This document shows, piece by piece, positions 1-64,000 of a DNA stretch of 64,000 nucleotides. This stretch comes from Pseudodesulfovibrio aespoeensis Aspo-2 (GTDB taxonomy: Bacteria > Desulfobacterota > Desulfovibrionia > Desulfovibrionales > Desulfovibrionaceae): the NCBI RefSeq assembly GCF_000176915.2, contig NC_014844.1, positions 3,038,001 through 3,102,000 on the forward strand. Reading direction: 5' to 3'. The notes under the pieces were generated by a model. That model saw only the letters and a program-made list of their open reading frames with translations. It searched no databases and was not told the DNA's origin. The position numbers were made by a program, and so were the translations under genes. Each line of letters starts with the position of its first letter. The stretch's first letter is position 1.

Positions 1-2469
1 AGCTCCACCGTGCCGGCCCTGGCCGAGAGCTTTGGCCGCGGGGCCATGACTAACCACTGGAACGACATCGCCAATAGTGACTGCGTCCTGGTCATGGGCA
101 GCAACGCGGCCGAGAACCACCCCATTTCCTTCAAGTGGGTGACCAAGGCCATGCGCAAGGGCGCCAAGCTCATCAACCTCGACCCGCGCTTCACCCGCAC
201 CTCGTCCAGGGCGGACCTCCACTGCCATATCCGCGCGGGCACCGATATCGCCATCCTCGGCGGGCTCATCAAGTACATCCTCGACAACGACCTGATCCAG
301 AAGGATTACGTGCTGACCCACACCAACGCCCCGACCCTCGTGGGCGAAAAGTTTGGCTTTGAGGACGGCCTGTTCACCGGGTTCACCCGCAACGGCGACG
401 ACAAGGACTACGCAGGCTCCTACAACAAGTCCCTGTGGGCCTTTGACAAGGACGCGGAAGGACTGCCGAGGAAAGACCTCACTCTCAAGCATCCCCGGTG
501 CGTCATCAACCTGCTCAAAAAACACTACGAGCGCTACGACCTGGACACGGTCTCCTCCGTTTCCGGCGCGGACAAGGCGAGCCTGCTCGAATTCTACAAG
601 CTCTTCTCGGCCACGGGCAAGCCGGACAAGGCCGGGACCATCATGTACGCCATGGGCTGGACCCAACACACCGTGGGCGTGCAGTACATCCGCACCATGG
701 CCATGGTCCAGCTGCTTCTGGGCAACATCGGCGTGGCCGGGGGCGGCGTCAACGCCATGCGCGGCGAATCCAATGTCCAGGGGTCCACGGACCACGCCCT
801 GTTGTGGCACCTCCTGCCCGGCTACCTGGCCACCCCCAATGCGGGTCTCGACTCCTACCAGGCGTATGTGGCGGCCAAGACCCAGCCGCACCTCGACGGG
901 GCCAAGGATCCCAAGAGCGCGGCTTGGTGGCAGAACTTCCCCAAATACATGGCGAGCTTCCTCACGGCCATGTACCCGGACGCCACGGCGGAGCAGTCCT
1001 ACGCCTGGCTGCCCAAGGCCGAGGACGGCAAGACCTACACCTGGCTCCAGCTCTTTGACGCCATGTCCAAAAGCGAGTTCAAGGGGTTCTTTGCCTGGGG
1101 CATGAATCCGGCCTGCGGCGGTGCCAATGCGGGCAAGAACAGGAAGGCCATGGCCAACCTCGACTGGATGGTCAACGTCAACATCTTCGACAACGAGACC
1201 GGCTCATTCTGGCGCGGTCCGGGCCAGGATCCCAAGAAGATCAAGACCGAGGTCTTCTTCCTGCCCTGCGCCGTGTCCATCGAAAAGGAAGGCTCCATCA
1301 TCAACTCGGGCCGCTGGATGCAGTGGCGCTATCAGGGACCCGACCCCCGCGGCGAATCCAAGACCGACGGCCACATCATGACCGAGCTCTATGACGTGAT
1401 CCGCGCCCTCTACGTCAAGGAGGGCGGCGCGCTCCCCGAGCCGATCAAAAACCTGTCCGTGGACATGTGGAAACAGGGCCACGGCTTTGACGCGCACAAG
1501 GTGGCCAAGCTGATCAACGGCTACTTCACCCGCGACGTGACCATCAAGGACACGACGTACAAGAAGGGGACCCTGGTGCCGAGCTTTGCCCTGCTCCAGG
1601 ACGATGGCTCGACCTCTTCGGGCAACTGGCTCTACTGCAACTCCTACACCGAGAGCGGCAACATGGCCGCGCGCAGAAGCAAGGAGCAGACCGCCGAACA
1701 GGAGAACATCGGCCTGTTCCCCAACTGGGCCTGGTGCTGGCCGGTGAACCGGCGCGTCCTCTACAACCGCGCCTCCTGCGACAGTACCGGCAAGCCGTAT
1801 GCCCCGCAAAAGGCCGTGGTCCAGTGGAACGGCGAGAAATGGATCGGTGACGTGCCCGACGGCGGCTGGGCACCGGGCGAAAAGTACGCCTTCATCATGC
1901 AGGCCGGGGGCCTTGGCCAGCTTTACGGCCCAGGCCGCGAGGACGGTCCCTTCCCGGAACACTACGAACCCATGGAGACGCCCTTCAAGAGCCACAGCTT
2001 CTCCAAGGAACTGAACAACCCCGCAGTCCTGCGCTTTGCCCATGAGGCCCTGGCCGTGGCCGACCCCAAATACCCCCTGGTGGCCACCACCTTCCGGGTC
2101 ACCGAACATTGGCAGACTGGACACATGACCCGGCACACGCCGTGGCTGCTGGAGGCCATGCCCCAGATCTTCGTGGAAATGAGCGAGGAGCTGGCCAAGG
2201 AAAAGGGCATCGAAAACGGAGAAAAAGTGACGGTCGAGAGCATCCGCGGCAGCATTTGGGCCGTGGCCATGGTCACCAAACGGTTGCGCCCGCTGACGGT
2301 CATGGGCAAGACCATCCACCAGATCGGCCTGCCCTGGCACTTCGGCTGGCAGATGCCCCACGACGGCAGCGGCGGCGATTCGGCCAACCTGCTGACCCCG
2401 TCGGTGGGCGACCCCAACACCGGCATCCCAGAGACCAAGGTCTTTGTGGCCAACGTCCGCAAGCTGTAA
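1..2469 (+). CDS. Formate dehydrogenase alpha subunit, C-terminal part (5' truncated)
   Basis: The frame is open from base 1, so the gene begins upstream. About 822 residues remain. This is the catalytic subunit of a periplasmic formate dehydrogenase of the molybdopterin oxidoreductase family, which oxidises formate to CO2 at a Mo- or W-bis-pterin centre. The first visible residues (SSTVPALAESFGRGAMTNHW) match the FdnG/FdhA segment just after the active site. The C-terminal dinucleotide-binding domain follows (TEHWQTGHMTRHTPWL near nt 2100). The active-site Sec/Cys, the N-terminal [4Fe-4S] motif and any Tat signal are outside the window, so selenocysteine use cannot be checked here. The stop codon overlaps the ribosome-binding site of the beta gene, so the two form an operon. 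Confidence 0.93.
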   Translation, partial: SSTVPALAESFGRGAMTNHWNDIANSDCVLVMGSNAAENHPISFKWVTKAMRKGAKLINLDPRFTRTSSRADLHCHIRAGTDIAILGGLIKYILDNDLIQKDYVLTHTNAPTLVGEKFGFEDGLFTGFTRNGDDKDYAGSYNKSLWAFDKDAEGLPRKDLTLKHPRCVINLLKKHYERYDLDTVSSVSGADKASLLEFYKLFSATGKPDKAGTIMYAMGWTQHTVGVQYIRTMAMVQLLLGNIGVAGGGVNAMRGESNVQGSTDHALLWHLLPGYLATPNAGLDSYQAYVAAKTQPHLDGAKDPKSAAWWQNFPKYMASFLTAMYPDATAEQSYAWLPKAEDGKTYTWLQLFDAMSKSEFKGFFAWGMNPACGGANAGKNRKAMANLDWMVNVNIFDNETGSFWRGPGQDPKKIKTEVFFLPCAVSIEKEGSIINSGRWMQWRYQGPDPRGESKTDGHIMTELYDVIRALYVKEGGALPEPIKNLSVDMWKQGHGFDAHKVAKLINGYFTRDVTIKDTTYKKGTLVPSFALLQDDGSTSSGNWLYCNSYTESGNMAARRSKEQTAEQENIGLFPNWAWCWPVNRRVLYNRASCDSTGKPYAPQKAVVQWNGEKWIGDVPDGGWAPGEKYAFIMQAGGLGQLYGPGREDGPFPEHYEPMETPFKSHSFSKELNNPAVLRFAHEALAVADPKYPLVATTFRVTEHWQTGHMTRHTPWLLEAMPQIFVEMSEELAKEKGIENGEKVTVESIRGSIWAVAMVTKRLRPLTVMGKTIHQIGLPWHFGWQMPHDGSGGDSANLLTPSVGDPNTGIPETKVFVANVRKL

Positions 2470-2479
2470 GGAGAACGCA

Positions 2480-3205
2480 ATGAATGGAAAGACCTTCTTC
2501 GTCGATCTGACCCTGTGCACGGCGTGCCGCGGCTGTCAGGTGGCGTGCAAGCAATGGAAGAAACTCCCGGCTGAGAAGACCGTCAACTGGGGCTCCTACC
2601 AGAACCCCAAGGACCTCTCGTCCAAGACCATACGCGTCGTCCGCTTCTCCGAGGTGGAAGTTGACGGCAAGCTGCGGTGGCTGTTCTTCCCAGAGCAGTG
2701 CCGCCACTGCATCGAGCCGCCGTGCGCCACGGTTCCGACGAACCCGGCGTCCATCATCCACGATCCGGCCACCGGGGCCGTGGTCTACACCGACCTGACC
2801 GCCAAAGAGGATGGCGAGGCCCTGCGCATGAGCTGTCCCTACGACATCCCGCGCGTGGACCCGGAGACCAAGGCCGTGGTCAAGTGCGACATGTGCCTGG
2901 ACCGCGTCAAGGCGGGCATGCTCCCGTCCTGCGTCCAGGCCTGCCCCACCGGCACCATGAACTTCGGCGACAGGGACGCCATGCTCGAACTGGCCGATAA
3001 GCACCTGGCCGAGGCCAAGGTGAAGTTCCCCGGCGCCACGCTCATCGACCAAGACTCGGTCCGGGTCATCTACCTGGCCGCCTTCCGCCCCGCAAGCTAC
3101 TACGATTACCTTGAAGCGGATGCCTCGGGTGTCGCGCCCGGTCCGCTGACCAGAAAACAGCTCCTGGCCAAGCTCAGCTCGCCAGTCAAACGCATGATCT
3201 CGTAA
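2480..3205 (+). CDS. Formate dehydrogenase beta subunit (iron-sulfur electron transfer)
   Basis: This 241-residue ferredoxin-like subunit passes electrons from the alpha subunit towards periplasmic cytochromes. The ATG at 2480 is preceded by AAGGAG at 2468-2473, so it is preferred to an ATG 36 nt upstream. Cysteine groups are visible at CTACRGCQVAC near residues 12-22, CRHCIEPPC near 74-82, SCPYD, CDMCLDRV and CVQACPTG. The second group lacks the fourth Cys-Pro of FdnH-type four-cluster subunits. It resembles the short Desulfovibrio FDH beta subunits, which carry fewer clusters. There is no C-terminal membrane helix, which fits a soluble periplasmic dimer or trimer. Confidence 0.92.
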   Translation: MNGKTFFVDLTLCTACRGCQVACKQWKKLPAEKTVNWGSYQNPKDLSSKTIRVVRFSEVEVDGKLRWLFFPEQCRHCIEPPCATVPTNPASIIHDPATGAVVYTDLTAKEDGEALRMSCPYDIPRVDPETKAVVKCDMCLDRVKAGMLPSCVQACPTGTMNFGDRDAMLELADKHLAEAKVKFPGATLIDQDSVRVIYLAAFRPASYYDYLEADASGVAPGPLTRKQLLAKLSSPVKRMIS

Positions 3206-3256
3206 CACACCGTACCTGCCGTGCCCGCCCACGCGGAACACGGACCCAAACCAAGC

Positions 3257-3278
3257 GGCCCGGAAGCGATTCCGGGCC
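3257..3278 (+). terminator. Terminator-like hairpin after formate dehydrogenase
   Basis: A perfect 9-bp GC-rich stem (3257-3265 with 3270-3278) and a GCGA loop lie 50 nt after the beta-subunit stop. Only a short T-poor tract follows, so it may be a weak or Rho-assisted terminator. Confidence 0.5.
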
Positions 3279-3330
3279 GTTCTCGCGTCGGGCGCTGCCG
3301 CGTGTGGCCGTCCGGCGTGCCTCCAGACGC

Positions 3331-3365
3331 AAAAAGCCCCCGCCGGAATGAATTCCGGTGGGGGC
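3331..3365 (-). terminator. Rho-independent terminator of gltX
   Basis: A 14-bp stem (3336-3349 with 3352-3365, one mismatch) is followed, on the minus strand, by five T at 3335-3331. It lies 28 nt beyond the gltX stop. Confidence 0.85.
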
Positions 3366-3393
3366 GCTCAAATCTCTTTGCGGGGCGGCGGGG

Positions 3394-4797
3394 CTACAGG
3401 CTGACGGCCCGTCTGAGCCGGGCCAGGGTCTGCTCCCTGCCGAGCACGGCCATGGTCTCGAACAGGCCGGGCGACTGGGTCGTGCCTATGATGGCCACGC
3501 GGATGGGTTGGGCAATGGCCTTGAACTTGATGCCGTGGTCCTCGATGAACTGCTTGTGCAACGCCTCAAGGGACGGCTCGGTGAACTCGCCGAGCCCTTC
3601 CATGCGCCCGGCGATCTCTTCGAGCAGGGGCTTGGTCTCAGCGGTCAGGTGCTGCTGCACCGCAGTCTCGTCGTAGTGCAGGAACTGGGCGTCCACGATG
3701 AAGGGGCGGGCCTGCTCCAGCATGTGCACCACGGATTTGGCCCTGGGCTGGAGCAGGGGCGCGATCCTGGCAAAGGTCGCCCGGTCCACTTTCGCAGCCT
3801 CCTCCTCGCCCACCTCGCGGGCCAGAAAATCGCAAAGCATCCCGGCCAGCCGGTCCGGATCAGCCTTTTGCATGTACTGGCCGTTGACCCACTCGAATTT
3901 GGTCAGGTCAAAGACCGAGGGCGACGCGCCGAGGTTGTCCGGGTTGAAGAGGGCCTGCATCTCGTCCATGGTGAACAGCTCCTGGTCGCCCGAGGACCAG
4001 CCCAGCCGGGCCAGGTAGTTGCACACGGCCTCGGGCAGGTAGCCCATCTTCTCGTACTCCATGACCGAGAGCGCGCCGTGGCGCTTGGAGAGCTTCTTCT
4101 TGTCCGGGCCGAGGATCATGGGCACATGGCCGAACTCGGGCACGTCCCAGTTCATGGCCTGATAGATGAGGATCTGGCGCGGGGTGTTGTTGACGTGGTC
4201 GTCGCCGCGCAGGACCGAGGTCACGCCCATGTCATGGTCGTCCACCACCACGGCCAGGTTGTAGGTGGGCGAGCCGTCCGTGCGGCGCAGGATCATGTCG
4301 TCCATCTCGGCGTTCGCCACCACGATGGGCCCCTTGACCATGTCCCTGAAGGCCGTGGCCCCCGCTTGCGGGGCCTTGAGCCGGACCACGCCGCTGGTCA
4401 GCCCCCTGTCGCGGCAGGTGCCGTCGTACTTGGGCTTGCCCCCCTCGGCCATGGCCTTTTCGCGCATGGCGTCCACGTCTTCCTTGGAACATTGACAGTA
4501 ATAGGCGTGGCCCGCCGCGATCATCTGGTCGATGACCTCGTTGTGGCGGTCAGCCCTGGCCGACTGGTGGACGATCTCGCCGTCGTGATCGAGGCCGAGC
4601 CAGCGCATGGAGTCGATGATGGCCCTGGTGGCCTCGTCCGTGGACCGCTCACGGTCGGTGTCCTCGATGCGCAGGCGGAACTCGCCGCCCTTGGAGCGGG
4701 CCAGCAGCCAGGAAAACAGCGCGGTGCGCGCGCCGCCAATATGCAGAAATCCCGTGGGGCTCGGTGCGAACCGGGATACGATCTTGCCCATGGGCAT
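3394..4797 (-). CDS. gltX: Glutamyl-tRNA synthetase
   Basis: This class I aminoacyl-tRNA synthetase charges tRNA-Glu in the cytoplasm. At 467 residues it has the usual bacterial length. The HIGH-type motif is FLHIGG near residue 19 and the KMSKS-type motif is KKLSKRHG near residue 240. A Cys pair and a Cys-Arg-Asp (CQCSKED, CRDRG) sit in the zinc-binding region. Two ATGs are possible. The first (4797) is only 3 nt from AGGAG and the second (4791, MGKIVSRF) is 9 nt away, so the second may be the real start. It is followed by a clear terminator and stands alone or downstream of the nifU-like gene, without an obvious operon. Confidence 0.96.
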   Translation of the reverse strand: MPMGKIVSRFAPSPTGFLHIGGARTALFSWLLARSKGGEFRLRIEDTDRERSTDEATRAIIDSMRWLGLDHDGEIVHQSARADRHNEVIDQMIAAGHAYYCQCSKEDVDAMREKAMAEGGKPKYDGTCRDRGLTSGVVRLKAPQAGATAFRDMVKGPIVVANAEMDDMILRRTDGSPTYNLAVVVDDHDMGVTSVLRGDDHVNNTPRQILIYQAMNWDVPEFGHVPMILGPDKKKLSKRHGALSVMEYEKMGYLPEAVCNYLARLGWSSGDQELFTMDEMQALFNPDNLGASPSVFDLTKFEWVNGQYMQKADPDRLAGMLCDFLAREVGEEEAAKVDRATFARIAPLLQPRAKSVVHMLEQARPFIVDAQFLHYDETAVQQHLTAETKPLLEEIAGRMEGLGEFTEPSLEALHKQFIEDHGIKFKAIAQPIRVAIIGTTQSPGLFETMAVLGREQTLARLRRAVSL

Positions 4798-4867
4798 GGT
4801 CTCCTTGCAGGTGAACTCGATTCAGTGCCGCCCCTGATATGGGACGCGGCACCCTTGATCCGGGCGG

Positions 4868-5092
4868 TTAGCTGACCGCTTCGACGCCCTTGATTTCGGG
4901 AATTTCCTTCAGAATGATCCGCTCGATGCCGTTTTTCAGGGTCATCTGGGACATGGGGCAGCCCTTGCAGGCTCCGGTCAGGCGCACCTGGACGATGCCC
5001 TTGTCCGTGATGTCCACCAGTTCCACATCGCCGCCGTCGCCCTGGAGCGCGGGGCGGACCTTGTCCAGCACCTTCATGACTTTCTCACGCAT
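4868..5092 (-). CDS. NifU-like C-terminal domain Fe-S scaffold protein
   Basis: This 74-residue protein consists only of the NifU C-terminal (Nfu) domain, which holds a [4Fe-4S] cluster between two subunits and delivers it to target enzymes. The CKGCPMS motif near residues 43-49 supplies the two cluster cysteines, and the preceding [11 protein letters not shown] stretch is typical of the family. The N-terminal scaffold and ferredoxin-like domains of full NifU are absent, as in many stand-alone Nfu proteins. An anaerobe rich in Fe-S enzymes, such as the formate dehydrogenase here, needs this kind of carrier. The ATG is preceded by GGAGG-like sequence. Confidence 0.88.
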
Positions 5093-5201
5093 GACGTTTC
5101 CTCCGTATGGTTTCCTGGGACGCAGGAGTACGGGGTTCGGCCACCCGTGTCAATTGACGGGCCGGATTCCCGGACGGCGGGGGCCGATTCCCGGACAGGG
5201 C

Positions 5202-5828
5202 TCAAAGGACGAAATGGGGGTTGTACTTCTTTTCATGGACGACCGTGGTCATGGGGCCATGACCCGAATAGACGCGGGTGTCGTCGGGCAGGATGAAGAT
5301 GCGCGAGCGGATGGAGCCGATCAGCTCCGGCCCGCTGCCGCGCGGCAGATCGGTCCGGCCCACGGCGATCATGAAGAGCAGATCGCCCACAAAGACGCAC
5401 CCGGCTGCCGGAAAGAAGAAGGAGAGGCTGCCCGGCGTGTGGCCCGGCGTGTCCAGCACCACCATGGGCTGGCCGAGCACGGTGCGCCGCCCCGGCCCCA
5501 ACGGCTCAGAGGGAAAATCCAGATACTGCGCCAGTTCGCGCACCCCGCCCGCCTCAAGGGAGATGTCCTTGAGAAAATCGTCGAGCGGGCTGACGTAAAC
5601 CGGCGCGCCGAAGCGTTCGCGCAGTTCGCCCGCTCCGCCCGCATGGTCTATGTGGAAATGGGTCAGATAGACACCGCGCAGGGCAAGCTCCTGCTCCTCG
5701 ATGCGCGCCGCCAGCCGCGCAGGGTCCACGCCCGCGTCGATGACCACGGCCTCGCCGCCTGCCGAAAGCAGGTAGCAGTTGGTCTCGTCCGGGCCGAGGA
5801 CAAAGGTCTCGACAGTCAGTTTTTGCAT
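5202..5828 (-). CDS. MBL-fold metallo-hydrolase (glyoxalase II-like)
   Basis: This 208-residue cytoplasmic metallo-beta-lactamase-fold hydrolase has the metal-binding signature THFHIDHAGG near residues 58-67. A second histidine (DTPGHTPGS), a bridging Asp (VGDLLF) and a C-terminal SGHGP follow. This matches small glyoxalase-II-like proteins that hydrolyse thioesters such as S-lactoylglutathione analogues, but the natural substrate cannot be read from sequence. The start MQKLTVETF at 5828 is chosen because the family begins there and a GGGAG lies 10 nt upstream. The gene is 23 nt downstream of the response-regulator gene, so it may be co-transcribed with it. Confidence 0.85.
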   Translation of the reverse strand: MQKLTVETFVLGPDETNCYLLSAGGEAVVIDAGVDPARLAARIEEQELALRGVYLTHFHIDHAGGAGELRERFGAPVYVSPLDDFLKDISLEAGGVRELAQYLDFPSEPLGPGRRTVLGQPMVVLDTPGHTPGSLSFFFPAAGCVFVGDLLFMIAVGRTDLPRGSGPELIGSIRSRIFILPDDTRVYSGHGPMTTVVHEKKYNPHFVL

Positions 5829-5851
5829 GTTCCCAATGCTCCCGGCCCGGC

Positions 5852-7237
5852 TCAGCGGCGGGTCAGGCCGAACTTCTTGAGCTTGTATTGCAGGGTGCGG
5901 CGGCTGATGCCCAGGGCGTCCGCCGTGCGCTCGCGGTGATTGCCGTTCTCCTCCAGGGCGCGCAGGATGGCGAGCTTTTCCGCCTCTTCCAGCGAGGCCG
6001 GGGAGGTCATGGCGTGGCTGAAACCCGGCCCCAGGTCCACTGCGGCCTCGCGTGCGCCCGACACCTGGGGCGGCAGCAGGTCCGGCCCCAGCGCGTCCGA
6101 GCGCGAGAGAATCAGGGCGCGCTCCAGCACGTTCTCCAGCTCGCGCACGTTGCCGGGCCAGTCGTAGCCGGACAGGGCGTCCAGAAAGGCCGGGGTCACG
6201 GTGCGGATGATCTTGTTGTTCTTGTTGCCCAGCTTGCGCATGAGGAAGCTGACCAGAAGCGGCAGGTCCTCCTTGCGCTCGCACAGGGGCGGGATGCGGA
6301 TTTCCAGGACCGCCAGCCGGTAATAGAGATCCTCGCGGAAGCGGCCCGCCTCCACCTCGCGCTTGAGGTCGCGGTTGGTGGCCGCGATGATCCGGGTGTC
6401 CACCTTGATGGTCCGCACAGAGCCGAGCGGCTCGATGGTCTTCTCCTGGAGCACGCGCAGGAGCTTGGCCTGGAGCGCGCCCGGCATCTCGCCGATCTCG
6501 TCGAGAAAGAGCGTGCCGCCGTCGGCCAGCTGGAAACGGCCCGGCTTGTCCTTGACCGCCCCGGTGAAAGCGCCCTTCTCGTAGCCGAACAGCTCGCTCT
6601 CCAGCAGGTCGTCTGGCAGGGCCGCGCAGTTGACCTTGATCAGCGGGCGCGAGGCGCGGTTGCTGGCCCGGTGCAGCCCCTCGGCCACCAGCTCCTTGCC
6701 CGTGCCGGACTGACCCAGGATGAGCACCGTGGCCTCGCTCGGCCCGGCCTGGGCGATGAGGTCGCGCACCCTCTCCACGCCGGGACTGGCCCCGATGAAA
6801 TTCAAATCGCCGCCCACCTCGGCTTTGAGCCGGACATTCTCCCGGACCAGCTTGTGGTACTCGAACGCCTTGCCCAGGACCACGGTCAGCTCGTCGTTGT
6901 CCGCTGGCTTGGTCAGGTAGTCGAAGGCCCCGCGCTTCATGGCGTCCACCGCGCTGCCCACGCTGCCAAAGGCGGTCAGCAGGACCACGGGCATGCCCTG
7001 GCGGCGCATCTGCAACTCCTTGAGCAGTTGCATGCCGTCCATGCCGGGCATCTTCATGTCCACCAGGGCCACATCGGGTACAGTGCCGGACTCGGCGGAC
7101 TCGGCCAGCACGGTCAGGGCGCGTTCGCCCGACGACGCTTCCAGCACGGTCCAGCCGTCGTCCTCAAGAACCGCCCGGACCATGAGCCGGTGACCCGGTT
7201 CGTCGTCAACCACGAGTACCACGCGATCTTCTATCAT
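5852..7237 (-). CDS. zraR: Sigma-54-dependent response regulator (ZraR/NtrC family)
   Basis: This 461-residue DNA-binding activator has three domains. A receiver domain covers about 6-120, with the phospho-acceptor Asp60 in [11 protein letters not shown] sigma-54 AAA+ domain covers about 140-375, with Walker A GQSGTGKE, the GAFTGA loop that contacts sigma-54, and Walker B FLDEIGE. A Fis-type helix-turn-helix lies at the C-terminus ([20 protein letters not shown]). It sits directly after its cognate kinase, and a ZraP-like gene with a sigma-54 promoter lies just beyond. I therefore call it ZraR-type, with zraP as the likely target. Gene naming is by context and family, and the exact signal in this organism is unproven. 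Confidence 0.88.
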
Positions 7238-7320
7238 TCATCCTCCGGCGGCGCGCATTCCTGTCAGCCAGGGGCTGCTGCGCCGTCTTGTCACATTGAT
7301 ACCCTGTCCGCCCTGATCCG

Positions 7321-9267
7321 TCACGCCTCGCGCGCCGGATCGTCCGCGGGTTCCGGGCCGTTCCCGGTCCCGGTCCCGCTCCCGTTCGTGCTCCCGTTCG
7401 TGCTCCCGTCCCTGCTCCCGTCGGGCCCGTCCGGGAAAAAGAGCCGCACCCGGACGCCCTCGTCGGGCCGGGAGTCCAGGACCGCCTTGCCCCGGTGGGC
7501 GCGCATGATGTTCTGGACGATGGCCAGCCCCAGGCCGGTGCCGGTCTTCTTGCCGGTGACAAAGGGCTTGAACACGTCGTCGCTCATGTCCGGGTCCATG
7601 CCCGGCCCGTCGTCGGCCACCACGATGCACACGCCGCCCTCCACCCGTTCGCTCGTCAGGCAGACATGACCGGGCTTGTGGCACTCCTCGCAGGCAACGA
7701 TGGCGTCCAGACTGTTGGAAATGAGATTGAGCAGCACCTGCCTGAGCGCGTCCTGGTCGGCATAGACCGTGGGCTGGGCAAAATCGAACACCGGCTCGAT
7801 CTGCTTGTTCTTGAAGTCGAAGCGCATGAGCTGGCGCAGGGATTCGCCCACCTCGGCCAGATCTGTTTCCACAGGATCAAGCCGCCGGGGCTTGGCCAGG
7901 TAGAGCAGGTCCGTGACCACGCGGTTGAGCCGGTCCGCCTCCTGGACCATGGTGGCCGCATACTGGTCCAGCGGGGGCTGGTCCTTGAGCTTGGACGCGA
8001 AAAGCTGGGCAAACCCGCGCAGGGAGCTCAAGGGATTGCGCACCTCGTGGGCCACGCCTGCGGCCAGGGAGCCGATGGCGGCCAGCCGCTTGGCCTCGTT
8101 CAGGTCTTCCTCCAGGGAGCGTATCTGGGTGCGGTCGCGGATGAGCATCAGCCGCTGGCCCAACTCTGGCGCGGCGTCCTCATCCAATCCCTGAAAGGAG
8201 AGCGACAGGATTTCCAGCTGGCGGCCCTGGTAGTCGAACTGCTCCCAGTTGTAGGACGCGGTGCTCGCGGTTTCGCCAGCCCGGCGGGCAAAGGGGTAAT
8301 CGCCCCAGTTGACGCCGATGATCTCCGGCGCGCCCTGCGCACCCTTGGGGGCGAGCAGCTTCTTGGCCGAATGGTTGGCGGCCATGATCTCGCCGCTCTC
8401 GGACAGGGTGACCAGACCGTCGGGCATGTTGTCGAGCAGCTTGCTCTGAAACCGCTCAAGGCGCACCAGCTTGCGCCCCTCGCCCTTGCGCCTGAGATAG
8501 GCAAAGGCCAGGGACCACAGGACCACGGCGGCCAGGAAAACATAGCCCGTCTGATAGGTGGCCGCGCGGCGGTACTGGCGGAACTGGGCCAGATGCTTCT
8601 CGGCATTGAGCCCCACCAGCAGATACACGGGCGGAACCTCGAAACCCGGAGGCAGGTCCAGGGCCGGATCAGGGGGCATGCCCGGCTCCATCATGCCGTG
8701 CCCCATGCCCGGCCCTGCGCCAGACCCTGCGCCAGACCCCGCGCCTCGCCCTTGTCGCCGACTGGGGATGGGCTCCCCTCGCGCCAGCAGGGCGGTGGTG
8801 GCCCGGACGCGCAGGCCGGAGATGAGCACAGCCTTCTTGTCCACCTCGGCCATGGCGTGAAAGGCCCGGCCCGGCTCCAGGTCGCGGGTGACCATGTCGG
8901 GCAGGGCCACGACCGGGAAACCCGCCTCCTTGTCCGACGAGGCCAGCGGTTTGCCCTCGGCATCGCACAGGGAGATGAAGACGATGTCGTCGGACTTGGA
9001 AAGCTCCTGGAAGAGATCCTCGGCCATGGAAGGAAAGATCGGGGAAATGAGCGGGTTGACGCGCATGGAGCGGGCGATGCGCGAGAGGTTGTTGTCCACC
9101 CCGCGCAGGATGGAGCCGCCGGTCATGACGATGTGCCCCTCGACGATCTCGCGCTGATGCGCGATGGACCGCCACGTCAGGTAGAGGCTGCCCAGCCCCA
9201 GCACGATGAGCGCCAGGACCAGGGCCACCAGCGGGCCTTTTTCTTTCCCTATGGAGTGTACTTCCAT
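7321..9267 (-). CDS. zraS: Membrane sensor histidine kinase (ZraS-like)
   Basis: This sensor kinase of about 648 residues has a first membrane helix near 12-32, a periplasmic sensor domain, and a second helix near residues 232-250. It then has a PAS-like region, an H-box (AHEVRNPLSSLRG) and an ATPase domain (NLISNSLDA, DDGPGMD, GTGLGLAIV). The start at 9267 (MEVHSIGK) follows GGGGAG; a longer in-frame reading upstream lacks a ribosome site. Two oddities are visible. A Gly/Met/His-rich low-complexity insert lies in the periplasmic part at about residues 170-204, and a Gly/Ser/Thr/Asn-rich tail follows the ATPase domain. It pairs with the adjacent regulator and the zraP-like gene, as in the E. 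coli zinc/envelope-stress system ZraPSR. Confidence 0.87.
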   Translation of the reverse strand: MEVHSIGKEKGPLVALVLALIVLGLGSLYLTWRSIAHQREIVEGHIVMTGGSILRGVDNNLSRIARSMRVNPLISPIFPSMAEDLFQELSKSDDIVFISLCDAEGKPLASSDKEAGFPVVALPDMVTRDLEPGRAFHAMAEVDKKAVLISGLRVRATTALLARGEPIPSRRQGRGAGSGAGSGAGPGMGHGMMEPGMPPDPALDLPPGFEVPPVYLLVGLNAEKHLAQFRQYRRAATYQTGYVFLAAVVLWSLAFAYLRRKGEGRKLVRLERFQSKLLDNMPDGLVTLSESGEIMAANHSAKKLLAPKGAQGAPEIIGVNWGDYPFARRAGETASTASYNWEQFDYQGRQLEILSLSFQGLDEDAAPELGQRLMLIRDRTQIRSLEEDLNEAKRLAAIGSLAAGVAHEVRNPLSSLRGFAQLFASKLKDQPPLDQYAATMVQEADRLNRVVTDLLYLAKPRRLDPVETDLAEVGESLRQLMRFDFKNKQIEPVFDFAQPTVYADQDALRQVLLNLISNSLDAIVACEECHKPGHVCLTSERVEGGVCIVVADDGPGMDPDMSDDVFKPFVTGKKTGTGLGLAIVQNIMRAHRGKAVLDSRPDEGVRVRLFFPDGPDGSRDGSTNGSTNGSGTGTGNGPEPADDPAREA

Positions 9268-9473
9268 CGACGCGCCTGCTCCCCGGTGGTTGTCTACGCC
9301 GCTGCGGGGGTTTTGAAAACATGGTTCGCGGCCCTGACCGGCTGCCTGGGTTCGCCCGGACACGCACAGCGGTGTAGCATTATTCCGCCCGGCGCGAAAC
9401 CTCAAGTCGGGACGACCATGCGGACAGCGGGACGGACGATAAAACGGGCGTACCGGAGCACTCCCCGACACGC

Positions 9474-9510
9474 GGGAAACGGAGCGGCATTCCCGATGAA
9501 TGACCGCTCC
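9474..9510 (-). terminator. Probable terminator of zraP
   Basis: An 11-bp stem with one bulge (about 9481-9491 with 9499-9510) is followed on the minus strand by GTTTCCC. It lies about 40 nt past the zraP stop. The T-tract is short. Confidence 0.4.
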
Positions 9511-9548
9511 GCCCGTCCTGGTGTTCCGCGTTTATCCGGAAATCGGAG

Positions 9549-10049
9549 CTAGGAGCGTCCCGGTCCGCCAAAGCCCTGGCCGTAGCGGGGACCATCCTGC
9601 ATGCCCTGCCCGCAGCCATAGCCGGAGCCGCAGTCAGGACCAAAGCTGCGGCCGCAGCGGCCAGCGCGGGGCATGATACCGGTCTCCTTGACCAGCTCGT
9701 CATTCATGGACGCGCGCAGCTCGCCCATCTTGTCGCGCAGGACGCGGATCTCGCTGACCAGGGCTCCGAGCTTCTTCTCGTCGGCCTTGCCGCCGTTGAT
9801 CAGGGCCTGCATGGTGGCGTGCTTGGTCCACAGGGCGTCGCGGGCTTCGTCGATCTGGCCGTCATACTTGGCGACAATCGCCTCTGCAGCTGCCTGTTTC
9901 TCCGGCGAGAGCTGGGCATAGGGGGTCTGCCCCCAGCCCTGTCCGCCGCAGCCGCCGCGCCCGGAACCGGGACCGGCAATGGCCCAGGACGACAGGGCCA
10001 GGATCAGGGCCGCAGCCATGACAGTGGTGGTGATGTTCTTCTTGGTCAT
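9549..10049 (-). CDS. zraP: Periplasmic metal/envelope-stress protein, ZraP-like
   Basis: This 166-residue secreted protein has a signal peptide (cut near AIA-GPG, residue 25) and a helical core. The core contains LSPEKQAAAEAIVAKYD and arginine/lysine-rich helices typical of the ZraP/CpxP/Spy LTxxQ group. The tail is rich in Cys and Gly (CGRSFGPDCGSGYGCGQG), plausibly for metal binding. E. coli ZraP binds zinc and acts as a periplasmic chaperone that dampens ZraS. The start at 10049 has GGAGG 5 nt upstream, and a longer frame reading is not supported. A sigma-54 promoter lies about 70 nt upstream, matching control by the neighbouring regulator. Confidence 0.83.
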   Translation of the reverse strand: MTKKNITTTVMAAALILALSSWAIAGPGSGRGGCGGQGWGQTPYAQLSPEKQAAAEAIVAKYDGQIDEARDALWTKHATMQALINGGKADEKKLGALVSEIRVLRDKMGELRASMNDELVKETGIMPRAGRCGRSFGPDCGSGYGCGQGMQDGPRYGQGFGGPGRS

Positions 10050-10116
10050 TAAAGCCTCCAAATGGTTATATGCAATCAGGGGAAAGGAGAAAACGTCGGT
10101 TTCTGACCAAAACCAA

Positions 10117-10132
10117 GCATACCCCGTGCCAA
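10117..10132 (-). promoter_or_regulatory. Sigma-54 promoter of zraP
   Basis: The minus strand reads TTGGCACGGGGTATGC. It carries the -24 element TGGCAC, a 5-nt spacer and the -12 element ATGC, close to the RpoN consensus TGGCAC-N5-TTGC. Transcription would start near 10105, about 55 nt before the zraP ATG. Confidence 0.75.
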
Positions 10133-10195
10133 CCATGTAAAGTTCGTGATTTCAGCGTTCTATACGTATGGCCATTTTTTGATCGGAATCGATTT

Positions 10196-10231
10196 GCACA
10201 AAATGTGCGCAATTAGTTGCACGCGATGTGC
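10196..10231 (-). promoter_or_regulatory. Two enhancer-like palindromes for a sigma-54 activator
   Basis: Two GCAC-N5-GTGC inverted repeats lie at 10196-10208 and 10219-10231. Their centres are 23 bp apart, about two helical turns. They sit 90-125 bp upstream of the predicted zraP start, the usual place for an NtrC-family activator, so they are likely binding sites for the ZraR-like regulator. The half-site is read from this sequence only. Confidence 0.55.
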
Positions 10232-10427
10232 ATGCTTGGCAGCTGCCTCGCAGGCTGGTGACCCTGGCCATATGCTCATTTCCTTTCAGGAAGAGACGTG
10301 ATAGGGGGTGCTTTCTGTTCACGGCACGGCACTGTGCTGGCCGCCGCTTCCGTCATCATGGCCGACAAGGCCCGACACCATGCCGGAACCCGTGCCGGAC
10401 ATCACGCCAGACGCCACCGGAGGAAAC

Positions 10428-10886
10428 ATGCCCGACAGACTGCCCTGGCCCGAATACTTCATGCGCATCGCCCATCTGGTGGCCCAGCGTTCCACCTGCA
10501 CCCGCCGCGCCGTGGGGGCCATCGCCGTGCGCGGCAAGCGCATCCTGGCCACCGGCTACAACGGCGTGCCCACCAACATCGCCCACTGCGAGGAGGTCGG
10601 CTGCATCCGCGACAAGCTGAAAATCCCCTCGGGCGAGCGGCATGAGCTGTGCCGGGGTCTGCATGCCGAGCAGAACGTCATCATCCAGGCCGCCACCCAC
10701 CACCTCGACCTGACCGGCTGCGACATCTACTGCACCACCAAGCCCTGCATCCTGTGCACCAAGATGCTCATCAACTGCGAGGTCAGGAACATCTATTTCT
10801 CCCAGAACTATCCCGACGAACTTTCCGAGCAGATGCTCGAAGAGGCCGGAGTGAACTATGTGTTCATGGAAGGCGACTTCAGCTAG
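10428..10886 (+). CDS. Deoxycytidylate (dCMP) deaminase
   Basis: This 152-residue cytoplasmic zinc enzyme converts dCMP to dUMP for thymidylate synthesis; it belongs to the ComEB/dCMP deaminase group. The zinc and catalytic motifs are LHAEQN near residue 77 and PCILCTKM near residue 106. Additional Cys/His residues in [10 protein letters not shown] are typical of the bacterial family. The ATG at 10428 has GGAGG just upstream; earlier in-frame ATGs lack a site. The next gene, ribD, starts inside its 3' end, so the two are translationally coupled. Confidence 0.92.
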
Positions 10887-11991
10887 CCCCACCCCCATGG
10901 CCCGCGCCATCGAGCTGGCCCGCCTGGGGCGCGGCGCGGTGGCGCCCAACCCGTGCGTGGGCGCGGTCCTGGTTGACGGCGACCGGATCGTGGCCGAGGG
11001 CTGGCACATGCGCTACGGAGGGCTGCACGCCGAGCGCGAATGTCTGGTGGACGCCCGCAGCAAGGGCGTGACCCCCAGGGGTCTGACCATGTTCGTCACC
11101 CTGGAGCCGTGCAACCACCACGGCAAGACCCCGCCCTGCACCCAGGCCCTCATCGAGGAGGGCGTGGCACGGGTCGTGGTCGGCACCCGCGACCCCAACC
11201 CGGTGGCCGCAGGGGGCATTGAGCGACTGACCGCGGCAGGCATCGAGGTCGAGGTGGGCGCGCTCGAATCCGAGTGCCGCGACCTGATCGCGGATTTCCT
11301 GGTCTGGCAGAACTCCCACTCCACGTTCAACATCATCAAGATGGCCGCCACCCTGGACGGCAAGATCGCCTCGCGCCTGCGCAGGCCCGAGCCGGTCTCC
11401 TGCGCCGAGTCCTTTGCCAGGGTCCACGCGCTGCGCAGTCGGGTGGACGCCATCATCGTGGGCGGCTCCACCTTCCGTGCCGACGACCCCAGTCTGACCT
11501 GCCGCCTCACGACCTTGCCCGACGGGTTTGTCCAGCCCTACGGCGTGGTCATCACCTCGCGTCTGCCCGACGATCCGGCCCGGCATGTCCTGACCCGCAC
11601 CCGGCCCGAGCGCACCATCTTCATGACCACCGACACGAGCGCACGCAGCCAGGAGGCGGACAGGCTGCGCGAGGGCGGCACCAGCGTCTGGCCCCTGCCG
11701 GGCCCGCCGGGCGGGCTGAACCTGTCCCTGGGCCTGGAGCGGCTGCGCTACGACCTGGGCTGCCACACCACCCTGTGCGAGGGCGGCGGCCAACTGGCCA
11801 TGCAGTTTGTCGGCCAGGGGCTGGGCGACGAGATCGTCCACTTCGTGGCCCCGCGCATCCTGGGCGACGAGGGCGCGCCCTCGGCCTATTCGGGCCGCCA
11901 GGGCGTGACCATGGCCCAGACCCTCAACTACCGCATCATCGACATGCACCCCTCGGGGAGCGACATCATGCTCACCCTGCGGCCCAGATAG
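10858..11991 (+). CDS. ribD: Riboflavin biosynthesis deaminase/reductase RibD
   Basis: This 377-residue bifunctional enzyme performs the second and third steps from GTP-derived pyrimidine to riboflavin. The N-terminal deaminase has LHAEREC and the zinc motif [11 protein letters not shown]. The C-terminal reductase begins near residue 155 ([15 protein letters not shown]) and includes [12 protein letters not shown] and [10 protein letters not shown]. The start at 10858 overlaps the dCMP deaminase gene by 29 nt and has GGAG 6 nt upstream. The next ATG (10897) has no site and would cut the usual short N-terminal helix. Confidence 0.93.
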
Positions 11992-12005
11992 CCCCTCCAG
12001 ACTAT

Positions 12006-12026
12006 CGGCCGCAAGGCCGCTTTCCC
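12006..12026 (+). terminator. Possible terminator after ribD
   Basis: A short CGGCC-GCAA-GGCCG hairpin is followed by a pyrimidine-rich CTTTCCCTCCC tract 15 nt after the ribD stop. The stem is only 5 bp. Confidence 0.35.
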
Positions 12027-12202
12027 TCCCACGCGACGCCCCCCTGTCCCACATTGCGCCGCACGGCTTCCCAGAGATTGCTGACAGCGGCTTCACCATA
12101 TACTTGCTCCTGCCGACAACTCCGGCCCTGTCACATCCTGGCGCGCAACCGCCTGTCTTCTCCAGTTGTCCTTGCCATCATTGCCATCATCGCTCTTGGG
12201 GA

Positions 12203-12235
12203 TTGACAATATGAACTTGAGGTCGTATTCATATT
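12203..12235 (+). promoter_or_regulatory. Promoter with overlapping palindromic operator
   Basis: A TTGACA -35 box (12203-12208) and a weak TATTCA -10 (12226-12231) are 17 bp apart. A perfect inverted repeat AATATGAA-N12-TTCATATT (12208-12215 and 12228-12235) covers the spacer and the -10. This is the usual arrangement for a TetR-type repressor, and a TetR gene is encoded just downstream. Confidence 0.6.
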
Positions 12236-12254
12236 CAAACATTCAGGAGGAACC

Positions 12255-12824
12255 ATGAACTATCTGTTCCGCAACCAGGGCGACCACGTCTTTAACTTGC
12301 GCAACCATTGGATCATCGACAATCCCGTCAGGCGGTGGCTTCACCCCCCGGACAGGCTGCTGGGAGGATTTGTCAGCCCCGGCATGACCGTGGTCGATTC
12401 GGGGTGCGGCACCGGCCTCTTCACCCTTGCCATGGCCCGGATGGTCGGGCCGTCAGGACGGGTCGTGGCCGTGGATGTCCAGCCGGAGGCCCTGGCAATG
12501 GTTGAGAAGCGGGCGGAACAAGCCCGGCTGCATTCCATCGTCGAAACCTGGAAATGCGAGGCCGACGACATCGGGGTGTTGCCTGCCTGCGATTTCGCCC
12601 TCGCCTTCAACATGGCCCACGAAACGCCGGACATCATCCATTTTTTCAGCCGGATGAGCCAGTGCCTGCGGTCCGGTTCGGCCCTGCTTCTCATCGAGCC
12701 GATGTTTCACGTCAGACAGGAGCATTTCGACAGGGAGCTCGCTGCCGCGGCCAAGGCCGGTCTTTCCCGCGAAGACGGGCCTTCAGTCAGGTTGAGCCAT
12801 GCGGCGATCCTCCGAAAGGGTTGA
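12255..12824 (+). CDS. SAM-dependent methyltransferase, class I
   Basis: This 189-residue cytoplasmic enzyme has a Rossmann methyltransferase core. Motif I is VDSGCGTG near residues 47-54, and the acidic SAM ribose ligand lies in VAVDVQPEAL. The substrate is unknown; small UbiE/ArsM-like methylases have this form. AGGAGG lies 4 nt before the ATG. The stop overlaps an alternative start of the TetR gene, so the pair forms an operon behind the operator at 12203-12235. It interrupts the riboflavin gene run and its promoter region is richer in A+T, so it may be acquired. Confidence 0.78.
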   Translation: MNYLFRNQGDHVFNLRNHWIIDNPVRRWLHPPDRLLGGFVSPGMTVVDSGCGTGLFTLAMARMVGPSGRVVAVDVQPEALAMVEKRAEQARLHSIVETWKCEADDIGVLPACDFALAFNMAHETPDIIHFFSRMSQCLRSGSALLLIEPMFHVRQEHFDRELAAAAKAGLSREDGPSVRLSHAAILRKG

Positions 12825-12865
12825 TGGACGACCCTCCTCCGGGTAGCATGGGCGGTGGAGGACAC

Positions 12866-13495
12866 ATGAATAACGACAAAGCCACCAGAACCCCCCAACA
12901 GGCGCGCAGCATGGAAAAACGCAGGCGTCTCATGGACGCGGCCATGCGCCTCTTCGACACACACGGGTTCGACGGGACCAACGCCAAGGCCATCGCCCGT
13001 GACGCCGGGGTCTCGGTGGGCACCTTCTACGCCTATTTCAAAGACAAGAAGGATCTGCTCATGGAAATCCTCGGCGAACACACCGCCGAGATCGACACCA
13101 TCTTCGGCAAGCTGGAGGCCGCTGTCAGGGACGGGGCAACGGGCCGGGAGATCCTGCGCCTGGCCGTGGCGGCGGGCCATGCCAGCCACACCCAGCCGCC
13201 GGGCCTGCTGCGCACGATGCTCGCCATGCGCTACACCGACGACGACATGCGCCGTTTCCAGGAAGCCGAGGAAACGGCGCACCTCAAGCGCATGGTCGGG
13301 TTCCTCGAAACCCTTGGCCCACGCCTGCGCGTGAGCGACCTTGAAGCAGCCGCCTCCGTGTTTGGGAGCGCCTTTGAGGATATCCTGCACTCGGCCATCG
13401 TCTTCAGCCAGGACATTGACCGGCAACGGCTCCATGACGCCCTGGTCGACATGGGCGCGGCCTACCTCTTCACCGATCCCGACGCCAGGGGCTGA
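12866..13495 (+). CDS. TetR/AcrR family transcriptional regulator
   Basis: This 209-residue dimeric repressor has an N-terminal DNA-binding domain at about residues 15-62, with the helix-turn-helix AKAIARDAGVSVGTFYAYF. A helical ligand domain follows. The start at 12866 has GGAGG 4 nt upstream; an in-frame ATG at 12824 overlaps the methyltransferase stop but has a poorer site. The palindrome in front of the methyltransferase gene is its likely operator, giving autoregulation. The ligand and the role of the methyltransferase are not evident. Confidence 0.86.
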   Translation: MNNDKATRTPQQARSMEKRRRLMDAAMRLFDTHGFDGTNAKAIARDAGVSVGTFYAYFKDKKDLLMEILGEHTAEIDTIFGKLEAAVRDGATGREILRLAVAAGHASHTQPPGLLRTMLAMRYTDDDMRRFQEAEETAHLKRMVGFLETLGPRLRVSDLEAAASVFGSAFEDILHSAIVFSQDIDRQRLHDALVDMGAAYLFTDPDARG

Positions 13496-13565
13496 CCGCT
13501 CTGATTTACACCGCCCCGCCTGCCTGCTACAACCACGGGCAACAACGCATCAGCAAGGAGAGGCC

Positions 13566-14243
13566 ATGTTTACAGGTCTGATCATGGGCATGGGCCGCGT
13601 CGAGGCGGCGGACGCACGCGGCGCGGAGACGCGGCTACGCATCCGCGCCCTCTTCCCCCTGTCCGATATCGAGGCGGGCGAATCCATCGCGGTCAACGGC
13701 ACCTGCCTGACCGTGGAGACCTTTGGCAACGGCTGGTTCACGGCCTACGCCAGCCGCGAGACCCTGTCCGTCACCAGCCTGGGCGCGCTCAAGGTCGGCT
13801 CGCAGGTCAACCTGGAACGGGCCATGGCCATGGGTGACCGCTTCGGCGGCCACATCGTGGCCGGACACGTGGACTGCCTGGCCGAGGTGGCCGGGGTGCG
13901 CCCGGCAGGAGAATCGCGCATCTACCGCCTGACCTTTCCCCTGGCCCAGGGACGGCATGTCATCCCCAAGGGGTCCGTGGCCCTTGACGGCATCAGCCTG
14001 ACGGTCAACGACTGCGGGCCGGACTGGCTCGAAGTCAACATCATCCCCAAGACGCAAGAGGCCACCACCATCGCGGGCTGGACCCCAGGCAGACGCGTGA
14101 ATATGGAGACCGACATCATCGGCAAATACGTGGAGCGCATGGTCGCCCCCTGGACCGACCGTCAGTCGGATCGCCAGCCCGACGCGGCCAGCGGCCAAAA
14201 ATCCGCCATCACCATGGACTATCTGCGCGAACACGGCTTTTGA
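13566..14243 (+). CDS. ribE: Riboflavin synthase alpha chain
   Basis: This enzyme combines two molecules of 6,7-dimethyl-8-ribityllumazine into riboflavin plus the pyrimidine precursor. The sequence opens with the diagnostic MFTGLIMGMG. Two lumazine-binding barrels follow, with GESIAVNGTCLTV near residue 38 and the parallel GSVALDGISLTVND in the second half. GGHIVAGHVD marks the junction. At 225 residues it is slightly longer than usual because of an Asp/Arg/Gln-rich linker near the C-terminus. AAGGAG precedes the ATG. It belongs with ribD, ribBA and ribH in the same direction. Confidence 0.94.
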   Translation: MFTGLIMGMGRVEAADARGAETRLRIRALFPLSDIEAGESIAVNGTCLTVETFGNGWFTAYASRETLSVTSLGALKVGSQVNLERAMAMGDRFGGHIVAGHVDCLAEVAGVRPAGESRIYRLTFPLAQGRHVIPKGSVALDGISLTVNDCGPDWLEVNIIPKTQEATTIAGWTPGRRVNMETDIIGKYVERMVAPWTDRQSDRQPDAASGQKSAITMDYLREHGF

Positions 14244-14295
14244 GGACTGCCCGGCCAACGCCCGGACAAATTGTCTCTCTTCCCGCATTGTTCCC

Positions 14296-14322
14296 TAAAG
14301 CTTCCCCGGATCTGAGCCGATA
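14296..14322 (+). promoter_or_regulatory. Sigma-28-like promoter before the glycosyltransferase-like gene
   Basis: TAAAGCTT at 14296 and GCCGATAC at 14316 resemble the flagellar sigma-28 boxes TAAAGTTT and GCCGATAA. The spacer is one base longer than the optimum, so this is tentative. Confidence 0.35.
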
Positions 14323-14374
14323 CACAAGAAGACCAGCTGGGTGAAACCGGCTGGGCCGCATAGGAAATCCGGGG
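14304..14374 (+). other. Structured segment upstream of the glycosyltransferase-like gene
   Basis: CCCCGGAT at 14304-14311 pairs with ATCCGGGG at 14367-14374. Inside, CCAGCTGG (14333-14340) pairs with CCGGCTGG (14347-14354) around a GTGAAA loop. The nested hairpins end about 50 nt before the start codon. They match no riboswitch class I could recognise by eye. Confidence 0.35.
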
Positions 14375-14422
14375 TTGGGAGACCCTTGCAAACCCGCAGG
14401 GACGCGGGGAGGGAGCAGGCGT

Positions 14423-15172
14423 ATGGCCAGGGACGGCGATATCCTCTTTTCAGTCATCATGCCCACCACGGGCAACCGGCCAAAGGCGCTGCGCAAGGCA
14501 GTGGACTCGGTGGAACAGGCCGCCCGCTTCGCCGGACTGGAAACCGGGCAGGTGGAAATCCTCATCGGCTTCGACGGCGTCCGGGGTCTTTGCCCGCGCT
14601 CGGTCTACACCGTGCGCGGCCTGAACCTGCCCGCCGACCGCAACGGCGGCAACGGCATCCGCGCCCTGCTCACCAACCTGGCCCAGGGCGACAAGCTCAT
14701 CTATCTCGACGACGACAACGCGCTCAAGGCCCAGGCCCTGCGCCTCTACCTGAAACACTTCGACACCGAGCTGATCATAGGCCGCATCGACACCCAGCTC
14801 GCCCTTGACGCGCCGAGCATCCCCAGGCCGGGGATGGGCGACGTGATCCGGCCCGGCAACGTGGACCCGCTGTGTGTCTGCGTCTCACGGCGGCTGGTCA
14901 CGGCCCGGTGCGGCGGCTGGCGCTATCGCGACCGCGAGGACGCGGACTTCATGAACATCCTCGACTGGCACGTCAACGCCCACAGCGAGACCGTGGTCGA
15001 GGACATGGTCGGCGTGTTCGACGCCGGGCGCAGCCTGGACGCCTCGGCCCTGTCAGACCGGCAGGCCGCGCTCCTCGACCGGCTGGCCGCAGCCCGCGAC
15101 TGCCCGGCCTGCCCGCCCGGACCGTTCTGCCGCGCGCACAGGGCCGACCCGTTCTGCGCCAGCCGGGCCTGA
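14423..15172 (+). CDS. Glycosyltransferase-like protein (GT2 fold, uncertain)
   Basis: This 249-residue cytoplasmic protein begins like a family 2 glycosyltransferase (FSVIMPTTGNRPKALRKAVD). It carries a DXD-like YLDDDN motif near residue 96 for nucleotide-sugar and metal binding. It is shorter than typical GT2 enzymes and ends in a Cys/Pro-rich tail with CPACPPGPFC and DPFC, possibly a small metal site. The acceptor is unknown. It lies within the riboflavin gene run but has no metabolic link to it, and its leader holds a sigma-28-like promoter. That would fit glycosylation of a flagellar component, but this is inference. GGGGAGGGAG precedes the ATG. Confidence 0.6.
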   Translation: MARDGDILFSVIMPTTGNRPKALRKAVDSVEQAARFAGLETGQVEILIGFDGVRGLCPRSVYTVRGLNLPADRNGGNGIRALLTNLAQGDKLIYLDDDNALKAQALRLYLKHFDTELIIGRIDTQLALDAPSIPRPGMGDVIRPGNVDPLCVCVSRRLVTARCGGWRYRDREDADFMNILDWHVNAHSETVVEDMVGVFDAGRSLDASALSDRQAALLDRLAAARDCPACPPGPFCRAHRADPFCASRA

Positions 15173-15429
15173 CCGGCCCGCCTGCATGCGGGCCGCATTG
15201 AGCCCGCATCCCAGGCCGTATCCAGGGCGAACGCGCCGCACGACCGTGTCCTCTGCCCTCGAAACACGCCCGCCATCTTTGTATCAAACTGGAAATACTG
15301 ACTTTTTGCCTGGGAATTTTCCCCTTCCCCAGCGCACCCATTTGCGATAAGTAGTGGGGTTCCGCGTGCGCGGGGAGCGGGCCTGCCCGGCTGCCCGGCC
15401 CGGAAATAGAACAACGAGGTACTTTGAAC

Positions 15430-16650
<1,221 letters not shown>

Positions 16651-16692
16651 CATAGTACATAGACCAATTTTCATCACACGGGAGACACCATC

Positions 16693-17160
16693 ATGCCCCT
16701 GAAGACCATCGAAGGACAGCTCAACGCGCAGGGCCTCAAGGTGGCCATCGTGGCCGCGCGCTTCAACGACTTCATCGTCGACCGCCTCATTTCCGGCGCG
16801 GTCGATTACCTGGTGCGCCACGGCGGCAGCGAGGAAAACCTGACCCTGGTGCGGCTGCCCGGCGCCTTTGAGCTGCCCCTGGCCGCCCAGAAGCTGGCCC
16901 GCTCCGGCAACTACCACGGCGTGGTCGTGCTCGGCGCGGTCATCCGCGGGGCCACCCCCCACTTCGACTATGTGTGCAACGAGTGCGCCAAGGGCGTGGC
17001 CCAGGCCAGCATGGAATCCGGCGTGCCCATGGGGTTTGGCCTGCTCACCTGCGATTCGCTCGATCAGGCCATCGAGCGGGCGGGCAGCAAGGGCGGCAAC
17101 AAGGGTGTAGAGGCGGCTTCGGCCATGCTCGAGACCATCCGCGTCCTGGAACAGCTCTAG
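16693..17160 (+). CDS. ribH: 6,7-dimethyl-8-ribityllumazine synthase
   Basis: This 155-residue subunit of lumazine synthase condenses the pyrimidine from RibD with the butanone phosphate from RibBA. The characteristic segments are [16 protein letters not shown] near residue 20, [11 protein letters not shown] near 55 and [14 protein letters not shown] near 80, which carries the catalytic histidine. GGGAG precedes the ATG. nusB begins 4 nt after the stop, so the genes are tightly coupled. Confidence 0.96.
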
Positions 17161-17163
17161 CCC

Positions 17164-17619
17164 ATGTCAGGCAATAAAAAGGGCAACCGGCCCGGCATCC
17201 GCAGGGTGGGACGCACCCTGGCCTTTCAGGTGCTCTACGGCACCCACTTTGACGACCCCAAGAACCCGGTGGACATAGGGACCGCGTTTGAGCGCAACCC
17301 CATGGTCGAGGAGCAGGAATCCGAGACTGCGCGGGAGTTCGCCCGCGCCCTGGTCCTGGGCGTGGACAAGAACCTCGCCCGCATCGACGCGGCCATCGGC
17401 GAGCACTCCCAGCACTGGAAGTTCGACCGCATCGCGGTCATTGAGCTGTCCATCCTGCGCCTCTCCCTCTACGAGATGCTGTTCACCGACATCCCGGTCA
17501 AGGCCGCCATCAACGAGGCCATTGAGCTGTCCAAGCTCTTTGGCGACGAGAAGTCGCGCGGGTTTGTCAACGGCATCCTCGACGGCGTGGCCCGGACCAT
17601 GCCCAGCGGCAAAGCATAA
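17164..17619 (+). CDS. nusB: Transcription antitermination factor NusB
   Basis: This 151-residue RNA-binding protein joins NusE (ribosomal protein S10) on boxA of rRNA leaders to prevent early termination. The all-helical family pattern is clear: RRVGRTLAFQVLY at the start, DRIAVIELSILRLSLYEML in the middle, and the closing AINEAIELSKLFGDEKSRGFVNG split across two helices. The ribH-nusB pairing is common in bacteria. leuS follows after 20 nt. Confidence 0.95.
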   Translation: MSGNKKGNRPGIRRVGRTLAFQVLYGTHFDDPKNPVDIGTAFERNPMVEEQESETAREFARALVLGVDKNLARIDAAIGEHSQHWKFDRIAVIELSILRLSLYEMLFTDIPVKAAINEAIELSKLFGDEKSRGFVNGILDGVARTMPSGKA

Positions 17620-17639
17620 TCTCCAAAGGATAACAGACC

Positions 17640-20141
<2,502 letters not shown>

Positions 20142-20165
20142 GCCGCGCCACTCCAATAAAACGGC

Positions 20166-20205
20166 AAGGCCGGGCGGATCGTGAGGTCCGCCCGGCCTTT
20201 TTTTC
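20166..20205 (+). terminator. Rho-independent terminator of leuS
   Basis: A 13-bp stem (20166-20178 with 20187-20199) is followed by seven T. It lies 25 nt after the leuS stop. Confidence 0.92.
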
Positions 20206-20311
20206 CTGCCCCTGGTGTCAAACCTGACGGCACACACTGCCCGTTGACCCCTTCCCAGGATCATGCTCTATGAGACATAATCAAAAAACCCGACATGAGG
20301 AGGATATTGCC

Positions 20312-21298
20312 ATGCTGTTTCGTTTCCTAAAATCGACCTGCCTGGGCCTGCTGGCCGCGACCATGCTGCTCGGTCCGGCGAGCGTTGCCAAGGCCGAGCC
20401 TGCGGGCACGCTGACCATCTACCTCGCAGGCAGCCTGACCGAGCCGCTCAAGAAGATGATCAAAGAGTTCAACACCCAGTATCCGGCGGTCACCTTCGTG
20501 ACCAAGGCGGGCGGCAGCACCAAGATGGCCCGACTCATCGCCGAAGGCGGCGAGACGGCAGACATCATGGCCTCGGCAGATTATGTGGTCATCGACAAGA
20601 CCCTGATCCCGAAATTCGCCGCCTGGAACGCCCGGTTCGCCTCCAACCAGATCGTGCTCTGCTACACCGAGACCAGCAAGATGCGCGACACCATTTCCCC
20701 GCAGAACTGGTACGAAATCCTTCAGACCAAGGGCGTGGCCTGGGGCCATACCGACCCCAACCTGGACCCCTGCGGCTACCGCAGCCTGATGGTGCTGCAA
20801 CTGGCCGAGCAGTTCTACGGCAAGCCCGGCCTGTATGACGCGATCATCGCCAACCGGCCTTCCACCAACATCTACGCCAAGGCCAAGGATCTGGTGGCCC
20901 GGCTCAAGGACGGTACGCTGGACTACGGTTTCGAGTACCTCTCCGTGGCCGTGCAGCACGGGCTGGACTATGTGCCCCTGGACCGGCACATCAACCTGGG
21001 CGACATGGCGCTCGACCCGTTCTACAAGCGGGCCAAGGTCACGGTCTCCGGCCCCAAGCCCGGCACCACCATCGATCGCATCGGCTCCTCCATCACCTAC
21101 GGCGTGACCATGCTGAACAACGCGCCCAATCCAGAGGCCGCAGAGGCATTCCTCGGCTACCTCTTCTCGCCCGATGGCGGCCTCATGGTGCTCGACACCA
21201 TGGGCCAGCCCCCCTTCATCCCGGTGAACGTGCCCACCCAGGCCATGCTCGACGCCATGCCCGCCTCCCTCAAGCCCAAGGTGACGGTGGCCAAATAA
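20312..21298 (+). CDS. Periplasmic tungstate/molybdate-type binding protein (WtpA-like)
   Basis: This 328-residue secreted protein has a signal peptide cut near AKA-EPAG (residue 28). It shows the WtpA/ModA pattern: LTIYLAGSLTEPLKKMIKEF, AGGSTKMARLIAEGGETADI, ASADYVVI and NQIVLCYT. Family members capture tungstate or molybdate for an ABC importer. No permease or ATPase gene is next to it; the following gene is on the other strand. It is therefore an orphan or works with a transporter elsewhere. Mo or W is needed by the formate dehydrogenase at the start of the window. AGGAGG precedes the chosen ATG. Confidence 0.8.
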   Translation: MLFRFLKSTCLGLLAATMLLGPASVAKAEPAGTLTIYLAGSLTEPLKKMIKEFNTQYPAVTFVTKAGGSTKMARLIAEGGETADIMASADYVVIDKTLIPKFAAWNARFASNQIVLCYTETSKMRDTISPQNWYEILQTKGVAWGHTDPNLDPCGYRSLMVLQLAEQFYGKPGLYDAIIANRPSTNIYAKAKDLVARLKDGTLDYGFEYLSVAVQHGLDYVPLDRHINLGDMALDPFYKRAKVTVSGPKPGTTIDRIGSSITYGVTMLNNAPNPEAAEAFLGYLFSPDGGLMVLDTMGQPPFIPVNVPTQAMLDAMPASLKPKVTVAK

Positions 21299-21318
21299 TC
21301 TCGCCTCTCAAATAGAAA

Positions 21319-21352
21319 GCCCCCGGAAGGACCAGACGGTCTTCCCGGGGGC
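21319..21352. terminator. Hairpin terminator between convergent genes
   Basis: An 11-bp stem with one bulge (21319-21329 with 21341-21352) lies between the binding-protein and autotransporter stops. The minus strand then reads TTTCTATTT, so it best terminates the autotransporter gene. Confidence 0.7.
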
Positions 21353-21392
21353 CATGTCTTGCAATGGATCGGACCTGCCAGCAACTGCCCCT

Positions 21393-24257
21393 CTAGAACT
21401 CCCAGCGCATTTGCCCAAACACGGAGTGACTGTCCGAGGACGCGCTGTATTCACCGGCATAGCCCAGGGTCACCTTGGTGCTTCCGGCGCTGAAGGTCAT
21501 GCCGAGCTCTCCGGTGAATCGGCTGTCGTCGTTCTTGGTCGTCACCTCGGCGGAGGTGGTTGTCAGGTACTGTTTCACCGTGATGTCGTTGCCCGTCAGG
21601 GAGTGAACAGCACCCAGGCCTGCATAGGGAGTCACGGCCAGGTCGTCCTTCATGAAGGTCCGCTGCACGTTGACGGCCACAAGCCCCTCGGAGAAAAACT
21701 GGTCCAAGGTCTGGTAGGTGAGGGCGTTGATCGAGCCGCTTTCAGAGAATCCGGGGCGGTGAAGGTGGGTGACGTTCACTCCGGCGCGGGGCGTCACCAG
21801 CCAGTTCTCGGCCGGAGACCAATGGTACACGGCCAGGAATTCATTGGCGATCAGCCATGACTCGTACTTGGCGGTGGCTGTGTCCGTGGCGCTGGCCTTG
21901 CGCTTTGACTTGTGGTCGGCGTAGGTCACGCTCAGGGTGTCGGCAAAGGTCCAGTCTCCCGCGCGATAGCCGACATAGGCTCCGGCGGTATAGAGCCGCT
22001 GGTCTTCATTGTCGTTCGCCACCCAGTCCGAGCCGGTGAAGTCCATGTGCGAGGAGCCGTATCCGGCCATGGCCCCGACCACCCAGTCGTCCCCGATGCG
22101 GCGGTCGATCCCCGCCTCCAGGCCGTACATGCCGTAATTGTACCCCTTGCTTGAGGCATCGCCGTTGCGCGAGCCGAAGCTGTACACCGGCTGGAGGTAT
22201 ATGCCCCAAGGAGTCTCTTCCTTGCGGGGATTCAGCAGCCCGTCCAGAGAGCCGATAGACGCCACCATGATCTCACGGTCCTCGTCGCTGTCGCCCATGT
22301 CCGCGAGCAGGCCGAGGTTGCGCGATTGGGCCACGCCGGCGAAGGCCTGGGAGGAGGAAAGGATCGTCGTCGACGCCAGGGAAGGCGCGTCGTCCTGCGG
22401 AGCGAAGGCGGTGGACACGCTCACGGAGCCGCCCGCGCCCGTAGTCGTGGTGACGTTCACCGCAAAATTGGGGTTGCCAGTGAAAAAAGCGGAGTAATCC
22501 GCACCCGTATTCAGGGTCCCGGCGGTGAGAAGGGTGGCCGATCCAAGCCTGTCGGCAAAAGGATCCACAGTGATGGCCCCGTTCAGGGTGGCCGTGCCCG
22601 TCACCGTCACCAGCGAATTCGGCACAAAGTTCAGGGACGCTCCGGAATTCATGTCCATTGTGGCCGAGGTCAGGCGCGACCCGCTGAACATTGTGGTTTT
22701 GGAGCCGGCGTTCAGGGTCAGGGTGGACGCCGAGGCCGAGCTGTCACCGTTGAGTGACCAGATGCCGCTTCCGCTGTGGGTGACGGATTTCCAGTTGCCG
22801 TCGAGGGTAAAGCCGAGGTCGCTGTCGCTCCGGATGATGAGATCGGCTAAGCCGTTTTGGCCAGAGACAGAGCCGTTGAGAATACGTGTCCCTGTGTCCA
22901 GATATACAGAACTGTGCGTGCGCGCCAATATTGCTTGGGATTTGGTGCCACCCTGGGCATTTATGGAGCCGGTGTTTATAAAGGTGTTGCTGCTAGTAAC
23001 TCCAGAAGGGTTGGTTATGTACACACCGGTGGCAGCTCTCGGGCTTGTTGCAGTGACCAAGCCTGAATTGGTGAACGTCGAGCCCTTTTCTAATTGCACT
23101 CCATATGCCACGTAATCACCTGTGGCGGTGATCGTACCCGTGCTGGTCAGCGTCGAGAGGCCGGAAGTAATCGCGCCAGCTGCACCATCCTTGGTCGAAA
23201 CGGCTGCCACCGTGCCGGAATTGATGACCTTCGAATCATTATCAAGCACCACACCGAATGCAGGTCTGGTGATGGATGTGGAGGTGATCATGCCCGTGTT
23301 GGTGAGCGTCGAAGAAAAGTCAACATGTGCGCCCCTTGAGAAATAGCTGGTCGAACTGGCTGCCACTGTACCGGAATTGATGACCGTCGCCAGTGTATTA
23401 AGATTTACGCCGTATGCAGTTAAACTGTCGGATGTGGCGGTAATCACGCCCGTGTTGGTGAGCGTCGAGAGGCTGGAAAGATCCGCGCCATATGCCTTAT
23501 CTCCGCTGGCTGCCAGCGTGCCCGAATTGATGAACGTCGATTGATCACCAAGGGATATGCCGTATGCCGATCCGATGGTGGATGTGCCTGTTATCGTGCC
23601 CGAGTTCGTTGCCGAGGACTGGGTGTCGAGCATCGCACCATAGCCCGATTCGACAAACGAGGTGCCGGATATCGAACCAGTGTTGGTGAGTGTCGCTGCT
23701 GAAGCAAGACTCACGCCGTATGCAAATCCGGAGGTGGATGTGCCTGTTATCGTGCCCGAGTTCGTTGCCCCCGACGAAATCCACACCTGTGCGCCGAACG
23801 CATCGCCTGCAGATGATGTACCGCTTATCGAGCCGGTGTTCGTGAACGCTGAGGAGGCCCCGAGGTATACGCCATTCACTTCCCCGGCAGTGGACTCGCC
23901 TGCTATCGATCCAAGATTGAATAGCACGCAGTTGTTGTGCAGATAGACACCGTATCCTGTACCATCTTGACTTGACGCGGTTGTGGAGCCGTTCAACTGC
24001 AAGAGTGAAGCTTCGTTCAAAAATATGCCAAAGGCATTGTCGGACCCTGTCGCCGTGGCTGAAACGGTTTCATCTAATCCCTGTACTGTCGTGTTTTCAA
24101 ATCGATAACCGTAGATGTCTGCCGCAGTGGCCAGCGAGAAATGCCCAGCGAGACACGTGAAGATCAGCATGAGAATCAGAGGCGACTGGAACACCGCTGT
24201 TTCTAATAAACGCATCATCTGTTGTAAAATCGAAAAGTTGAACTGCAATGCGGACAT
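21393..24257 (-). CDS. Autotransporter (type V secretion) with 26-residue repeats
   Basis: This 954-residue surface protein has a long signal peptide ending near SLATA-AD (residue 46) and a passenger. The passenger contains about ten imperfect 26-residue repeats (TNTGSISGTS, TNSGTITGTS, AYGVSL) that should form a beta-helix. The last 280 residues are an autotransporter beta-barrel (PWGIYLQPVYSFG, GMYGLEAGIDRRIG) ending in the typical terminal Phe (MRWEF). The passenger has no protease motif, so an adhesin or surface-layer role is likeliest. The ATG at 24257 has AAGGA 7 nt upstream. It lies in the accessory insert between leuS and lptE. Confidence 0.88.
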   Translation of the reverse strand: MSALQFNFSILQQMMRLLETAVFQSPLILMLIFTCLAGHFSLATAADIYGYRFENTTVQGLDETVSATATGSDNAFGIFLNEASLLQLNGSTTASSQDGTGYGVYLHNNCVLFNLGSIAGESTAGEVNGVYLGASSAFTNTGSISGTSSAGDAFGAQVWISSGATNSGTITGTSTSGFAYGVSLASAATLTNTGSISGTSFVESGYGAMLDTQSSATNSGTITGTSTIGSAYGISLGDQSTFINSGTLAASGDKAYGADLSSLSTLTNTGVITATSDSLTAYGVNLNTLATVINSGTVAASSTSYFSRGAHVDFSSTLTNTGMITSTSITRPAFGVVLDNDSKVINSGTVAAVSTKDGAAGAITSGLSTLTSTGTITATGDYVAYGVQLEKGSTFTNSGLVTATSPRAATGVYITNPSGVTSSNTFINTGSINAQGGTKSQAILARTHSSVYLDTGTRILNGSVSGQNGLADLIIRSDSDLGFTLDGNWKSVTHSGSGIWSLNGDSSASASTLTLNAGSKTTMFSGSRLTSATMDMNSGASLNFVPNSLVTVTGTATLNGAITVDPFADRLGSATLLTAGTLNTGADYSAFFTGNPNFAVNVTTTTGAGGSVSVSTAFAPQDDAPSLASTTILSSSQAFAGVAQSRNLGLLADMGDSDEDREIMVASIGSLDGLLNPRKEETPWGIYLQPVYSFGSRNGDASSKGYNYGMYGLEAGIDRRIGDDWVVGAMAGYGSSHMDFTGSDWVANDNEDQRLYTAGAYVGYRAGDWTFADTLSVTYADHKSKRKASATDTATAKYESWLIANEFLAVYHWSPAENWLVTPRAGVNVTHLHRPGFSESGSINALTYQTLDQFFSEGLVAVNVQRTFMKDDLAVTPYAGLGAVHSLTGNDITVKQYLTTTSAEVTTKNDDSRFTGELGMTFSAGSTKVTLGYAGEYSASSDSHSVFGQMRWEF
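22900..23900 (-). repeat. Tandem 78-bp repeats in the autotransporter passenger
   Basis: Repeat units of 26 codons recur through this stretch. Some are nearly identical at DNA level, such as the matching segments near 23578-23613 and 23731-23766. They could expand or contract by recombination. Confidence 0.7.
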
Positions 24258-24649
24258 GCCATTTTCCTTATGGTGATACCGTGCCTATCTCTCGTGTACA
24301 CGTTGATGCGCCTTCGGGGTCGCCGCGCCGGGACGCCGAACGAAAGGAAATCATGTCCCCATACCATGCAAATGCAACTGGCTGGCGCGTCTGGCAAAAA
24401 ATGAATTAATTGTGTTTTTGGGACGCATGGAAGCACAGTTGTGCACCAGATAATATGCCGATGGCTGGAATGATGGGCTGGGAAAGGCGCACTGCCTTTT
24501 CGGAGTGAGTGTGCAACGAGGTCAGTCAGTGCGGTTTACTTGGGAGGAATAATCGATTAATCCCATTAGAATTTCTTGGCAAAAGCACGGTTATCAGGCT
24601 GTCTGCCGTCGATTCGATCGAGAATGCCTCGGAAGCGGGATATGTATCA
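24258..24649. other. Intergenic region between the autotransporter and unknown gene
   Basis: This AT-richer stretch of about 390 nt separates divergent genes. It holds the autotransporter ribosome site at its left end and a small AAAGGC-GCACT-GCCTTTT hairpin near 24483-24500. A possible GTG start for the next gene lies at 24509. No tRNA or convincing promoter pair was found. Confidence 0.4.
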
Positions 24650-25564
24650 ATGAAAGCAAAAATTCCGTCAGGCCGCCCATCCCTCAACCGCAATCGCGTC
24701 GCCGGAGAGCATCTGCGGATTGCCTTGAAAATGCTCGGCAAGAAATGGCGCAGGGATGTCGAAGACACCCGCCACGTGCTCAACTGGGAGAGCTGGATCG
24801 CCTGCGGCCTGCCGCGCAGCCCGACGACCATCGACACGGACATCCGCGAGGGCATCCCGGAGAACCGGATTGCCGATTATGCCCATTGTCTCGGCATTAT
24901 GCCCGAATTATTCATCTCCCCGCAGACCGACATGGTCAAGGTGTTGGCGGACTCGCTCTCCACGGATGACGGCCGGACGCCGTCCATGGTCCTGGGATAC
25001 AAGGAGGCCTTCCCCAAGCGGTACGTCGAACACAACAGGCAATCGTACATGCAGGAGCTGTTCGCGCTGATGAACGGCGTCTACCGGATGCATTATGTCC
25101 TGCAGGGAGTCGAGCTGATCCACCGCTGTACGGTCTGGGTTTATGACGTTGAAGCGTATCGTTTGTTGCTGCGCGGCCGATTCTCCATGTTCGGGGCCGA
25201 AAACGAGTTCAACGGCAACATGTTCCGCTGGCACAACAATCTGCACGTTCATTATCTCTGCCAAAACGAGATGGAACTGGGGTACACCATGACCGTCGAT
25301 CCCCTGCGACACAACCTGGTGAAACGGCGCAGCCCGTTTTGGCTCAAGGGTCAGGGGCTCACGGATCGCGGCCTGGCCGACAACATCCCCATCATCTTCA
25401 CATACCGCATGGAAATGCTGCCCCTGCCGGATGGGATGACGCATGAGGGATTGTGGCGTCAGGAATGCAAGGCGGTGCTTGAGCAGCCGTTTTTCCCCCC
25501 GGGGTCGCCCGAGCACGGAGCGCTGTGGGCGCAAGTGCTGTCGCCGGACGATCTGTTGTCATGA
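24650..25564 (+). CDS. Unknown protein with possible N-terminal helix-turn-helix
   Basis: I do not recognise this protein. From the ATG at 24650 it has 304 residues; a GTG at 24509 would add 47 residues in a stretch of atypical codons, so the shorter form is preferred. The first 100 residues (GEHLRIALKMLGKKW to AHCLGIMPELFIS) look like a helical DNA-binding domain. A stretch resembling TIDTDIREGIPENRIADYA may be its recognition part. The rest is mixed and rich in aromatic residues (WVYDVEAYRLLLRGRF, MFRWHNNLHVHYL), with no enzymatic motif. It has no membrane helix. It sits in the accessory insert, transcribed divergently from the autotransporter, and could regulate it; this is speculation. 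Confidence 0.55.
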   Translation: MKAKIPSGRPSLNRNRVAGEHLRIALKMLGKKWRRDVEDTRHVLNWESWIACGLPRSPTTIDTDIREGIPENRIADYAHCLGIMPELFISPQTDMVKVLADSLSTDDGRTPSMVLGYKEAFPKRYVEHNRQSYMQELFALMNGVYRMHYVLQGVELIHRCTVWVYDVEAYRLLLRGRFSMFGAENEFNGNMFRWHNNLHVHYLCQNEMELGYTMTVDPLRHNLVKRRSPFWLKGQGLTDRGLADNIPIIFTYRMEMLPLPDGMTHEGLWRQECKAVLEQPFFPPGSPEHGALWAQVLSPDDLLS

Positions 25565-25712
25565 CGAGCCGGGATCAGGGGCTGTGCCAAATCACGGGGT
25601 CGCTTCTGCCATCTTCCTGGCGTCACTCCCTTCTCATGCCCCTGCAAGTGGACTCTTGTCGCGTTTCCCAGTAGTATCCGGCGTCATGACATCGAATCGT
25701 TGGGAGACATAC

Positions 25713-26219
25713 ATGCCCTTGCTCCGCATAGCCCCCTTGATGCTGCTCGCCATCCTGCTGCTCGTGCTCGCTGCCTGCGGCTATTCGGTGGGCGGCTCCG
25801 GGGAGTCCGTCATCACACCGGAGTACCGGACCATGGCCATCTCCGGCGTGGACAACCCGACCACCCTGGCCTGGCTCGAACCGCGCGTCCGCGAGCTGCT
25901 GCGCGACGAGCTGACCCGGCGCGGCACCGTCACCTGGACCGATGAGCGCAGCCGGGCCGACAGCCTCATCCACATCACCATCATCAAATACTACCGGCCC
26001 ACGGCGGTCGAGGGCTCCAGCGACCAGACCCTGCGCTCCAACGCCATCTTCCGGTTCAGCGCGGAGATCAAGTCCGCCACGGACGGCCACAGCATCTGGA
26101 GTTCCGGCGAGATCGGCCAGGACTGGCCCTTTTATCAGGGCCAGGAGGACGAGGCCGACGCCGAGGTCACCAGCCTGGGCATCCGCAGGCTGGCCGACCG
26201 CATGGAACAGAACTACTAA
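25713..26219 (+). CDS. lptE: LPS-assembly lipoprotein LptE-like
   Basis: This 168-residue outer-membrane lipoprotein has a signal peptide with lipobox LAAC (Cys22) followed by GYSVGG. LptE plugs the LptD barrel and helps move LPS to the cell surface. The body matches the LptE/RlpB pattern loosely: TMAISGVDN, a strand-rich RSNAIFRFSAEI segment and a C-terminal helix. The call is supported by its position directly before holA, as in many proteobacteria (rlpB-holA). GGGAG precedes the ATG. Confidence 0.8.
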   Translation: MPLLRIAPLMLLAILLLVLAACGYSVGGSGESVITPEYRTMAISGVDNPTTLAWLEPRVRELLRDELTRRGTVTWTDERSRADSLIHITIIKYYRPTAVEGSSDQTLRSNAIFRFSAEIKSATDGHSIWSSGEIGQDWPFYQGQEDEADAEVTSLGIRRLADRMEQNY

Positions 26220-26242
26220 GGCCCGCACACGGATACCGCAGC

Positions 26243-27235
26243 ATGCAGCGCACCCGATACCTCATCCTCGTCTGCCCTGACCCGCAGCTGATCAAGACGC
26301 AGATCGAGCAGCGCCTTGCCGCGTCCGGCCAGCAGGGGTGGGAGGTCAAGCCCTTCTGGGGCGATGACGACGAGCCGCTGCCCGCCGCCTTCTGGACCGA
26401 CCTGACCATCAAGAGCCTCTTCGCCCAGCCCAAGGCGCTGGTCATCCGCCGCGCCCACGCCCTCAGGGCCGAGCATTGGGACAAGCTCGACGCCGGGGTC
26501 AAGGGAGTGTCAGCCGACATCCTGCCCATCTTCTGCCTGGAGGGCGAGTGGAAGGGCAAGAAGCCGTCGATTCCGGCCACCCTGTCGCGCCGGACCATCT
26601 ACAAGAAGGCCAGGGACGAGGGGTGGGTGTGGGAATCTGCCGGACTGGATCAGGCGTCCCTGGGCGGGTTTGTCAAGGCGTGGGCCAAAGAGCGCGGGGT
26701 CACCTTTGAGCCCGGTGCGGACCGCGCCCTGGTGGCGGCCCTGCCTGCCGATGCCGTGGCCGTGCGCCTGGAGCTGGACAAGCTCGATCTGGCCGCAGGC
26801 GACAGCAGGCTCGTGCGCCGCGAGCATGTGGAGCTGGTGGCCCCGGTGGGCGAGATGGAATTCTTCGACCTCATGGACGCCCTGGGCCGACGCGGGGCCG
26901 AGGTGGCGGTGTGGAAGCGCGTGCTCGGCGACCACCTCAAGAAATCCCAGGACAGGATGCTCTTCAACCTCATCGGCTATCTGGCCAGCCAGGCCCGCAT
27001 GTACTGGATGCTCATGAGCGGTGAGGAGGCCCTGGTCAAGGCCCACCCCTACGTCAAGCAGCTCAAGACCGAGGTGGCCCGGCGGCTGGGCCGCCAGGGC
27101 GTGGCCCGGATGATAGACCTGGCCCTGGAATCGGAACTGAGCGTCAAGACCGGCGCGCGCCACCACGAGGAGGTCCTCGACGTACTGGTGGCCGGGCTCA
27201 TCGATTTGTTCCAGCCCCGGCAGACGGCCCGATGA
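26243..27235 (+). CDS. holA: DNA polymerase III delta subunit
   Basis: This 330-residue clamp-loader subunit opens the beta sliding clamp during replication. The family layout is present. An N-terminal AAA-like fold (RYLILVCPDPQLIKTQIEQ, SLFAQPKALVIRRA) is followed by the middle domain (FVKAWAKERGVTFEPGA, DAVAVRLELDKL). A C-terminal helical collar ends it. As usual for HolA there is no functional Walker A. It follows the lptE-like gene after 23 nt. Confidence 0.85.
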   Translation: MQRTRYLILVCPDPQLIKTQIEQRLAASGQQGWEVKPFWGDDDEPLPAAFWTDLTIKSLFAQPKALVIRRAHALRAEHWDKLDAGVKGVSADILPIFCLEGEWKGKKPSIPATLSRRTIYKKARDEGWVWESAGLDQASLGGFVKAWAKERGVTFEPGADRALVAALPADAVAVRLELDKLDLAAGDSRLVRREHVELVAPVGEMEFFDLMDALGRRGAEVAVWKRVLGDHLKKSQDRMLFNLIGYLASQARMYWMLMSGEEALVKAHPYVKQLKTEVARRLGRQGVARMIDLALESELSVKTGARHHEEVLDVLVAGLIDLFQPRQTAR

Positions 27236-27293
27236 ACGGCCCGCCGCGTTATAATATCCCCGTAATAATACCCCGCAGCTTGACACCGAAGCT

Positions 27294-27977
27294 ATGAAAG
27301 AGACGGACGCACCGCACTATCTCGGCCACCGCCAGAGGCTCAGGGAGAAACTCCTCCGGGACAGCCGCGCCCTGGCCGACTATGAGATCCTGGAGCTGGC
27401 CCTGGCCGCCATCATCCCGCGCCGGGACACCAAGCCCCTGGCCAAGCTGATGATCGAGCGGTTCGGCTCGCTCAAGGACGCGCTCATGGCCCGGCCCGAC
27501 CAGCTGGAAGCCATCAGCGGCATCGGCCCGGCAGCGGTGGCCCACTGGGCCTTGACCCAGGAGCTGTTCGCCCGCATGGGCGAGGCCCGCACCCGCAGCG
27601 GCGCGCCCCTGTCCGACCCGGCAGAGGTGGCCCGCGCGGCCATGGCCCGCATCGGCTCCAAGGGCGTGGAGGAATTCTGGGCCGCGTTCATGGACTCCAA
27701 GAACCGGGTCATCGCCTGGGAGCAGGTGAGCAAGGGCACGGTGGACGCCACCCCGGTCTTTCCCCGGGAGATCATGGTCACGGCCCTGCGCTTGGAGGCT
27801 GCGGCCCTGATCCTGGCCCACAACCACCCCGGCGGCGACCCGACCCCGTCCAGGGAGGACCTGGACCTGACCCGGCGAATCCGGGACACCGCCCAGGGGC
27901 TGGGCATCAGGATTCTGGACCACATCATCGTCACGGACCACGAGTATTACAGCTTCAACGAACACGGACGGCTTTGA
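27294..27977 (+). CDS. radC: RadC-family JAMM/MPN+ protein
   Basis: This 227-residue cytoplasmic protein has an N-terminal helix-hairpin-helix part (LEAISGIGPAAVAHW) and a C-terminal JAMM metalloprotease-like fold with HNHPGGDPTPSRED near residues 180-193. RadC is often called a DNA repair protein, but its biochemical role remains unsettled. The stop TGA overlaps the ATG of the acylphosphatase gene, so they are translationally coupled. Confidence 0.9.
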   Translation: MKETDAPHYLGHRQRLREKLLRDSRALADYEILELALAAIIPRRDTKPLAKLMIERFGSLKDALMARPDQLEAISGIGPAAVAHWALTQELFARMGEARTRSGAPLSDPAEVARAAMARIGSKGVEEFWAAFMDSKNRVIAWEQVSKGTVDATPVFPREIMVTALRLEAAALILAHNHPGGDPTPSREDLDLTRRIRDTAQGLGIRILDHIIVTDHEYYSFNEHGRL

Positions 27978-28249
27978 TGAAAGAGGCGCACTGCACGGTT
28001 CACGGCAAGGTCCAGGGCGTCTGGTTCCGGGCCTGGACAGCCGACATGGCCCTTGAGCTGGGCGTCACCGGCTGGGTCCGCAACCGGCCCGACGGCAGCG
28101 TGGAAACCGTGGGCCAGGGCGGGGCCGAGGCCCTGGAGCGATTCGTGGAGCGGCTGCACCAGGGGCCGCCCCTGGCCAGGGTGACGCGCGTGGACACCGA
28201 CTGGCGCCAAGCGGACGAACCGTTCACCCGTTTTTCCGTCGCGGGCTGA
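27977..28249 (+). CDS. acyP: Acylphosphatase
   Basis: This 90-residue small hydrolase cleaves acyl phosphates such as acetyl phosphate and carbamoyl phosphate. The catalytic arginine lies in QGVWFRAWT near residue 18 and the asparagine in GWVRNRPDGSVE near residue 36, as in the whole family. It starts on the A of the radC stop codon. The encoded fold is complete. Confidence 0.92.
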   Translation: MKEAHCTVHGKVQGVWFRAWTADMALELGVTGWVRNRPDGSVETVGQGGAEALERFVERLHQGPPLARVTRVDTDWRQADEPFTRFSVAG

Positions 28250-28347
28250 AAATCCCCATTTTGCACAAAAAACGGCCTTGCCAAGCCGTCCTGACGACTT
28301 ATGTGGGGTAACACACGCAATTATCGTCAAAATGAAAGGATCGACCC

Positions 28348-30873
<2,526 letters not shown>

Positions 30874-30893
30874 CCACCACCAGAAACAGGCAC

Positions 30894-30926
30894 AAGGGGT
30901 GCGCCGACTGGTCGGCGCACCCCTTT
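30894..30926 (+). terminator. Rho-independent terminator of lon
   Basis: A 14-bp stem (30894-30907 with 30912-30925) and a CTGG loop are followed by TTTT. It lies 21 nt after the lon stop, between convergent genes. Confidence 0.88.
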
Positions 30927-30966
30927 TCCGTTGCAATAGCATTGCGGTCAGGCCGCGACAGGCCTG

Positions 30967-31998
30967 TCAGATGTCGAACTTCAGGTCCTCGCGGGAGACG
31001 CCTGTTCCGGCTTGATTTCCCGAGTCCGAGGCTGGCTCGATATCGGTCGGTCCGGTCCCGGCTCTGGCCCGGCCAGATTCCAGGGTCTCGGCCCCGCTGC
31101 CGTCGCTGGCGGGCAGGGTGGGCCGCTCGGCGCGCATGAGCCCGGCCAGCCCCACGGCGAGGTCGTCCGGTATGGGCGGCTTGTTGTACTGCTCGCGCAG
31201 GCTGTCGTTGTTGGCCAGCTCGACTATCAATTCGCCGAGCTGGCTGGTGGCCGCCAGGCCGGGGTTGAGGGAGCGGCTCCTGCCGATGGCATCGATGCAC
31301 TCCGCCCAGTGGCCGCGCTCGTAGTTGGTGCGGGCCAGGTTGTAATAAAGGTGTTCGTCATCCTCCACGAATTCCAGGGCCTTGGCATAATATGCCGAGG
31401 CCTCCTCGAACAGTCCGTTCTTGCGCAGGGCAATGCCGAACTCGTTGAACAGGTGCTGGTCCTTGCCCGTGAAGGTGGAGCGGATCTTGAGCAGCTCGCG
31501 CATGGTGTCGCGCGCCTTGTCCAGGTCGTTCAGAGCCAGGGCGATGAGGCCGAGGTTGAACAGGGCGCGGACGTTCCCCTCGTCCAGGCCCAGGGCGCGG
31601 CCAAAGCTGTCCTGCGCGCTGTAGAGCTTGCCCTTGGCGCGCTGTTCCGTGCCTTCGTCAAGATACTCCTGAAGCAGCTCAAGGGCCGGGATCGTGTTGC
31701 CCTCGAAAAACTCCACCTCGGGCGTGTAGTTGGCGACCAACTCCTTGAGGGTGACGACCACCTCGTCCCCGCTTGGCACATGGTGGGAGTTGATCCGGCG
31801 CAGGGAAAAGCGTTCCTCGTCCAGCTCCTCCACATACCAGTAGATTCTGCTCAAATGCTTGCGCGTGGTCGTGCCAGTACCCACACGCAACTCATCCAGG
31901 GCGGAAAAAACGCACCTGACGCTCCCGCCCGCGTCACTGATCCGGGCCAGATCGCTCGTGCCCGCTTCCGGCTTAACCGCGCCGGTCTTTTTGCTCAT
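30967..31998 (-). CDS. TPR protein, paralog 1 of an unknown family
   Basis: This 343-residue protein is the last gene of a four-gene minus-strand operon. Its N-terminal domain (residues 25-100) carries CVFSALDELRVGTGTT, YWYVEELDEERF and YTPEVEFFEG. These features are shared with the proteins at 32033 and 33729, and I do not recognise the domain. TPR-like helices follow from about 115-265 (NVRALFNLGLIALAL, HLFNEFGIALRKNGLF, LYYNLARTNYERGHW). The tail is acidic, Gly/Ser-rich and disordered. There is no signal peptide or membrane helix, so it is probably cytoplasmic. AAGGAG lies 11 nt before the ATG. TPR repeats suggest a scaffold or binding role, but the partner is unknown. Confidence 0.75.
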   Translation of the reverse strand: MSKKTGAVKPEAGTSDLARISDAGGSVRCVFSALDELRVGTGTTTRKHLSRIYWYVEELDEERFSLRRINSHHVPSGDEVVVTLKELVANYTPEVEFFEGNTIPALELLQEYLDEGTEQRAKGKLYSAQDSFGRALGLDEGNVRALFNLGLIALALNDLDKARDTMRELLKIRSTFTGKDQHLFNEFGIALRKNGLFEEASAYYAKALEFVEDDEHLYYNLARTNYERGHWAECIDAIGRSRSLNPGLAATSQLGELIVELANNDSLREQYNKPPIPDDLAVGLAGLMRAERPTLPASDGSGAETLESGRARAGTGPTDIEPASDSGNQAGTGVSREDLKFDI

Positions 31999-32032
31999 GG
32001 GGCCAAACGCTCCTTGTTTTCGTCCCGTGGGA

Positions 32033-33094
32033 TCATTTTGCACCCTCCGGCCTGTCCGATTGCCTGTCCGGCGCGGCGCGCCCGCCCGCGTCTGTCGCGT
32101 CAGCCGCCCCTGAGACCGGCACCGGGCCAATACCCATGCGCGCCCGGCCCCGCTCCATGTCGAAGACCACCACTTCCTCGTCCAGAACCAGGGTACCGGT
32201 CTGCGCAGCCAGCAGGTTCCTGGCCCGGCCAGCCACCTCCGGCGGCACCGGAGGCTTGCCGTACCGCTCCAGCAGCCGCTCATCATCGGCCAGCCCCACG
32301 ATGACCCGGAAAAGCTCGCGGGCCACGGGCAGGTCGGGATTGAGCCTGTTGGAGACGATGAGCGCCTCAAGGCACCCCTCCCAGTCGCCCTTCTCGTAGC
32401 GGGTGCGCGCAAGGTTGTAAAACAGGTTCTCGTCATCCTTGACGTAATCCAGGGCGCGCCGATAGTAGGCGCTGGCCTCGTCAAACAGGCCGGATTTGCG
32501 CAGCCCGATGCCGAACTCGTTGAACAGGTGCTGGTTCTTGCCGTCAAAGGCGGCCTTGACATCCACCAGTTCCGAAAGGACCATCCGGGCGCGCGAATAC
32601 TCGCGGCGGTTCAGGAAGATAAGCCCCAGGCCGTACAGGGCGCGGACGTTGCGCTCCTCGATGGTCCTGGCCCTGGCATACTGCATCTCCGCGCTGTAAA
32701 GGCGCCCGTGGGCACGCTCGCGGTCGCCCTGGTCAAGGATCTTTTCGAGATCCTTCATGGCCGGAAGAACCACATCCTCGTAATAGGCGAGGCGGGGGGT
32801 GAACTCGTTGAGCAGCCGGCGCAGGGAGATGGCCTCCGCGTTGCCGGCGGGCACGTTCTTGGCGTTGATCTTGCGCGCCTCGAACAGGTCGTCCTCCACC
32901 TGCTCCACATACCAGTAGAGGGTGCTCTCATGACGCTGGGCCATGGCGCTCTGGCCGAGCTTGACAATGGACGTGGAGGAAAAGACACACCGAATCGCGC
33001 CATCGCCGGGCAGAAAATCCCAACCCGATACCGTCTTCTTGGCTTCAGCCCCGGCGGTTCCCGCCAAGCCAGTCTTCCCCGATCCCTGGTTCAT
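32033..33094 (-). CDS. TPR protein, paralog 2 of an unknown family
   Basis: This 353-residue protein has the same layout as its neighbours. The shared N-terminal domain contains CVFSSTSIVKLGQSAM, YWYVEQVEDDLFEARKINAK and FTPRLAYYED. TPR-like repeats follow (NVRALYGLGLIFLNR, HLFNEFGIGLRKSGLFDEA, LFYNLARTRYEKGDW). A short segment close to RYGKPPVPPEVA is shared with paralog 3. It lies 22 nt after the 198-residue protein gene and 34 nt before paralog 1. It differs from paralog 1 mainly in the tail, which suggests duplication followed by divergence rather than redundancy. Confidence 0.75.
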   Translation of the reverse strand: MNQGSGKTGLAGTAGAEAKKTVSGWDFLPGDGAIRCVFSSTSIVKLGQSAMAQRHESTLYWYVEQVEDDLFEARKINAKNVPAGNAEAISLRRLLNEFTPRLAYYEDVVLPAMKDLEKILDQGDRERAHGRLYSAEMQYARARTIEERNVRALYGLGLIFLNRREYSRARMVLSELVDVKAAFDGKNQHLFNEFGIGLRKSGLFDEASAYYRRALDYVKDDENLFYNLARTRYEKGDWEGCLEALIVSNRLNPDLPVARELFRVIVGLADDERLLERYGKPPVPPEVAGRARNLLAAQTGTLVLDEEVVVFDMERGRARMGIGPVPVSGAADATDAGGRAAPDRQSDRPEGAK

Positions 33095-33116
33095 GGCTCC
33101 CCATCATGCAACCTGT

Positions 33117-33713
33117 TCAACCCGAAACATGAAACACATGCTCAAGGCGCGTGAACTCCTGGTCCCCGCCCAGAGTCCTGCGCTTGCCACGCACGCCCTG
33201 CCAGACGACATCCAGGGCCAGATCAAAGGCGCTGCTGCGCGCCAGGAGCGGACCAAGGCTGTCAAAGACAAGGGTCACGTCCTCCTGGGTGCGAAATTCC
33301 ACGTCATCCCAGCGAAAGAGCATCGCGCTTTCGCGCTTGGCCCAGAACACGGCGAGCATGTCCTTGAGCTTACAGTCTTTCATCAGATCCTGCGGGTGTA
33401 AAGCCCTGTTTTTGGCCGCGACCATGGTCAGAGGCACATGCTCCCCGCCGTAGAATGCCTCGAGCCCGAACCGGGAGTCGTGCATGGCAAACCCACGCGC
33501 ATGGTAGAGTTCCCGGATGGGGTGGCCCAGGGTATGGGCCACTTCGCCCATTTTCCGCTTGGCGTTGCGGCCCAGGGCTATATCCCTGACGATGTTGTTC
33601 CACTTGGCCGGGCCATAGGCCTTGATCGCGGCCTTGACAGCGGCCCTGCCAAGGTGCAGCCCGCTCACGCTGTAAAATGTGCCGAACAGGCTCACCTCAA
33701 GCCGCTTGCCCAC
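33117..33713 (-). CDS. Unknown 198-residue protein in the TPR operon
   Basis: I do not recognise this protein. It starts with GTG at 33713, with GGAG 6 nt upstream. The N-terminal part is basic and helix-prone (HLGRAAVKAAIKAYGPAKW, ALGRNAKRKMGEVAHTLG). The C-terminal half is rich in aromatic and charged residues (ESAMLFRWDDVEFR). There is no signal peptide, membrane segment or known catalytic motif. It lies between two TPR paralogs with gaps of 15 and 22 nt, so its function is presumably tied to them. Confidence 0.6.
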   Translation of the reverse strand: MGKRLEVSLFGTFYSVSGLHLGRAAVKAAIKAYGPAKWNNIVRDIALGRNAKRKMGEVAHTLGHPIRELYHARGFAMHDSRFGLEAFYGGEHVPLTMVAAKNRALHPQDLMKDCKLKDMLAVFWAKRESAMLFRWDDVEFRTQEDVTLVFDSLGPLLARSSAFDLALDVVWQGVRGKRRTLGGDQEFTRLEHVFHVSG

Positions 33714-33728
33714 AGCCCACTCCAGTCA

Positions 33729-34712
33729 TCACTTCTCCTGTTCCAGTTCCATCATCAGTGATGACGACGACAGCCGTCCATCCACCCCGGCGGGGCTGAT
33801 CTCTATGGTCATCTCGTCGGCCCCCGGCTCAATGCCCGCGCATCGTCCGGCCTTTCGGGCCACCGCGTCCGGGACCGGCGGCTTGCCGTAGCGCGCCCGC
33901 AGGTCATCGTTGCCAGCCAGGGCCACCGCGACCTTGCACAGGTTCAGGGAGTGGTCGTGGTCGGGCTTGATCGAGAGGGAGCGGGCCGCGAACTCGACAC
34001 TGTGCTCCCAGTCGTTCTTCTCGTAGAAGGCGCGGGCAAGATTGTAATAGAGGTTCTCATCCGCCTCGGTCAACTCCACTGCGCGCGAGTAGTATTGCAC
34101 CGCCTCGTCAAAAAGCCCGCTCTTGCGCAGTTGGATGCCGAACTCGTTGAACAAGTGCTTGTGCTCCTCGGAAAATGCCGCGTGCAGGCCGAGCAGCTGT
34201 TCGAAGACGGTGCGCGAATTTTTCTTGTCGCTGCGCCCCAGATAGACCAGCCCAAGGCCGAAGATGGCCCGCACGTTGGTCTCGTCCACGTCCAGCGCCT
34301 TGGCGTACTCCATCTCGGCAGAGAGCGGCTCGCCCTTTTCGCGGTGTTTGTCGCCCTTGACGATGGTCTTTTTCAAGGCGATCATTGCAGGTTCCACGCG
34401 GGTGTTGTGGATCTCCACCTCGGGCGTGTAGCTGGTCAGCAACGCTTCCTGGTCGATGATCCTCTCGTCGCCCACAGGCACGAACTGGGGATTGATCTTG
34501 CGCACCCCGAACTGGTCGAACCCGCACTGCTGCACATACCACAACAGCTTGCTGCGCTGCTTTTTGGCCGTGGTGCCGGTGCCCACCTTGATCTCGGACA
34601 CAGTGGAAAACACGCACTTCAGCGGCTCGTCCGGGTTGTCGAGCCCGGTGCAACCCCGCCTTGCGTCAGCCGTGCGGCCATCCGCGCCGGTATGTATCCG
34701 TGCATCCTCCAT
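33729..34712 (-). CDS. TPR protein, paralog 3 of an unknown family
   Basis: This 327-residue protein is the first gene of the operon. The start at 34712 (MEDARIHTG) is chosen because it leaves 31 residues before CVFSTVSEIKVGTGTT, as in paralog 1. A longer reading to 34763 has no ribosome site. The N-terminal domain (LLWYVQQCGFDQFGVRKINP, YTPEVEIHNT) and the TPR helices (NVRAIFGLGLVYLG, HLFNEFGIQLRKSGLFDEA, LYYNLARAFYEKNDW) match the other two paralogs closely. The tail is short and acidic. The upstream region carries a MITE-like repeat. Confidence 0.73.
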   Translation of the reverse strand: MEDARIHTGADGRTADARRGCTGLDNPDEPLKCVFSTVSEIKVGTGTTAKKQRSKLLWYVQQCGFDQFGVRKINPQFVPVGDERIIDQEALLTSYTPEVEIHNTRVEPAMIALKKTIVKGDKHREKGEPLSAEMEYAKALDVDETNVRAIFGLGLVYLGRSDKKNSRTVFEQLLGLHAAFSEEHKHLFNEFGIQLRKSGLFDEAVQYYSRAVELTEADENLYYNLARAFYEKNDWEHSVEFAARSLSIKPDHDHSLNLCKVAVALAGNDDLRARYGKPPVPDAVARKAGRCAGIEPGADEMTIEISPAGVDGRLSSSSLMMELEQEK

Positions 34713-35169
34713 AAAAACCCCGCAAGAGACGGCTCCGCCCGGAAACTGCCTCCCTGAACTCATTACGCATGTATGGGATTTCAGATTGTTTTCCGCCCTT
34801 CAAAAGATACCTCAAACAGGTGTTCAAGGCAATGCCATCATGCGCCCGAGGGTGTTCACTCTTTTTCGCGCCATGACTGGACAAGTGGCGCACGGGCATT
34901 ACCTTGACAGAACGTTGAAAATAGCATTCTCGCAGGCTGTTCAAAAATGTTCGAGTGCAAGGCGCGAATAAAGGTCAAGGACGAAGCGTACTTCTAGTAC
35001 GTGAGGGTTTGACCTTTTTGAAGCAACGCAGCAATCGGACGTTTTTCAACAGCCTGTTGACGGGAAGCGGACGGCCCGGCGTTGCCAGCCAAGTCCTTTT
35101 CAGCTATGCAGACCTCCTGCCTGGCGGTCGCAACGCCCGGCCACGAACACTCAAGCATCGGAGCATGCC
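34713..35169. other. Intergenic region with a MITE-like repeat
   Basis: This 457-nt stretch without a credible gene contains the palindromic repeat at 34933-35056. A second, imperfect inverted repeat with GGCGTTGC arms lies near 35070-35150, just before the fmdB-like gene. No tRNA-like fold was found. Confidence 0.5.
34933..35056. repeat. MITE-like palindromic repeat (124 bp)
   Basis: The ends are inverted copies of each other: CAGGCTGTTCAAAAATGT at the left and the reverse complement of CAGGCTGTTGAAAAACGT at the right (16 of 18 match). A central hairpin CGTACTTCTAGTACG and paired GGTCAA/TTGACC arms complete a long palindrome. It encodes no protein and resembles the small palindromic intergenic elements common in deltaproteobacteria. 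Confidence 0.75.
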
Positions 35170-35415
35170 ATGCCCATATTCGAATACCAGTGCGACGACT
35201 GCGGCAACGAATTCGAGGAACTCGTCTTTGACAGGGACGAATGCCCGCCCTGCCCCAAGTGCGCCTCCGCAAAGACCAGCAAGCTCATGAGCGCGGTGCG
35301 CTCAAAGGTCGGCGGTGCCAGCCCGGATTCGGGCAGCGACTCCGCCCCGGCCCCGGCTGCGTCCTCCAGCGGCTGCGCGGGCTGCTCCGGCGGCAACTGC
35401 TCCAGCTGCCATTGA
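35170..35415 (+). CDS. FmdB-type zinc-ribbon protein
   Basis: This 81-residue small protein belongs to the FmdB/CxxC zinc-ribbon family. The motifs [10 protein letters not shown] and CPKCAS form the zinc knuckle in residues 1-40. A Ser/Ala/Pro-rich linker and a second Cys cluster ([13 protein letters not shown]) follow. The family is widespread but its role is mostly undefined, with regulatory function proposed from neighbours in some species. Here it precedes hemC. The start [12 protein letters not shown] is the universal family start. Confidence 0.85.
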
Positions 35416-35465
35416 CCGCCCGACCCGCTGCACTTCACCCACGACACGCAAAAGGCTCCCACCGC

Positions 35466-36398
35466 ATGAAACAGCTCACTATTGCCACCCGAGGCAGCGC
35501 GCTCGCCCTCTGGCAGGCCAATCACATCAAGGACCGCCTTGAGGCCGAGCATCCCGGCCTGACCGTCCACCTGCTCAAGATCAAGACCAAGGGCGACAAG
35601 ATTCTCGACGTTCCGCTGGCAAAGGTCGGCGGCAAGGGGCTTTTCGTCAAGGAGATCGAGGAGGCGCTCCTGGATGGCCGCGCCCAGCTGGCGGTCCACT
35701 CCATGAAGGACGTGCCCACCGAGCTGCCCGAGGGGCTTGAGGTGGGCGTCATCCCCGAGCGCGAGGCGTCCACGGACTCCCTGCTCTCGGTCAAGTACGA
35801 AGGACTGGCCGGACTGCCGCGCGGAGCCGTGGTTGGCACTTCGAGCCTGCGCCGCCAGTCCCAGCTCGCCACCCTGCGGCCCGACCTGAAGATCGAATCC
35901 CTGCGCGGCAACCTCGACACCCGCGTCAGGAAGCTCCTGGCCGGCGAATTCGACGCCATCGTGGTGGCCACTGCGGGCCTCAACCGGCTCGAACTGACCG
36001 CGCCCAAGCATGAGATCCTCGGCCCGCCCGACTTCCTGCCCGCCGTGGCTCAGGGCGCGCTGGGCATCGAATACCACTCGGCCAATGCCGAGGTGGCGGC
36101 CATGCTCCAATTCCTGAACCACGAGCCGAGCAAGCGGCAGGTGCTGGCTGAACGCGGCTTTCTGACCGGCCTTGACGGCGGCTGCCAGGTGCCCATCGCG
36201 GCCTGGTCGGTCATCGACGGCGAGCGGCTGCGCCTGACCGGTTTCGTGGCCGACGTGGACGGCTCGCGCCCCATCCGCATGACCGCCGAAGGCCCTGTGG
36301 ACAACGCCTGGGACATTGGCGCGGCCCTGGCCGAAAAGGTGCTGGCCGCAGGCGGCAAGGCGATCCTCGACGAGGTTTATGCCCGCGAGGGACGCTAG
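35466..36398 (+). CDS. hemC: Porphobilinogen deaminase (hydroxymethylbilane synthase)
   Basis: This 310-residue enzyme polymerises four porphobilinogens into hydroxymethylbilane, the last common step before uroporphyrinogen III. In a sulfate reducer that intermediate feeds siroheme, heme and vitamin B12; cobT lies 500 nt away. The sequence begins [14 protein letters not shown] and includes [11 protein letters not shown]. The dipyrromethane cofactor is attached at the Cys of LDGGCQVP near residue 240. The start at 35466 is the family start. Confidence 0.95.
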
Positions 36399-36520
36399 CG
36401 CACAAGGCCGCAAGGCAGACCCCTTCGTCAAAACGATAGCCAGGACAGCGACGGCAATGACAAAAAAGCATGAAATAAAAGTGGTTGGGAACAGAACGCC
36501 AAGCGCTCCGGCGCGTCCCC

Positions 36521-36547
36521 TAAAGTTCCATCGACATGCTCCGATAA
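36521..36547 (+). promoter_or_regulatory. Sigma-28 (FliA) flagellar promoter
   Basis: TAAAGTTC at 36521-36528 and TCCGATAA at 36540-36547 are separated by exactly 11 nt. This matches the sigma-28 consensus TAAAGTTT-N11-GCCGATAA at 14 of 16 positions. It lies 48 nt before the start of a 65-residue protein. Confidence 0.75.
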
Positions 36548-36594
36548 GAACTGCAAGAGTGCTTTTCAACACCCCATGCAAGGAGGTACGGATC

Positions 36595-36792
36595 ATGGAT
36601 ATCGGAGGACTCGGAGTGCAAAACACAAGTCTGGCGGATCAGGTCAAGAGCATCAGCAAGGTCAAGCTGCAACGGCAGGTCATGGAGAACCCGGAAATGG
36701 CCCGCGAGCTGGTCAAGGTCGAAGCCACCGGCACCTACAACGCCAAGGGCGATGTCATCCAGGCGGTCTCCAGTGATCTTGGCGACGCATAA
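36595..36792 (+). CDS. Small putative motility protein (YjfB-like, tentative)
   Basis: This 65-residue protein begins MDIGGLGVQNTSLADQ, is helical and charged (LQRQVMENPEMARELVKV), and has no signal peptide. The start and composition resemble small YjfB-type putative motility proteins, but similarity is only by eye. The best evidence is its promoter, an excellent sigma-28 site 48 nt upstream, with AGGAGG before the ATG. Expression would therefore be late flagellar. Its biochemical role is unknown. A strong hairpin terminator follows. Confidence 0.6.
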   Translation: MDIGGLGVQNTSLADQVKSISKVKLQRQVMENPEMARELVKVEATGTYNAKGDVIQAVSSDLGDA

Positions 36793-36817
36793 CAAGGCCG
36801 CAGCCTGCGGCACGCAT

Positions 36818-36860
36818 AAGGGATAGGCCGGACGACGAATCGTCCGGCCTATCCCTTTTG
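36818..36860. terminator. Bidirectional terminator
   Basis: A perfect 18-bp stem (36818-36835 with 36840-36857) is followed by TTTT on the plus strand. It lies between the small motility-type gene and the cobT stop and can serve both directions. Confidence 0.88.
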
Positions 36861-36892
36861 TGCGCCAGGGCCGCCAGCCAGCTCCGCCTCTT

Positions 36893-37963
36893 CTACTCCG
36901 TTGACGCCGACACCCCTGCGTCGGCAAAGGTCGCCATTTTCGTATACATGTCCGCCGCGCTCCTGACGAGGTACATGGCGCAGGCCGCGCCCGTGCCCTC
37001 GCCCAGGCGGAAGCCGAGATCGAGCAGGGGTTTGAGGCCAAGCGCCCTGACCGCCTCGGCGTGGCCCGGCTCGGCAGAGGCGTGGCTGATGACGCAGTAG
37101 TCGGCCACCGCGGGGCAGAGCTTGAAGGCGGCCACATAGGCGACGGTGGAGATGAAGCCGTCCACGCAGACCAACTGACGGTTCCTGGCACCGCCCAGGA
37201 TCAGCCCGGCCAGGGTCGCTATCTCCAGCCCGCCGAGCGCGGCCAGCACGGCCAGCGGGTCGCCGGATTCCACGGCCTCGCGGTTGACGGCCAGCCCGCG
37301 CCGGACCACCTCCGCCTTTTTCGCCACCTCGGCCTTGCCCAGGCCGGTGCCAGGGCCGGTCACGGCCTGCGGGTCCAGGCCCAGATAGGCGCAGTACAGG
37401 GCGGTGGAGGGCGTGGTGTTGGAGATGCCCATGTCGCCGGTGCCCAGCACCCGGACCCCGTCGGCCAGGGCGCGGTCGGCCAGGGACACGCCGAGCATGA
37501 GCGCGCGCAGGCACTGCGCTTCGGTCATGGCCGGACCCTTGGCCAGATTGGCCGTGCCCGGCGCGATCTTGGCCTGGATCAGCCGGGGATGCTCGTCGTA
37601 GCCGCCGCCGCACGATCCGGCATCGACCACGTAGAGCTGCGCCCCGGCAGTGGCGGCCAGCACGTTGATGCCAGCCCCGCCGCGCAGGAAGTTGAGCACC
37701 ATCTGCCGGGTGACCTCCTGGGGAAACAGGCTCACGCCCTCCTCGTTGACGCCGTGATCCCCGGCCACGGTGTAGATGCGCATGGGGTCTGCCTGGGGCG
37801 GCTCCCCGCCCTGGATGAGAAAGAGCTGCAAGGCCAGCTCCTCAAGGCGGCCCAGGCTGCCTTTGGGCTTGGTCAGGTTGTCGATGTGGGCCTGACCGCG
37901 CCCGGTCAGGGAGCGGTCCAGGGGACGGATGGCGGCCAGGGCCGCCTGCAAATCTGTGCGCAT
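36893..37963 (-). CDS. cobT: Nicotinate-nucleotide:dimethylbenzimidazole phosphoribosyltransferase CobT
   Basis: This 356-residue enzyme makes alpha-ribazole phosphate, the activated lower ligand of cobalamin, from dimethylbenzimidazole-type bases and nicotinate mononucleotide. Family motifs include LTKPKGSLGRLEELA, the base-binding GDHGVNEEGVS, GTGDMGISNTTPS and a C-terminal LGEGTGAACAM carrying the catalytic Glu. The ATG at 37963 sits 5 nt after GAGG; the ATG just before it (37966) is also possible. It stands alone. Confidence 0.94.
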   Translation of the reverse strand: MRTDLQAALAAIRPLDRSLTGRGQAHIDNLTKPKGSLGRLEELALQLFLIQGGEPPQADPMRIYTVAGDHGVNEEGVSLFPQEVTRQMVLNFLRGGAGINVLAATAGAQLYVVDAGSCGGGYDEHPRLIQAKIAPGTANLAKGPAMTEAQCLRALMLGVSLADRALADGVRVLGTGDMGISNTTPSTALYCAYLGLDPQAVTGPGTGLGKAEVAKKAEVVRRGLAVNREAVESGDPLAVLAALGGLEIATLAGLILGGARNRQLVCVDGFISTVAYVAAFKLCPAVADYCVISHASAEPGHAEAVRALGLKPLLDLGFRLGEGTGAACAMYLVRSAADMYTKMATFADAGVSASTE

Positions 37964-38123
37964 CATATCCTCGCTTGCATGATTGTCGGATGGTCCCGGT
38001 GGGATACACCCCAGCCGCCCCACTGTAAACCGCCCAGCCGGACGCCCCTTGAAGCGCAGGGGTATCCGTGCTATCGGTCACAGGCGTACTTTCGCAGGAA
38101 AAATCAACCGGTTCCGGGGCGTC

Positions 38124-38957
38124 ATGACCAAAGAACTCTGCATCGTCCACGCCAACTGCCAGGGGGAACCGCTCGTGGAGCGGCTCCTGACCAGCCCGGA
38201 GTTCGCCGCCCGGTTCGAGTGCGAACTGCACACCAACTACACCCGCCAGCCCGTGCCCGTGGAGCGGCTGGACCGGTGCGCCCTCTTCCTCCATCAGCAC
38301 CTCGGCCCCGAATGGGGCGACCTGGCCTCGGCCTCGCTGCTCCAACGGCTGCCCCAGGCAGCGGCCAGCCTGTGCGTGCCCAACATGTTCTTCAAGGGAT
38401 ACTGGCCGACCTGGAGCGGACGCAAGGGGTTTGACTTCCGGTGCGAGCACCTTGACGAATGCATCGCCATGGGGTTGCCACCCGAGGAGACCGTGCTGTT
38501 CTTCCTGCACTCAGACCCCGGCGAGCGGTACGACCTGCTCGATCTGGTCAGCCGGACCCTGGCCCAGGAACGCGAGCGCGAGGCCCGCACGCCGGTCAAG
38601 TACCTGGACCTGATCATCGACAACTACCGGGACACCCGGCTCTTCAACACCGTCAACCACCCTGGCCGGATGCTCATGGACCACGCGGCCAGGGGCGTGC
38701 TGGCCCAACTCGGGCTGGCTGGTCCGGACGCGGATGCCCTGGCCCGGCTCAACGCCCCGTTTGCCGATTTCGAGCAGCCCGTCAATCCGAGGGTGGCCCG
38801 GTTTTTCGGCTGGGATTTCGCCAGAGCCGACACCGAGTACCGGATCTACGGCAGGCGCATGACCTTTGCCAGGTACGCGGTCAACTACGTCATGGCCGCC
38901 AGGACCGGGGTGAGCGACTTCATCGGCTTCCTCCAGGGGGACTCCGTTGCCCTCTAG
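38124..38957 (+). CDS. WcbI-like polysaccharide biosynthesis protein
   Basis: This 277-residue protein starts with [19 protein letters not shown], the signature opening of the WcbI/polysaccharide biosynthesis family; a conserved CQG triad lies in the active region. The following helices and a second segment ([17 protein letters not shown]) support this. WcbI proteins act in capsular or surface polysaccharide assembly, but the reaction is uncertain. The ribosome site is weak (GGGG, 4 nt before ATG). The next gene, a glycosyltransferase, starts within its last codons, so they form a coupled pair. Confidence 0.7.
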
Positions 38958-39939
38958 AACCATCGCCTGGGTGGGCGGCATCTACTTTCGCGACTCCTTC
39001 GCGGCCCTGGGCCACACTGTCATCCACATCCCCATGGAACACCCGGAAATCCTTGACTGGGAAGCGCTGGTGCACCGGGCCGGATGCGTGCCCGACGTTG
39101 TGTTCTACGCCGACCGCAGTCTGCCGCCCCCGTTTGTCGGGGTGGAGCGGTTCCCCTGCCTGACCGCCTTCTACGCCATCGATTCGCACATCCACACCTG
39201 GTATCCCCTCTACGCCCAGGGGTTCGACCTGGCAGCGGTCAGCCTGCGCGACCACCTGCCCCGGTTCCGGCAGCGGCTGCGCGACGGGCAGGTGCTCTGG
39301 CTGCCGCCCTATCCCCTGCGCAACGAACACCCCCCGGCCAGCCCGCCCAAAAAGGAATGGGACCTGCTCTTTGCAGGCAAGGTGGACCCCGCGACCACGC
39401 CCGGACGCCACGCCATGCTCAGGGAGATCCGGGCGCGCTTTCCCGGCCTTGTGGTGCGCCAGGGCGAGTTTGCGGACCTCTTTCCCCGCGCCAGGGTGGT
39501 GCTCAACATCGCCGAGCAGGGCGACCTCAACTTCCGCGTCTTCGAGGCCCTGGCCTGCGGCGCATGCCTGCTCACGCCCGAGGTGGGCCACGGCCAGTCC
39601 CTGCTCTTCACCGAGGGGGTTCACCTGACCACCTACCCGCCGCACGACGTGGACCGGCTGGTGGAACTGGCCTGCGCCCTGCTCGACGACCCCGCACGCT
39701 GCGAGGCCATGGGCCGGGCCGGCAGCGCCGAGATCGACGCCCACCACAGGGCGCATCACCGCGCCCGCGCCCTGGCCGACGCCCTGGACGCGATGCCGCC
39801 TGACACGGTGGCCGCCCGGTTGGCCCGCGCCGACGCCATCCGCGCCAGATACCTCCGCCTCGTCTACCTGCACTGGGCCGAGGCCTGCGACGACCCGGTC
39901 CGGCGCGCCCGCTACCTGGCCGCTGGCAGCGGCGCCTAG
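38947..39939 (+). CDS. Glycosyltransferase, GT-B / CgeB-like
   Basis: This 330-residue cytoplasmic glycosyltransferase starts with TTG at 38947, overlapping the previous stop by 11 nt. The N-terminal half ([31 protein letters not shown]) and the C-terminal half ([28 protein letters not shown]) show the CgeB/GT1 layout. The C-terminal half carries the sugar-nucleotide region with the Glu-rich loop. Together with the WcbI-like neighbour it probably modifies a surface polysaccharide or glycoprotein. Donor and acceptor are unknown. Confidence 0.75.
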
Positions 39940-40032
39940 TCACGCCCACCGAGCAAACCTCGCTCCACCCCCTTCAGCAAACCGCGCCCATGGCCGATAG
40001 GATGGATGGACACACGCCACGGAGGGCGAGCC

Positions 40033-40416
40033 ATGCATATCGACACAGTTTTTCCCATGCCGGGCGGACTTGCACCGGACATGCCCCAGTCCGAGGCCCG
40101 CGAGGCGGATTTGGCCGAAAACAGACAGGCCGAAAACGCCCCCCTGCGGCCCACGGGCGACCTCGCGGCCTTCTCGCCCGAGGCGATCCGCGCCTTCCGG
40201 GAGAGCGTCATCGAGCCCATCAAGAACGGCACCTTTTCCCTGCGCCAGATCGAGAGCCGCATCAGCACGGTCCGGGCCGAGATCGTCCAGGTCTGGAACT
40301 CGGCCCTGCCTGACGACGAGAAGTTCCGCATCATCAGCTCGCGCGAGAACGAGATCGCCCTGCTCCAGGCCGGGCAGTTCGCCTTTGCCAAGGCCGGGTT
40401 TTCCATGACCGCCTGA
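40033..40416 (+). CDS. Unknown 127-residue helical protein
   Basis: I do not recognise this protein. The ATG at 40033 has GGAGG 7 nt upstream; an in-frame ATG 27 nt earlier lacks one. The first 45 residues are Pro/Ala/Glu-rich and probably disordered. Residues 48-125 are helical (SPEAIRAFRESVIEPIKNG, IESRISTVRAEIVQVWN, FRIISSRENEIALLQAG). There is no signal peptide. A GCCGATAG box 33 nt upstream resembles a sigma-28 -10 element, but the matching -35 is poor, so a flagellar link is only a hint. A perfect terminator follows. Confidence 0.6.
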   Translation: MHIDTVFPMPGGLAPDMPQSEAREADLAENRQAENAPLRPTGDLAAFSPEAIRAFRESVIEPIKNGTFSLRQIESRISTVRAEIVQVWNSALPDDEKFRIISSRENEIALLQAGQFAFAKAGFSMTA

Positions 40417-40438
40417 CGCAGGCTCCCAGAGCCACCAG

Positions 40439-40476
40439 CAACAAGGCCGCCCGAATCGCTTCGGGCGGCCTTGTTG
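40439..40476. terminator. Bidirectional terminator between convergent genes
   Basis: A perfect 17-bp stem (40439-40455 with 40460-40476) and a TCGC loop lie between the stops of the unknown gene (40416) and the YkgJ-like gene (40494). The T-tract is short. Confidence 0.8.
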
Positions 40477-40493
40477 CCGTATGGACAGTGCGG

Positions 40494-41111
40494 CTACCTG
40501 AGCCTGGGCGGGCCGAGCACGATCATCTCGGCGATGGTGTGGTCCACCTTGGGCAGGCTGCGCAGAGCGTTGCCCACGAACTGCATCTCCAGGGCGGCCA
40601 GCTCCCTGTAGAGGGGGGTGCGGTCCACCACGGGAATCTTCCCGCCCTCGGCCTTGAGTCCCTCTGTCAGCCCCTGGCAGCGCTGGCAGCCGGGGAAGAC
40701 CACCCGACGGCCATCGGGCCGGACCAGTTCGTTGGGCACGCCGTGCATGCGGCAGATCATCAGCCGGTGGTCGTAGAGCCCGCAAATGCCCTGCTTCTGG
40801 TCCGCGAGGTTGAGAGGACACATGATGCGGGGCCTCAGCCCGCGACTCAGGGCATTCTGGGCCTGCTCCACATAGTCGCGTGCCCGAATGCGGATCTCTT
40901 CCAGCCGCTCGGGCGGCAGGGCGGCAAGCCCCTCCCACAGGTAGGCCCACTCCACATGGGTGTGATGCTGGAAAAAGCTCAGGCAACAGTTGTCCGGGCA
41001 GCCGTCGCAGGTCAGGCCAATGGACCCGGCGGTCTCGCCATAGCGGTCCACCATGGCCGAATAGATGGCGGCCAGCTTGCGGAACGCGCCCTTGGGAGTC
41101 AGTTTTTTCAT
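40494..41111 (-). CDS. YkgJ-type cysteine-cluster protein
   Basis: This 205-residue cytoplasmic protein has Cys clusters CDGCPDNCC near residues 35-43, CPLNL plus CGLYDHRLMICRMHG, and CQRCQ. This is the pattern of the YkgJ/CxxCxxCC zinc- or iron-binding family of unknown function. The start at 41111 shares bases with the shikimate-kinase stop (ATGA), so translation is likely coupled. Confidence 0.75.
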   Translation of the reverse strand: MKKLTPKGAFRKLAAIYSAMVDRYGETAGSIGLTCDGCPDNCCLSFFQHHTHVEWAYLWEGLAALPPERLEEIRIRARDYVEQAQNALSRGLRPRIMCPLNLADQKQGICGLYDHRLMICRMHGVPNELVRPDGRRVVFPGCQRCQGLTEGLKAEGGKIPVVDRTPLYRELAALEMQFVGNALRSLPKVDHTIAEMIVLGPPRLR

Positions 41112-41644
41112 GCAAAGTCGATGTGTTGAAGAATTGAATCCACACACGCCTCAGGCGTTTCCCGGTCCGTGCGGACCACGATGTCGGCCACGGCGCGATA
41201 GAGCGGTTGCCGCCGGGCGTAGAGGTCGCGCAGGGTCTCGCCCGGCGCAATGGCCAGCCCCCGGTTGCCGCCGTCGCCCACCCGGTCGAGAAAGGTCTGC
41301 TCGTCGATGTCCAGCAGCACCACCGGGCCGAGGGATTTGAGCCGCTCCATGGCGGGCGCGCTGTAGATGACGCTGCCGCCCGTGGAGATGATGGTCCGGG
41401 TCAAGGAGAGCTGGCTGACCAGATACCCCTCGATGCGCAGGAACTCCTCAAGGCCGAAATGGTCCATGATCGTTTGCAAGGGCAGGCCATAATAGGCCTC
41501 CAGGTGGCGGTCGGTATCGAGCTGGCACCAGCCCAGCCGGGCGGCAAGCACCTGGCCCAGGGTGGATTTGCCAGCCCCGGCCATGCCTACCAGGGTGATG
41601 CACGGCTTGAGCACCGCATCTCGCTCAACAGCGGAAAATCCCAT
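41108..41644 (-). CDS. Shikimate kinase-like protein (divergent)
   Basis: This 178-residue P-loop kinase has Walker A GMAGAGKST at residues 20-28, the DTDRHLE acidic segment and EEFLRIEGY. A glycine loop ISTGGSV follows. In canonical AroK the last motif is GGG and the second is FRxxE, so substrate contacts differ. It may phosphorylate shikimate or a related small molecule. It begins 7 nt after the pyrR stop and its stop overlaps the next gene, so pyrR, this gene and the YkgJ-like gene look like one operon. The start MGFSAVERD at 41644 leaves the family-typical N-terminus slightly extended. Confidence 0.7.
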   Translation of the reverse strand: MGFSAVERDAVLKPCITLVGMAGAGKSTLGQVLAARLGWCQLDTDRHLEAYYGLPLQTIMDHFGLEEFLRIEGYLVSQLSLTRTIISTGGSVIYSAPAMERLKSLGPVVLLDIDEQTFLDRVGDGGNRGLAIAPGETLRDLYARRQPLYRAVADIVVRTDRETPEACVDSILQHIDFA

Positions 41645-41651
41645 GACCAGG

Positions 41652-42191
41652 TCAGCTCCGGACAAGACAGACACGGTCTTCGTCGTCGCGCTCGACCACC
41701 ATGACGTTGACATGCTCATCGCCCAGGGTATCGAGCTTCTTGCCCACATAGTCGGCCTGGATGGGCAGTTCGCGATGCCCCCTGTCCACCAGGACCAGCA
41801 GCTCCACGCGCCGGGGCCTGCCGTAGTCGAGGATAGCCTCCAGGGCCGCGCGGGTGGTGCGCCCGGAGTAGAGCACATCGTCCACCAGCACGACGGACGC
41901 GCCCTCGATGTCAAAACCTATCTCGGAACAGTTGATGGTGGGCGCAAGCTCCAGGTTGGTGGTCCAGTCGTCGCGGTAGAGGTTGATGTCGAGCTTGCCC
42001 AGGGGAATCTTGCGCCCCAGCCGCTCGTCGAGCCGTCGCTTGAGCCGCTCGGCAAGGTCCGCCCCGCGCCGCTGGACGCCGATGATGACCAGCCGCTCGT
42101 CCTCGCCGCGGCGCTCAAAGACCTCGAGGGCCAGCCGCTCCAGGGTTCTGTCCATATCCCGCGCGTTCAGGATGGTGCCGCATTCTTTCAT
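41652..42191 (-). CDS. pyrR: Pyrimidine operon regulator / uracil phosphoribosyltransferase PyrR
   Basis: This 179-residue protein has the phosphoribosyltransferase signature VVLVDDVLYSGRTTRAAL near residues 101-118 and the usual PyrR N-terminus (ARDMDRTLERLALEV). PyrR proteins bind pyr-operon leader RNA in response to UMP/UTP and have weak uracil phosphoribosyltransferase activity. No pyrimidine genes are adjacent, so here it may act at a distance or as an enzyme. The coding start at 42191 is the family start. Confidence 0.9.
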   Translation of the reverse strand: MKECGTILNARDMDRTLERLALEVFERRGEDERLVIIGVQRRGADLAERLKRRLDERLGRKIPLGKLDINLYRDDWTTNLELAPTINCSEIGFDIEGASVVLVDDVLYSGRTTRAALEAILDYGRPRRVELLVLVDRGHRELPIQADYVGKKLDTLGDEHVNVMVVERDDEDRVCLVRS

Positions 42192-42292
42192 CTCGTGCCT
42201 CGCTTGCCCGTGGGACGTGTTGCAACGTCTGAAATTATCCCATCAATCACGGGGGGTCAACAGCCACGCCGGATTCCCCCCTTTTTTTGCGT

Positions 42293-42321
42293 TTGACAAA
42301 GCGCATCTTTGATCTTACCTC
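42293..42321 (+). promoter_or_regulatory. Likely sigma-70 promoter of the HesB-like selenoprotein
   Basis: TTGACA at 42293-42298 is followed, 16-17 nt later, by a weak TTACCT/TACCTC. It lies about 35 nt upstream of the first HesB-like gene. A G-rich and C-rich pair around 42251-42281 followed by T runs lies just before it. Confidence 0.45.
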
Positions 42322-42353
42322 TTCCTTTCCCGACCATCGAACAGGAGGCACCA

Positions 42354-42677
42354 ATGCTTGATGTAACAGACGCCGCCAAGAAGCAGCTCGAAGGCTACTT
42401 CAGCGACAAGACCCCTTCCCCCATCCGCGTGTATCTCGCGGAGGGCGGTTGAGCAGGCCCTCGCCTGACCCTGGCTCTGGACGAGCCTAACGAAAAAGAC
42501 GAAGTATTCGAGACGGACGGATTCACCTTTTTGATCGACAAGGGCCTCAAAACCCAGACCGGCGCGGTAAAGATCGACATGACCTACTACGGTTTCGTCG
42601 TCGAGTCCGAGAACCCGGTCGGCGGCGGCAGCAGTTGCAGCACCGGCGGGTGCAGCAGCGGCTCCTGCTCCTGCTAG
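42354..42677 (+). CDS. HesB/IscA-like selenoprotein (in-frame TGA at codon 33)
   Basis: Read through one TGA, this gene gives 107 residues of the IscA/HesB A-type Fe-S carrier family. The TGA (42450-42452, residue 33) lies in AEGG-TGA-AGPRLTLALDE. The neighbouring paralog has ADGGCSGPRLSLALDE with Cys33, so the TGA stands for that conserved Cys, most simply as selenocysteine. A hairpin (CAGGC at 42454-42458 with GCCTG at 42463-42467, or an overlapping GAGC/GCTC pairing) sits directly downstream where a bacterial SECIS is expected. HesB-like selenoproteins are known in deltaproteobacteria. Cys95, 100, 105 and 107 form a tail. AGGAGG precedes the ATG. Confidence 0.85.
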
Positions 42678-42702
42678 ATCAGTCCGACCGACCGTTGACA
42701 AA

Positions 42703-42734
42703 GCGGCGTCTCGTTATGGGACGCCGTTTTTTTT
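42703..42734 (+). terminator. Rho-independent terminator after the selenoprotein gene
   Basis: A 7-bp CGGCGTC/GACGCCG stem (42704-42710 with 42720-42726) is followed by eight T. It separates the two HesB-like genes into different transcripts. Confidence 0.85.
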
Positions 42735-42745
42735 CACCTAGCCAC

Positions 42746-42773
42746 TGGACAAGCAATGGTTACTAGTTACAAT
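42746..42773 (+). promoter_or_regulatory. Sigma-70 promoter of the Cys-type HesB gene
   Basis: TGGACA (42746-42751) and TACAAT (42768-42773) are 16 bp apart, about 30 nt before the start codon. The second copy therefore has its own promoter. Confidence 0.65.
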
Positions 42774-42803
42774 AAGCGAAACCCAACCAACACAGGAGAT
42801 GCC

Positions 42804-43136
42804 ATGATCACCGTAACCGAATCCGCCCAGAAGGAACTGACCACCTACTTTGAGGGCAAGAAAATCGAACCCATCCGATTGCATCTGGCCGACGGCGGCT
42901 GCTCCGGCCCCCGCCTCTCCCTGGCCCTGGACGAAGTGCGCGACGGCGACAAGTCCGTGGAGCAGGGCGCGTTCACCTTCCTGATCCAGGAAGAACTGGC
43001 CGAGGCCGCAGGTGCCATCACCATAGACATGTCCCAGTACGGCTTCCAGATCGCCTCGGAAAACCCCATGGGCGGCGTCTCCGGCTGCGGCTGCTCCTCC
43101 GGTGGCGGCTGCTCCTCGGGAAGCTGCGGCTGCTAG
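42804..43136 (+). CDS. HesB/IscA-like protein (Cys form)
   Basis: This 110-residue protein is the cysteine-containing paralog of the upstream selenoprotein. The single N-terminal ligand Cys33 lies in ADGGCSGPRLSL. A longer Gly/Cys tail (SGCGCSSGGGCSSGSCGC) provides further cysteines. A-type carriers hold and transfer Fe-S clusters, and IscA family members use this Cys plus C-terminal ones. The two genes are about 50-60% alike by eye, suggesting a duplication in which one copy gained or kept selenocysteine. AGGAG precedes the ATG. Confidence 0.85.
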   Translation: MITVTESAQKELTTYFEGKKIEPIRLHLADGGCSGPRLSLALDEVRDGDKSVEQGAFTFLIQEELAEAAGAITIDMSQYGFQIASENPMGGVSGCGCSSGGGCSSGSCGC

Positions 43137-43156
43137 AGCCGATCCACACCACCCAA

Positions 43157-43200
43157 AACGCAAGGCCGACAGGGAGTTCTCTCCCTGTCGGCCTTGCGTT
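43157..43200. terminator. Bidirectional terminator
   Basis: A perfect 20-bp stem (43157-43176 with 43181-43200) and a TTCT loop. The plus strand continues TTTTG and the minus strand is flanked by TTTT-like sequence, so it can stop transcription in both directions. Confidence 0.88.
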
Positions 43201-43281
43201 TTGTCGGCCCCAATCAAAAGGGGCGACGCTCCTGGCGCCGCCCCATCCGATGAGGACCGCAATCCCGGACGAGAGCCGGGG

Positions 43282-44520
43282 TTAACCGAAAGTCCTTTCG
43301 TCCACGAGTCTTGGCGCGTCCGCCGGGAGCGTGCCCGGCCTGACCACCTCGACCACGGGTCTGAGCTTCATTGTGGCCTGGAAATCAGCGGCAAAGGCGT
43401 CTGCATCGATTTCCACCGCTGTTTCCAGTAGCACGACAAGGGCGTCTCGTCCACCCGGATTCCTCACCCTGATCTGCCACGCACACACATCGGGATACCG
43501 GGCGCACACACCCCCGGCCTGACCCGGATAGATGAACTGCCCCTTGACCTTGGCCGTGTCGTCGGCCCGCCCCTTCCAACCCGTCAGCCTGCGCGCCGTG
43601 CGCCCGCAGCCGCACTTCGAAACGTCAATGGACGACAAATCCCCCGTGGCCAGCCGCACCAGCGGATACTCGGTGAAGAACGGGGTGACCACCACCTCGC
43701 CCACCTCGCCGTCGGCCACGGGCTCACCCGTGGCCGGGTCGCAAATCTCCACATGCCGGAAGTTGGACAAATGCATGCCGCCAAGCTCCATGCACTCGTA
43801 GGCGATGCAGCCCACGTCCGCCGTGCCGTACCCCTGGCGCACCGTGATGCCGAACATCTCCTCCACCTCGCGCCGCAGGCTCTCGGGCAGCGGCTCGGCA
43901 GCCACATACGCCTTCTTGAGCCGAAAATCCCGCGCCAGATCATACCCCATGGCCACCGCCTTCTCGCCGATCACCTTGAGATAGCTGGCCATGCCCACAA
44001 AGGCCGTCACCGGCAGCCGGGTCATGAACTCGACCTGCTTCTCGGTATTGCCCGGCCCGGCCGGAATCACGGCGCACCCGATGGCCCGCAGCGGCTGCTC
44101 CAGCATCAGCCCCGCCGGAGTCATGTGGTAGGAAAAAGTCATCTGCGCCAGATCACCGGGCCGGAACCCGGCAGCAAAGAACCCCTCGGCCCACGCCCAG
44201 TAATCCGGCTCCGCGCCCTCGGGATCAAATATCGGCCCCGGCGACTGGTAGATCCGCCCAAGCCGCCCCGGCTCGCACCCCAGGAACCACTCAAGGCCAT
44301 GCTCGGCCTGCAACCCGATGATCTCCCGCTTCCTGAGCACCGGGATCCTGCCGAAATCCTCAAACCCCTTGAAATCCTTGGCGCACGCCCCAAGGCCCTC
44401 CAGCCGCGCCCGAAACTCGCCCGACGACCGCTCGGCCTCAAGCAGCACCTCGCGCACCGCCTTCCACTTGCGCTTCATCCGCTTCTCGCGCGGCTCGGTC
44501 TCATACTCGTGATAATACAT
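43282..44520 (-). CDS. Phenylacetate-CoA ligase-like AMP-binding enzyme
   Basis: This 412-residue adenylate-forming enzyme is close to the PaaK family. Visible features are the loop YQSPGPIFDPEG, the middle region SYHMTPAGLMLEQPLRAIGC, the adenine/acceptor segment QGYGTADVGCIAYECM, and RLTGWKGRADDTAKVKGQFIYP. These enzymes convert an aryl or acyl acid to a CoA thioester. It is the last gene of a minus-strand cluster with liv-type transport genes, so it probably activates an imported carboxylic acid. Its GGAGG ribosome site lies inside a repeated intergenic element. Confidence 0.8.
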   Translation of the reverse strand: MYYHEYETEPREKRMKRKWKAVREVLLEAERSSGEFRARLEGLGACAKDFKGFEDFGRIPVLRKREIIGLQAEHGLEWFLGCEPGRLGRIYQSPGPIFDPEGAEPDYWAWAEGFFAAGFRPGDLAQMTFSYHMTPAGLMLEQPLRAIGCAVIPAGPGNTEKQVEFMTRLPVTAFVGMASYLKVIGEKAVAMGYDLARDFRLKKAYVAAEPLPESLRREVEEMFGITVRQGYGTADVGCIAYECMELGGMHLSNFRHVEICDPATGEPVADGEVGEVVVTPFFTEYPLVRLATGDLSSIDVSKCGCGRTARRLTGWKGRADDTAKVKGQFIYPGQAGGVCARYPDVCAWQIRVRNPGGRDALVVLLETAVEIDADAFAADFQATMKLRPVVEVVRPGTLPADAPRLVDERTFG

Positions 44521-44528
44521 AGAAGGAT

Positions 44529-44600
44529 GCCTCCGGCGGCCAGAGAACCTTTTGAAAAAGGTTCTCTGGACTCTCCAAAACTTTTTGGCTCTCCGCCGCC
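44529..44600. repeat. 72-bp repeated intergenic element, copy A
   Basis: This copy matches 45704-45776 almost base for base. It starts GCCTCCGGCGGCCAGAGAAC, contains a hairpin (AGAGAACCTTTT with AAAAGGTTCTCT) and ends CTCCGCCGCC. Read on the minus strand, its left end supplies the GGAGG Shine-Dalgarno 9 nt before the PaaK-like ATG. Confidence 0.85.
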
Positions 44601-44800
44601 TGGAAGAACCCAGGACAACCTGGTCATTGACGGCGGCGAAGATGGCGTTGATCTTCAACAGTCAACCCCAGCTTACGACAACTCCAAAAAAAGCTCCACC
44701 ATGACCGACTCTTTTTCATCCAGGCCCAGCCCCTCTGCTCACCCCCCGCCCCACCCACAAAACGTTTAGGGGAAAGGAGGGGTTGGGGGTCTGGGGGAAG

Positions 44801-44840
44801 GGGAGGAAAACTCCCTTTTCGCAAAGGGGGTTTTCCTCCC
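44801..44840 (-). terminator. Hairpin terminator after livF
   Basis: An 18-bp stem (44801-44818 with 44823-44840) with one G-T pair and a TCGC loop lies 40 nt after the livF stop. The A/T part of the stem replaces a classic T-tract. Confidence 0.6.
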
Positions 44841-44880
44841 CTTCCTCCAGCCGCCGGAGGCACCGCCCCCACACCCGCGG

Positions 44881-45696
44881 CTATCCCAGCCAGCGTTTTC
44901 TCCGGCGGTAGTGCTTCACGTCGCGGTAGCTGCGCCGGTCGCCGGAGTGTCCCATGCCGAGGTAGAATTCCTGCACGTCCGGGTTGTGCAGCAGGTCGGC
45001 GGCCTTGCCTTCCATGACCACACGGCCATTTTCCATGATGTATGCCTGCCCGGCCACGGACAGGGCGGCCCTGGCGTTCTGCTCCACAAGCAGCACGGTT
45101 ACGCCTTCGGCGGAATTGATTTTCTTGATGATCTCGAAAATTTCCTCGACCAGGAGCGGAGCCAGGCCAAGGGACGGCTCGTCCAGGAGCAGCAGCTGGG
45201 GCCGGGCCATGATGGCGCGGCCAATGGCGCACATCTGCTGCTCGCCGCCGGACATGTAGCCCGCGAGCTGCTTGCGCCGCTCGCGGAGCCTCGGAAAGTA
45301 GTCGTAGACCTTTTCCAGCCCCCCGGCGATCTCGGAGCGCGGGCGGGTGAACGCGCCGCAGCGCAGGTTTTCCTCCACGGTCAGATCCTCGAAGATGCGG
45401 CGGCCCTCCATGACCTGAAAGATACCCTTGCGCACGATCTTTTCCGGGATCAGGTGCTGGATGGGCTCGCCCTGATAGAGAACCGACCCGTCCGTGACCT
45501 CGCCGTCCTCGCATTCGAGCAGGCCGGAGATCGCCTTGAGCGTGGTGGACTTGCCCGCGCCGTTGGCCCCGAGCAGGGCCGTGATCTCGCCGCGCGGGCA
45601 GGCCAGGGAAAGCCCCTTGAGCACCAGCACCACGTCGTTGTAGACCACTTCGAGGTTCTCGACCTTGAGAATATCGTTCACTGTGCCTCCGGCCAT
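44881..45696 (-). CDS. livF: ABC transporter ATPase LivF
   Basis: This 271-residue ATPase powers a branched-chain-type (HAAT family) importer. Walker A is GANGAGKST near residues 43-51, the signature is YMSGGEQQM and Walker B is LLLLDEPSLGLAP. The Arg/Tyr-rich C-terminus (RRSYRDVKHYRRRKRW) is longer than usual. The start at 45696 has GGAGG 8 nt upstream, inside repeat copy B; a GTG at 45681 (VNDILKVEN) also has a site and may be used. It belongs with livG, livH and livM, from which the sulfotransferase gene separates it. Confidence 0.88.
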   Translation of the reverse strand: MAGGTVNDILKVENLEVVYNDVVLVLKGLSLACPRGEITALLGANGAGKSTTLKAISGLLECEDGEVTDGSVLYQGEPIQHLIPEKIVRKGIFQVMEGRRIFEDLTVEENLRCGAFTRPRSEIAGGLEKVYDYFPRLRERRKQLAGYMSGGEQQMCAIGRAIMARPQLLLLDEPSLGLAPLLVEEIFEIIKKINSAEGVTVLLVEQNARAALSVAGQAYIMENGRVVMEGKAADLLHNPDVQEFYLGMGHSGDRRSYRDVKHYRRRKRWLG

Positions 45697-46047
45697 GTGG
45701 TTTGCCTCCGGCGGCCAGAGAACCTTTTCGAAAAAGGTTCTCTGGACTCTCCAAAACTTTTTGGCTCTCCGCCGCCAGGCTGGGCTGGGAGAACCAAGCG
45801 ACGGAGAGCGGCGGAGATGGCGTAGATGCTCGAAAAAGCGAGCTTTTTATTGTTGTTTCGCACAAAGGGCCGCTCAACGCGGACATGCGCCCCTCTACGC
45901 CGCCATCAAACTCTCCCAAATTTCCTGCCCTTCCTGGCGGTGGAGCCCCAAAAAGTTTGGGAGCAACGGGCCGAGGCGACATAATTTCTTTCCCGGTGCT
46001 AAAAACAGAAGGATTCCCCAACTAATTTAGCGACGCAGCACTTACTG
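45697..46047. other. Intergenic region with repeat copy B
   Basis: This 351-nt stretch holds repeat copy B (45704-45776) and a GCTCG-AAAAAG-CGAGC hairpin with TTTTT near 45829-45851. A TTTGGGAG/CTCCCAAA pair flanks 45912-45965. No coding signal was found. It marks the left boundary of the AT-rich sulfotransferase gene. Confidence 0.55.
45704..45776. repeat. 73-bp repeated intergenic element, copy B
   Basis: This is copy B of the element at 44529-44600, with a single extra base in the hairpin loop. Its left end supplies, on the minus strand, the Shine-Dalgarno of livF. Similarity continues weakly on the right side (GGCGGAGATGGCGTAGATG versus GGCGAAGATGGCGTTGATC). Confidence 0.85.
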
Positions 46048-47310
46048 CTATTCATCATTTTGGATAAATTTATGGTACTCATCAATTAAGCATTCTGTTT
46101 TGGTAACTTCGGATGATAAGGTATAAAGTTCATTTTCCATTTGTGGTACACTTCCCCAATTTTTAACAGTACGCTTCCCGAGGCTCTGTATCGTTTTGTG
46201 GAAAAAACACCGCCATTTTGTGTTAAACGAACGATCATATTTTCTTTTTTTCAAGTAGTATTTGAGCCGCATGTAGTTGAGAACTCGAAATTTTGCCAGA
46301 CATGCAATGTCAATCCATAGCTTGTTCAATAGGATTAGCGCCATCTCGCACTCGCCTTCTTTGAATCGATCTTTTTCATTATTAGCTGTCGAGTACAGGT
46401 CACTTTCATCGAAGAGCGGTTTTTTGTTATTAAAAAACTTTTTAGACACAGAGTTATTGGTATCTTCATATTTCTTCATGAACTCAATTCGTTCAGTTCT
46501 GGAGAACAGTCTTTTATTGCCGGTTATTCCTATTGCTTCATTGATTGTTTTTAAAGTCACCCACAGAAATGACGATTCAAAATGAAAGTTGTAGTTTTTG
46601 GGGCCATTGATTTTGTAAAAAGAGGCCATCTTCCGGGCGAGTTCTATAAATCTACCGTCGAGACTAACGTTTACTGTTTTCTCAGGGATAGTAAATTCTG
46701 GATCCCACTGTAGCCCACCGGCAGAAATAAAATCATTAAATATTGACCCACTCTCAAAGGCACCGCGTTCATAAACTCTTACAACTAGTTTATCTTGGGG
46801 TCTAAGATGATCACTCATGATGTTTAGCCAGCGTGAATACTCATAGACTTTCGTGGTTTGTCCGTAATCAAATATCATATAATCATCAGATGGAGACGGG
46901 TTAAATTTTCTAAACTCCCCGTGCACGATGTTCTGTCCGTACAATGATTCATAATGGAGATCTTGTCGACGTATGTATACTATAATTGTGATGGGATTTT
47001 CAGGAAGTAGTTTGGTCAAATCCAATACAAACTCCGGGCGTTCTTCAACAATGTTTGAAAAACTTTCATTGCTGTACATGACGCTGCTATGTTGCAATGA
47101 TAATTTTATAGGCTTCCAAAGTTCTTCGACAGGAACGGTGGCGTCCTCTCGGTTTCGGTAAATGGGCCAAGCCATATACAGCCTTGTTGGATTAATTATG
47201 TAGTTTACGCGTTGTCGCTTCAAGATATTTGTATTTATTTCCAGAAAACTCTGAATGGCAGTGGTCCCTGTTTTTTGCAGTCCAACATGAAGAATCAATC
47301 TGTTTTCCAT
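46048..47310 (-). CDS. Sulfotransferase-like P-loop protein, AT-rich, probably acquired
   Basis: This 420-residue cytoplasmic protein starts ENRLILHVGLQKTGTTAIQS, the PAPS 5'-phosphosulfate loop of sulfotransferases. A later segment (IIVYIRRQDLHYESLYGQ) fits the 3'-phosphate region. It probably sulfates a sugar or surface glycan, but the acceptor is unknown. Its base composition is clearly lower in GC than all neighbours (many AAA, ATT and TTT codons). It lies between livF and the substrate-binding gene of one transport cluster. Both points suggest horizontal transfer into the locus. Confidence 0.78.
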   Translation of the reverse strand: MENRLILHVGLQKTGTTAIQSFLEINTNILKRQRVNYIINPTRLYMAWPIYRNREDATVPVEELWKPIKLSLQHSSVMYSNESFSNIVEERPEFVLDLTKLLPENPITIIVYIRRQDLHYESLYGQNIVHGEFRKFNPSPSDDYMIFDYGQTTKVYEYSRWLNIMSDHLRPQDKLVVRVYERGAFESGSIFNDFISAGGLQWDPEFTIPEKTVNVSLDGRFIELARKMASFYKINGPKNYNFHFESSFLWVTLKTINEAIGITGNKRLFSRTERIEFMKKYEDTNNSVSKKFFNNKKPLFDESDLYSTANNEKDRFKEGECEMALILLNKLWIDIACLAKFRVLNYMRLKYYLKKRKYDRSFNTKWRCFFHKTIQSLGKRTVKNWGSVPQMENELYTLSSEVTKTECLIDEYHKFIQNDE

Positions 47311-47404
47311 GATTGTTATTCCTTATTCTTGGCAAGGCAGTATTACCATCGTTTCTCTTTTCCTCTAAACAACCTATTGCCTAGACAAAATAAAGAAAGG
47401 CGGT

Positions 47405-47438
47405 CCGGGGGGAAACTTTTCCAAAAGTTTCCCCCCGG
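47405..47438 (-). terminator. Terminator after the substrate-binding protein gene
   Basis: A perfect 16-bp stem (47405-47420 with 47423-47438) lies 16 nt beyond the stop of the binding-protein gene. On the minus strand it is followed by a T-containing tract (CTTTCTTT). Confidence 0.75.
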
Positions 47439-47453
47439 TTCATCATGCAACTT

Positions 47454-48710
47454 TTAATGCCCCAGCCAGTCGGCGCGGCGTTCGAGGATTTCCTCTTTGA
47501 CAAAGGTGAGCTTCCCGTCCTTGAAGGTATAGAGGAACACGGCCATGTTCGGGCGGTGATCATCCGGGAAGAAGGAGATGAGCGGTGCCAGTCCCATGGG
47601 GTCGAAGTCGCGCAGGGTTTCGGCTGCGATCTTGATGGATTCGCCGGTGACAGGGCCATTGGCGGCAGCCCGCTTCATGCATTCGGCCATGGTCAGAACA
47701 GAGACGAAACCGCGCGTGAAGTGTGTCATCTGCGGCTTGCCTTCGGTCAGCTGTTCAATGGCCTTCATGCCCGGCACGTCCATGCCGTAGACTGCCGCGG
47801 CCTGGTTGGAGTACGAGCCGTCGGCGTCGGCCCCGGCCAGCATGGAGAGGGTTTCGTCAGATCCCCAGATGTTGGTGAAGAACACGGTGGTCATGCCGAT
47901 GTTCTTGGCAGACTTGAGGATGACCGAGGTGGACGGGGTGGTGCCGCCGATCCAGCAGAAGTCGGGGGCCTTGTCCTTGAGGGGCAGCAGTTCGGTGGTG
48001 GCGTCGATGGCGTTGAGGGCCACGTTGACCTCGCCCACGATCTCGTAGCCGATCTCGGCGGCGTACTGCTTGCCTGCCTGAATGGGGGCCAGCCCGTAGG
48101 GGTGGTCGGGATAAATGAAGGCGACCTTGGGTGCGCGCTCCTGGGTCCACTGAGAGCGGAAGTGCATCAGGGCGGCCCGCAGCTGGGTCGAGTAGTCGGC
48201 GGAGGTGAAGAAGTTGTAGGGGGCGGTCCTCGGATCGGTCAGGTGGGCCGAGTAGGAGGCCGAGAAGTTGGGGATCATGTCCTTGGCCAGGGTACGGACC
48301 AGGGCCTCGGTCACTGCCGAGCCGAATCCCTGGATGCAGACCACCTTGTCGGTGTTGACCATCTTCTTGTAGAGCGAGAGGCCCTGCTGGACGTTGTAGG
48401 CGGTGTCCTGCAGATCAAATGAGAGCATGCGGCCATTGATGCCGCCGTTGTCGTTGACGTACTTGACGGCGGCCTTGATGCCATCTGCATAGGGTACGCC
48501 CACGGACGAGGTGGGGCCGGAGAGGTCGATGAGCCCGCCGACCCTGATGGGCGAGGTGTCGGGCGAGGCGTCTGACGGCGCGGCTTCAGTTGCGGTTTCG
48601 GTTGCGGTTTCGGTTTTCGCCGGTTTTTCTTCCCCGCCTCCGCAGCCAAGCAGCATCAGCCCGGCAAAAAGCGTGATGCATGCTGCGGTTATGATTGTAC
48701 CTATCCTCAT
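47454..48710 (-). CDS. Branched-chain-type ABC substrate-binding lipoprotein
   Basis: This 418-residue periplasmic lipoprotein has a lipobox LLGC (Cys23) followed by a Thr/Glu/Ala linker to residue 55. The mature part matches the LivK/amide-urea family: RVGGLIDLSGPTSSVGVPYADGIKAAVKYVN, INGRMLSFDLQDT and IGGTTPSTSVILKSAKN. It delivers its ligand to the LivHM permease encoded next. The ligand is not evident; the presence of two CoA ligases in the cluster suggests an acid rather than a normal amino acid. Confidence 0.85.
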   Translation of the reverse strand: MRIGTIITAACITLFAGLMLLGCGGGEEKPAKTETATETATEAAPSDASPDTSPIRVGGLIDLSGPTSSVGVPYADGIKAAVKYVNDNGGINGRMLSFDLQDTAYNVQQGLSLYKKMVNTDKVVCIQGFGSAVTEALVRTLAKDMIPNFSASYSAHLTDPRTAPYNFFTSADYSTQLRAALMHFRSQWTQERAPKVAFIYPDHPYGLAPIQAGKQYAAEIGYEIVGEVNVALNAIDATTELLPLKDKAPDFCWIGGTTPSTSVILKSAKNIGMTTVFFTNIWGSDETLSMLAGADADGSYSNQAAAVYGMDVPGMKAIEQLTEGKPQMTHFTRGFVSVLTMAECMKRAAANGPVTGESIKIAAETLRDFDPMGLAPLISFFPDDHRPNMAVFLYTFKDGKLTFVKEEILERRADWLGH

Positions 48711-48799
48711 GTCGTAAACTCCTCAAGGATTGAAGGTTGTCGCGCTCCGCCCCATCCCGGGCCGGTCGCGGTCGCTATGTTCACCCGCCGTGTGCGGGA

Positions 48800-49846
48800 T
48801 TAATGGGCGAACGGATAGAGCTTCCAGTACGCCTTGACCAGCCGCCAGCGGTTGACCAGCCCCTCGGGCTCGAAGATCAGGAACAGGATCAGCACCAGGC
48901 CGAACACGCCCTCGCGCAGGGCCACCAGATGCTGGGCGATATCCGGGAGAAACCCGCCCAGGCCGTTTGCCAGCACGTTGAGCGCCTCGGGCAGCAGGAC
49001 GATGAACACGGCCCCGAAGACCGAGCCGAGCACGCTGCCCATGCCGCCGATGATGATCATGGCCAGGTACGAGATGGACAGGCCGATGTTGAACTGCTCC
49101 GCCGAGATGTAGCCGGTGTAGTGGCCCCACAGCCCCCCGGCCACCCCGGCCAGGAAAGAACTGACGCCAAAAGCCACGAGCTTGTACCAGAAGAGGTTGA
49201 CGCCCACGATCTCAGCCGAGAGGTGGAAGTCGCGGATGGAGACAAAGGCCCGGCCATACTTGGTGCGCATGATGTTGGAGACCAGGAGCAGCGCGCACGC
49301 GGCAAAGAAGAAAAGCAGGTAGTACATCCTGGCCTCGGAGTCGAAGGCAAAGCCGAGGATGCGCGGCGGTTCTAGGAGCAGGCCGCTTGAGCCGCCGGTG
49401 AGCGCGCCGCCATGCAGGAAAACATATTCGAGCACGAGCTGGGCGGCCAGGGTGGCGATGGCCAGGTAGATGCCCTTGAGCCGCAGGGACGGGATGCCGA
49501 AGACCATGCCGACCATGGCCGTGATCAGCCCGCCGGCGAGGATGGCCATGGGGAAGGGAACGCCGTGCAGGGAACACTGCCCCGCAGCATAGGCGCCCAC
49601 GCCGATGAATGCGCCGTGGCCGAGCGATATCTGGCCGCACACGCCGGTGAGCAGGTTGAGGCCCACCGCGCCGATGACCGAGATGAAGATGAGGTTCATG
49701 ATGGAGGTGTGGTGGATGCTGAGCGCCATCGGGGCGGCCAGGAGCGCGACCACGAACAGGCCGACCATGAGCTTCTGGAATCCGCTCTGGAATATCTGCG
49801 CCTCGGCGCGATAGGAGGTGAAGAAGAGTCCGCATTTGCCCTGCAT
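48800..49846 (-). CDS. livM: ABC transporter permease LivM
   Basis: This 348-residue inner-membrane permease has about eight to ten helices, such as LMVGLFVVALLAAPMAL and YYLLFFFAACALLLV. It carries the LivM motif GQISLGHGAFIGVGAYAAG near residue 72. The C-terminal coupling region (LVALREGVFGLVLILFLIFEPEGL) contacts LivF/LivG. The start at 49846 lies 2 nt from the livH stop and its ribosome site is inside livH. Confidence 0.9.
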   Translation of the reverse strand: MQGKCGLFFTSYRAEAQIFQSGFQKLMVGLFVVALLAAPMALSIHHTSIMNLIFISVIGAVGLNLLTGVCGQISLGHGAFIGVGAYAAGQCSLHGVPFPMAILAGGLITAMVGMVFGIPSLRLKGIYLAIATLAAQLVLEYVFLHGGALTGGSSGLLLEPPRILGFAFDSEARMYYLLFFFAACALLLVSNIMRTKYGRAFVSIRDFHLSAEIVGVNLFWYKLVAFGVSSFLAGVAGGLWGHYTGYISAEQFNIGLSISYLAMIIIGGMGSVLGSVFGAVFIVLLPEALNVLANGLGGFLPDIAQHLVALREGVFGLVLILFLIFEPEGLVNRWRLVKAYWKLYPFAH

Positions 49847-49848
49847 GG

Positions 49849-50736
49849 CTAGACCCTCTCGATTTCCTTGGTTCCGAACAGTCCGTAGGGCTTGATCATC
49901 AGGATGACCACCAGGATGATGAAGGCCGCCACCTCGCGGAACCCGCCCAGGCCGAGCAGCTGCCGGGCCGCGCCGTCGCAGACGTTTTCGAGCACGCCGA
50001 TGATCAGGCCGCCCAGGGCCGCGCCCAGGAGCGAGTCGAGCCCGCCCAGAATGACTGCGGGAAAGACCTTGAGCCCCAGGTGGCCGAGGTGGGAGTTGAT
50101 GCCGTTGATGTTGCCCAGGATGACGCCGCCCACGGCGGAGACCACGCAGGCGATGCACCAGCTCATGGCAAAGATGTTCTTGATGCCGATGCCCATGGAC
50201 TGGGCCGCCTGCTGGTCAAAGGCCGTGGCCCGCATGGCCACGCCGGTACGCGAATATTTGAAAAAGACCGAGAAGATGGCGAAAAGCACGGCGGACAGGG
50301 CAAAGGCGGCCAGATAGACCGGGGCCACGGGCAGTCCGGCAATGACCACCGGCTCGGCGGGCAGCACCTGGGGGTAGACCCTGATCTGGGTGCCCCAGAA
50401 AAGCTGGACCAGCGACTTGAGCACCGAGCTCATGCCCACGGTGACCATGATCACCGAGATGTGCGCCTCGCCGATGAGGGGCCGCAGGACCACGCGCTCA
50501 ATGACCAGCCCAAGGAGCACCGAGAAGACCAGGGTGAGCAGGAAGGCCCACAGGAACGGGATGTTGAACTGGACCGTGAGGGCGAAACAGATGTAGGCCC
50601 CGGCCATGACCAGCTCGCCCTGGGCGAAGTTGACCACCTTGGTGGCCTTGTAGATGACCACAAAGCCCAGGGCCACCAGCGAGTAGATGCCGCCGACCAC
50701 AAGCCCGTTGATGAACAGTTGCAGGTAATATTCCAC
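49849..50736 (-). CDS. livH: ABC transporter permease LivH
   Basis: This 295-residue inner-membrane permease starts with GTG (50736), directly after the ligase stop codon TAA. It shows LivH features: INGLVVGGIYSLVALGFVVIYKATKVVNFAQGEL, split across the first helices and ending in the NFAQGEL loop. GMSSVLKSLVQLFWG and QQAAQSMGIGIK follow. It forms the translocation path with LivM. Confidence 0.9.
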   Translation of the reverse strand: MEYYLQLFINGLVVGGIYSLVALGFVVIYKATKVVNFAQGELVMAGAYICFALTVQFNIPFLWAFLLTLVFSVLLGLVIERVVLRPLIGEAHISVIMVTVGMSSVLKSLVQLFWGTQIRVYPQVLPAEPVVIAGLPVAPVYLAAFALSAVLFAIFSVFFKYSRTGVAMRATAFDQQAAQSMGIGIKNIFAMSWCIACVVSAVGGVILGNINGINSHLGHLGLKVFPAVILGGLDSLLGAALGGLIIGVLENVCDGAARQLLGLGGFREVAAFIILVVILMIKPYGLFGTKEIERV

Positions 50737-52647
50737 TTACGCCTCCATGTCCTCGATGCGGATGGTGCCGCACATCTCGCGCACCCGGCCATCCTGATAG
50801 GTTATCTCGGTTTGCAGATTCAGGACGCAGACATCGGTGTAGAGCGCCTCGATGAGCTGCCCGTAGCGCTCGCCGATGGTGGAGCGGCGCACCTTGCGCG
50901 TGCGCGTCAGTTCGCCGTCGTCCGCGTCCAGCTCCTTGTAGAGCAGGCAGAAGCGCCGGATACGGGTCTCCTTGGGCAGCATCTCGTTGGTCCGGGCCAC
51001 CTCGTCGCGGATCAGGGCATAGACCTCGTCCTTGGCCGCCAGATCCTGGTAGGTGGTGTAGGTGATCATCCGGCTCTCGGCCCAGTGGCCCACGATGTCC
51101 ATGTCAATGCACAGGATGGCGGCGATGCAGTCGCGCCCGTTGCCCAGGATCACGGCCTCGCGCAGATAGGGCGAAAACTTGACCTTGTTTTCAAGGAACT
51201 GGGGCGAGAAGCGCGTGCCGTCCTTGAGGAGCATGACATCCTTGAGCCGGTCGATGACCACCAGCCGCCCGTTGTCGTCGAAGTACCCGGCGTCGCCCGA
51301 AAGCAGCCAGCCGTCGCGCAGGGTCTCGCGGGTGGCCTCCTCGTTGCGGTAGTAGCCGAGGAAGACCGCCGGGCTGCGCGAGATGATCTCGCCGGTGTCG
51401 GTGATGCGCACCTCGGTCTCGGGGATGGGCGCGCCCACGGAGGTGAAGTCCACCGCGCCCTCCTGATGGATGCAGGAGATGCCCGCGATCTCGGTCTGGC
51501 CGTAGATCTGCTTGAGCTTGACGCCCAGGGCGTGGAAGAAGCGGAAGGTGTCCGGTCCGAGCGCAGCCCCACCCGTGGTGGCGCTGCGCATGCGCGAGAA
51601 GCCGAGACGGTCGCGCAGGGCGCGGAACAGCCCCTGGTCGGCGATGAAATACTTGAACTTGAGCCACGGGCCGGGCTCGCGCCCCTCGAACAGGGCGTCG
51701 GCGTACTCGTAGCCAATGGGCAGCAGCCGGTTGTAGAGGAACCGCTTCAGCGGCGTGGTCTCCATGATGTCGCCGCGCACCTTGGCCGCGACGGATTCCC
51801 AAACGCGCGGCGGCGAGAAGACCAGATGCGGCCCGATCTCGCGCGAGTCGGCCCTGGCCGTGTCCGGCTCCTCGGGAAAGTTGACGCAGAACCCGAACAT
51901 CAGGGCCGAGGCCACGGCCATCATCTGCTCGCCCATCCAGGCCAGGGGCAGGAAGGAGACGAACTCGTCGGTGGGGTGCTTGGGGTCGGCCAGGCCGAGG
52001 TTGTGGGCCATGGAGAGCAGGTTGGCGTGGGAGAGCATGGCCAGCTTGGGACGGCCCGTGGTGCCCGAGGTGGTGGCGATGAGCGCGGGATCGGTCTCAC
52101 GGGTGGAACCGGCCCAGAGGGCGTAGCGGTCCGCCGCGTCGGCGTGCCTCTCGCGGCCCAGGCGGCGCACGGCCTTGAAGTCGATCAGGCCGGGGACCGA
52201 TTCCTCGTAGGCGGCCAGTCCCCGGGTGTCGTGATAGACAATGTGTTCAAGGTGCGGCAGGTTGCCTCTGAAGGAAAGAATCTTGTCCACCTGCTCCTGG
52301 TCCTCGGCCACCACGAGGCGGCATTCGGTCAGGGCGAAGATGTATTCGATCTCGTCGGCCGGGGAGTCCTGGTACAGACCGAGCGCCACACCGCCCAGCC
52401 CCTGGATGGCCAGCTCGGCCCAGATCCACTCGGGCCGGTTGTCGCCGATGAGGATGACGATGTCGCCCCGGCCAAGGCCCAGGGCGTCGAGCCCGCAGGC
52501 GAACTCCGCCGTGATGCGGAGAGAATCGCGCCAGGAGACGGCCTGCCAGACGCCCCATTCCTTTTCGCGCAGGGCAGGCTTGTCGGCGCGCTCCCCTGCC
52601 TGGCGCACGAGCAGCTTGGGCAACGTGGTCTTGTAACGCTTTGTCAT
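50737..52647 (-). CDS. AMP-dependent acyl-CoA synthetase (FadD-like)
   Basis: This 636-residue long-chain-type synthetase activates a fatty or aryl acid to its CoA ester via an acyl-adenylate. The ATP motif is ATTSGTTGRPKLAM, followed by QIYGQTEIAG and the DTGEIISRSPAV/SGDAGYFDDNGRLVVIDRLKD region with the catalytic Asp. The C-terminus continues with a lid including RTRKVRR and a short extra domain. It is embedded between livG and livH, so uptake and activation are likely coupled. Substrate length is not readable. Confidence 0.87.
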   Translation of the reverse strand: MTKRYKTTLPKLLVRQAGERADKPALREKEWGVWQAVSWRDSLRITAEFACGLDALGLGRGDIVILIGDNRPEWIWAELAIQGLGGVALGLYQDSPADEIEYIFALTECRLVVAEDQEQVDKILSFRGNLPHLEHIVYHDTRGLAAYEESVPGLIDFKAVRRLGRERHADAADRYALWAGSTRETDPALIATTSGTTGRPKLAMLSHANLLSMAHNLGLADPKHPTDEFVSFLPLAWMGEQMMAVASALMFGFCVNFPEEPDTARADSREIGPHLVFSPPRVWESVAAKVRGDIMETTPLKRFLYNRLLPIGYEYADALFEGREPGPWLKFKYFIADQGLFRALRDRLGFSRMRSATTGGAALGPDTFRFFHALGVKLKQIYGQTEIAGISCIHQEGAVDFTSVGAPIPETEVRITDTGEIISRSPAVFLGYYRNEEATRETLRDGWLLSGDAGYFDDNGRLVVIDRLKDVMLLKDGTRFSPQFLENKVKFSPYLREAVILGNGRDCIAAILCIDMDIVGHWAESRMITYTTYQDLAAKDEVYALIRDEVARTNEMLPKETRIRRFCLLYKELDADDGELTRTRKVRRSTIGERYGQLIEALYTDVCVLNLQTEITYQDGRVREMCGTIRIEDMEA

Positions 52648-52705
52648 GGAAAAATCCGTGTGTCGTATGTGTCTTGGCCCCCAAAGGGAGGGCCGGCCTT
52701 CCCGT

Positions 52706-53503
52706 CTATCTCCCGCTGAACGTCGCCTGCTCGGTCCCCAGGTAGGCGGCGATCACGTTCTTGTCGGCCTGCACCTCGTCCGGCGTCCCTTCGGCCAGCT
52801 TGCTCCCGAAGTCGAGGACAATCACCTTGTCGGAGATGTCCATGACCACGCCCATGTCGTGTTCCACGAGCAGGACGGTAACGCCCCATTCCTCGGCTAT
52901 GTCGAGGATGTACCGGGCCATGTCCTCGGTCTCTTCGAGGTTCATTCCGGCCATGGGTTCGTCGAGCAATATGAGCTTGGGTTCGGCGGCGAGTGCGCGC
53001 CCGAGTTCCACCCGTTTCTGCACCCCGTAGGGAAGGCGTCCCGCGTGCTGGTGCCGGTAGGGGGAGAGGTTGAGAAAGTCGATCACGTCTTCGACGCGGC
53101 GGCGGTGGCTGTCCTCCTGCCTCGCGGCGCGGCCCCAGTACATGATGGAGGACAAAAGCCCGTACTCCATGCGGCTGTGGCGGCCGACCATGAGGTTGTC
53201 CAGGACCGAGAGCCCCTTGAACAGGGCGATGTTCTGGAAGGTGCGGGAGAGCCCCAGCTCCGTGCGCTTGTGCGCGGGCAGGGACAGCAGACATTCGCCG
53301 TCGAGCGAAATCGTGCACGGGCCACTTGCGCCCCCGTCGGGGGTGTAGCGGCCACTGATACAGTTGAGCATGGAGGTTTTCCCGGCACCGTTGGGACCGA
53401 TCAGGGACGCGATGGTCCCCTGCTCGACGGTGAAGGAAACGCCCATAAGGGCGGCGATGCCCTTGAACGTGAGTGTCACGTCGCAAACGTCAAGGTATGC
53501 CAT
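52706..53503 (-). CDS. livG: ABC transporter ATPase LivG
   Basis: This 265-residue ATPase pairs with LivF. Walker A is GPNGAGKTS near residues 36-44, the signature region is LPYGVQKRVELGRALA, and Walker B is LILLDEPMAGMN. LivG-type sequence is seen in VTLLVEHDMGVVMDISDKV-like segments. The start MAYLDVCDVTLTFKG at 53503 is the family start; a longer reading to 53551 lacks a ribosome site. It is the first of the liv-ligase genes on this strand, 115 nt downstream of the CBS-ACT gene. Confidence 0.88.
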   Translation of the reverse strand: MAYLDVCDVTLTFKGIAALMGVSFTVEQGTIASLIGPNGAGKTSMLNCISGRYTPDGGASGPCTISLDGECLLSLPAHKRTELGLSRTFQNIALFKGLSVLDNLMVGRHSRMEYGLLSSIMYWGRAARQEDSHRRRVEDVIDFLNLSPYRHQHAGRLPYGVQKRVELGRALAAEPKLILLDEPMAGMNLEETEDMARYILDIAEEWGVTVLLVEHDMGVVMDISDKVIVLDFGSKLAEGTPDEVQADKNVIAAYLGTEQATFSGR

Positions 53504-53617
53504 AATCCTGCAATTATGGTATGAGGCGTACCCGGTGGGCACTACGATCATGCGGCGGGGCGGCGAATACCGTCTAACTCCGACCAGCCCGCATGTGTGG
53601 TGATTGCGGGTAGACCC

Positions 53618-54274
53618 TTAGGTCCATTCTCCCTTGAAATCATCGGGAGAGACCAGTTTGTAACCCCGGTCCTGCAGCGCAGCGGCCACTGCGGACGGGT
53701 CATCGGTATCTATTCGGACGACGACGATCCTGCGTCCGTTGTAAAAGAAGGTTCCGGTGGAGATGATGGAGAGCTTCATGTTGGCGATGACCCCGGCGAC
53801 CTCGTAGAGCACGCCGGAGCGGTCCTCCACCTCAAGGGTCAGGCGGCTGCCGCCCTCGCGGTATCCCATCTCCTCGGCCAGCACGTCGAGCATGACGTTG
53901 CGGTTGATGTACCCGATGAGTTCGCCCTGCGCATCAACCACGGCCAGTCCGGCCAGGTTCATCTCGTACATCATGTCCGCCGCGCCCTCGATTTCTGTTT
54001 CCGGGCTGACGGTCTTGATGTCGGTGCGGTAGATCTTCTCCACCGTGAGCTTGCTCATCAGGTAGTTGAGCTCGTGCTTTTCAAGGGAGGTCATCAGGCT
54101 GGGCATGGCCGCGGAGATGTCCTCCTTGCGCACATAGCCGACCAGCTTGCCCGACTCGTTGACCACCAGGAGCATCCACAGGGTGCTGGTGTCCAGCATC
54201 TTCTGGGCGTCCTTGACCAGGGTCTGGGGGGTGACCTTCACGAAGTCGCGCAGCATCTTGAGTCCGACGTACAT
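53618..54274 (-). CDS. CBS-domain protein with C-terminal ACT domain
   Basis: This 218-residue cytoplasmic protein has two CBS motifs in residues 1-130 (LVKDAQKMLDTSTLWMLLVVNESGKLVGYVRKEDI and MMYEMNLAGLAVVDAQGELIGYI, each split by turns). An ACT-like ligand domain ends it (LTLEVEDRSGVLYEVAGVIANMKLSI). CBS-ACT proteins usually sense adenine nucleotides and amino acids. Next to a liv-type transporter it probably tunes the uptake or ligase activity. AAGGAG lies 6 nt before the ATG at 54274. Confidence 0.82.
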   Translation of the reverse strand: MYVGLKMLRDFVKVTPQTLVKDAQKMLDTSTLWMLLVVNESGKLVGYVRKEDISAAMPSLMTSLEKHELNYLMSKLTVEKIYRTDIKTVSPETEIEGAADMMYEMNLAGLAVVDAQGELIGYINRNVMLDVLAEEMGYREGGSRLTLEVEDRSGVLYEVAGVIANMKLSIISTGTFFYNGRRIVVVRIDTDDPSAVAAALQDRGYKLVSPDDFKGEWT

Positions 54275-54457
54275 GATACTCTCCTTGAAAGCATGCGCCC
54301 CGGCCTTTGGTCGGGGCGGCGGGTTCGTGTCCAAGAACCGTACGCGTTTCAGCAGCGCGCATCAAGAGGGTCCGGGTACACGAATCCGTCCAGTACCGGT
54401 GCTTACAACCCATTTCATGGCGGCAAGTCAAGCGGAATCCGGTCGCTTGTGAAATAA

Positions 54458-55507
54458 TTATCGAACCCCTGTCCCCGTCCCATGCGGCCCGGCCACACCC
54501 TCGCGATCATGGCGCACGAAGTCGCGCATGGTCATGGCCTTTTCACCGTCGAGGCGCATGGCGTCCCAGTCCGGTTCCTGCCCCGTTCTCTGCATGACCA
54601 GCCCGTCCGGGCCAAACCAGTGGGGCAGCAGCCCGCCGAAGAAATACCCCCGGCCCCGCAGCAGGGCCACGGCCTCGGCCACGCCGGGATCGCCCAGATT
54701 GAGGTACGCCTGCACGGTTTCGGCCCGGCCCTCGGCTCCGGCCACCACCCCTCCGAAGTCCGCACCCGCCCGGCTGACCGTAAGCCGGGACAGCCCGGCC
54801 TCGGGCAGGAGGAACTCGGTCCACTCGGTGGCCCCGGTCAAGGGGCGCGGGGCAAGGGAGGAGCGCACAAGCCCGAACCGGTCACACAACTCACCAATGA
54901 TTTCGCTGTAGGGTGCCGGGACACAGATGGCGCAGGGGCGGGACACATGTACGGAAAACATGAATAAAAGAGAAACGTTGCGAACCACCCCGCCCTCGAC
55001 CTCATACGCATTGGCGGGCATGCACTCCACCGCAAGCCCGGTACACGCCAGTCCTTGCCCGGAGACGAGCCGCTGCGAGGCCGGGTGGTTGCATACCGCT
55101 TCGCCGAAGACCACGGGCACCCCGAGCTCGCGGGGCAGCACCCCAATGGCCAGACGGATGATGGCCGCGCCAAGGCGGCTGGCGCGATACTGCCTGAGCA
55201 CCATGAGCTGGCCAACCTCGTACACCTCGGGGTTGGGCGCGTGGCGAAAAAGCCCTGCCAGGCCCACCACCTCTCCGCGCGGAGTGCGGGCCACGATGGT
55301 GTGCTGGTCGTCCGTGGCGTTGCGGCGGATCACCTCCGCCGGATCGTAAACATGCTCGATGGGAAAAGCGTCCCCGTAGGTTTCCAGATAGGCGAGGCAG
55401 ACGCCCAAGGCGTCCTCAGGCCGGAACAGCCCCACCGTTACCTCCTGGCCCGGCTCGATCATACGCCGTTCCTCCCGCAGTCTGGCTATCAATGCCTCCC
55501 GTTGCAT
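54458..55507 (-). CDS. GNAT-type N-acetyltransferase with extra domain
   Basis: This 349-residue protein has a GNAT core in residues 10-160 (VTVGLFRPEDALGVCLAYLE, VYEVGQLMVLRQYRASRLGAAII). A second part is not recognised (CAICVPAPYSEIIGELCDRFGL). Its final section (GYFFGGLLPHWFGPDGLVMQ) resembles the end of the hybrid protein encoded at 57298. GAGGAG precedes the ATG at 55507. The substrate is unknown; proximity to aminotransferase and deaminase genes suggests an amine or amino-acid intermediate. This is the last gene of the minus-strand operon. Confidence 0.7.
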   Translation of the reverse strand: MQREALIARLREERRMIEPGQEVTVGLFRPEDALGVCLAYLETYGDAFPIEHVYDPAEVIRRNATDDQHTIVARTPRGEVVGLAGLFRHAPNPEVYEVGQLMVLRQYRASRLGAAIIRLAIGVLPRELGVPVVFGEAVCNHPASQRLVSGQGLACTGLAVECMPANAYEVEGGVVRNVSLLFMFSVHVSRPCAICVPAPYSEIIGELCDRFGLVRSSLAPRPLTGATEWTEFLLPEAGLSRLTVSRAGADFGGVVAGAEGRAETVQAYLNLGDPGVAEAVALLRGRGYFFGGLLPHWFGPDGLVMQRTGQEPDWDAMRLDGEKAMTMRDFVRHDREGVAGPHGTGTGVR

Positions 55508-55626
55508 GCGGCTCCTCTTGCTTGGCGGTTTCAATTCCCGCAATTCCCCGAATCGGCTTGGCCCAGAATGACGAACAGAAAAAAGATCGGCTGCGTGCAA
55601 GGTCCCTCTGAAAAGCGGTGGCGCGA

Positions 55627-56157
55627 TCATCCCCGGCAGGCCGGGCACGTCCTGAAAGACTCATCGACGATGCGCAGCCCCTCGTCCTCGAAGAACGGCC
55701 CCTGCACGACCATGGGCGTGCTCATGTAGCGGACGCACTCGTGGCTGGTGATGGTGGTCCTGGGCCATGTGGAGAAAATGGCGTAGGCCGAGTACAACCG
55801 CTCGGCGCTCAGGCCGTAGACCAGCCGCCCGATCCCGGCCTTGAACATGGCGAACATGCACATGGCGCACGGCTCCATGCTCGAATACAGAGTGGACCCG
55901 GCCCGGAATGCGGGATCGTCGTAATGGGCGCGGCAAAACCGCGAAGCCAGCACGGCCTCGGCATGCCGGGTGTGATCCTGCGTGGCGATGGTCTCGGCCT
56001 GCTGGGTCATGACGACCATGCCGTCCGGCCCGGCCACCACCGCGCCAAAAGGCCCCTCGCCGGACCGGGCCGAGGCTGTGGCCGCGTCCATGGCGGCCCG
56101 GAGATTCTGTTCGTCAATGGGTGCGAGCGTCCCCAATTTGCCCTGGGTCTTGGTCAT
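55627..56157 (-). CDS. Nucleoside/guanine deaminase-like protein
   Basis: This 176-residue zinc-dependent deaminase of the cytidine/guanine deaminase fold has HAEAVLAS near residue 66 and EPCAMC near 95. GPFGAVVAGPDGMVV opens the fold. It could deaminate a purine or a related amine, but tRNA-specific features are not clear. The C-terminal CPACRG is an odd extra. AAGGAG precedes the ATG at 56157. It is 14 nt after the HisC-like gene, in one operon with it. Confidence 0.72.
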   Translation of the reverse strand: MTKTQGKLGTLAPIDEQNLRAAMDAATASARSGEGPFGAVVAGPDGMVVMTQQAETIATQDHTRHAEAVLASRFCRAHYDDPAFRAGSTLYSSMEPCAMCMFAMFKAGIGRLVYGLSAERLYSAYAIFSTWPRTTITSHECVRYMSTPMVVQGPFFEDEGLRIVDESFRTCPACRG

Positions 56158-56171
56158 CGTCCTTCTCCTTG

Positions 56172-57305
56172 TCATGCCTGCGCAGATCGCACGGTCTCGT
56201 CCAACACTTCGCCAAAGGCCCGGCAAAAGGCCTCCATGGCCGGCGGCTGGACCAGACTGACGCGAATCCAGTTGGGGAACCGGAAACCGGTCATGGTCCG
56301 GACCATGACCCCCTTGCGCATCAGCTTGCGGTACATGAGCGTGTCGGGCATGGGCACCCGCGCCATCAGAAAATTGCCCTCGTTTGCCAGGTATTCCAGC
56401 CCCATCCCGTCGAACATGGGACAGAGCATGGCCCTGGCCTCGCGGACCATGGCCCTGGTCTGGCGGACGAACAAGCCGTCGTTTTCCAGCGCGGCCACGG
56501 CGCACTGCTGGGCCAGGGTGTTCACCGAGTAGACAATGTGCGTGCGCCGGACCAGATCGACCACCTCGGCAGACCCGCACAAATAGCCCACGCGCAGGGC
56601 GGCCAGGGCGTACATCTTGGAAAAGGTCCGAAAGATCAAGACATTGGGATACCGCTCCAACAGCTCCAGCCCGTCAGGGCAGTCATCCTTCTCCACATAC
56701 TCGATGTACGCCTCGTCAATGACCACCATGGCCCGGTTGCCCACGGCGTCGAGAAACCCGTGCATGGTCTCCCGGTCCCAGTAGGTGCCGGTGGGGTTGT
56801 TGGGGTTGCAGATGAACAGGATCTTGGTGCGCGCGTCCATGGCGTCGAGCATGGCCTGGGGGTCGAAGGCCATGTCCTTCAGCGGGATGAGCCGAGCCTC
56901 GAACCCCGAGAACTCGGCCACCCACTCGTACACGGCAAAGGTCTTGTCCGCAGTGACGATGTTGTCCCCCTCCTCGCAAAAGGCCTTGATCACGCTGGCA
57001 ATGACCTCGCACGAGCCGTTGCCCACCAGGAACTGGTCGGCGTTCTTGCCGAATTTATCGGCCAGCCGGTGGCGCAGGGTGAAACAGTCGCCATTGGGAT
57101 AGACCGGCACGGCCCTGGGCGGGAACGTGTCCACCACCTCGCGGACCTCGGGCGGCGGCCCCAGGGCGTTCTCGTTGTTGTTGAGACGGTGGAGATGGTC
57201 CACGCCGTACAGGCGCATCAGCTCCGGGTCCGGGTTGCTCGGATGGTAGGTCTCAAAGGACCGGACATGGGCCGGAACCAGCCGGTGCAGGTCAAGCTCA
57301 CCCAT
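56172..57305 (-). CDS. Histidinol-phosphate aminotransferase-like PLP enzyme
   Basis: This 377-residue fold-type I aminotransferase has NPNNPTG, the cofactor-lysine motif RTFSKMYALAALRVGY and the closing RFPNWIRVSL, which resemble HisC. Since no histidine genes are adjacent, it may act on another phosphate or amino substrate. It begins 8 nt inside the previous gene, a translational coupling. Its neighbours (deaminase, acetyltransferase and a hybrid regulator) suggest a dedicated small-molecule pathway. Confidence 0.8.
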   Translation of the reverse strand: MGELDLHRLVPAHVRSFETYHPSNPDPELMRLYGVDHLHRLNNNENALGPPPEVREVVDTFPPRAVPVYPNGDCFTLRHRLADKFGKNADQFLVGNGSCEVIASVIKAFCEEGDNIVTADKTFAVYEWVAEFSGFEARLIPLKDMAFDPQAMLDAMDARTKILFICNPNNPTGTYWDRETMHGFLDAVGNRAMVVIDEAYIEYVEKDDCPDGLELLERYPNVLIFRTFSKMYALAALRVGYLCGSAEVVDLVRRTHIVYSVNTLAQQCAVAALENDGLFVRQTRAMVREARAMLCPMFDGMGLEYLANEGNFLMARVPMPDTLMYRKLMRKGVMVRTMTGFRFPNWIRVSLVQPPAMEAFCRAFGEVLDETVRSAQA

Positions 57306-58593
57306 GCTGGAAGACCACGACATCGGATTTGCCCGCATCCGGGAGCACCAGCCTGGGCGCAAAGCCGTTGTCCGCAAGCGCACCGGCCATGGCCGCCTGC
57401 CAGCCGTAGGCGAGATCAAGGTGGAAGAAGATATTGCGGTAGCCGTCCCGGCTCAGGGCGCGCACATGGTCGGCCACCACCTGGGCCGCGTCCCGGCCCG
57501 CCACCATGGGAGCCAGGGTGGCGGTGCCCAGCTCAGGCCGCAGCCGGGCCGAGAGCACTGACCGGGCGGGCAGGCTCTCGCCAGAGCTGTCCGTCTCGCG
57601 GATGACGCGCATGAGCACCAGCCCGTCGTAGGCGTCCTCCAGAAAGGAACGCATGACCGGGTGCGCCCAGACCGCGCCGCCAGAATCCTCGCGCAGGTGC
57701 CGGAACCACATGTCCAGCTCCACCGCCTCCTGTTCGGGCCGGGAGAAAAAGAGCCGCCCCAGCGCCTCGTAATTCCGGGAGATCAGGTCCGGGGTGGCCA
57801 GTTCACTGAACAGGCTCACGGCCCTGGTCCGCGCCACTGCCCCCAGCAGCCGGGTTTCCAGCGCTTCAGCCGTGGGACCGCCCTCAAGGAACAGATACGG
57901 ACCGCAAAAGCTGACACTGCGCTCGGACGGCGACCGCCAGCTCATCAGCCCGGTCAGCGCGCCCGCGCCGTCCACGGCCACGGCCAGCGAGAGGTCGCCG
58001 CTGGCCACCATGTCCACCACCTTGCCCGGCGTGAAGAACGGCTCGGGGATGAGGTGGGCCGGGTAGCGGTCCACCGCCAGGGCGCACGCCTCGCGAACCA
58101 GCGCGGGCTCCGGGCTATCGACGATCACGACCGCTCCCACGGCCATGGCCGTCGTGGCCGGGCGCGGGGTCACGGCCTGATAGACGCGGTCCTGGCGCAG
58201 CTCCAGATGGACCTTGGACCCGTCGATACGGACCACGAACCCGTCCGACATGCGCGCGGCCAGAAGCAGCCCCAGGCGGTCCATGGACTTGCCCGCGCCG
58301 ATGTCCTCCCTGGCCGCGAGATTCATGGCCCACAGATCCGAGGGATCGGCCACAAAGGAAAAATCGGCGCGCACGCACCAGCCGCCCGAGGCCACGGTCA
58401 GGTCGATCCCGACCCCGCCCGCTGTCTCGGCCAGATGGGAGACCAGCTCCTCTGACGCCATGGTCAGCCGAAGCGCCTTGGCCCGCTCAAGGCCGAAAAC
58501 CGATGCAGCCTGTTCCACCACCCCCTGAACCAGCGGGATGAACTTGGCATCAGCCGACAACCTGAGCGACACGCAATGACCGGAACCCTGCAT
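57298..58593 (-). CDS. Hybrid protein: RsbW-like ATPase domain plus GNAT-like region
   Basis: This 431-residue protein starts with a stretch resembling anti-sigma-factor kinase/HATPase domains (LSADAKFIPLVQGVVEQAAS, LTMASEELVSHLAE) in residues 10-100. A middle GNAT-like part follows (AVVIVDSPEPALVREACALAV). Its C-terminal section (NGFAPRLVLPDAGKSDVVVF) parallels the end of the acetyltransferase at 54458. I do not know a characterised protein with this layout. It is the first gene of the operon; AAGGAG lies 5 nt before the ATG. A sensor or regulator coupled to an acyl-transfer pathway is one possibility. Confidence 0.55.
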   Translation of the reverse strand: MQGSGHCVSLRLSADAKFIPLVQGVVEQAASVFGLERAKALRLTMASEELVSHLAETAGGVGIDLTVASGGWCVRADFSFVADPSDLWAMNLAAREDIGAGKSMDRLGLLLAARMSDGFVVRIDGSKVHLELRQDRVYQAVTPRPATTAMAVGAVVIVDSPEPALVREACALAVDRYPAHLIPEPFFTPGKVVDMVASGDLSLAVAVDGAGALTGLMSWRSPSERSVSFCGPYLFLEGGPTAEALETRLLGAVARTRAVSLFSELATPDLISRNYEALGRLFFSRPEQEAVELDMWFRHLREDSGGAVWAHPVMRSFLEDAYDGLVLMRVIRETDSSGESLPARSVLSARLRPELGTATLAPMVAGRDAAQVVADHVRALSRDGYRNIFFHLDLAYGWQAAMAGALADNGFAPRLVLPDAGKSDVVVFQHG

Positions 58594-58823
58594 GGGAACT
58601 CCTTTTCCACCCTGAATACATGGCAGGGGGCGTCAATTCAAGGGATACGATGCACCGGGCCACGATTCCGGCAGCCCGCCCGCTGCCCAGCCGGATGGGG
58701 CCTATCCGGAACTCCTTGCCCACACACCCCTTTTCCACCGGGCATCCATGGTGTATAAGAGGGCCGGACAGCGACAAAGGGCAGCGCCCCGCCCATCCAT
58801 TGACTTTTTCCGGGACTTTTCGA

Positions 58824-58848
58824 GAAAGACTGGTATACATCCAGGCAT
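58824..58848 (+). promoter_or_regulatory. Extended -10 promoter and palindrome before recN
   Basis: TGGTATACA forms an extended -10 box at 58831-58839, and CTGGTATACATCCAG makes a CTGG-N7-CCAG inverted repeat over it. This could be a LexA-type operator of recN, but the LexA motif of this organism is not known to me. Confidence 0.4.
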
Positions 58849-58864
58849 CGGAGGCCTGACCACC

Positions 58865-60481
58865 ATGCTTGAACTGCTGCGCATCAGGGATCTCGCGCTC
58901 ATCGAGGACGTTGAACTGGAGTTTGCTCCGGGCCTCAACACATTGACCGGCGAAACCGGCGCGGGCAAGTCGTTCATCATGCGCGCCGTGGATTTTCTCC
59001 TGGGCGAGCGCATGGATGTCAAGCTGGTGCGCCCCGGCAAGGAAAAGGCCTCGGTGGAGGCGCTCTTTGTCCTGCCCGAGGGCGAGACCGTCATCCGCCG
59101 CGAGCTCTCCGCCGAGACAGGCCGCAGCCGGGTCTACATCAACGACCAGCTCTCGTCCCAGCCCACCATCCGCGACATGCGCCACGCCCTGGTCATCCAC
59201 ACCAGCCAGCACGGCCAGCAGAAGCTGCTCTCCCCCGCCTATCAGGCCGAGGTGCTCGACTCGTTCCTGCCCGACCCCTCGCTCTTGACCGCGCGCAACG
59301 ACGCCCTGGCCGTGCTCAACGACGTGCTCGAACGCAGGACGCGGCTCATGGCCCGTTTTGATGAAGTGGCCAAACAGCGGGAATTCCTCGAGTACCAGAA
59401 AAAGGAAATCGACAGGATCAACCCCCGCCCCGGCGAGGAGGACGACCTGGAGGAGCGCAAGAAGATTCTCAAGGACCGCGAGCGGGCGGGCGAGTGTCTG
59501 CAAAATGCCCTGAACATCCTGCACGGCGAGGTGGGACTGCTCGACTCCATGGCCCTGCTCACCCGCGAGATGGAGATCATCGCCCGGCTCTTTCCCGGCT
59601 TCGAGGACGACCGCGAGGCCATCGAGGAGCTGCGCATGATGCTGCACGACCTGGACACGCGGCTGCGGCGCGGCCCGGAAGGACAGGCGCTGGACGACGA
59701 CCACATGAGCCTGGACGACATCGAGTCGCGCCTCTTTGAGCTGGCCCGGCTCAAGCGCAAGCTCAAGCGGGGCCTGGACGAGATCGTGGACCTCAAGTCC
59801 GAGATCGACGACAACCTCTCCTTTCTCGATGTCTGCGCCCTGGACCTCAAAGCCCTCAGGGGCGAGGAGGACGCGGCGGCCAAAAAGCTCAAGGCGGTCC
59901 TGACCACCCTGGCCCGCGCCCGGCAGAAGGCGGCCAGGGAGCTGTCGGTCCGCATCGTGGAGGAGCTGAAGGATCTCGGCTTTTCCGAACACGTCACGGT
60001 CCACTTCGAATTCGACGCCCGCGAGCTCTATCCCGGCTGCGACGATCTGCGCGGGCGGCTGATGTGGGTGCCCAACCCGGGCCAGCCCGCCCAACCGCTG
60101 GACAAGATCGCCTCGGGCGGCGAGTTGTCGCGCTTCCTGCTCGCTCTGGTGACCATGGGCGGCGACAGCGCGGGCGACCACGACGCCCTGCCCACCCTCA
60201 TCTTCGACGAGGTGGACGCGGGCATCGGCGGCATGACCCTGAACTCGGTGGGCGACAAGCTGCGCCAACTGGCCGACCGCCAGCAGACCCTGCTCATCAC
60301 CCACTGGCCCCAGTTGGCTGGCAGGGCGGACCGCCACTTCCTCATCCAGAAAGAAGTGCTGGACGGCGCCACCTACACCCGCTGCGACCGGCTCGAAGGC
60401 GAACGCATCCGGGGGGAACTCTCACGCATGGCGGGCGGCGGCGAACAGGGAGACGCCCTGGCCGAGAAACTCTGCCGCTAG
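58865..60481 (+). CDS. recN: DNA repair ATPase RecN
   Basis: This 538-residue SMC-like protein has Walker A GETGAGKS at about residues 30-37 and a coiled-coil middle (residues 145-355, including RRTRLMARFDEVAKQREFLE). It has the signature IASGGELSRFL and Walker B LIFDEVDAGIGG. RecN helps hold broken DNA ends during recombinational repair. GGAGG lies 10 nt before the ATG; longer readings lack a site. The palindrome over its promoter fits SOS control. Confidence 0.93.
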   Translation: MLELLRIRDLALIEDVELEFAPGLNTLTGETGAGKSFIMRAVDFLLGERMDVKLVRPGKEKASVEALFVLPEGETVIRRELSAETGRSRVYINDQLSSQPTIRDMRHALVIHTSQHGQQKLLSPAYQAEVLDSFLPDPSLLTARNDALAVLNDVLERRTRLMARFDEVAKQREFLEYQKKEIDRINPRPGEEDDLEERKKILKDRERAGECLQNALNILHGEVGLLDSMALLTREMEIIARLFPGFEDDREAIEELRMMLHDLDTRLRRGPEGQALDDDHMSLDDIESRLFELARLKRKLKRGLDEIVDLKSEIDDNLSFLDVCALDLKALRGEEDAAAKKLKAVLTTLARARQKAARELSVRIVEELKDLGFSEHVTVHFEFDARELYPGCDDLRGRLMWVPNPGQPAQPLDKIASGGELSRFLLALVTMGGDSAGDHDALPTLIFDEVDAGIGGMTLNSVGDKLRQLADRQQTLLITHWPQLAGRADRHFLIQKEVLDGATYTRCDRLEGERIRGELSRMAGGGEQGDALAEKLCR

Positions 60482-60513
60482 CGGACAGTCAGTCGGCAAC
60501 CTGCTTTTCTCTC

Positions 60514-60542
60514 TGGACACCACTGCATGGCTACCATACAAT
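60514..60542 (+). promoter_or_regulatory. Sigma-70 promoter
   Basis: TGGACA (60514-60519) and TACAAT (60537-60542) are 17 bp apart, 37 nt before the binding-protein gene. This is a close consensus match. Confidence 0.7.
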
Positions 60543-60578
60543 AGACATATTTATAAAACACCCTCGAAGGATATCCCC

Positions 60579-61322
60579 TTGCGCATAGCGATGTGTCTTT
60601 TTGCCTGTCTGTTGCCGCTCCTGCCGACATGGACAATCCCGGCTGCCGCAGGGCAGATCGAAATGCAGGCCATCGTGTACCCGCCGCTGGTGTACGAGGA
60701 GGACGGCGCGCTCCGGGGTGTGGTGCCTGAAGTGGTCAGGGAGTTACAGCGGCTCGTGGGCGACGACAACGAGCTCAAGGCCGTGCCCTGGCTGCGGGCC
60801 TTTCAACAGGCCCAGGAAGCGCCCAGACACGCCCTCTTCGCCATTGTCCGCACCCCGGAGCGCGAGCCGCTCTTCAAGTGGGTCGGCCCGGTCTTTGGCG
60901 AGGGCGACTACTTCTACAAGCTCAAGGGAAGCCTGCTTGAAATCAACACCCTGGAGGACGCCAAACGCGTGCCCAGGATCGCCGTGCGCAAGGACGGGTA
61001 CACGCATCAGGCCCTGGCCGCCAGCGGCTTCACCAACCTCGACATCGGGCCCAGCTACGACTCAAGCTACCGAAAACTCTACGAAGGCCGCGTCGATCTT
61101 GTGCTCATGGGCGAGCTGACCCATTACCACATGGTCGAGCATGCGGGCATCGACCCTGCCGAATTCGAGCGGACCAGCTACAAGTTCAACGAATCGAGCG
61201 CCTGGCTCGCCTTCTCGCCCGACGTGCCCGACGCGCTCATTGACCAGTGGCAACAAGCGCTGGACGCCCTCAAGGCCGACGGCACCTATCAGGCCATCCT
61301 TGAGCGCAACTTCAAACGCTAG
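60579..61322 (+). CDS. Periplasmic solute-binding protein, amino-acid type (orphan)
   Basis: This 247-residue protein starts with TTG, has a signal peptide cut near AAA-GQIE and an SBP_bac_3-type body. The fold begins EMQAIVYPPLVYEEDGALRGVVPEVVRELQ and ends LKADGTYQAILERNFKR. No permease or ATPase gene is adjacent, so it may bind a ligand for a distant ABC system or a sensor. The ligand is unknown. AAGGA lies 7 nt before the start. Confidence 0.72.
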   Translation: MRIAMCLFACLLPLLPTWTIPAAAGQIEMQAIVYPPLVYEEDGALRGVVPEVVRELQRLVGDDNELKAVPWLRAFQQAQEAPRHALFAIVRTPEREPLFKWVGPVFGEGDYFYKLKGSLLEINTLEDAKRVPRIAVRKDGYTHQALAASGFTNLDIGPSYDSSYRKLYEGRVDLVLMGELTHYHMVEHAGIDPAEFERTSYKFNESSAWLAFSPDVPDALIDQWQQALDALKADGTYQAILERNFKR

Positions 61323-61414
61323 CCAGGAACCCGGCAAACGGATACACTCGCGCCGGAAACAATGGCGGGGGGGCACCCCCAGAACGTTTTGCGTGCGCCG
61401 GGCGCGGGTATCCC

Positions 61415-62008
61415 ATGAGCAGCCTTTTCATCTCGCTTTTCATCAAGCTCTTCTTTTTGCTGACGCCGTTCTTCGTGCTGACAGTGTTCCTGTCCCTGAC
61501 CGAGGGCATGGACAAAAACGCCCGGCGCAAGGTGGCCCTGCGGGTCACGGTGGCCGTGCTGATCATCGCGCTGGTGCTCTATTTCGCGGGCAATCCCATC
61601 TTCGCCACCCTGGGCATCACCATGGACGGCTTCCGGGTGGGCGCGGGCAGCCTGCTCTTCCTGTCCGCAGTGTCGCTGGTGTCGGGCAAACGGACACGGC
61701 CAGAACCGGAAGAGGACACGGACATCGCCGTGGTGCCGCTGGCAATGCCCATCACCGTGGGACCGGCCACCATCGGCACCCTGCTCATCCTCGGCGCAGA
61801 GCTGCGCGGGGCCACGGAGCAGGCCGTGGGCGCAGCCGCCCTGGTCTGCGCCTGCCTGACCGTGGGCGTGCTCCTGTTCTCCGGCTCGGCCATCCACCGG
61901 GTCATCGGCCCCATGGGGCTGGCCGTGCTCACGCGCGTCACCGGGCTTGTCCTCTCGGCCATGGCCGCCCAGATCGTGTTCACCGGCGTCAGGAACTTCC
62001 TGGCCTGA
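61415..62008 (+). CDS. MarC-family integral membrane protein
   Basis: This 197-residue inner-membrane protein has about six hydrophobic helices. The family segment GNPIFATLGITMDGFRVGAGSLLF is split between helices 2 and 3, and PLAMPITVGPATIGTLLIL follows. MarC proteins have no settled function, despite early links to multiple-antibiotic resistance. It lies between two binding-protein genes with its own weak spacing, so transport-related partnership is possible but unproven. Confidence 0.85.
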   Translation: MSSLFISLFIKLFFLLTPFFVLTVFLSLTEGMDKNARRKVALRVTVAVLIIALVLYFAGNPIFATLGITMDGFRVGAGSLLFLSAVSLVSGKRTRPEPEEDTDIAVVPLAMPITVGPATIGTLLILGAELRGATEQAVGAAALVCACLTVGVLLFSGSAIHRVIGPMGLAVLTRVTGLVLSAMAAQIVFTGVRNFLA

Positions 62009-62097
62009 TCCGGCCCGGCCAGAGCGCGCGCGGCTTGCAATACCGCGCGCCGCGCCCTATAGTCCCGAAAAAAATCCCCAGACCAGGACACAATGCC

Positions 62098-62874
62098 ATG
62101 CCCATCACCCGCAGACGCGCCCTAACCTTGCTCTCCGCCGCCACAGCCGCCATGGCCCTGAACCCGTCCATGGTCCTGTCCGCCCGGCAGACCCTGGTCT
62201 GCAACTGGGTCAGGGACTTCCCGCCCTATTGCATGGAGCGCGACGGTTCCATGACCGGCATCCTGGTGGAATGCGCCGACGAGGTGCTCGGCGCACGCAT
62301 GGGCTTTGCCCTCGACCACCAAGGGTACGACTGGCCCAAGGCCCAGGCTCTGGTGGCCAGCGGCCAGGGCGACATACTGTGCACCAATCCGACCCGGGAG
62401 CGCCTTGATTTCGCCCTCTTTGCCGACGCGCCGGTGCTCGAAGTCCCGCCCTCCATCTTCTGCGCCGCCGACAATCCCCGGCTGGCCGAGATCGACGCAG
62501 TAAAAACCCTGGACGACCTGGCCGCCTTCCGGCAGGTGGACTACAAGGGCAATGGCTGGGCCGCCCAGACCTTTCCGCCCACGCTGTCCGTCACCTATGC
62601 GGACACCCTGACCCTGGCCCTGGAAATGATCGCACGCGGCGAGGCCGACCTGTTCGTGGGCAACGGGCTTGGCGCGCTTTACGCCATCCGTCAGGCCGGG
62701 CTCACCGGCGCCATCCTTGCCCGCGAACTGCCGGTGGGCGAGCCGTCGAGCTTTCATTTCGGCCTGCGTGCCGACTATCCGCAAGCCCAAGCCGTCATGG
62801 CCCGGCTGGCCACCTTCCAGGACGAGGCCATGGCCCAGGGCGCGATCCGCGAGATCATCCTCAAGTACATCTAG
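62098..62874 (+). CDS. Periplasmic solute-binding protein with Tat-like signal
   Basis: This 258-residue secreted protein begins TRRRALTLLSAATAAMALN, a twin-arginine-type signal. An SBP_bac_3-like body follows (LVCNWVRDFPPYCMERDGSMTGILVECADE, GEADLFVGNGLGALYAIR). It has no neighbouring ABC permease. It is the second orphan binding protein in this segment. Export by Tat would mean it folds in the cytoplasm. The ligand is unknown. AGGA lies 9 nt before the ATG at 62098; an overlapping ATG at 62093 is in another frame. Confidence 0.7.
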   Translation: MPITRRRALTLLSAATAAMALNPSMVLSARQTLVCNWVRDFPPYCMERDGSMTGILVECADEVLGARMGFALDHQGYDWPKAQALVASGQGDILCTNPTRERLDFALFADAPVLEVPPSIFCAADNPRLAEIDAVKTLDDLAAFRQVDYKGNGWAAQTFPPTLSVTYADTLTLALEMIARGEADLFVGNGLGALYAIRQAGLTGAILARELPVGEPSSFHFGLRADYPQAQAVMARLATFQDEAMAQGAIREIILKYI

Positions 62875-62934
62875 AACCCGCGCCAAGAGCGGCAGGGCAG
62901 CCAACCACAACCCCCTGCCCGCGAGACAGTTGCC

Positions 62935-63708
62935 ATGACAGCCCATTTGCCCTTGACCCATGACCGCCTCTACCGCATCCGCTCCTACGAGCCCCGCCCG
63001 GACGGGCTCGCCCCCATCACCGCCATCTGCAACCAGTTGCAGGACATCGCCTCCGGCCACGCCGACGCCCTGGGCTTCGGCTATCACGACCTGGAGACCG
63101 GCGGCCATTTCTGGCTGCTGGCCCGGCTCCACGTGATGATGGACAGGCTGCCCGCCTATGGCGGGGCCGTGCGCGTGCAGACATGGCCCTCGGGCAACGA
63201 GCGGCTGGTGGCCAACCGCGACTTCCTCATCCTCGACCCTGCCGCGGCTCAGGAAACGGTCATGGGTCGCGCCACCTCGTCGTGGGTGACCATGAACGCG
63301 TCCACACACCGGCCCGAATCGCCGTCGGAGGTGTTGAGCACTCGATTCATCCCCGACCGCGAGCGCGCCCTGACCTTCCCGGCCAAATCCATCACCCGGC
63401 TCAAGGATGGCGAACACGAGACCGGCCTGACCGCCCGGCGTGCCGATCTCGACATCAACGGCCACGTCAACAACGTCCGCTATGCCGAGCTCTGCCTGGA
63501 GGCCGTGCCACAGGCGTGGGAGGCGGCGCACCGCTGCCTGGGGCTCGACATCCAGTTCCGCAGCGAATCCTTTGCCGGGGACGCCTATGTCTCGGCCTGT
63601 GCCGAGGCCGGGCCGGACAGCGGCATGCGCACCCTGCTGCACCGGCTCACCCGCATCAATGACGACCGCGAGATCGTGCGCATGCGCTCCTGGTGGCAAA
63701 CGGGCTGA
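62935..63708 (+). CDS. Acyl-ACP thioesterase (FatA-like)
   Basis: This 257-residue cytoplasmic hydrolase of the plant-type FatA/FatB family found in bacteria releases fatty acids from acyl carrier protein. It has two hot-dog domains. The first contains ICNQLQDIASGHADALG and WLLARLHVMMDRLP. The second contains the catalytic Asn/His motif DINGHVNNVRYAELC. Chain-length preference cannot be read. Confidence 0.85.
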   Translation: MTAHLPLTHDRLYRIRSYEPRPDGLAPITAICNQLQDIASGHADALGFGYHDLETGGHFWLLARLHVMMDRLPAYGGAVRVQTWPSGNERLVANRDFLILDPAAAQETVMGRATSSWVTMNASTHRPESPSEVLSTRFIPDRERALTFPAKSITRLKDGEHETGLTARRADLDINGHVNNVRYAELCLEAVPQAWEAAHRCLGLDIQFRSESFAGDAYVSACAEAGPDSGMRTLLHRLTRINDDREIVRMRSWWQTG

Positions 63709-63818
63709 CCATGCCCCTGCCCGCTCAATCTGCCGGGCCGCAGGGCCGCAGGGCCGCCGGCCCCCCTGCTTTTGACAGGCCATTGCCGTTTGCCCGGATT
63801 CCGGTATATGGATGGGGT

Positions 63819-64000
63819 ATGTCTGGACGGTTGCCGACACTCTTTCTCGCCTTTTTCGCCATCCTCGCCCTCCCCGGCCTGCTCGCCCCGCCATGCCTGA
63901 CAGCGCAAGCGGACGCGACAAGCCCCGTGGATCAACCCGGCCAGATGATCATCGCCCATGACGCGGGCTATCCGCCGTTCTGCTTTCTCGACCAGGACGG
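63819..64000 (+). CDS. Secreted binding-protein-type domain, 3' truncated by the window
   Basis: The gene starts at 63819 and runs off the end after 60 complete residues. A signal peptide ends near LTAQA-DAT. The mature start (IIAHDAGYPPFCFLDQDG) is the opening of an SBP_bac_3 domain. The full protein could be a third binding protein or a membrane sensor (kinase or GGDEF) that uses this domain outside the membrane; the rest is not in the window. Confidence 0.6.
   Translation, partial: MSGRLPTLFLAFFAILALPGLLAPPCLTAQADATSPVDQPGQMIIAHDAGYPPFCFLDQD

Follow-up and report, generated by a model that had tools for sequence, protein, structure and literature searches.

The locus

The window analysed here comprises 64,000 nucleotides of the genome of Pseudodesulfovibrio aespoeensis Aspo-2 (positions 3038001-3102000 of a single contig of 3,629,109 bases). 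It contains two tandem HesB/IscA-family genes, the first with one in-frame TGA, at codon 33 (Table 1). Between the TAG of this gene, in the following called the Sec gene, and the ATG of its Cys-containing paralog lie 126 nt.

Table 1. Features at the HesB-like locus (positions in the window)
Feature	Position	Strand	Details
Divergent phosphoribosyltransferase gene	41652..42191	-	PF00156, 73.3 bits
Sec-containing HesB/IscA-family gene	42354..42677	+	ATG 42354; 107 codons; TAG stop 42675-42677
UGA codon, predicted selenocysteine 33	42450..42452	+	Aligns with first conserved Cys of HesB/IscA proteins
Hairpin right after UGA	42454..42467	+	Predicted here; not conserved in family
SECIS hairpin GGCUC-UGGAC-GAGCC	42473..42487	+	Apical loop 42478-42482; 25 nt between UGA and loop
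Flexible Gly/Ser/Cys tail, residues 92-107	42627..42674	+	Cys 95, 100, 105, 107; pLDDT <50
Terminator-like hairpin and U-run between genes	42700..42734	+	13-bp stem; -20.5 kcal/mol; z -6.5
Sigma-70-like promoter TGGACA-16-TACAAT before Cys paralog	42746..42773	+	Consensus scan
Cys-containing paralog	42804..43136	+	ATG 42804; TGC at codon 33

Apart from the TGA the frame of the Sec gene is open over its full length, and the TGC of the paralog stands at the matching codon in the same GGxxGPRL context. Both products finish in a Gly/Ser/Cys-rich tail. From these features a HesB-like selenoprotein had been proposed in the original prediction, and all of them were found again; the standard list of open reading frames indeed splits the gene at 42354-42677, as had been anticipated for a conventional reading. 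A sequencing error at the TGA, which had been named as a possible objection, is unlikely because the genome is a single contig and because the same TGA is present in Pseudodesulfovibrio pelocollis, a near relative that has a segment of 91% identity, and in other relatives.

We then compared 282 family genes, distinct in their first 240 nt, from 184 fetched loci that hold family genes. The loci are those that were returned or asked for, the search was for genes either intact or interrupted by TGA, and 108 of the 140 Sec genes stem from the window's own family. At codon 33 this set shows TGA in 140 genes, Cys in 126 and other codons in 16, which is the pattern expected of a selenoprotein, namely an in-frame UGA where homologues have Cys. 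Elsewhere in the first 85 codons no TGA occurs in any of the 282 genes. The placement of TGA at one column across the family is more than chance.

The divergent phosphoribosyltransferase gene, which we take to be PyrR-like, is the most widely kept neighbour, with homologues upstream and divergent in 95 of the 184 loci and under 33 genus labels; an AMP-binding-enzyme gene lies downstream in 28 loci. In the 16 neighbour clusters that recur most widely (flanks of a few kb, inspected mostly by eye, with Pfam annotation for the window's own neighbours) we saw neither an operon partner nor an Fe-S assembly gene. The Rfam scan of the window gave no match at gathering score, and there is no tRNA in the window. 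A 54-nt direct repeat with 96% identity at 44550-44603 and 45726-45779, each copy having a 32-nt repeat beside it, appears to be a small intergenic element.

Selenocysteine machinery

A search for selA, selB, selD and tRNA-Sec had been suggested as a check, and all four are present in this genome, each above its cut-off (tRNA-Sec 82.3 bits, SelB 372, SelA 600, SelD 326). The organism's own selD (L018, G000:C1:3326258-3327184) is itself interrupted by one in-frame TGA. Such a TGA is found in many SelD selenoproteins.

Across the class, 320 of 348 genomes contain a match to the NCBIfam model NF038090, over the cut-off in 292, and tRNA-Sec was detected in 288, leaving 60 negatives. The TGA form, defined as a TGA-bearing match of at least 45 bits, was found in 68 of 75 tRNA-Sec-positive genomes picked for diversity. 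Among the negatives 27 are at least 90% complete and 24 of these have a family match, but it bears the TGA in only two of them, G249 and G250 (2/24 vs 68/75, Fisher p 6e-14). SelB is present in both exceptions and also in G342, whose family gene has no TGA. In the 21 near-complete genomes that have a family gene and in which neither tRNA-Sec nor SelB was found the TGA form does not occur; a TGA in a weak 24.5-bit match of one of these genomes (G184) was not counted as family. A further 13 tRNA-Sec negatives, less than 90% complete, carry the TGA form, five of them together with SelB. The other eight, at most 84% complete, yielded neither tRNA-Sec nor SelB, which we attribute to missing contigs. 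The seven tRNA-Sec-positive genomes without the TGA form all keep SelB, one of them (G008) being only 63% complete; Sec is therefore dispensable. In an even draw over the phylum 206 of 395 genomes have a family match, 17 of these genomes belonging to the window's class, and the Sec form is present in all 27 loci obtained outside the class.

The SECIS element

The original prediction placed a hairpin directly behind the TGA. Such a hairpin is predicted here, but it is not conserved across the Sec genes and was rejected as the SECIS element. The expectation of a SECIS after the TGA is nevertheless borne out by frozen synonymous sites and compensatory pairs in a second hairpin, which begins 21 nt past the TGA (+21 to +35). 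Folding placed its apical loop at +26 to +30 in 131 of the 140 Sec genes, and the loop reads UGGAU in 111, UGGAC in 28 and UGGAA in one. A further family-like gene, weak at 50 bits (L183, at 3213 of the strand read, genome G020), has its TGA in the same position and shows the loop variant UGGAA.

Where Sec and Cys genes share an amino acid, the synonymous codons at this element are frozen in the Sec genes: GCT for Ala in 139/140 vs 24/118 Cys genes, CTG for Leu in 140/140 vs 75/118, and GAG for Glu in 139/139 vs 41/89. At codons 2 to 5 past the TGA the two kinds of genes differ little (p 0.05 to 0.7). The outer stem pair +21:+35 covaries (G-C 106, U-A 28, A-U 3, C-G 1) and is paired in 138 of 140 genes, a value reached in none of 10,000 shuffles, which ignore relatedness (mean 90, maximum 106). 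An inner pair is compensated from U-A to C-G in one gene. Taking the five core and two flanking pairs together, 85% of the cells pair in Sec genes and 45% in Cys genes, compared with 18-52% when slid; the two flanking pairs are weak (91/140 and 44/140). In the 27 loci from outside the class the Sec forms carry the element as well, apart from a one-base loop change in L246, and GCTCTGGAYGAG is absent from the four Cys genes in these loci.

According to a 2026 review, in the part available, bacterial SECIS elements have a loop of 3-9 nt, a stem of 4-16 bp, a G in the first two loop positions, 16-37 nt between UGA and loop and a minimal free energy of at most -7.5 (PMC13188914). The hairpin in the window has the 5-nt loop UGGAC with G at position 2, a 5-bp stem and a distance of 25 nt. 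Folded by itself the 15-mer has an energy of -6.9 and falls short of the limit; 22 nt give -8.1 and +1 to +40 give -15.8, so that the limit is reached only with flanks included. The fold from +1 to +40 (-15.8 kcal/mol) has a z of -2.5, a longer stretch of 56 nt only -1.1.

Family, fold and cysteine tail

The assignment to the HesB/IscA family, made originally from the letters alone, agrees with Pfam, NCBIfam and the predicted fold. The Sec gene scores 117.8 bits and the Cys paralog 102.7 bits against NF038090 (IscA_HesB_Se, cut-off 85), and against Pfam PF01521 (Fe-S_biosyn, gathering cut-off 26.3) they reach 37.3 and 37.2 bits; these two are the only PF01521 matches found in the genome. We found no difference between the Sec gene and the NF038090 family, and, to judge by the name of the model, its curators regard the family as one of selenoproteins. 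TIGR01911 (HesB_rel_seleno), which the 2026 review names as the model for HesB-like selenoproteins with the motif UxGP (PMC13188914), has this motif in common with the Sec gene as far as its description goes, but is matched weakly (40.7 bits), under its cut-off of 66.35.

An AlphaFold2 model built with 61 family sequences has a mean pLDDT of 82; 62 of the 107 residues reach at least 90, whereas residues 92-107 stay below 50. A Foldseek search with this model gave ten PDB structures at E <=0.001; IscA and SufA stand at the top and DsrR is tenth. With VIA-align the predicted model superimposes on IscA 1s98 with Z 11.8 over 88 residues. The A-type carriers IscA and SufA (1s98, 1x0g, 2d2a) share the predicted fold at Z 10.7-11.8 and 19-23% identity, and in a sequence alignment Sec33 falls on the Cys of the GGCSG motif in the related chains 1nwb and 2apn. 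The same fold is seen in DsrR of Allochromatium vinosum (2k4z, Z 10.3). DsrR is associated with the dsr genes and is not known to possess the ligand cysteines.

The ligand motif of A-type carriers is given as C-Xn-C-G-C-G, with Cys 35, 99 and 101 of IscA (37, 101 and 103 in the holo structure) as candidate ligands and the role of Cys35 disputed, in the part of the report available (PMC5471300). The Sec gene differs from this motif in that the first Cys is Sec and in that the tail has three or more spaced cysteines instead of CGCG. The CGCG motif occurs in none of 140 Sec genes and in 7 of 126 Cys genes. At least three tail cysteines are present in 138 of 140 Sec genes, and among the 61 sequences C95 and C105 are invariant and C100 is nearly so. 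It is plausible that Sec33 serves as an Fe-S cluster ligand.

The Cys paralog and its predicted promoter

The Sec and Cys copies have distinct promoter sequences with a terminator hairpin between them. In the region 42150-43300 one sigma-70-like site was found, compared with a mean of 0.3 in shuffled sequence. The hairpin at 42700-42734 was reported neither by the consensus scan nor by the perfect-stem script. This script finds a terminator within 150 nt downstream of 59/140 Sec and 44/126 Cys genes, and a terminator between the twins was therefore rejected as a general rule. In the genus the Sec promoters have TTGACA in 27/27 and CTTACCT in 25/27 cases, boxes which appear at 1 and 2 of 28 Cys copies, respectively; 20 of the 28 Cys copies have a CTnnACA-type box. 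A palindrome-like sequence and possible operator, AGGAATNATTCCT, lies between the promoter boxes in part of the genus g1 Cys copies including that of the window (42746-42773), with weak statistics: a perfect palindrome is present in 4 of 20 Cys-copy promoters of the genus and in 6% of shuffles, uncorrected for relatedness. In the genome of P. aespoeensis the pattern occurs once, at the Cys gene itself.

In 76 loci, of which 75 belong to the window's family, a Sec gene and a Cys gene occur together. The order is Sec-Cys in 63 of these loci and Cys-Sec in 13, the latter in genera g23, g17, g36 and g18. Within the fetched set 81 of 107 f1 genomes with a Sec gene also hold a Cys gene. In other families the Sec gene is mostly without a Cys gene (24 of 33 genomes, fetched non-exhaustively) or the pair is unlinked. 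In genus g39 (L038, L040, L043, L139 and others) there is a third tandem HesB-like copy in which Cys33 is lost (Ala, Asp or Glu) and the tail cysteines are kept.

Sec and Cys forms on the tree

In the phylogeny the Sec genes are interleaved with the Cys genes. For 66 genes, chosen largely as pairs, a careful tree implies 22 Sec/Cys changes, of which starred branches force at least 13; this count is free of direction and about that of shuffled labels. A single Sec clade was rejected (p-AU 2.6e-73). On a quick tree of 270 rows 33 changes are needed vs 88 with shuffled labels, at least 12 being forced; the labels cluster, as is expected since near relatives are in the set. The trees are carried by 87 columns only and their details are therefore unsure. 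The interleaving would be explained by duplications that recurred together with a Sec/Cys change, or by old gene conversion.

We also searched the Cys copies for fossils of the SECIS element. GCTCTGGAYGAG is present in 6 of 126 Cys genes, with 4.6 expected from codon use, and we make no claim from this as to a Sec-to-Cys direction. One of the six, the Cys copy of L021, has a close Sec gene as its twin, a single case of little weight.

Discussion

The core interpretation, that the TGA is read as selenocysteine, is supported by the findings above. In the mechanism we favour, the SECIS hairpin (+21 to +35) would direct SelB and tRNA-Sec to insert selenocysteine at UGA-33, so that the gene would be translated in full. 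The product would be a small protein of the IscA/HesB fold in which Sec33 replaces the first cluster-ligating Cys of A-type carriers and the floppy tail contributes three or more further cysteines. A labile Fe-S cluster, or iron, would most likely be held between Sec33 and the tail cysteines, probably across a dimer, and handed to client proteins, in a genome with no other PF01521 protein found. The neighbouring Cys copy would be a separately transcribed isoform of the same kind, and the two may divide their labour. We consider this whole reading, from full translation with Sec33 to a likely Fe-S or iron carrier with a Cys isoform, to be probable, if by no wide measure.

That the gene is a pseudogene or a sequencing error, the TGA ending a fragment of 32 residues, agrees with the break in the standard list of reading frames; the same TGA in 140 genes, the strict SECIS and the association with tRNA-Sec and SelB make this extremely improbable. 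The biochemical role is less settled. Instead of carrying a cluster, the selenoprotein might be a thiol/selenol redox or metal-binding protein, either forming a selenenylsulfide between Sec33 and a tail Cys or binding a soft metal. A predicted flexible tail without CGCG and with at least three cysteines in 138 of 140 Sec genes would suit such a protein, and the 2026 review, in the part available, anticipates that most uncharacterised selenoproteins will have redox roles and holds that Sec-ligand interactions need confirmation (PMC13188914). A carrier role is weakened by the lack of CGCG in all 140 Sec genes, by the lack of an Fe-S assembly gene in the 16 most widespread neighbour clusters and by the HesB-like selenoprotein of M. 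maripaludis, the gene of which could be disrupted with the mutant still fixing nitrogen (PMC11097638). Yet Sec33 corresponds in fold and position to the first ligand Cys of IscA, the motif is UxGP and not UxxC or CxxU, and the same 16 clusters show no redox partner gene, and we regard the redox or metal-binding role as unlikely.

For the twins it is quite possible, though not what we expect, that the Sec gene is the working gene and that the Cys copies are passing duplicates, born from the Sec gene, which drift and die without a fixed backup role. In the window's genus the mean pairwise identity is 80% for Sec genes and 57% for Cys copies, some third copies have lost Cys33, and the rejection of a single Sec clade fits as well. 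Against this, the Cys gene is retained in the 81 of 107 f1 genomes mentioned above, Cys genes without a Sec partner occur in genomes that lack the Sec trait, and in g39 the Cys copies are as conserved as the Sec genes (88% vs 87%). Somewhat more doubtful appears the idea that the interleaving reflects gene conversion between old paralogs rather than repeated switches. The pairs of one genome group together in many lineages, unlinked pairs too, and a few blocks of eight codons are identical or nearly so between twins (L021 1.00, L082 0.96, L031 0.92-0.96 at the end). However, in 13 loci inspected there is no longer identical tract, and the third-base identity at identical residues ranges from 22/53 to 48/63.

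The Sec gene belongs to a selenoprotein family which has been in print since 2006, and the original prediction was right in treating HesB-like selenoproteins as an established kind; their UxGP motif is in print (PMC13188914). A list of 2006 includes members from D. vulgaris and D. desulfuricans (PMC1794560), and that of D. vulgaris was given as DVU_1382 in 2007 (PMC1914089). They belong to the same HesB family and have an in-frame TGA, and the comparison with DVU_1382 is by description; in the portions available these reports describe neither a tandem Cys twin nor SECIS covariation. The literature search for DVU1382 or DVU1383 gave PMC1914089 as the sole paper naming either in the literature searched, and none among the matches listed joins Pseudodesulfovibrio aespoeensis with a selenoprotein. 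The M. maripaludis protein was found by mutagenesis and 75Se labelling, and its function is called not clear in the available text (PMC11097638). The present analysis adds four aspects, namely the link to the Sec trait across the order, the covariation in the SECIS, the pattern of tail cysteines and the turnover of Cys twins; they were not found in the literature searched, a small part of the whole. The repeated side-by-side Sec and Cys copies are less well described than the family itself, as are their standing as the only PF01521 matches found in this genome, their interleaving in the phylogeny and their different promoters with a terminator hairpin between.

As to the exchange of the two residues, the accessible part of the 2006 study counts two Sec-to-Cys and no Cys-to-Sec events for the HesB-like family (PMC1794560), and the 2026 review, in the part available, describes changes from Sec to Cys as rare and largely confined to FdhA and SelD (PMC13188914). 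The at least 13 forced changes among 66 genes, direction-free and mostly from pairs, contrast with this 'rare'. Tentatively, and with more doubt than belief, one may go further and suppose that most Sec-decoding Desulfovibrionia use a selenolate IscA-fold Fe-S step in which Sec33 ligates a transferable cluster, that the Sec/Cys twins are their sole such carriers, and that the Cys twin has repeatedly been re-made from the Sec gene as a selenium-independent isoform.

Members of the family occur across the phylum, and many genomes hold a natural Sec/Cys pair. These pairs are a testable system for the question why an Fe-S-type protein would use selenium and also for how often Sec and Cys swap.
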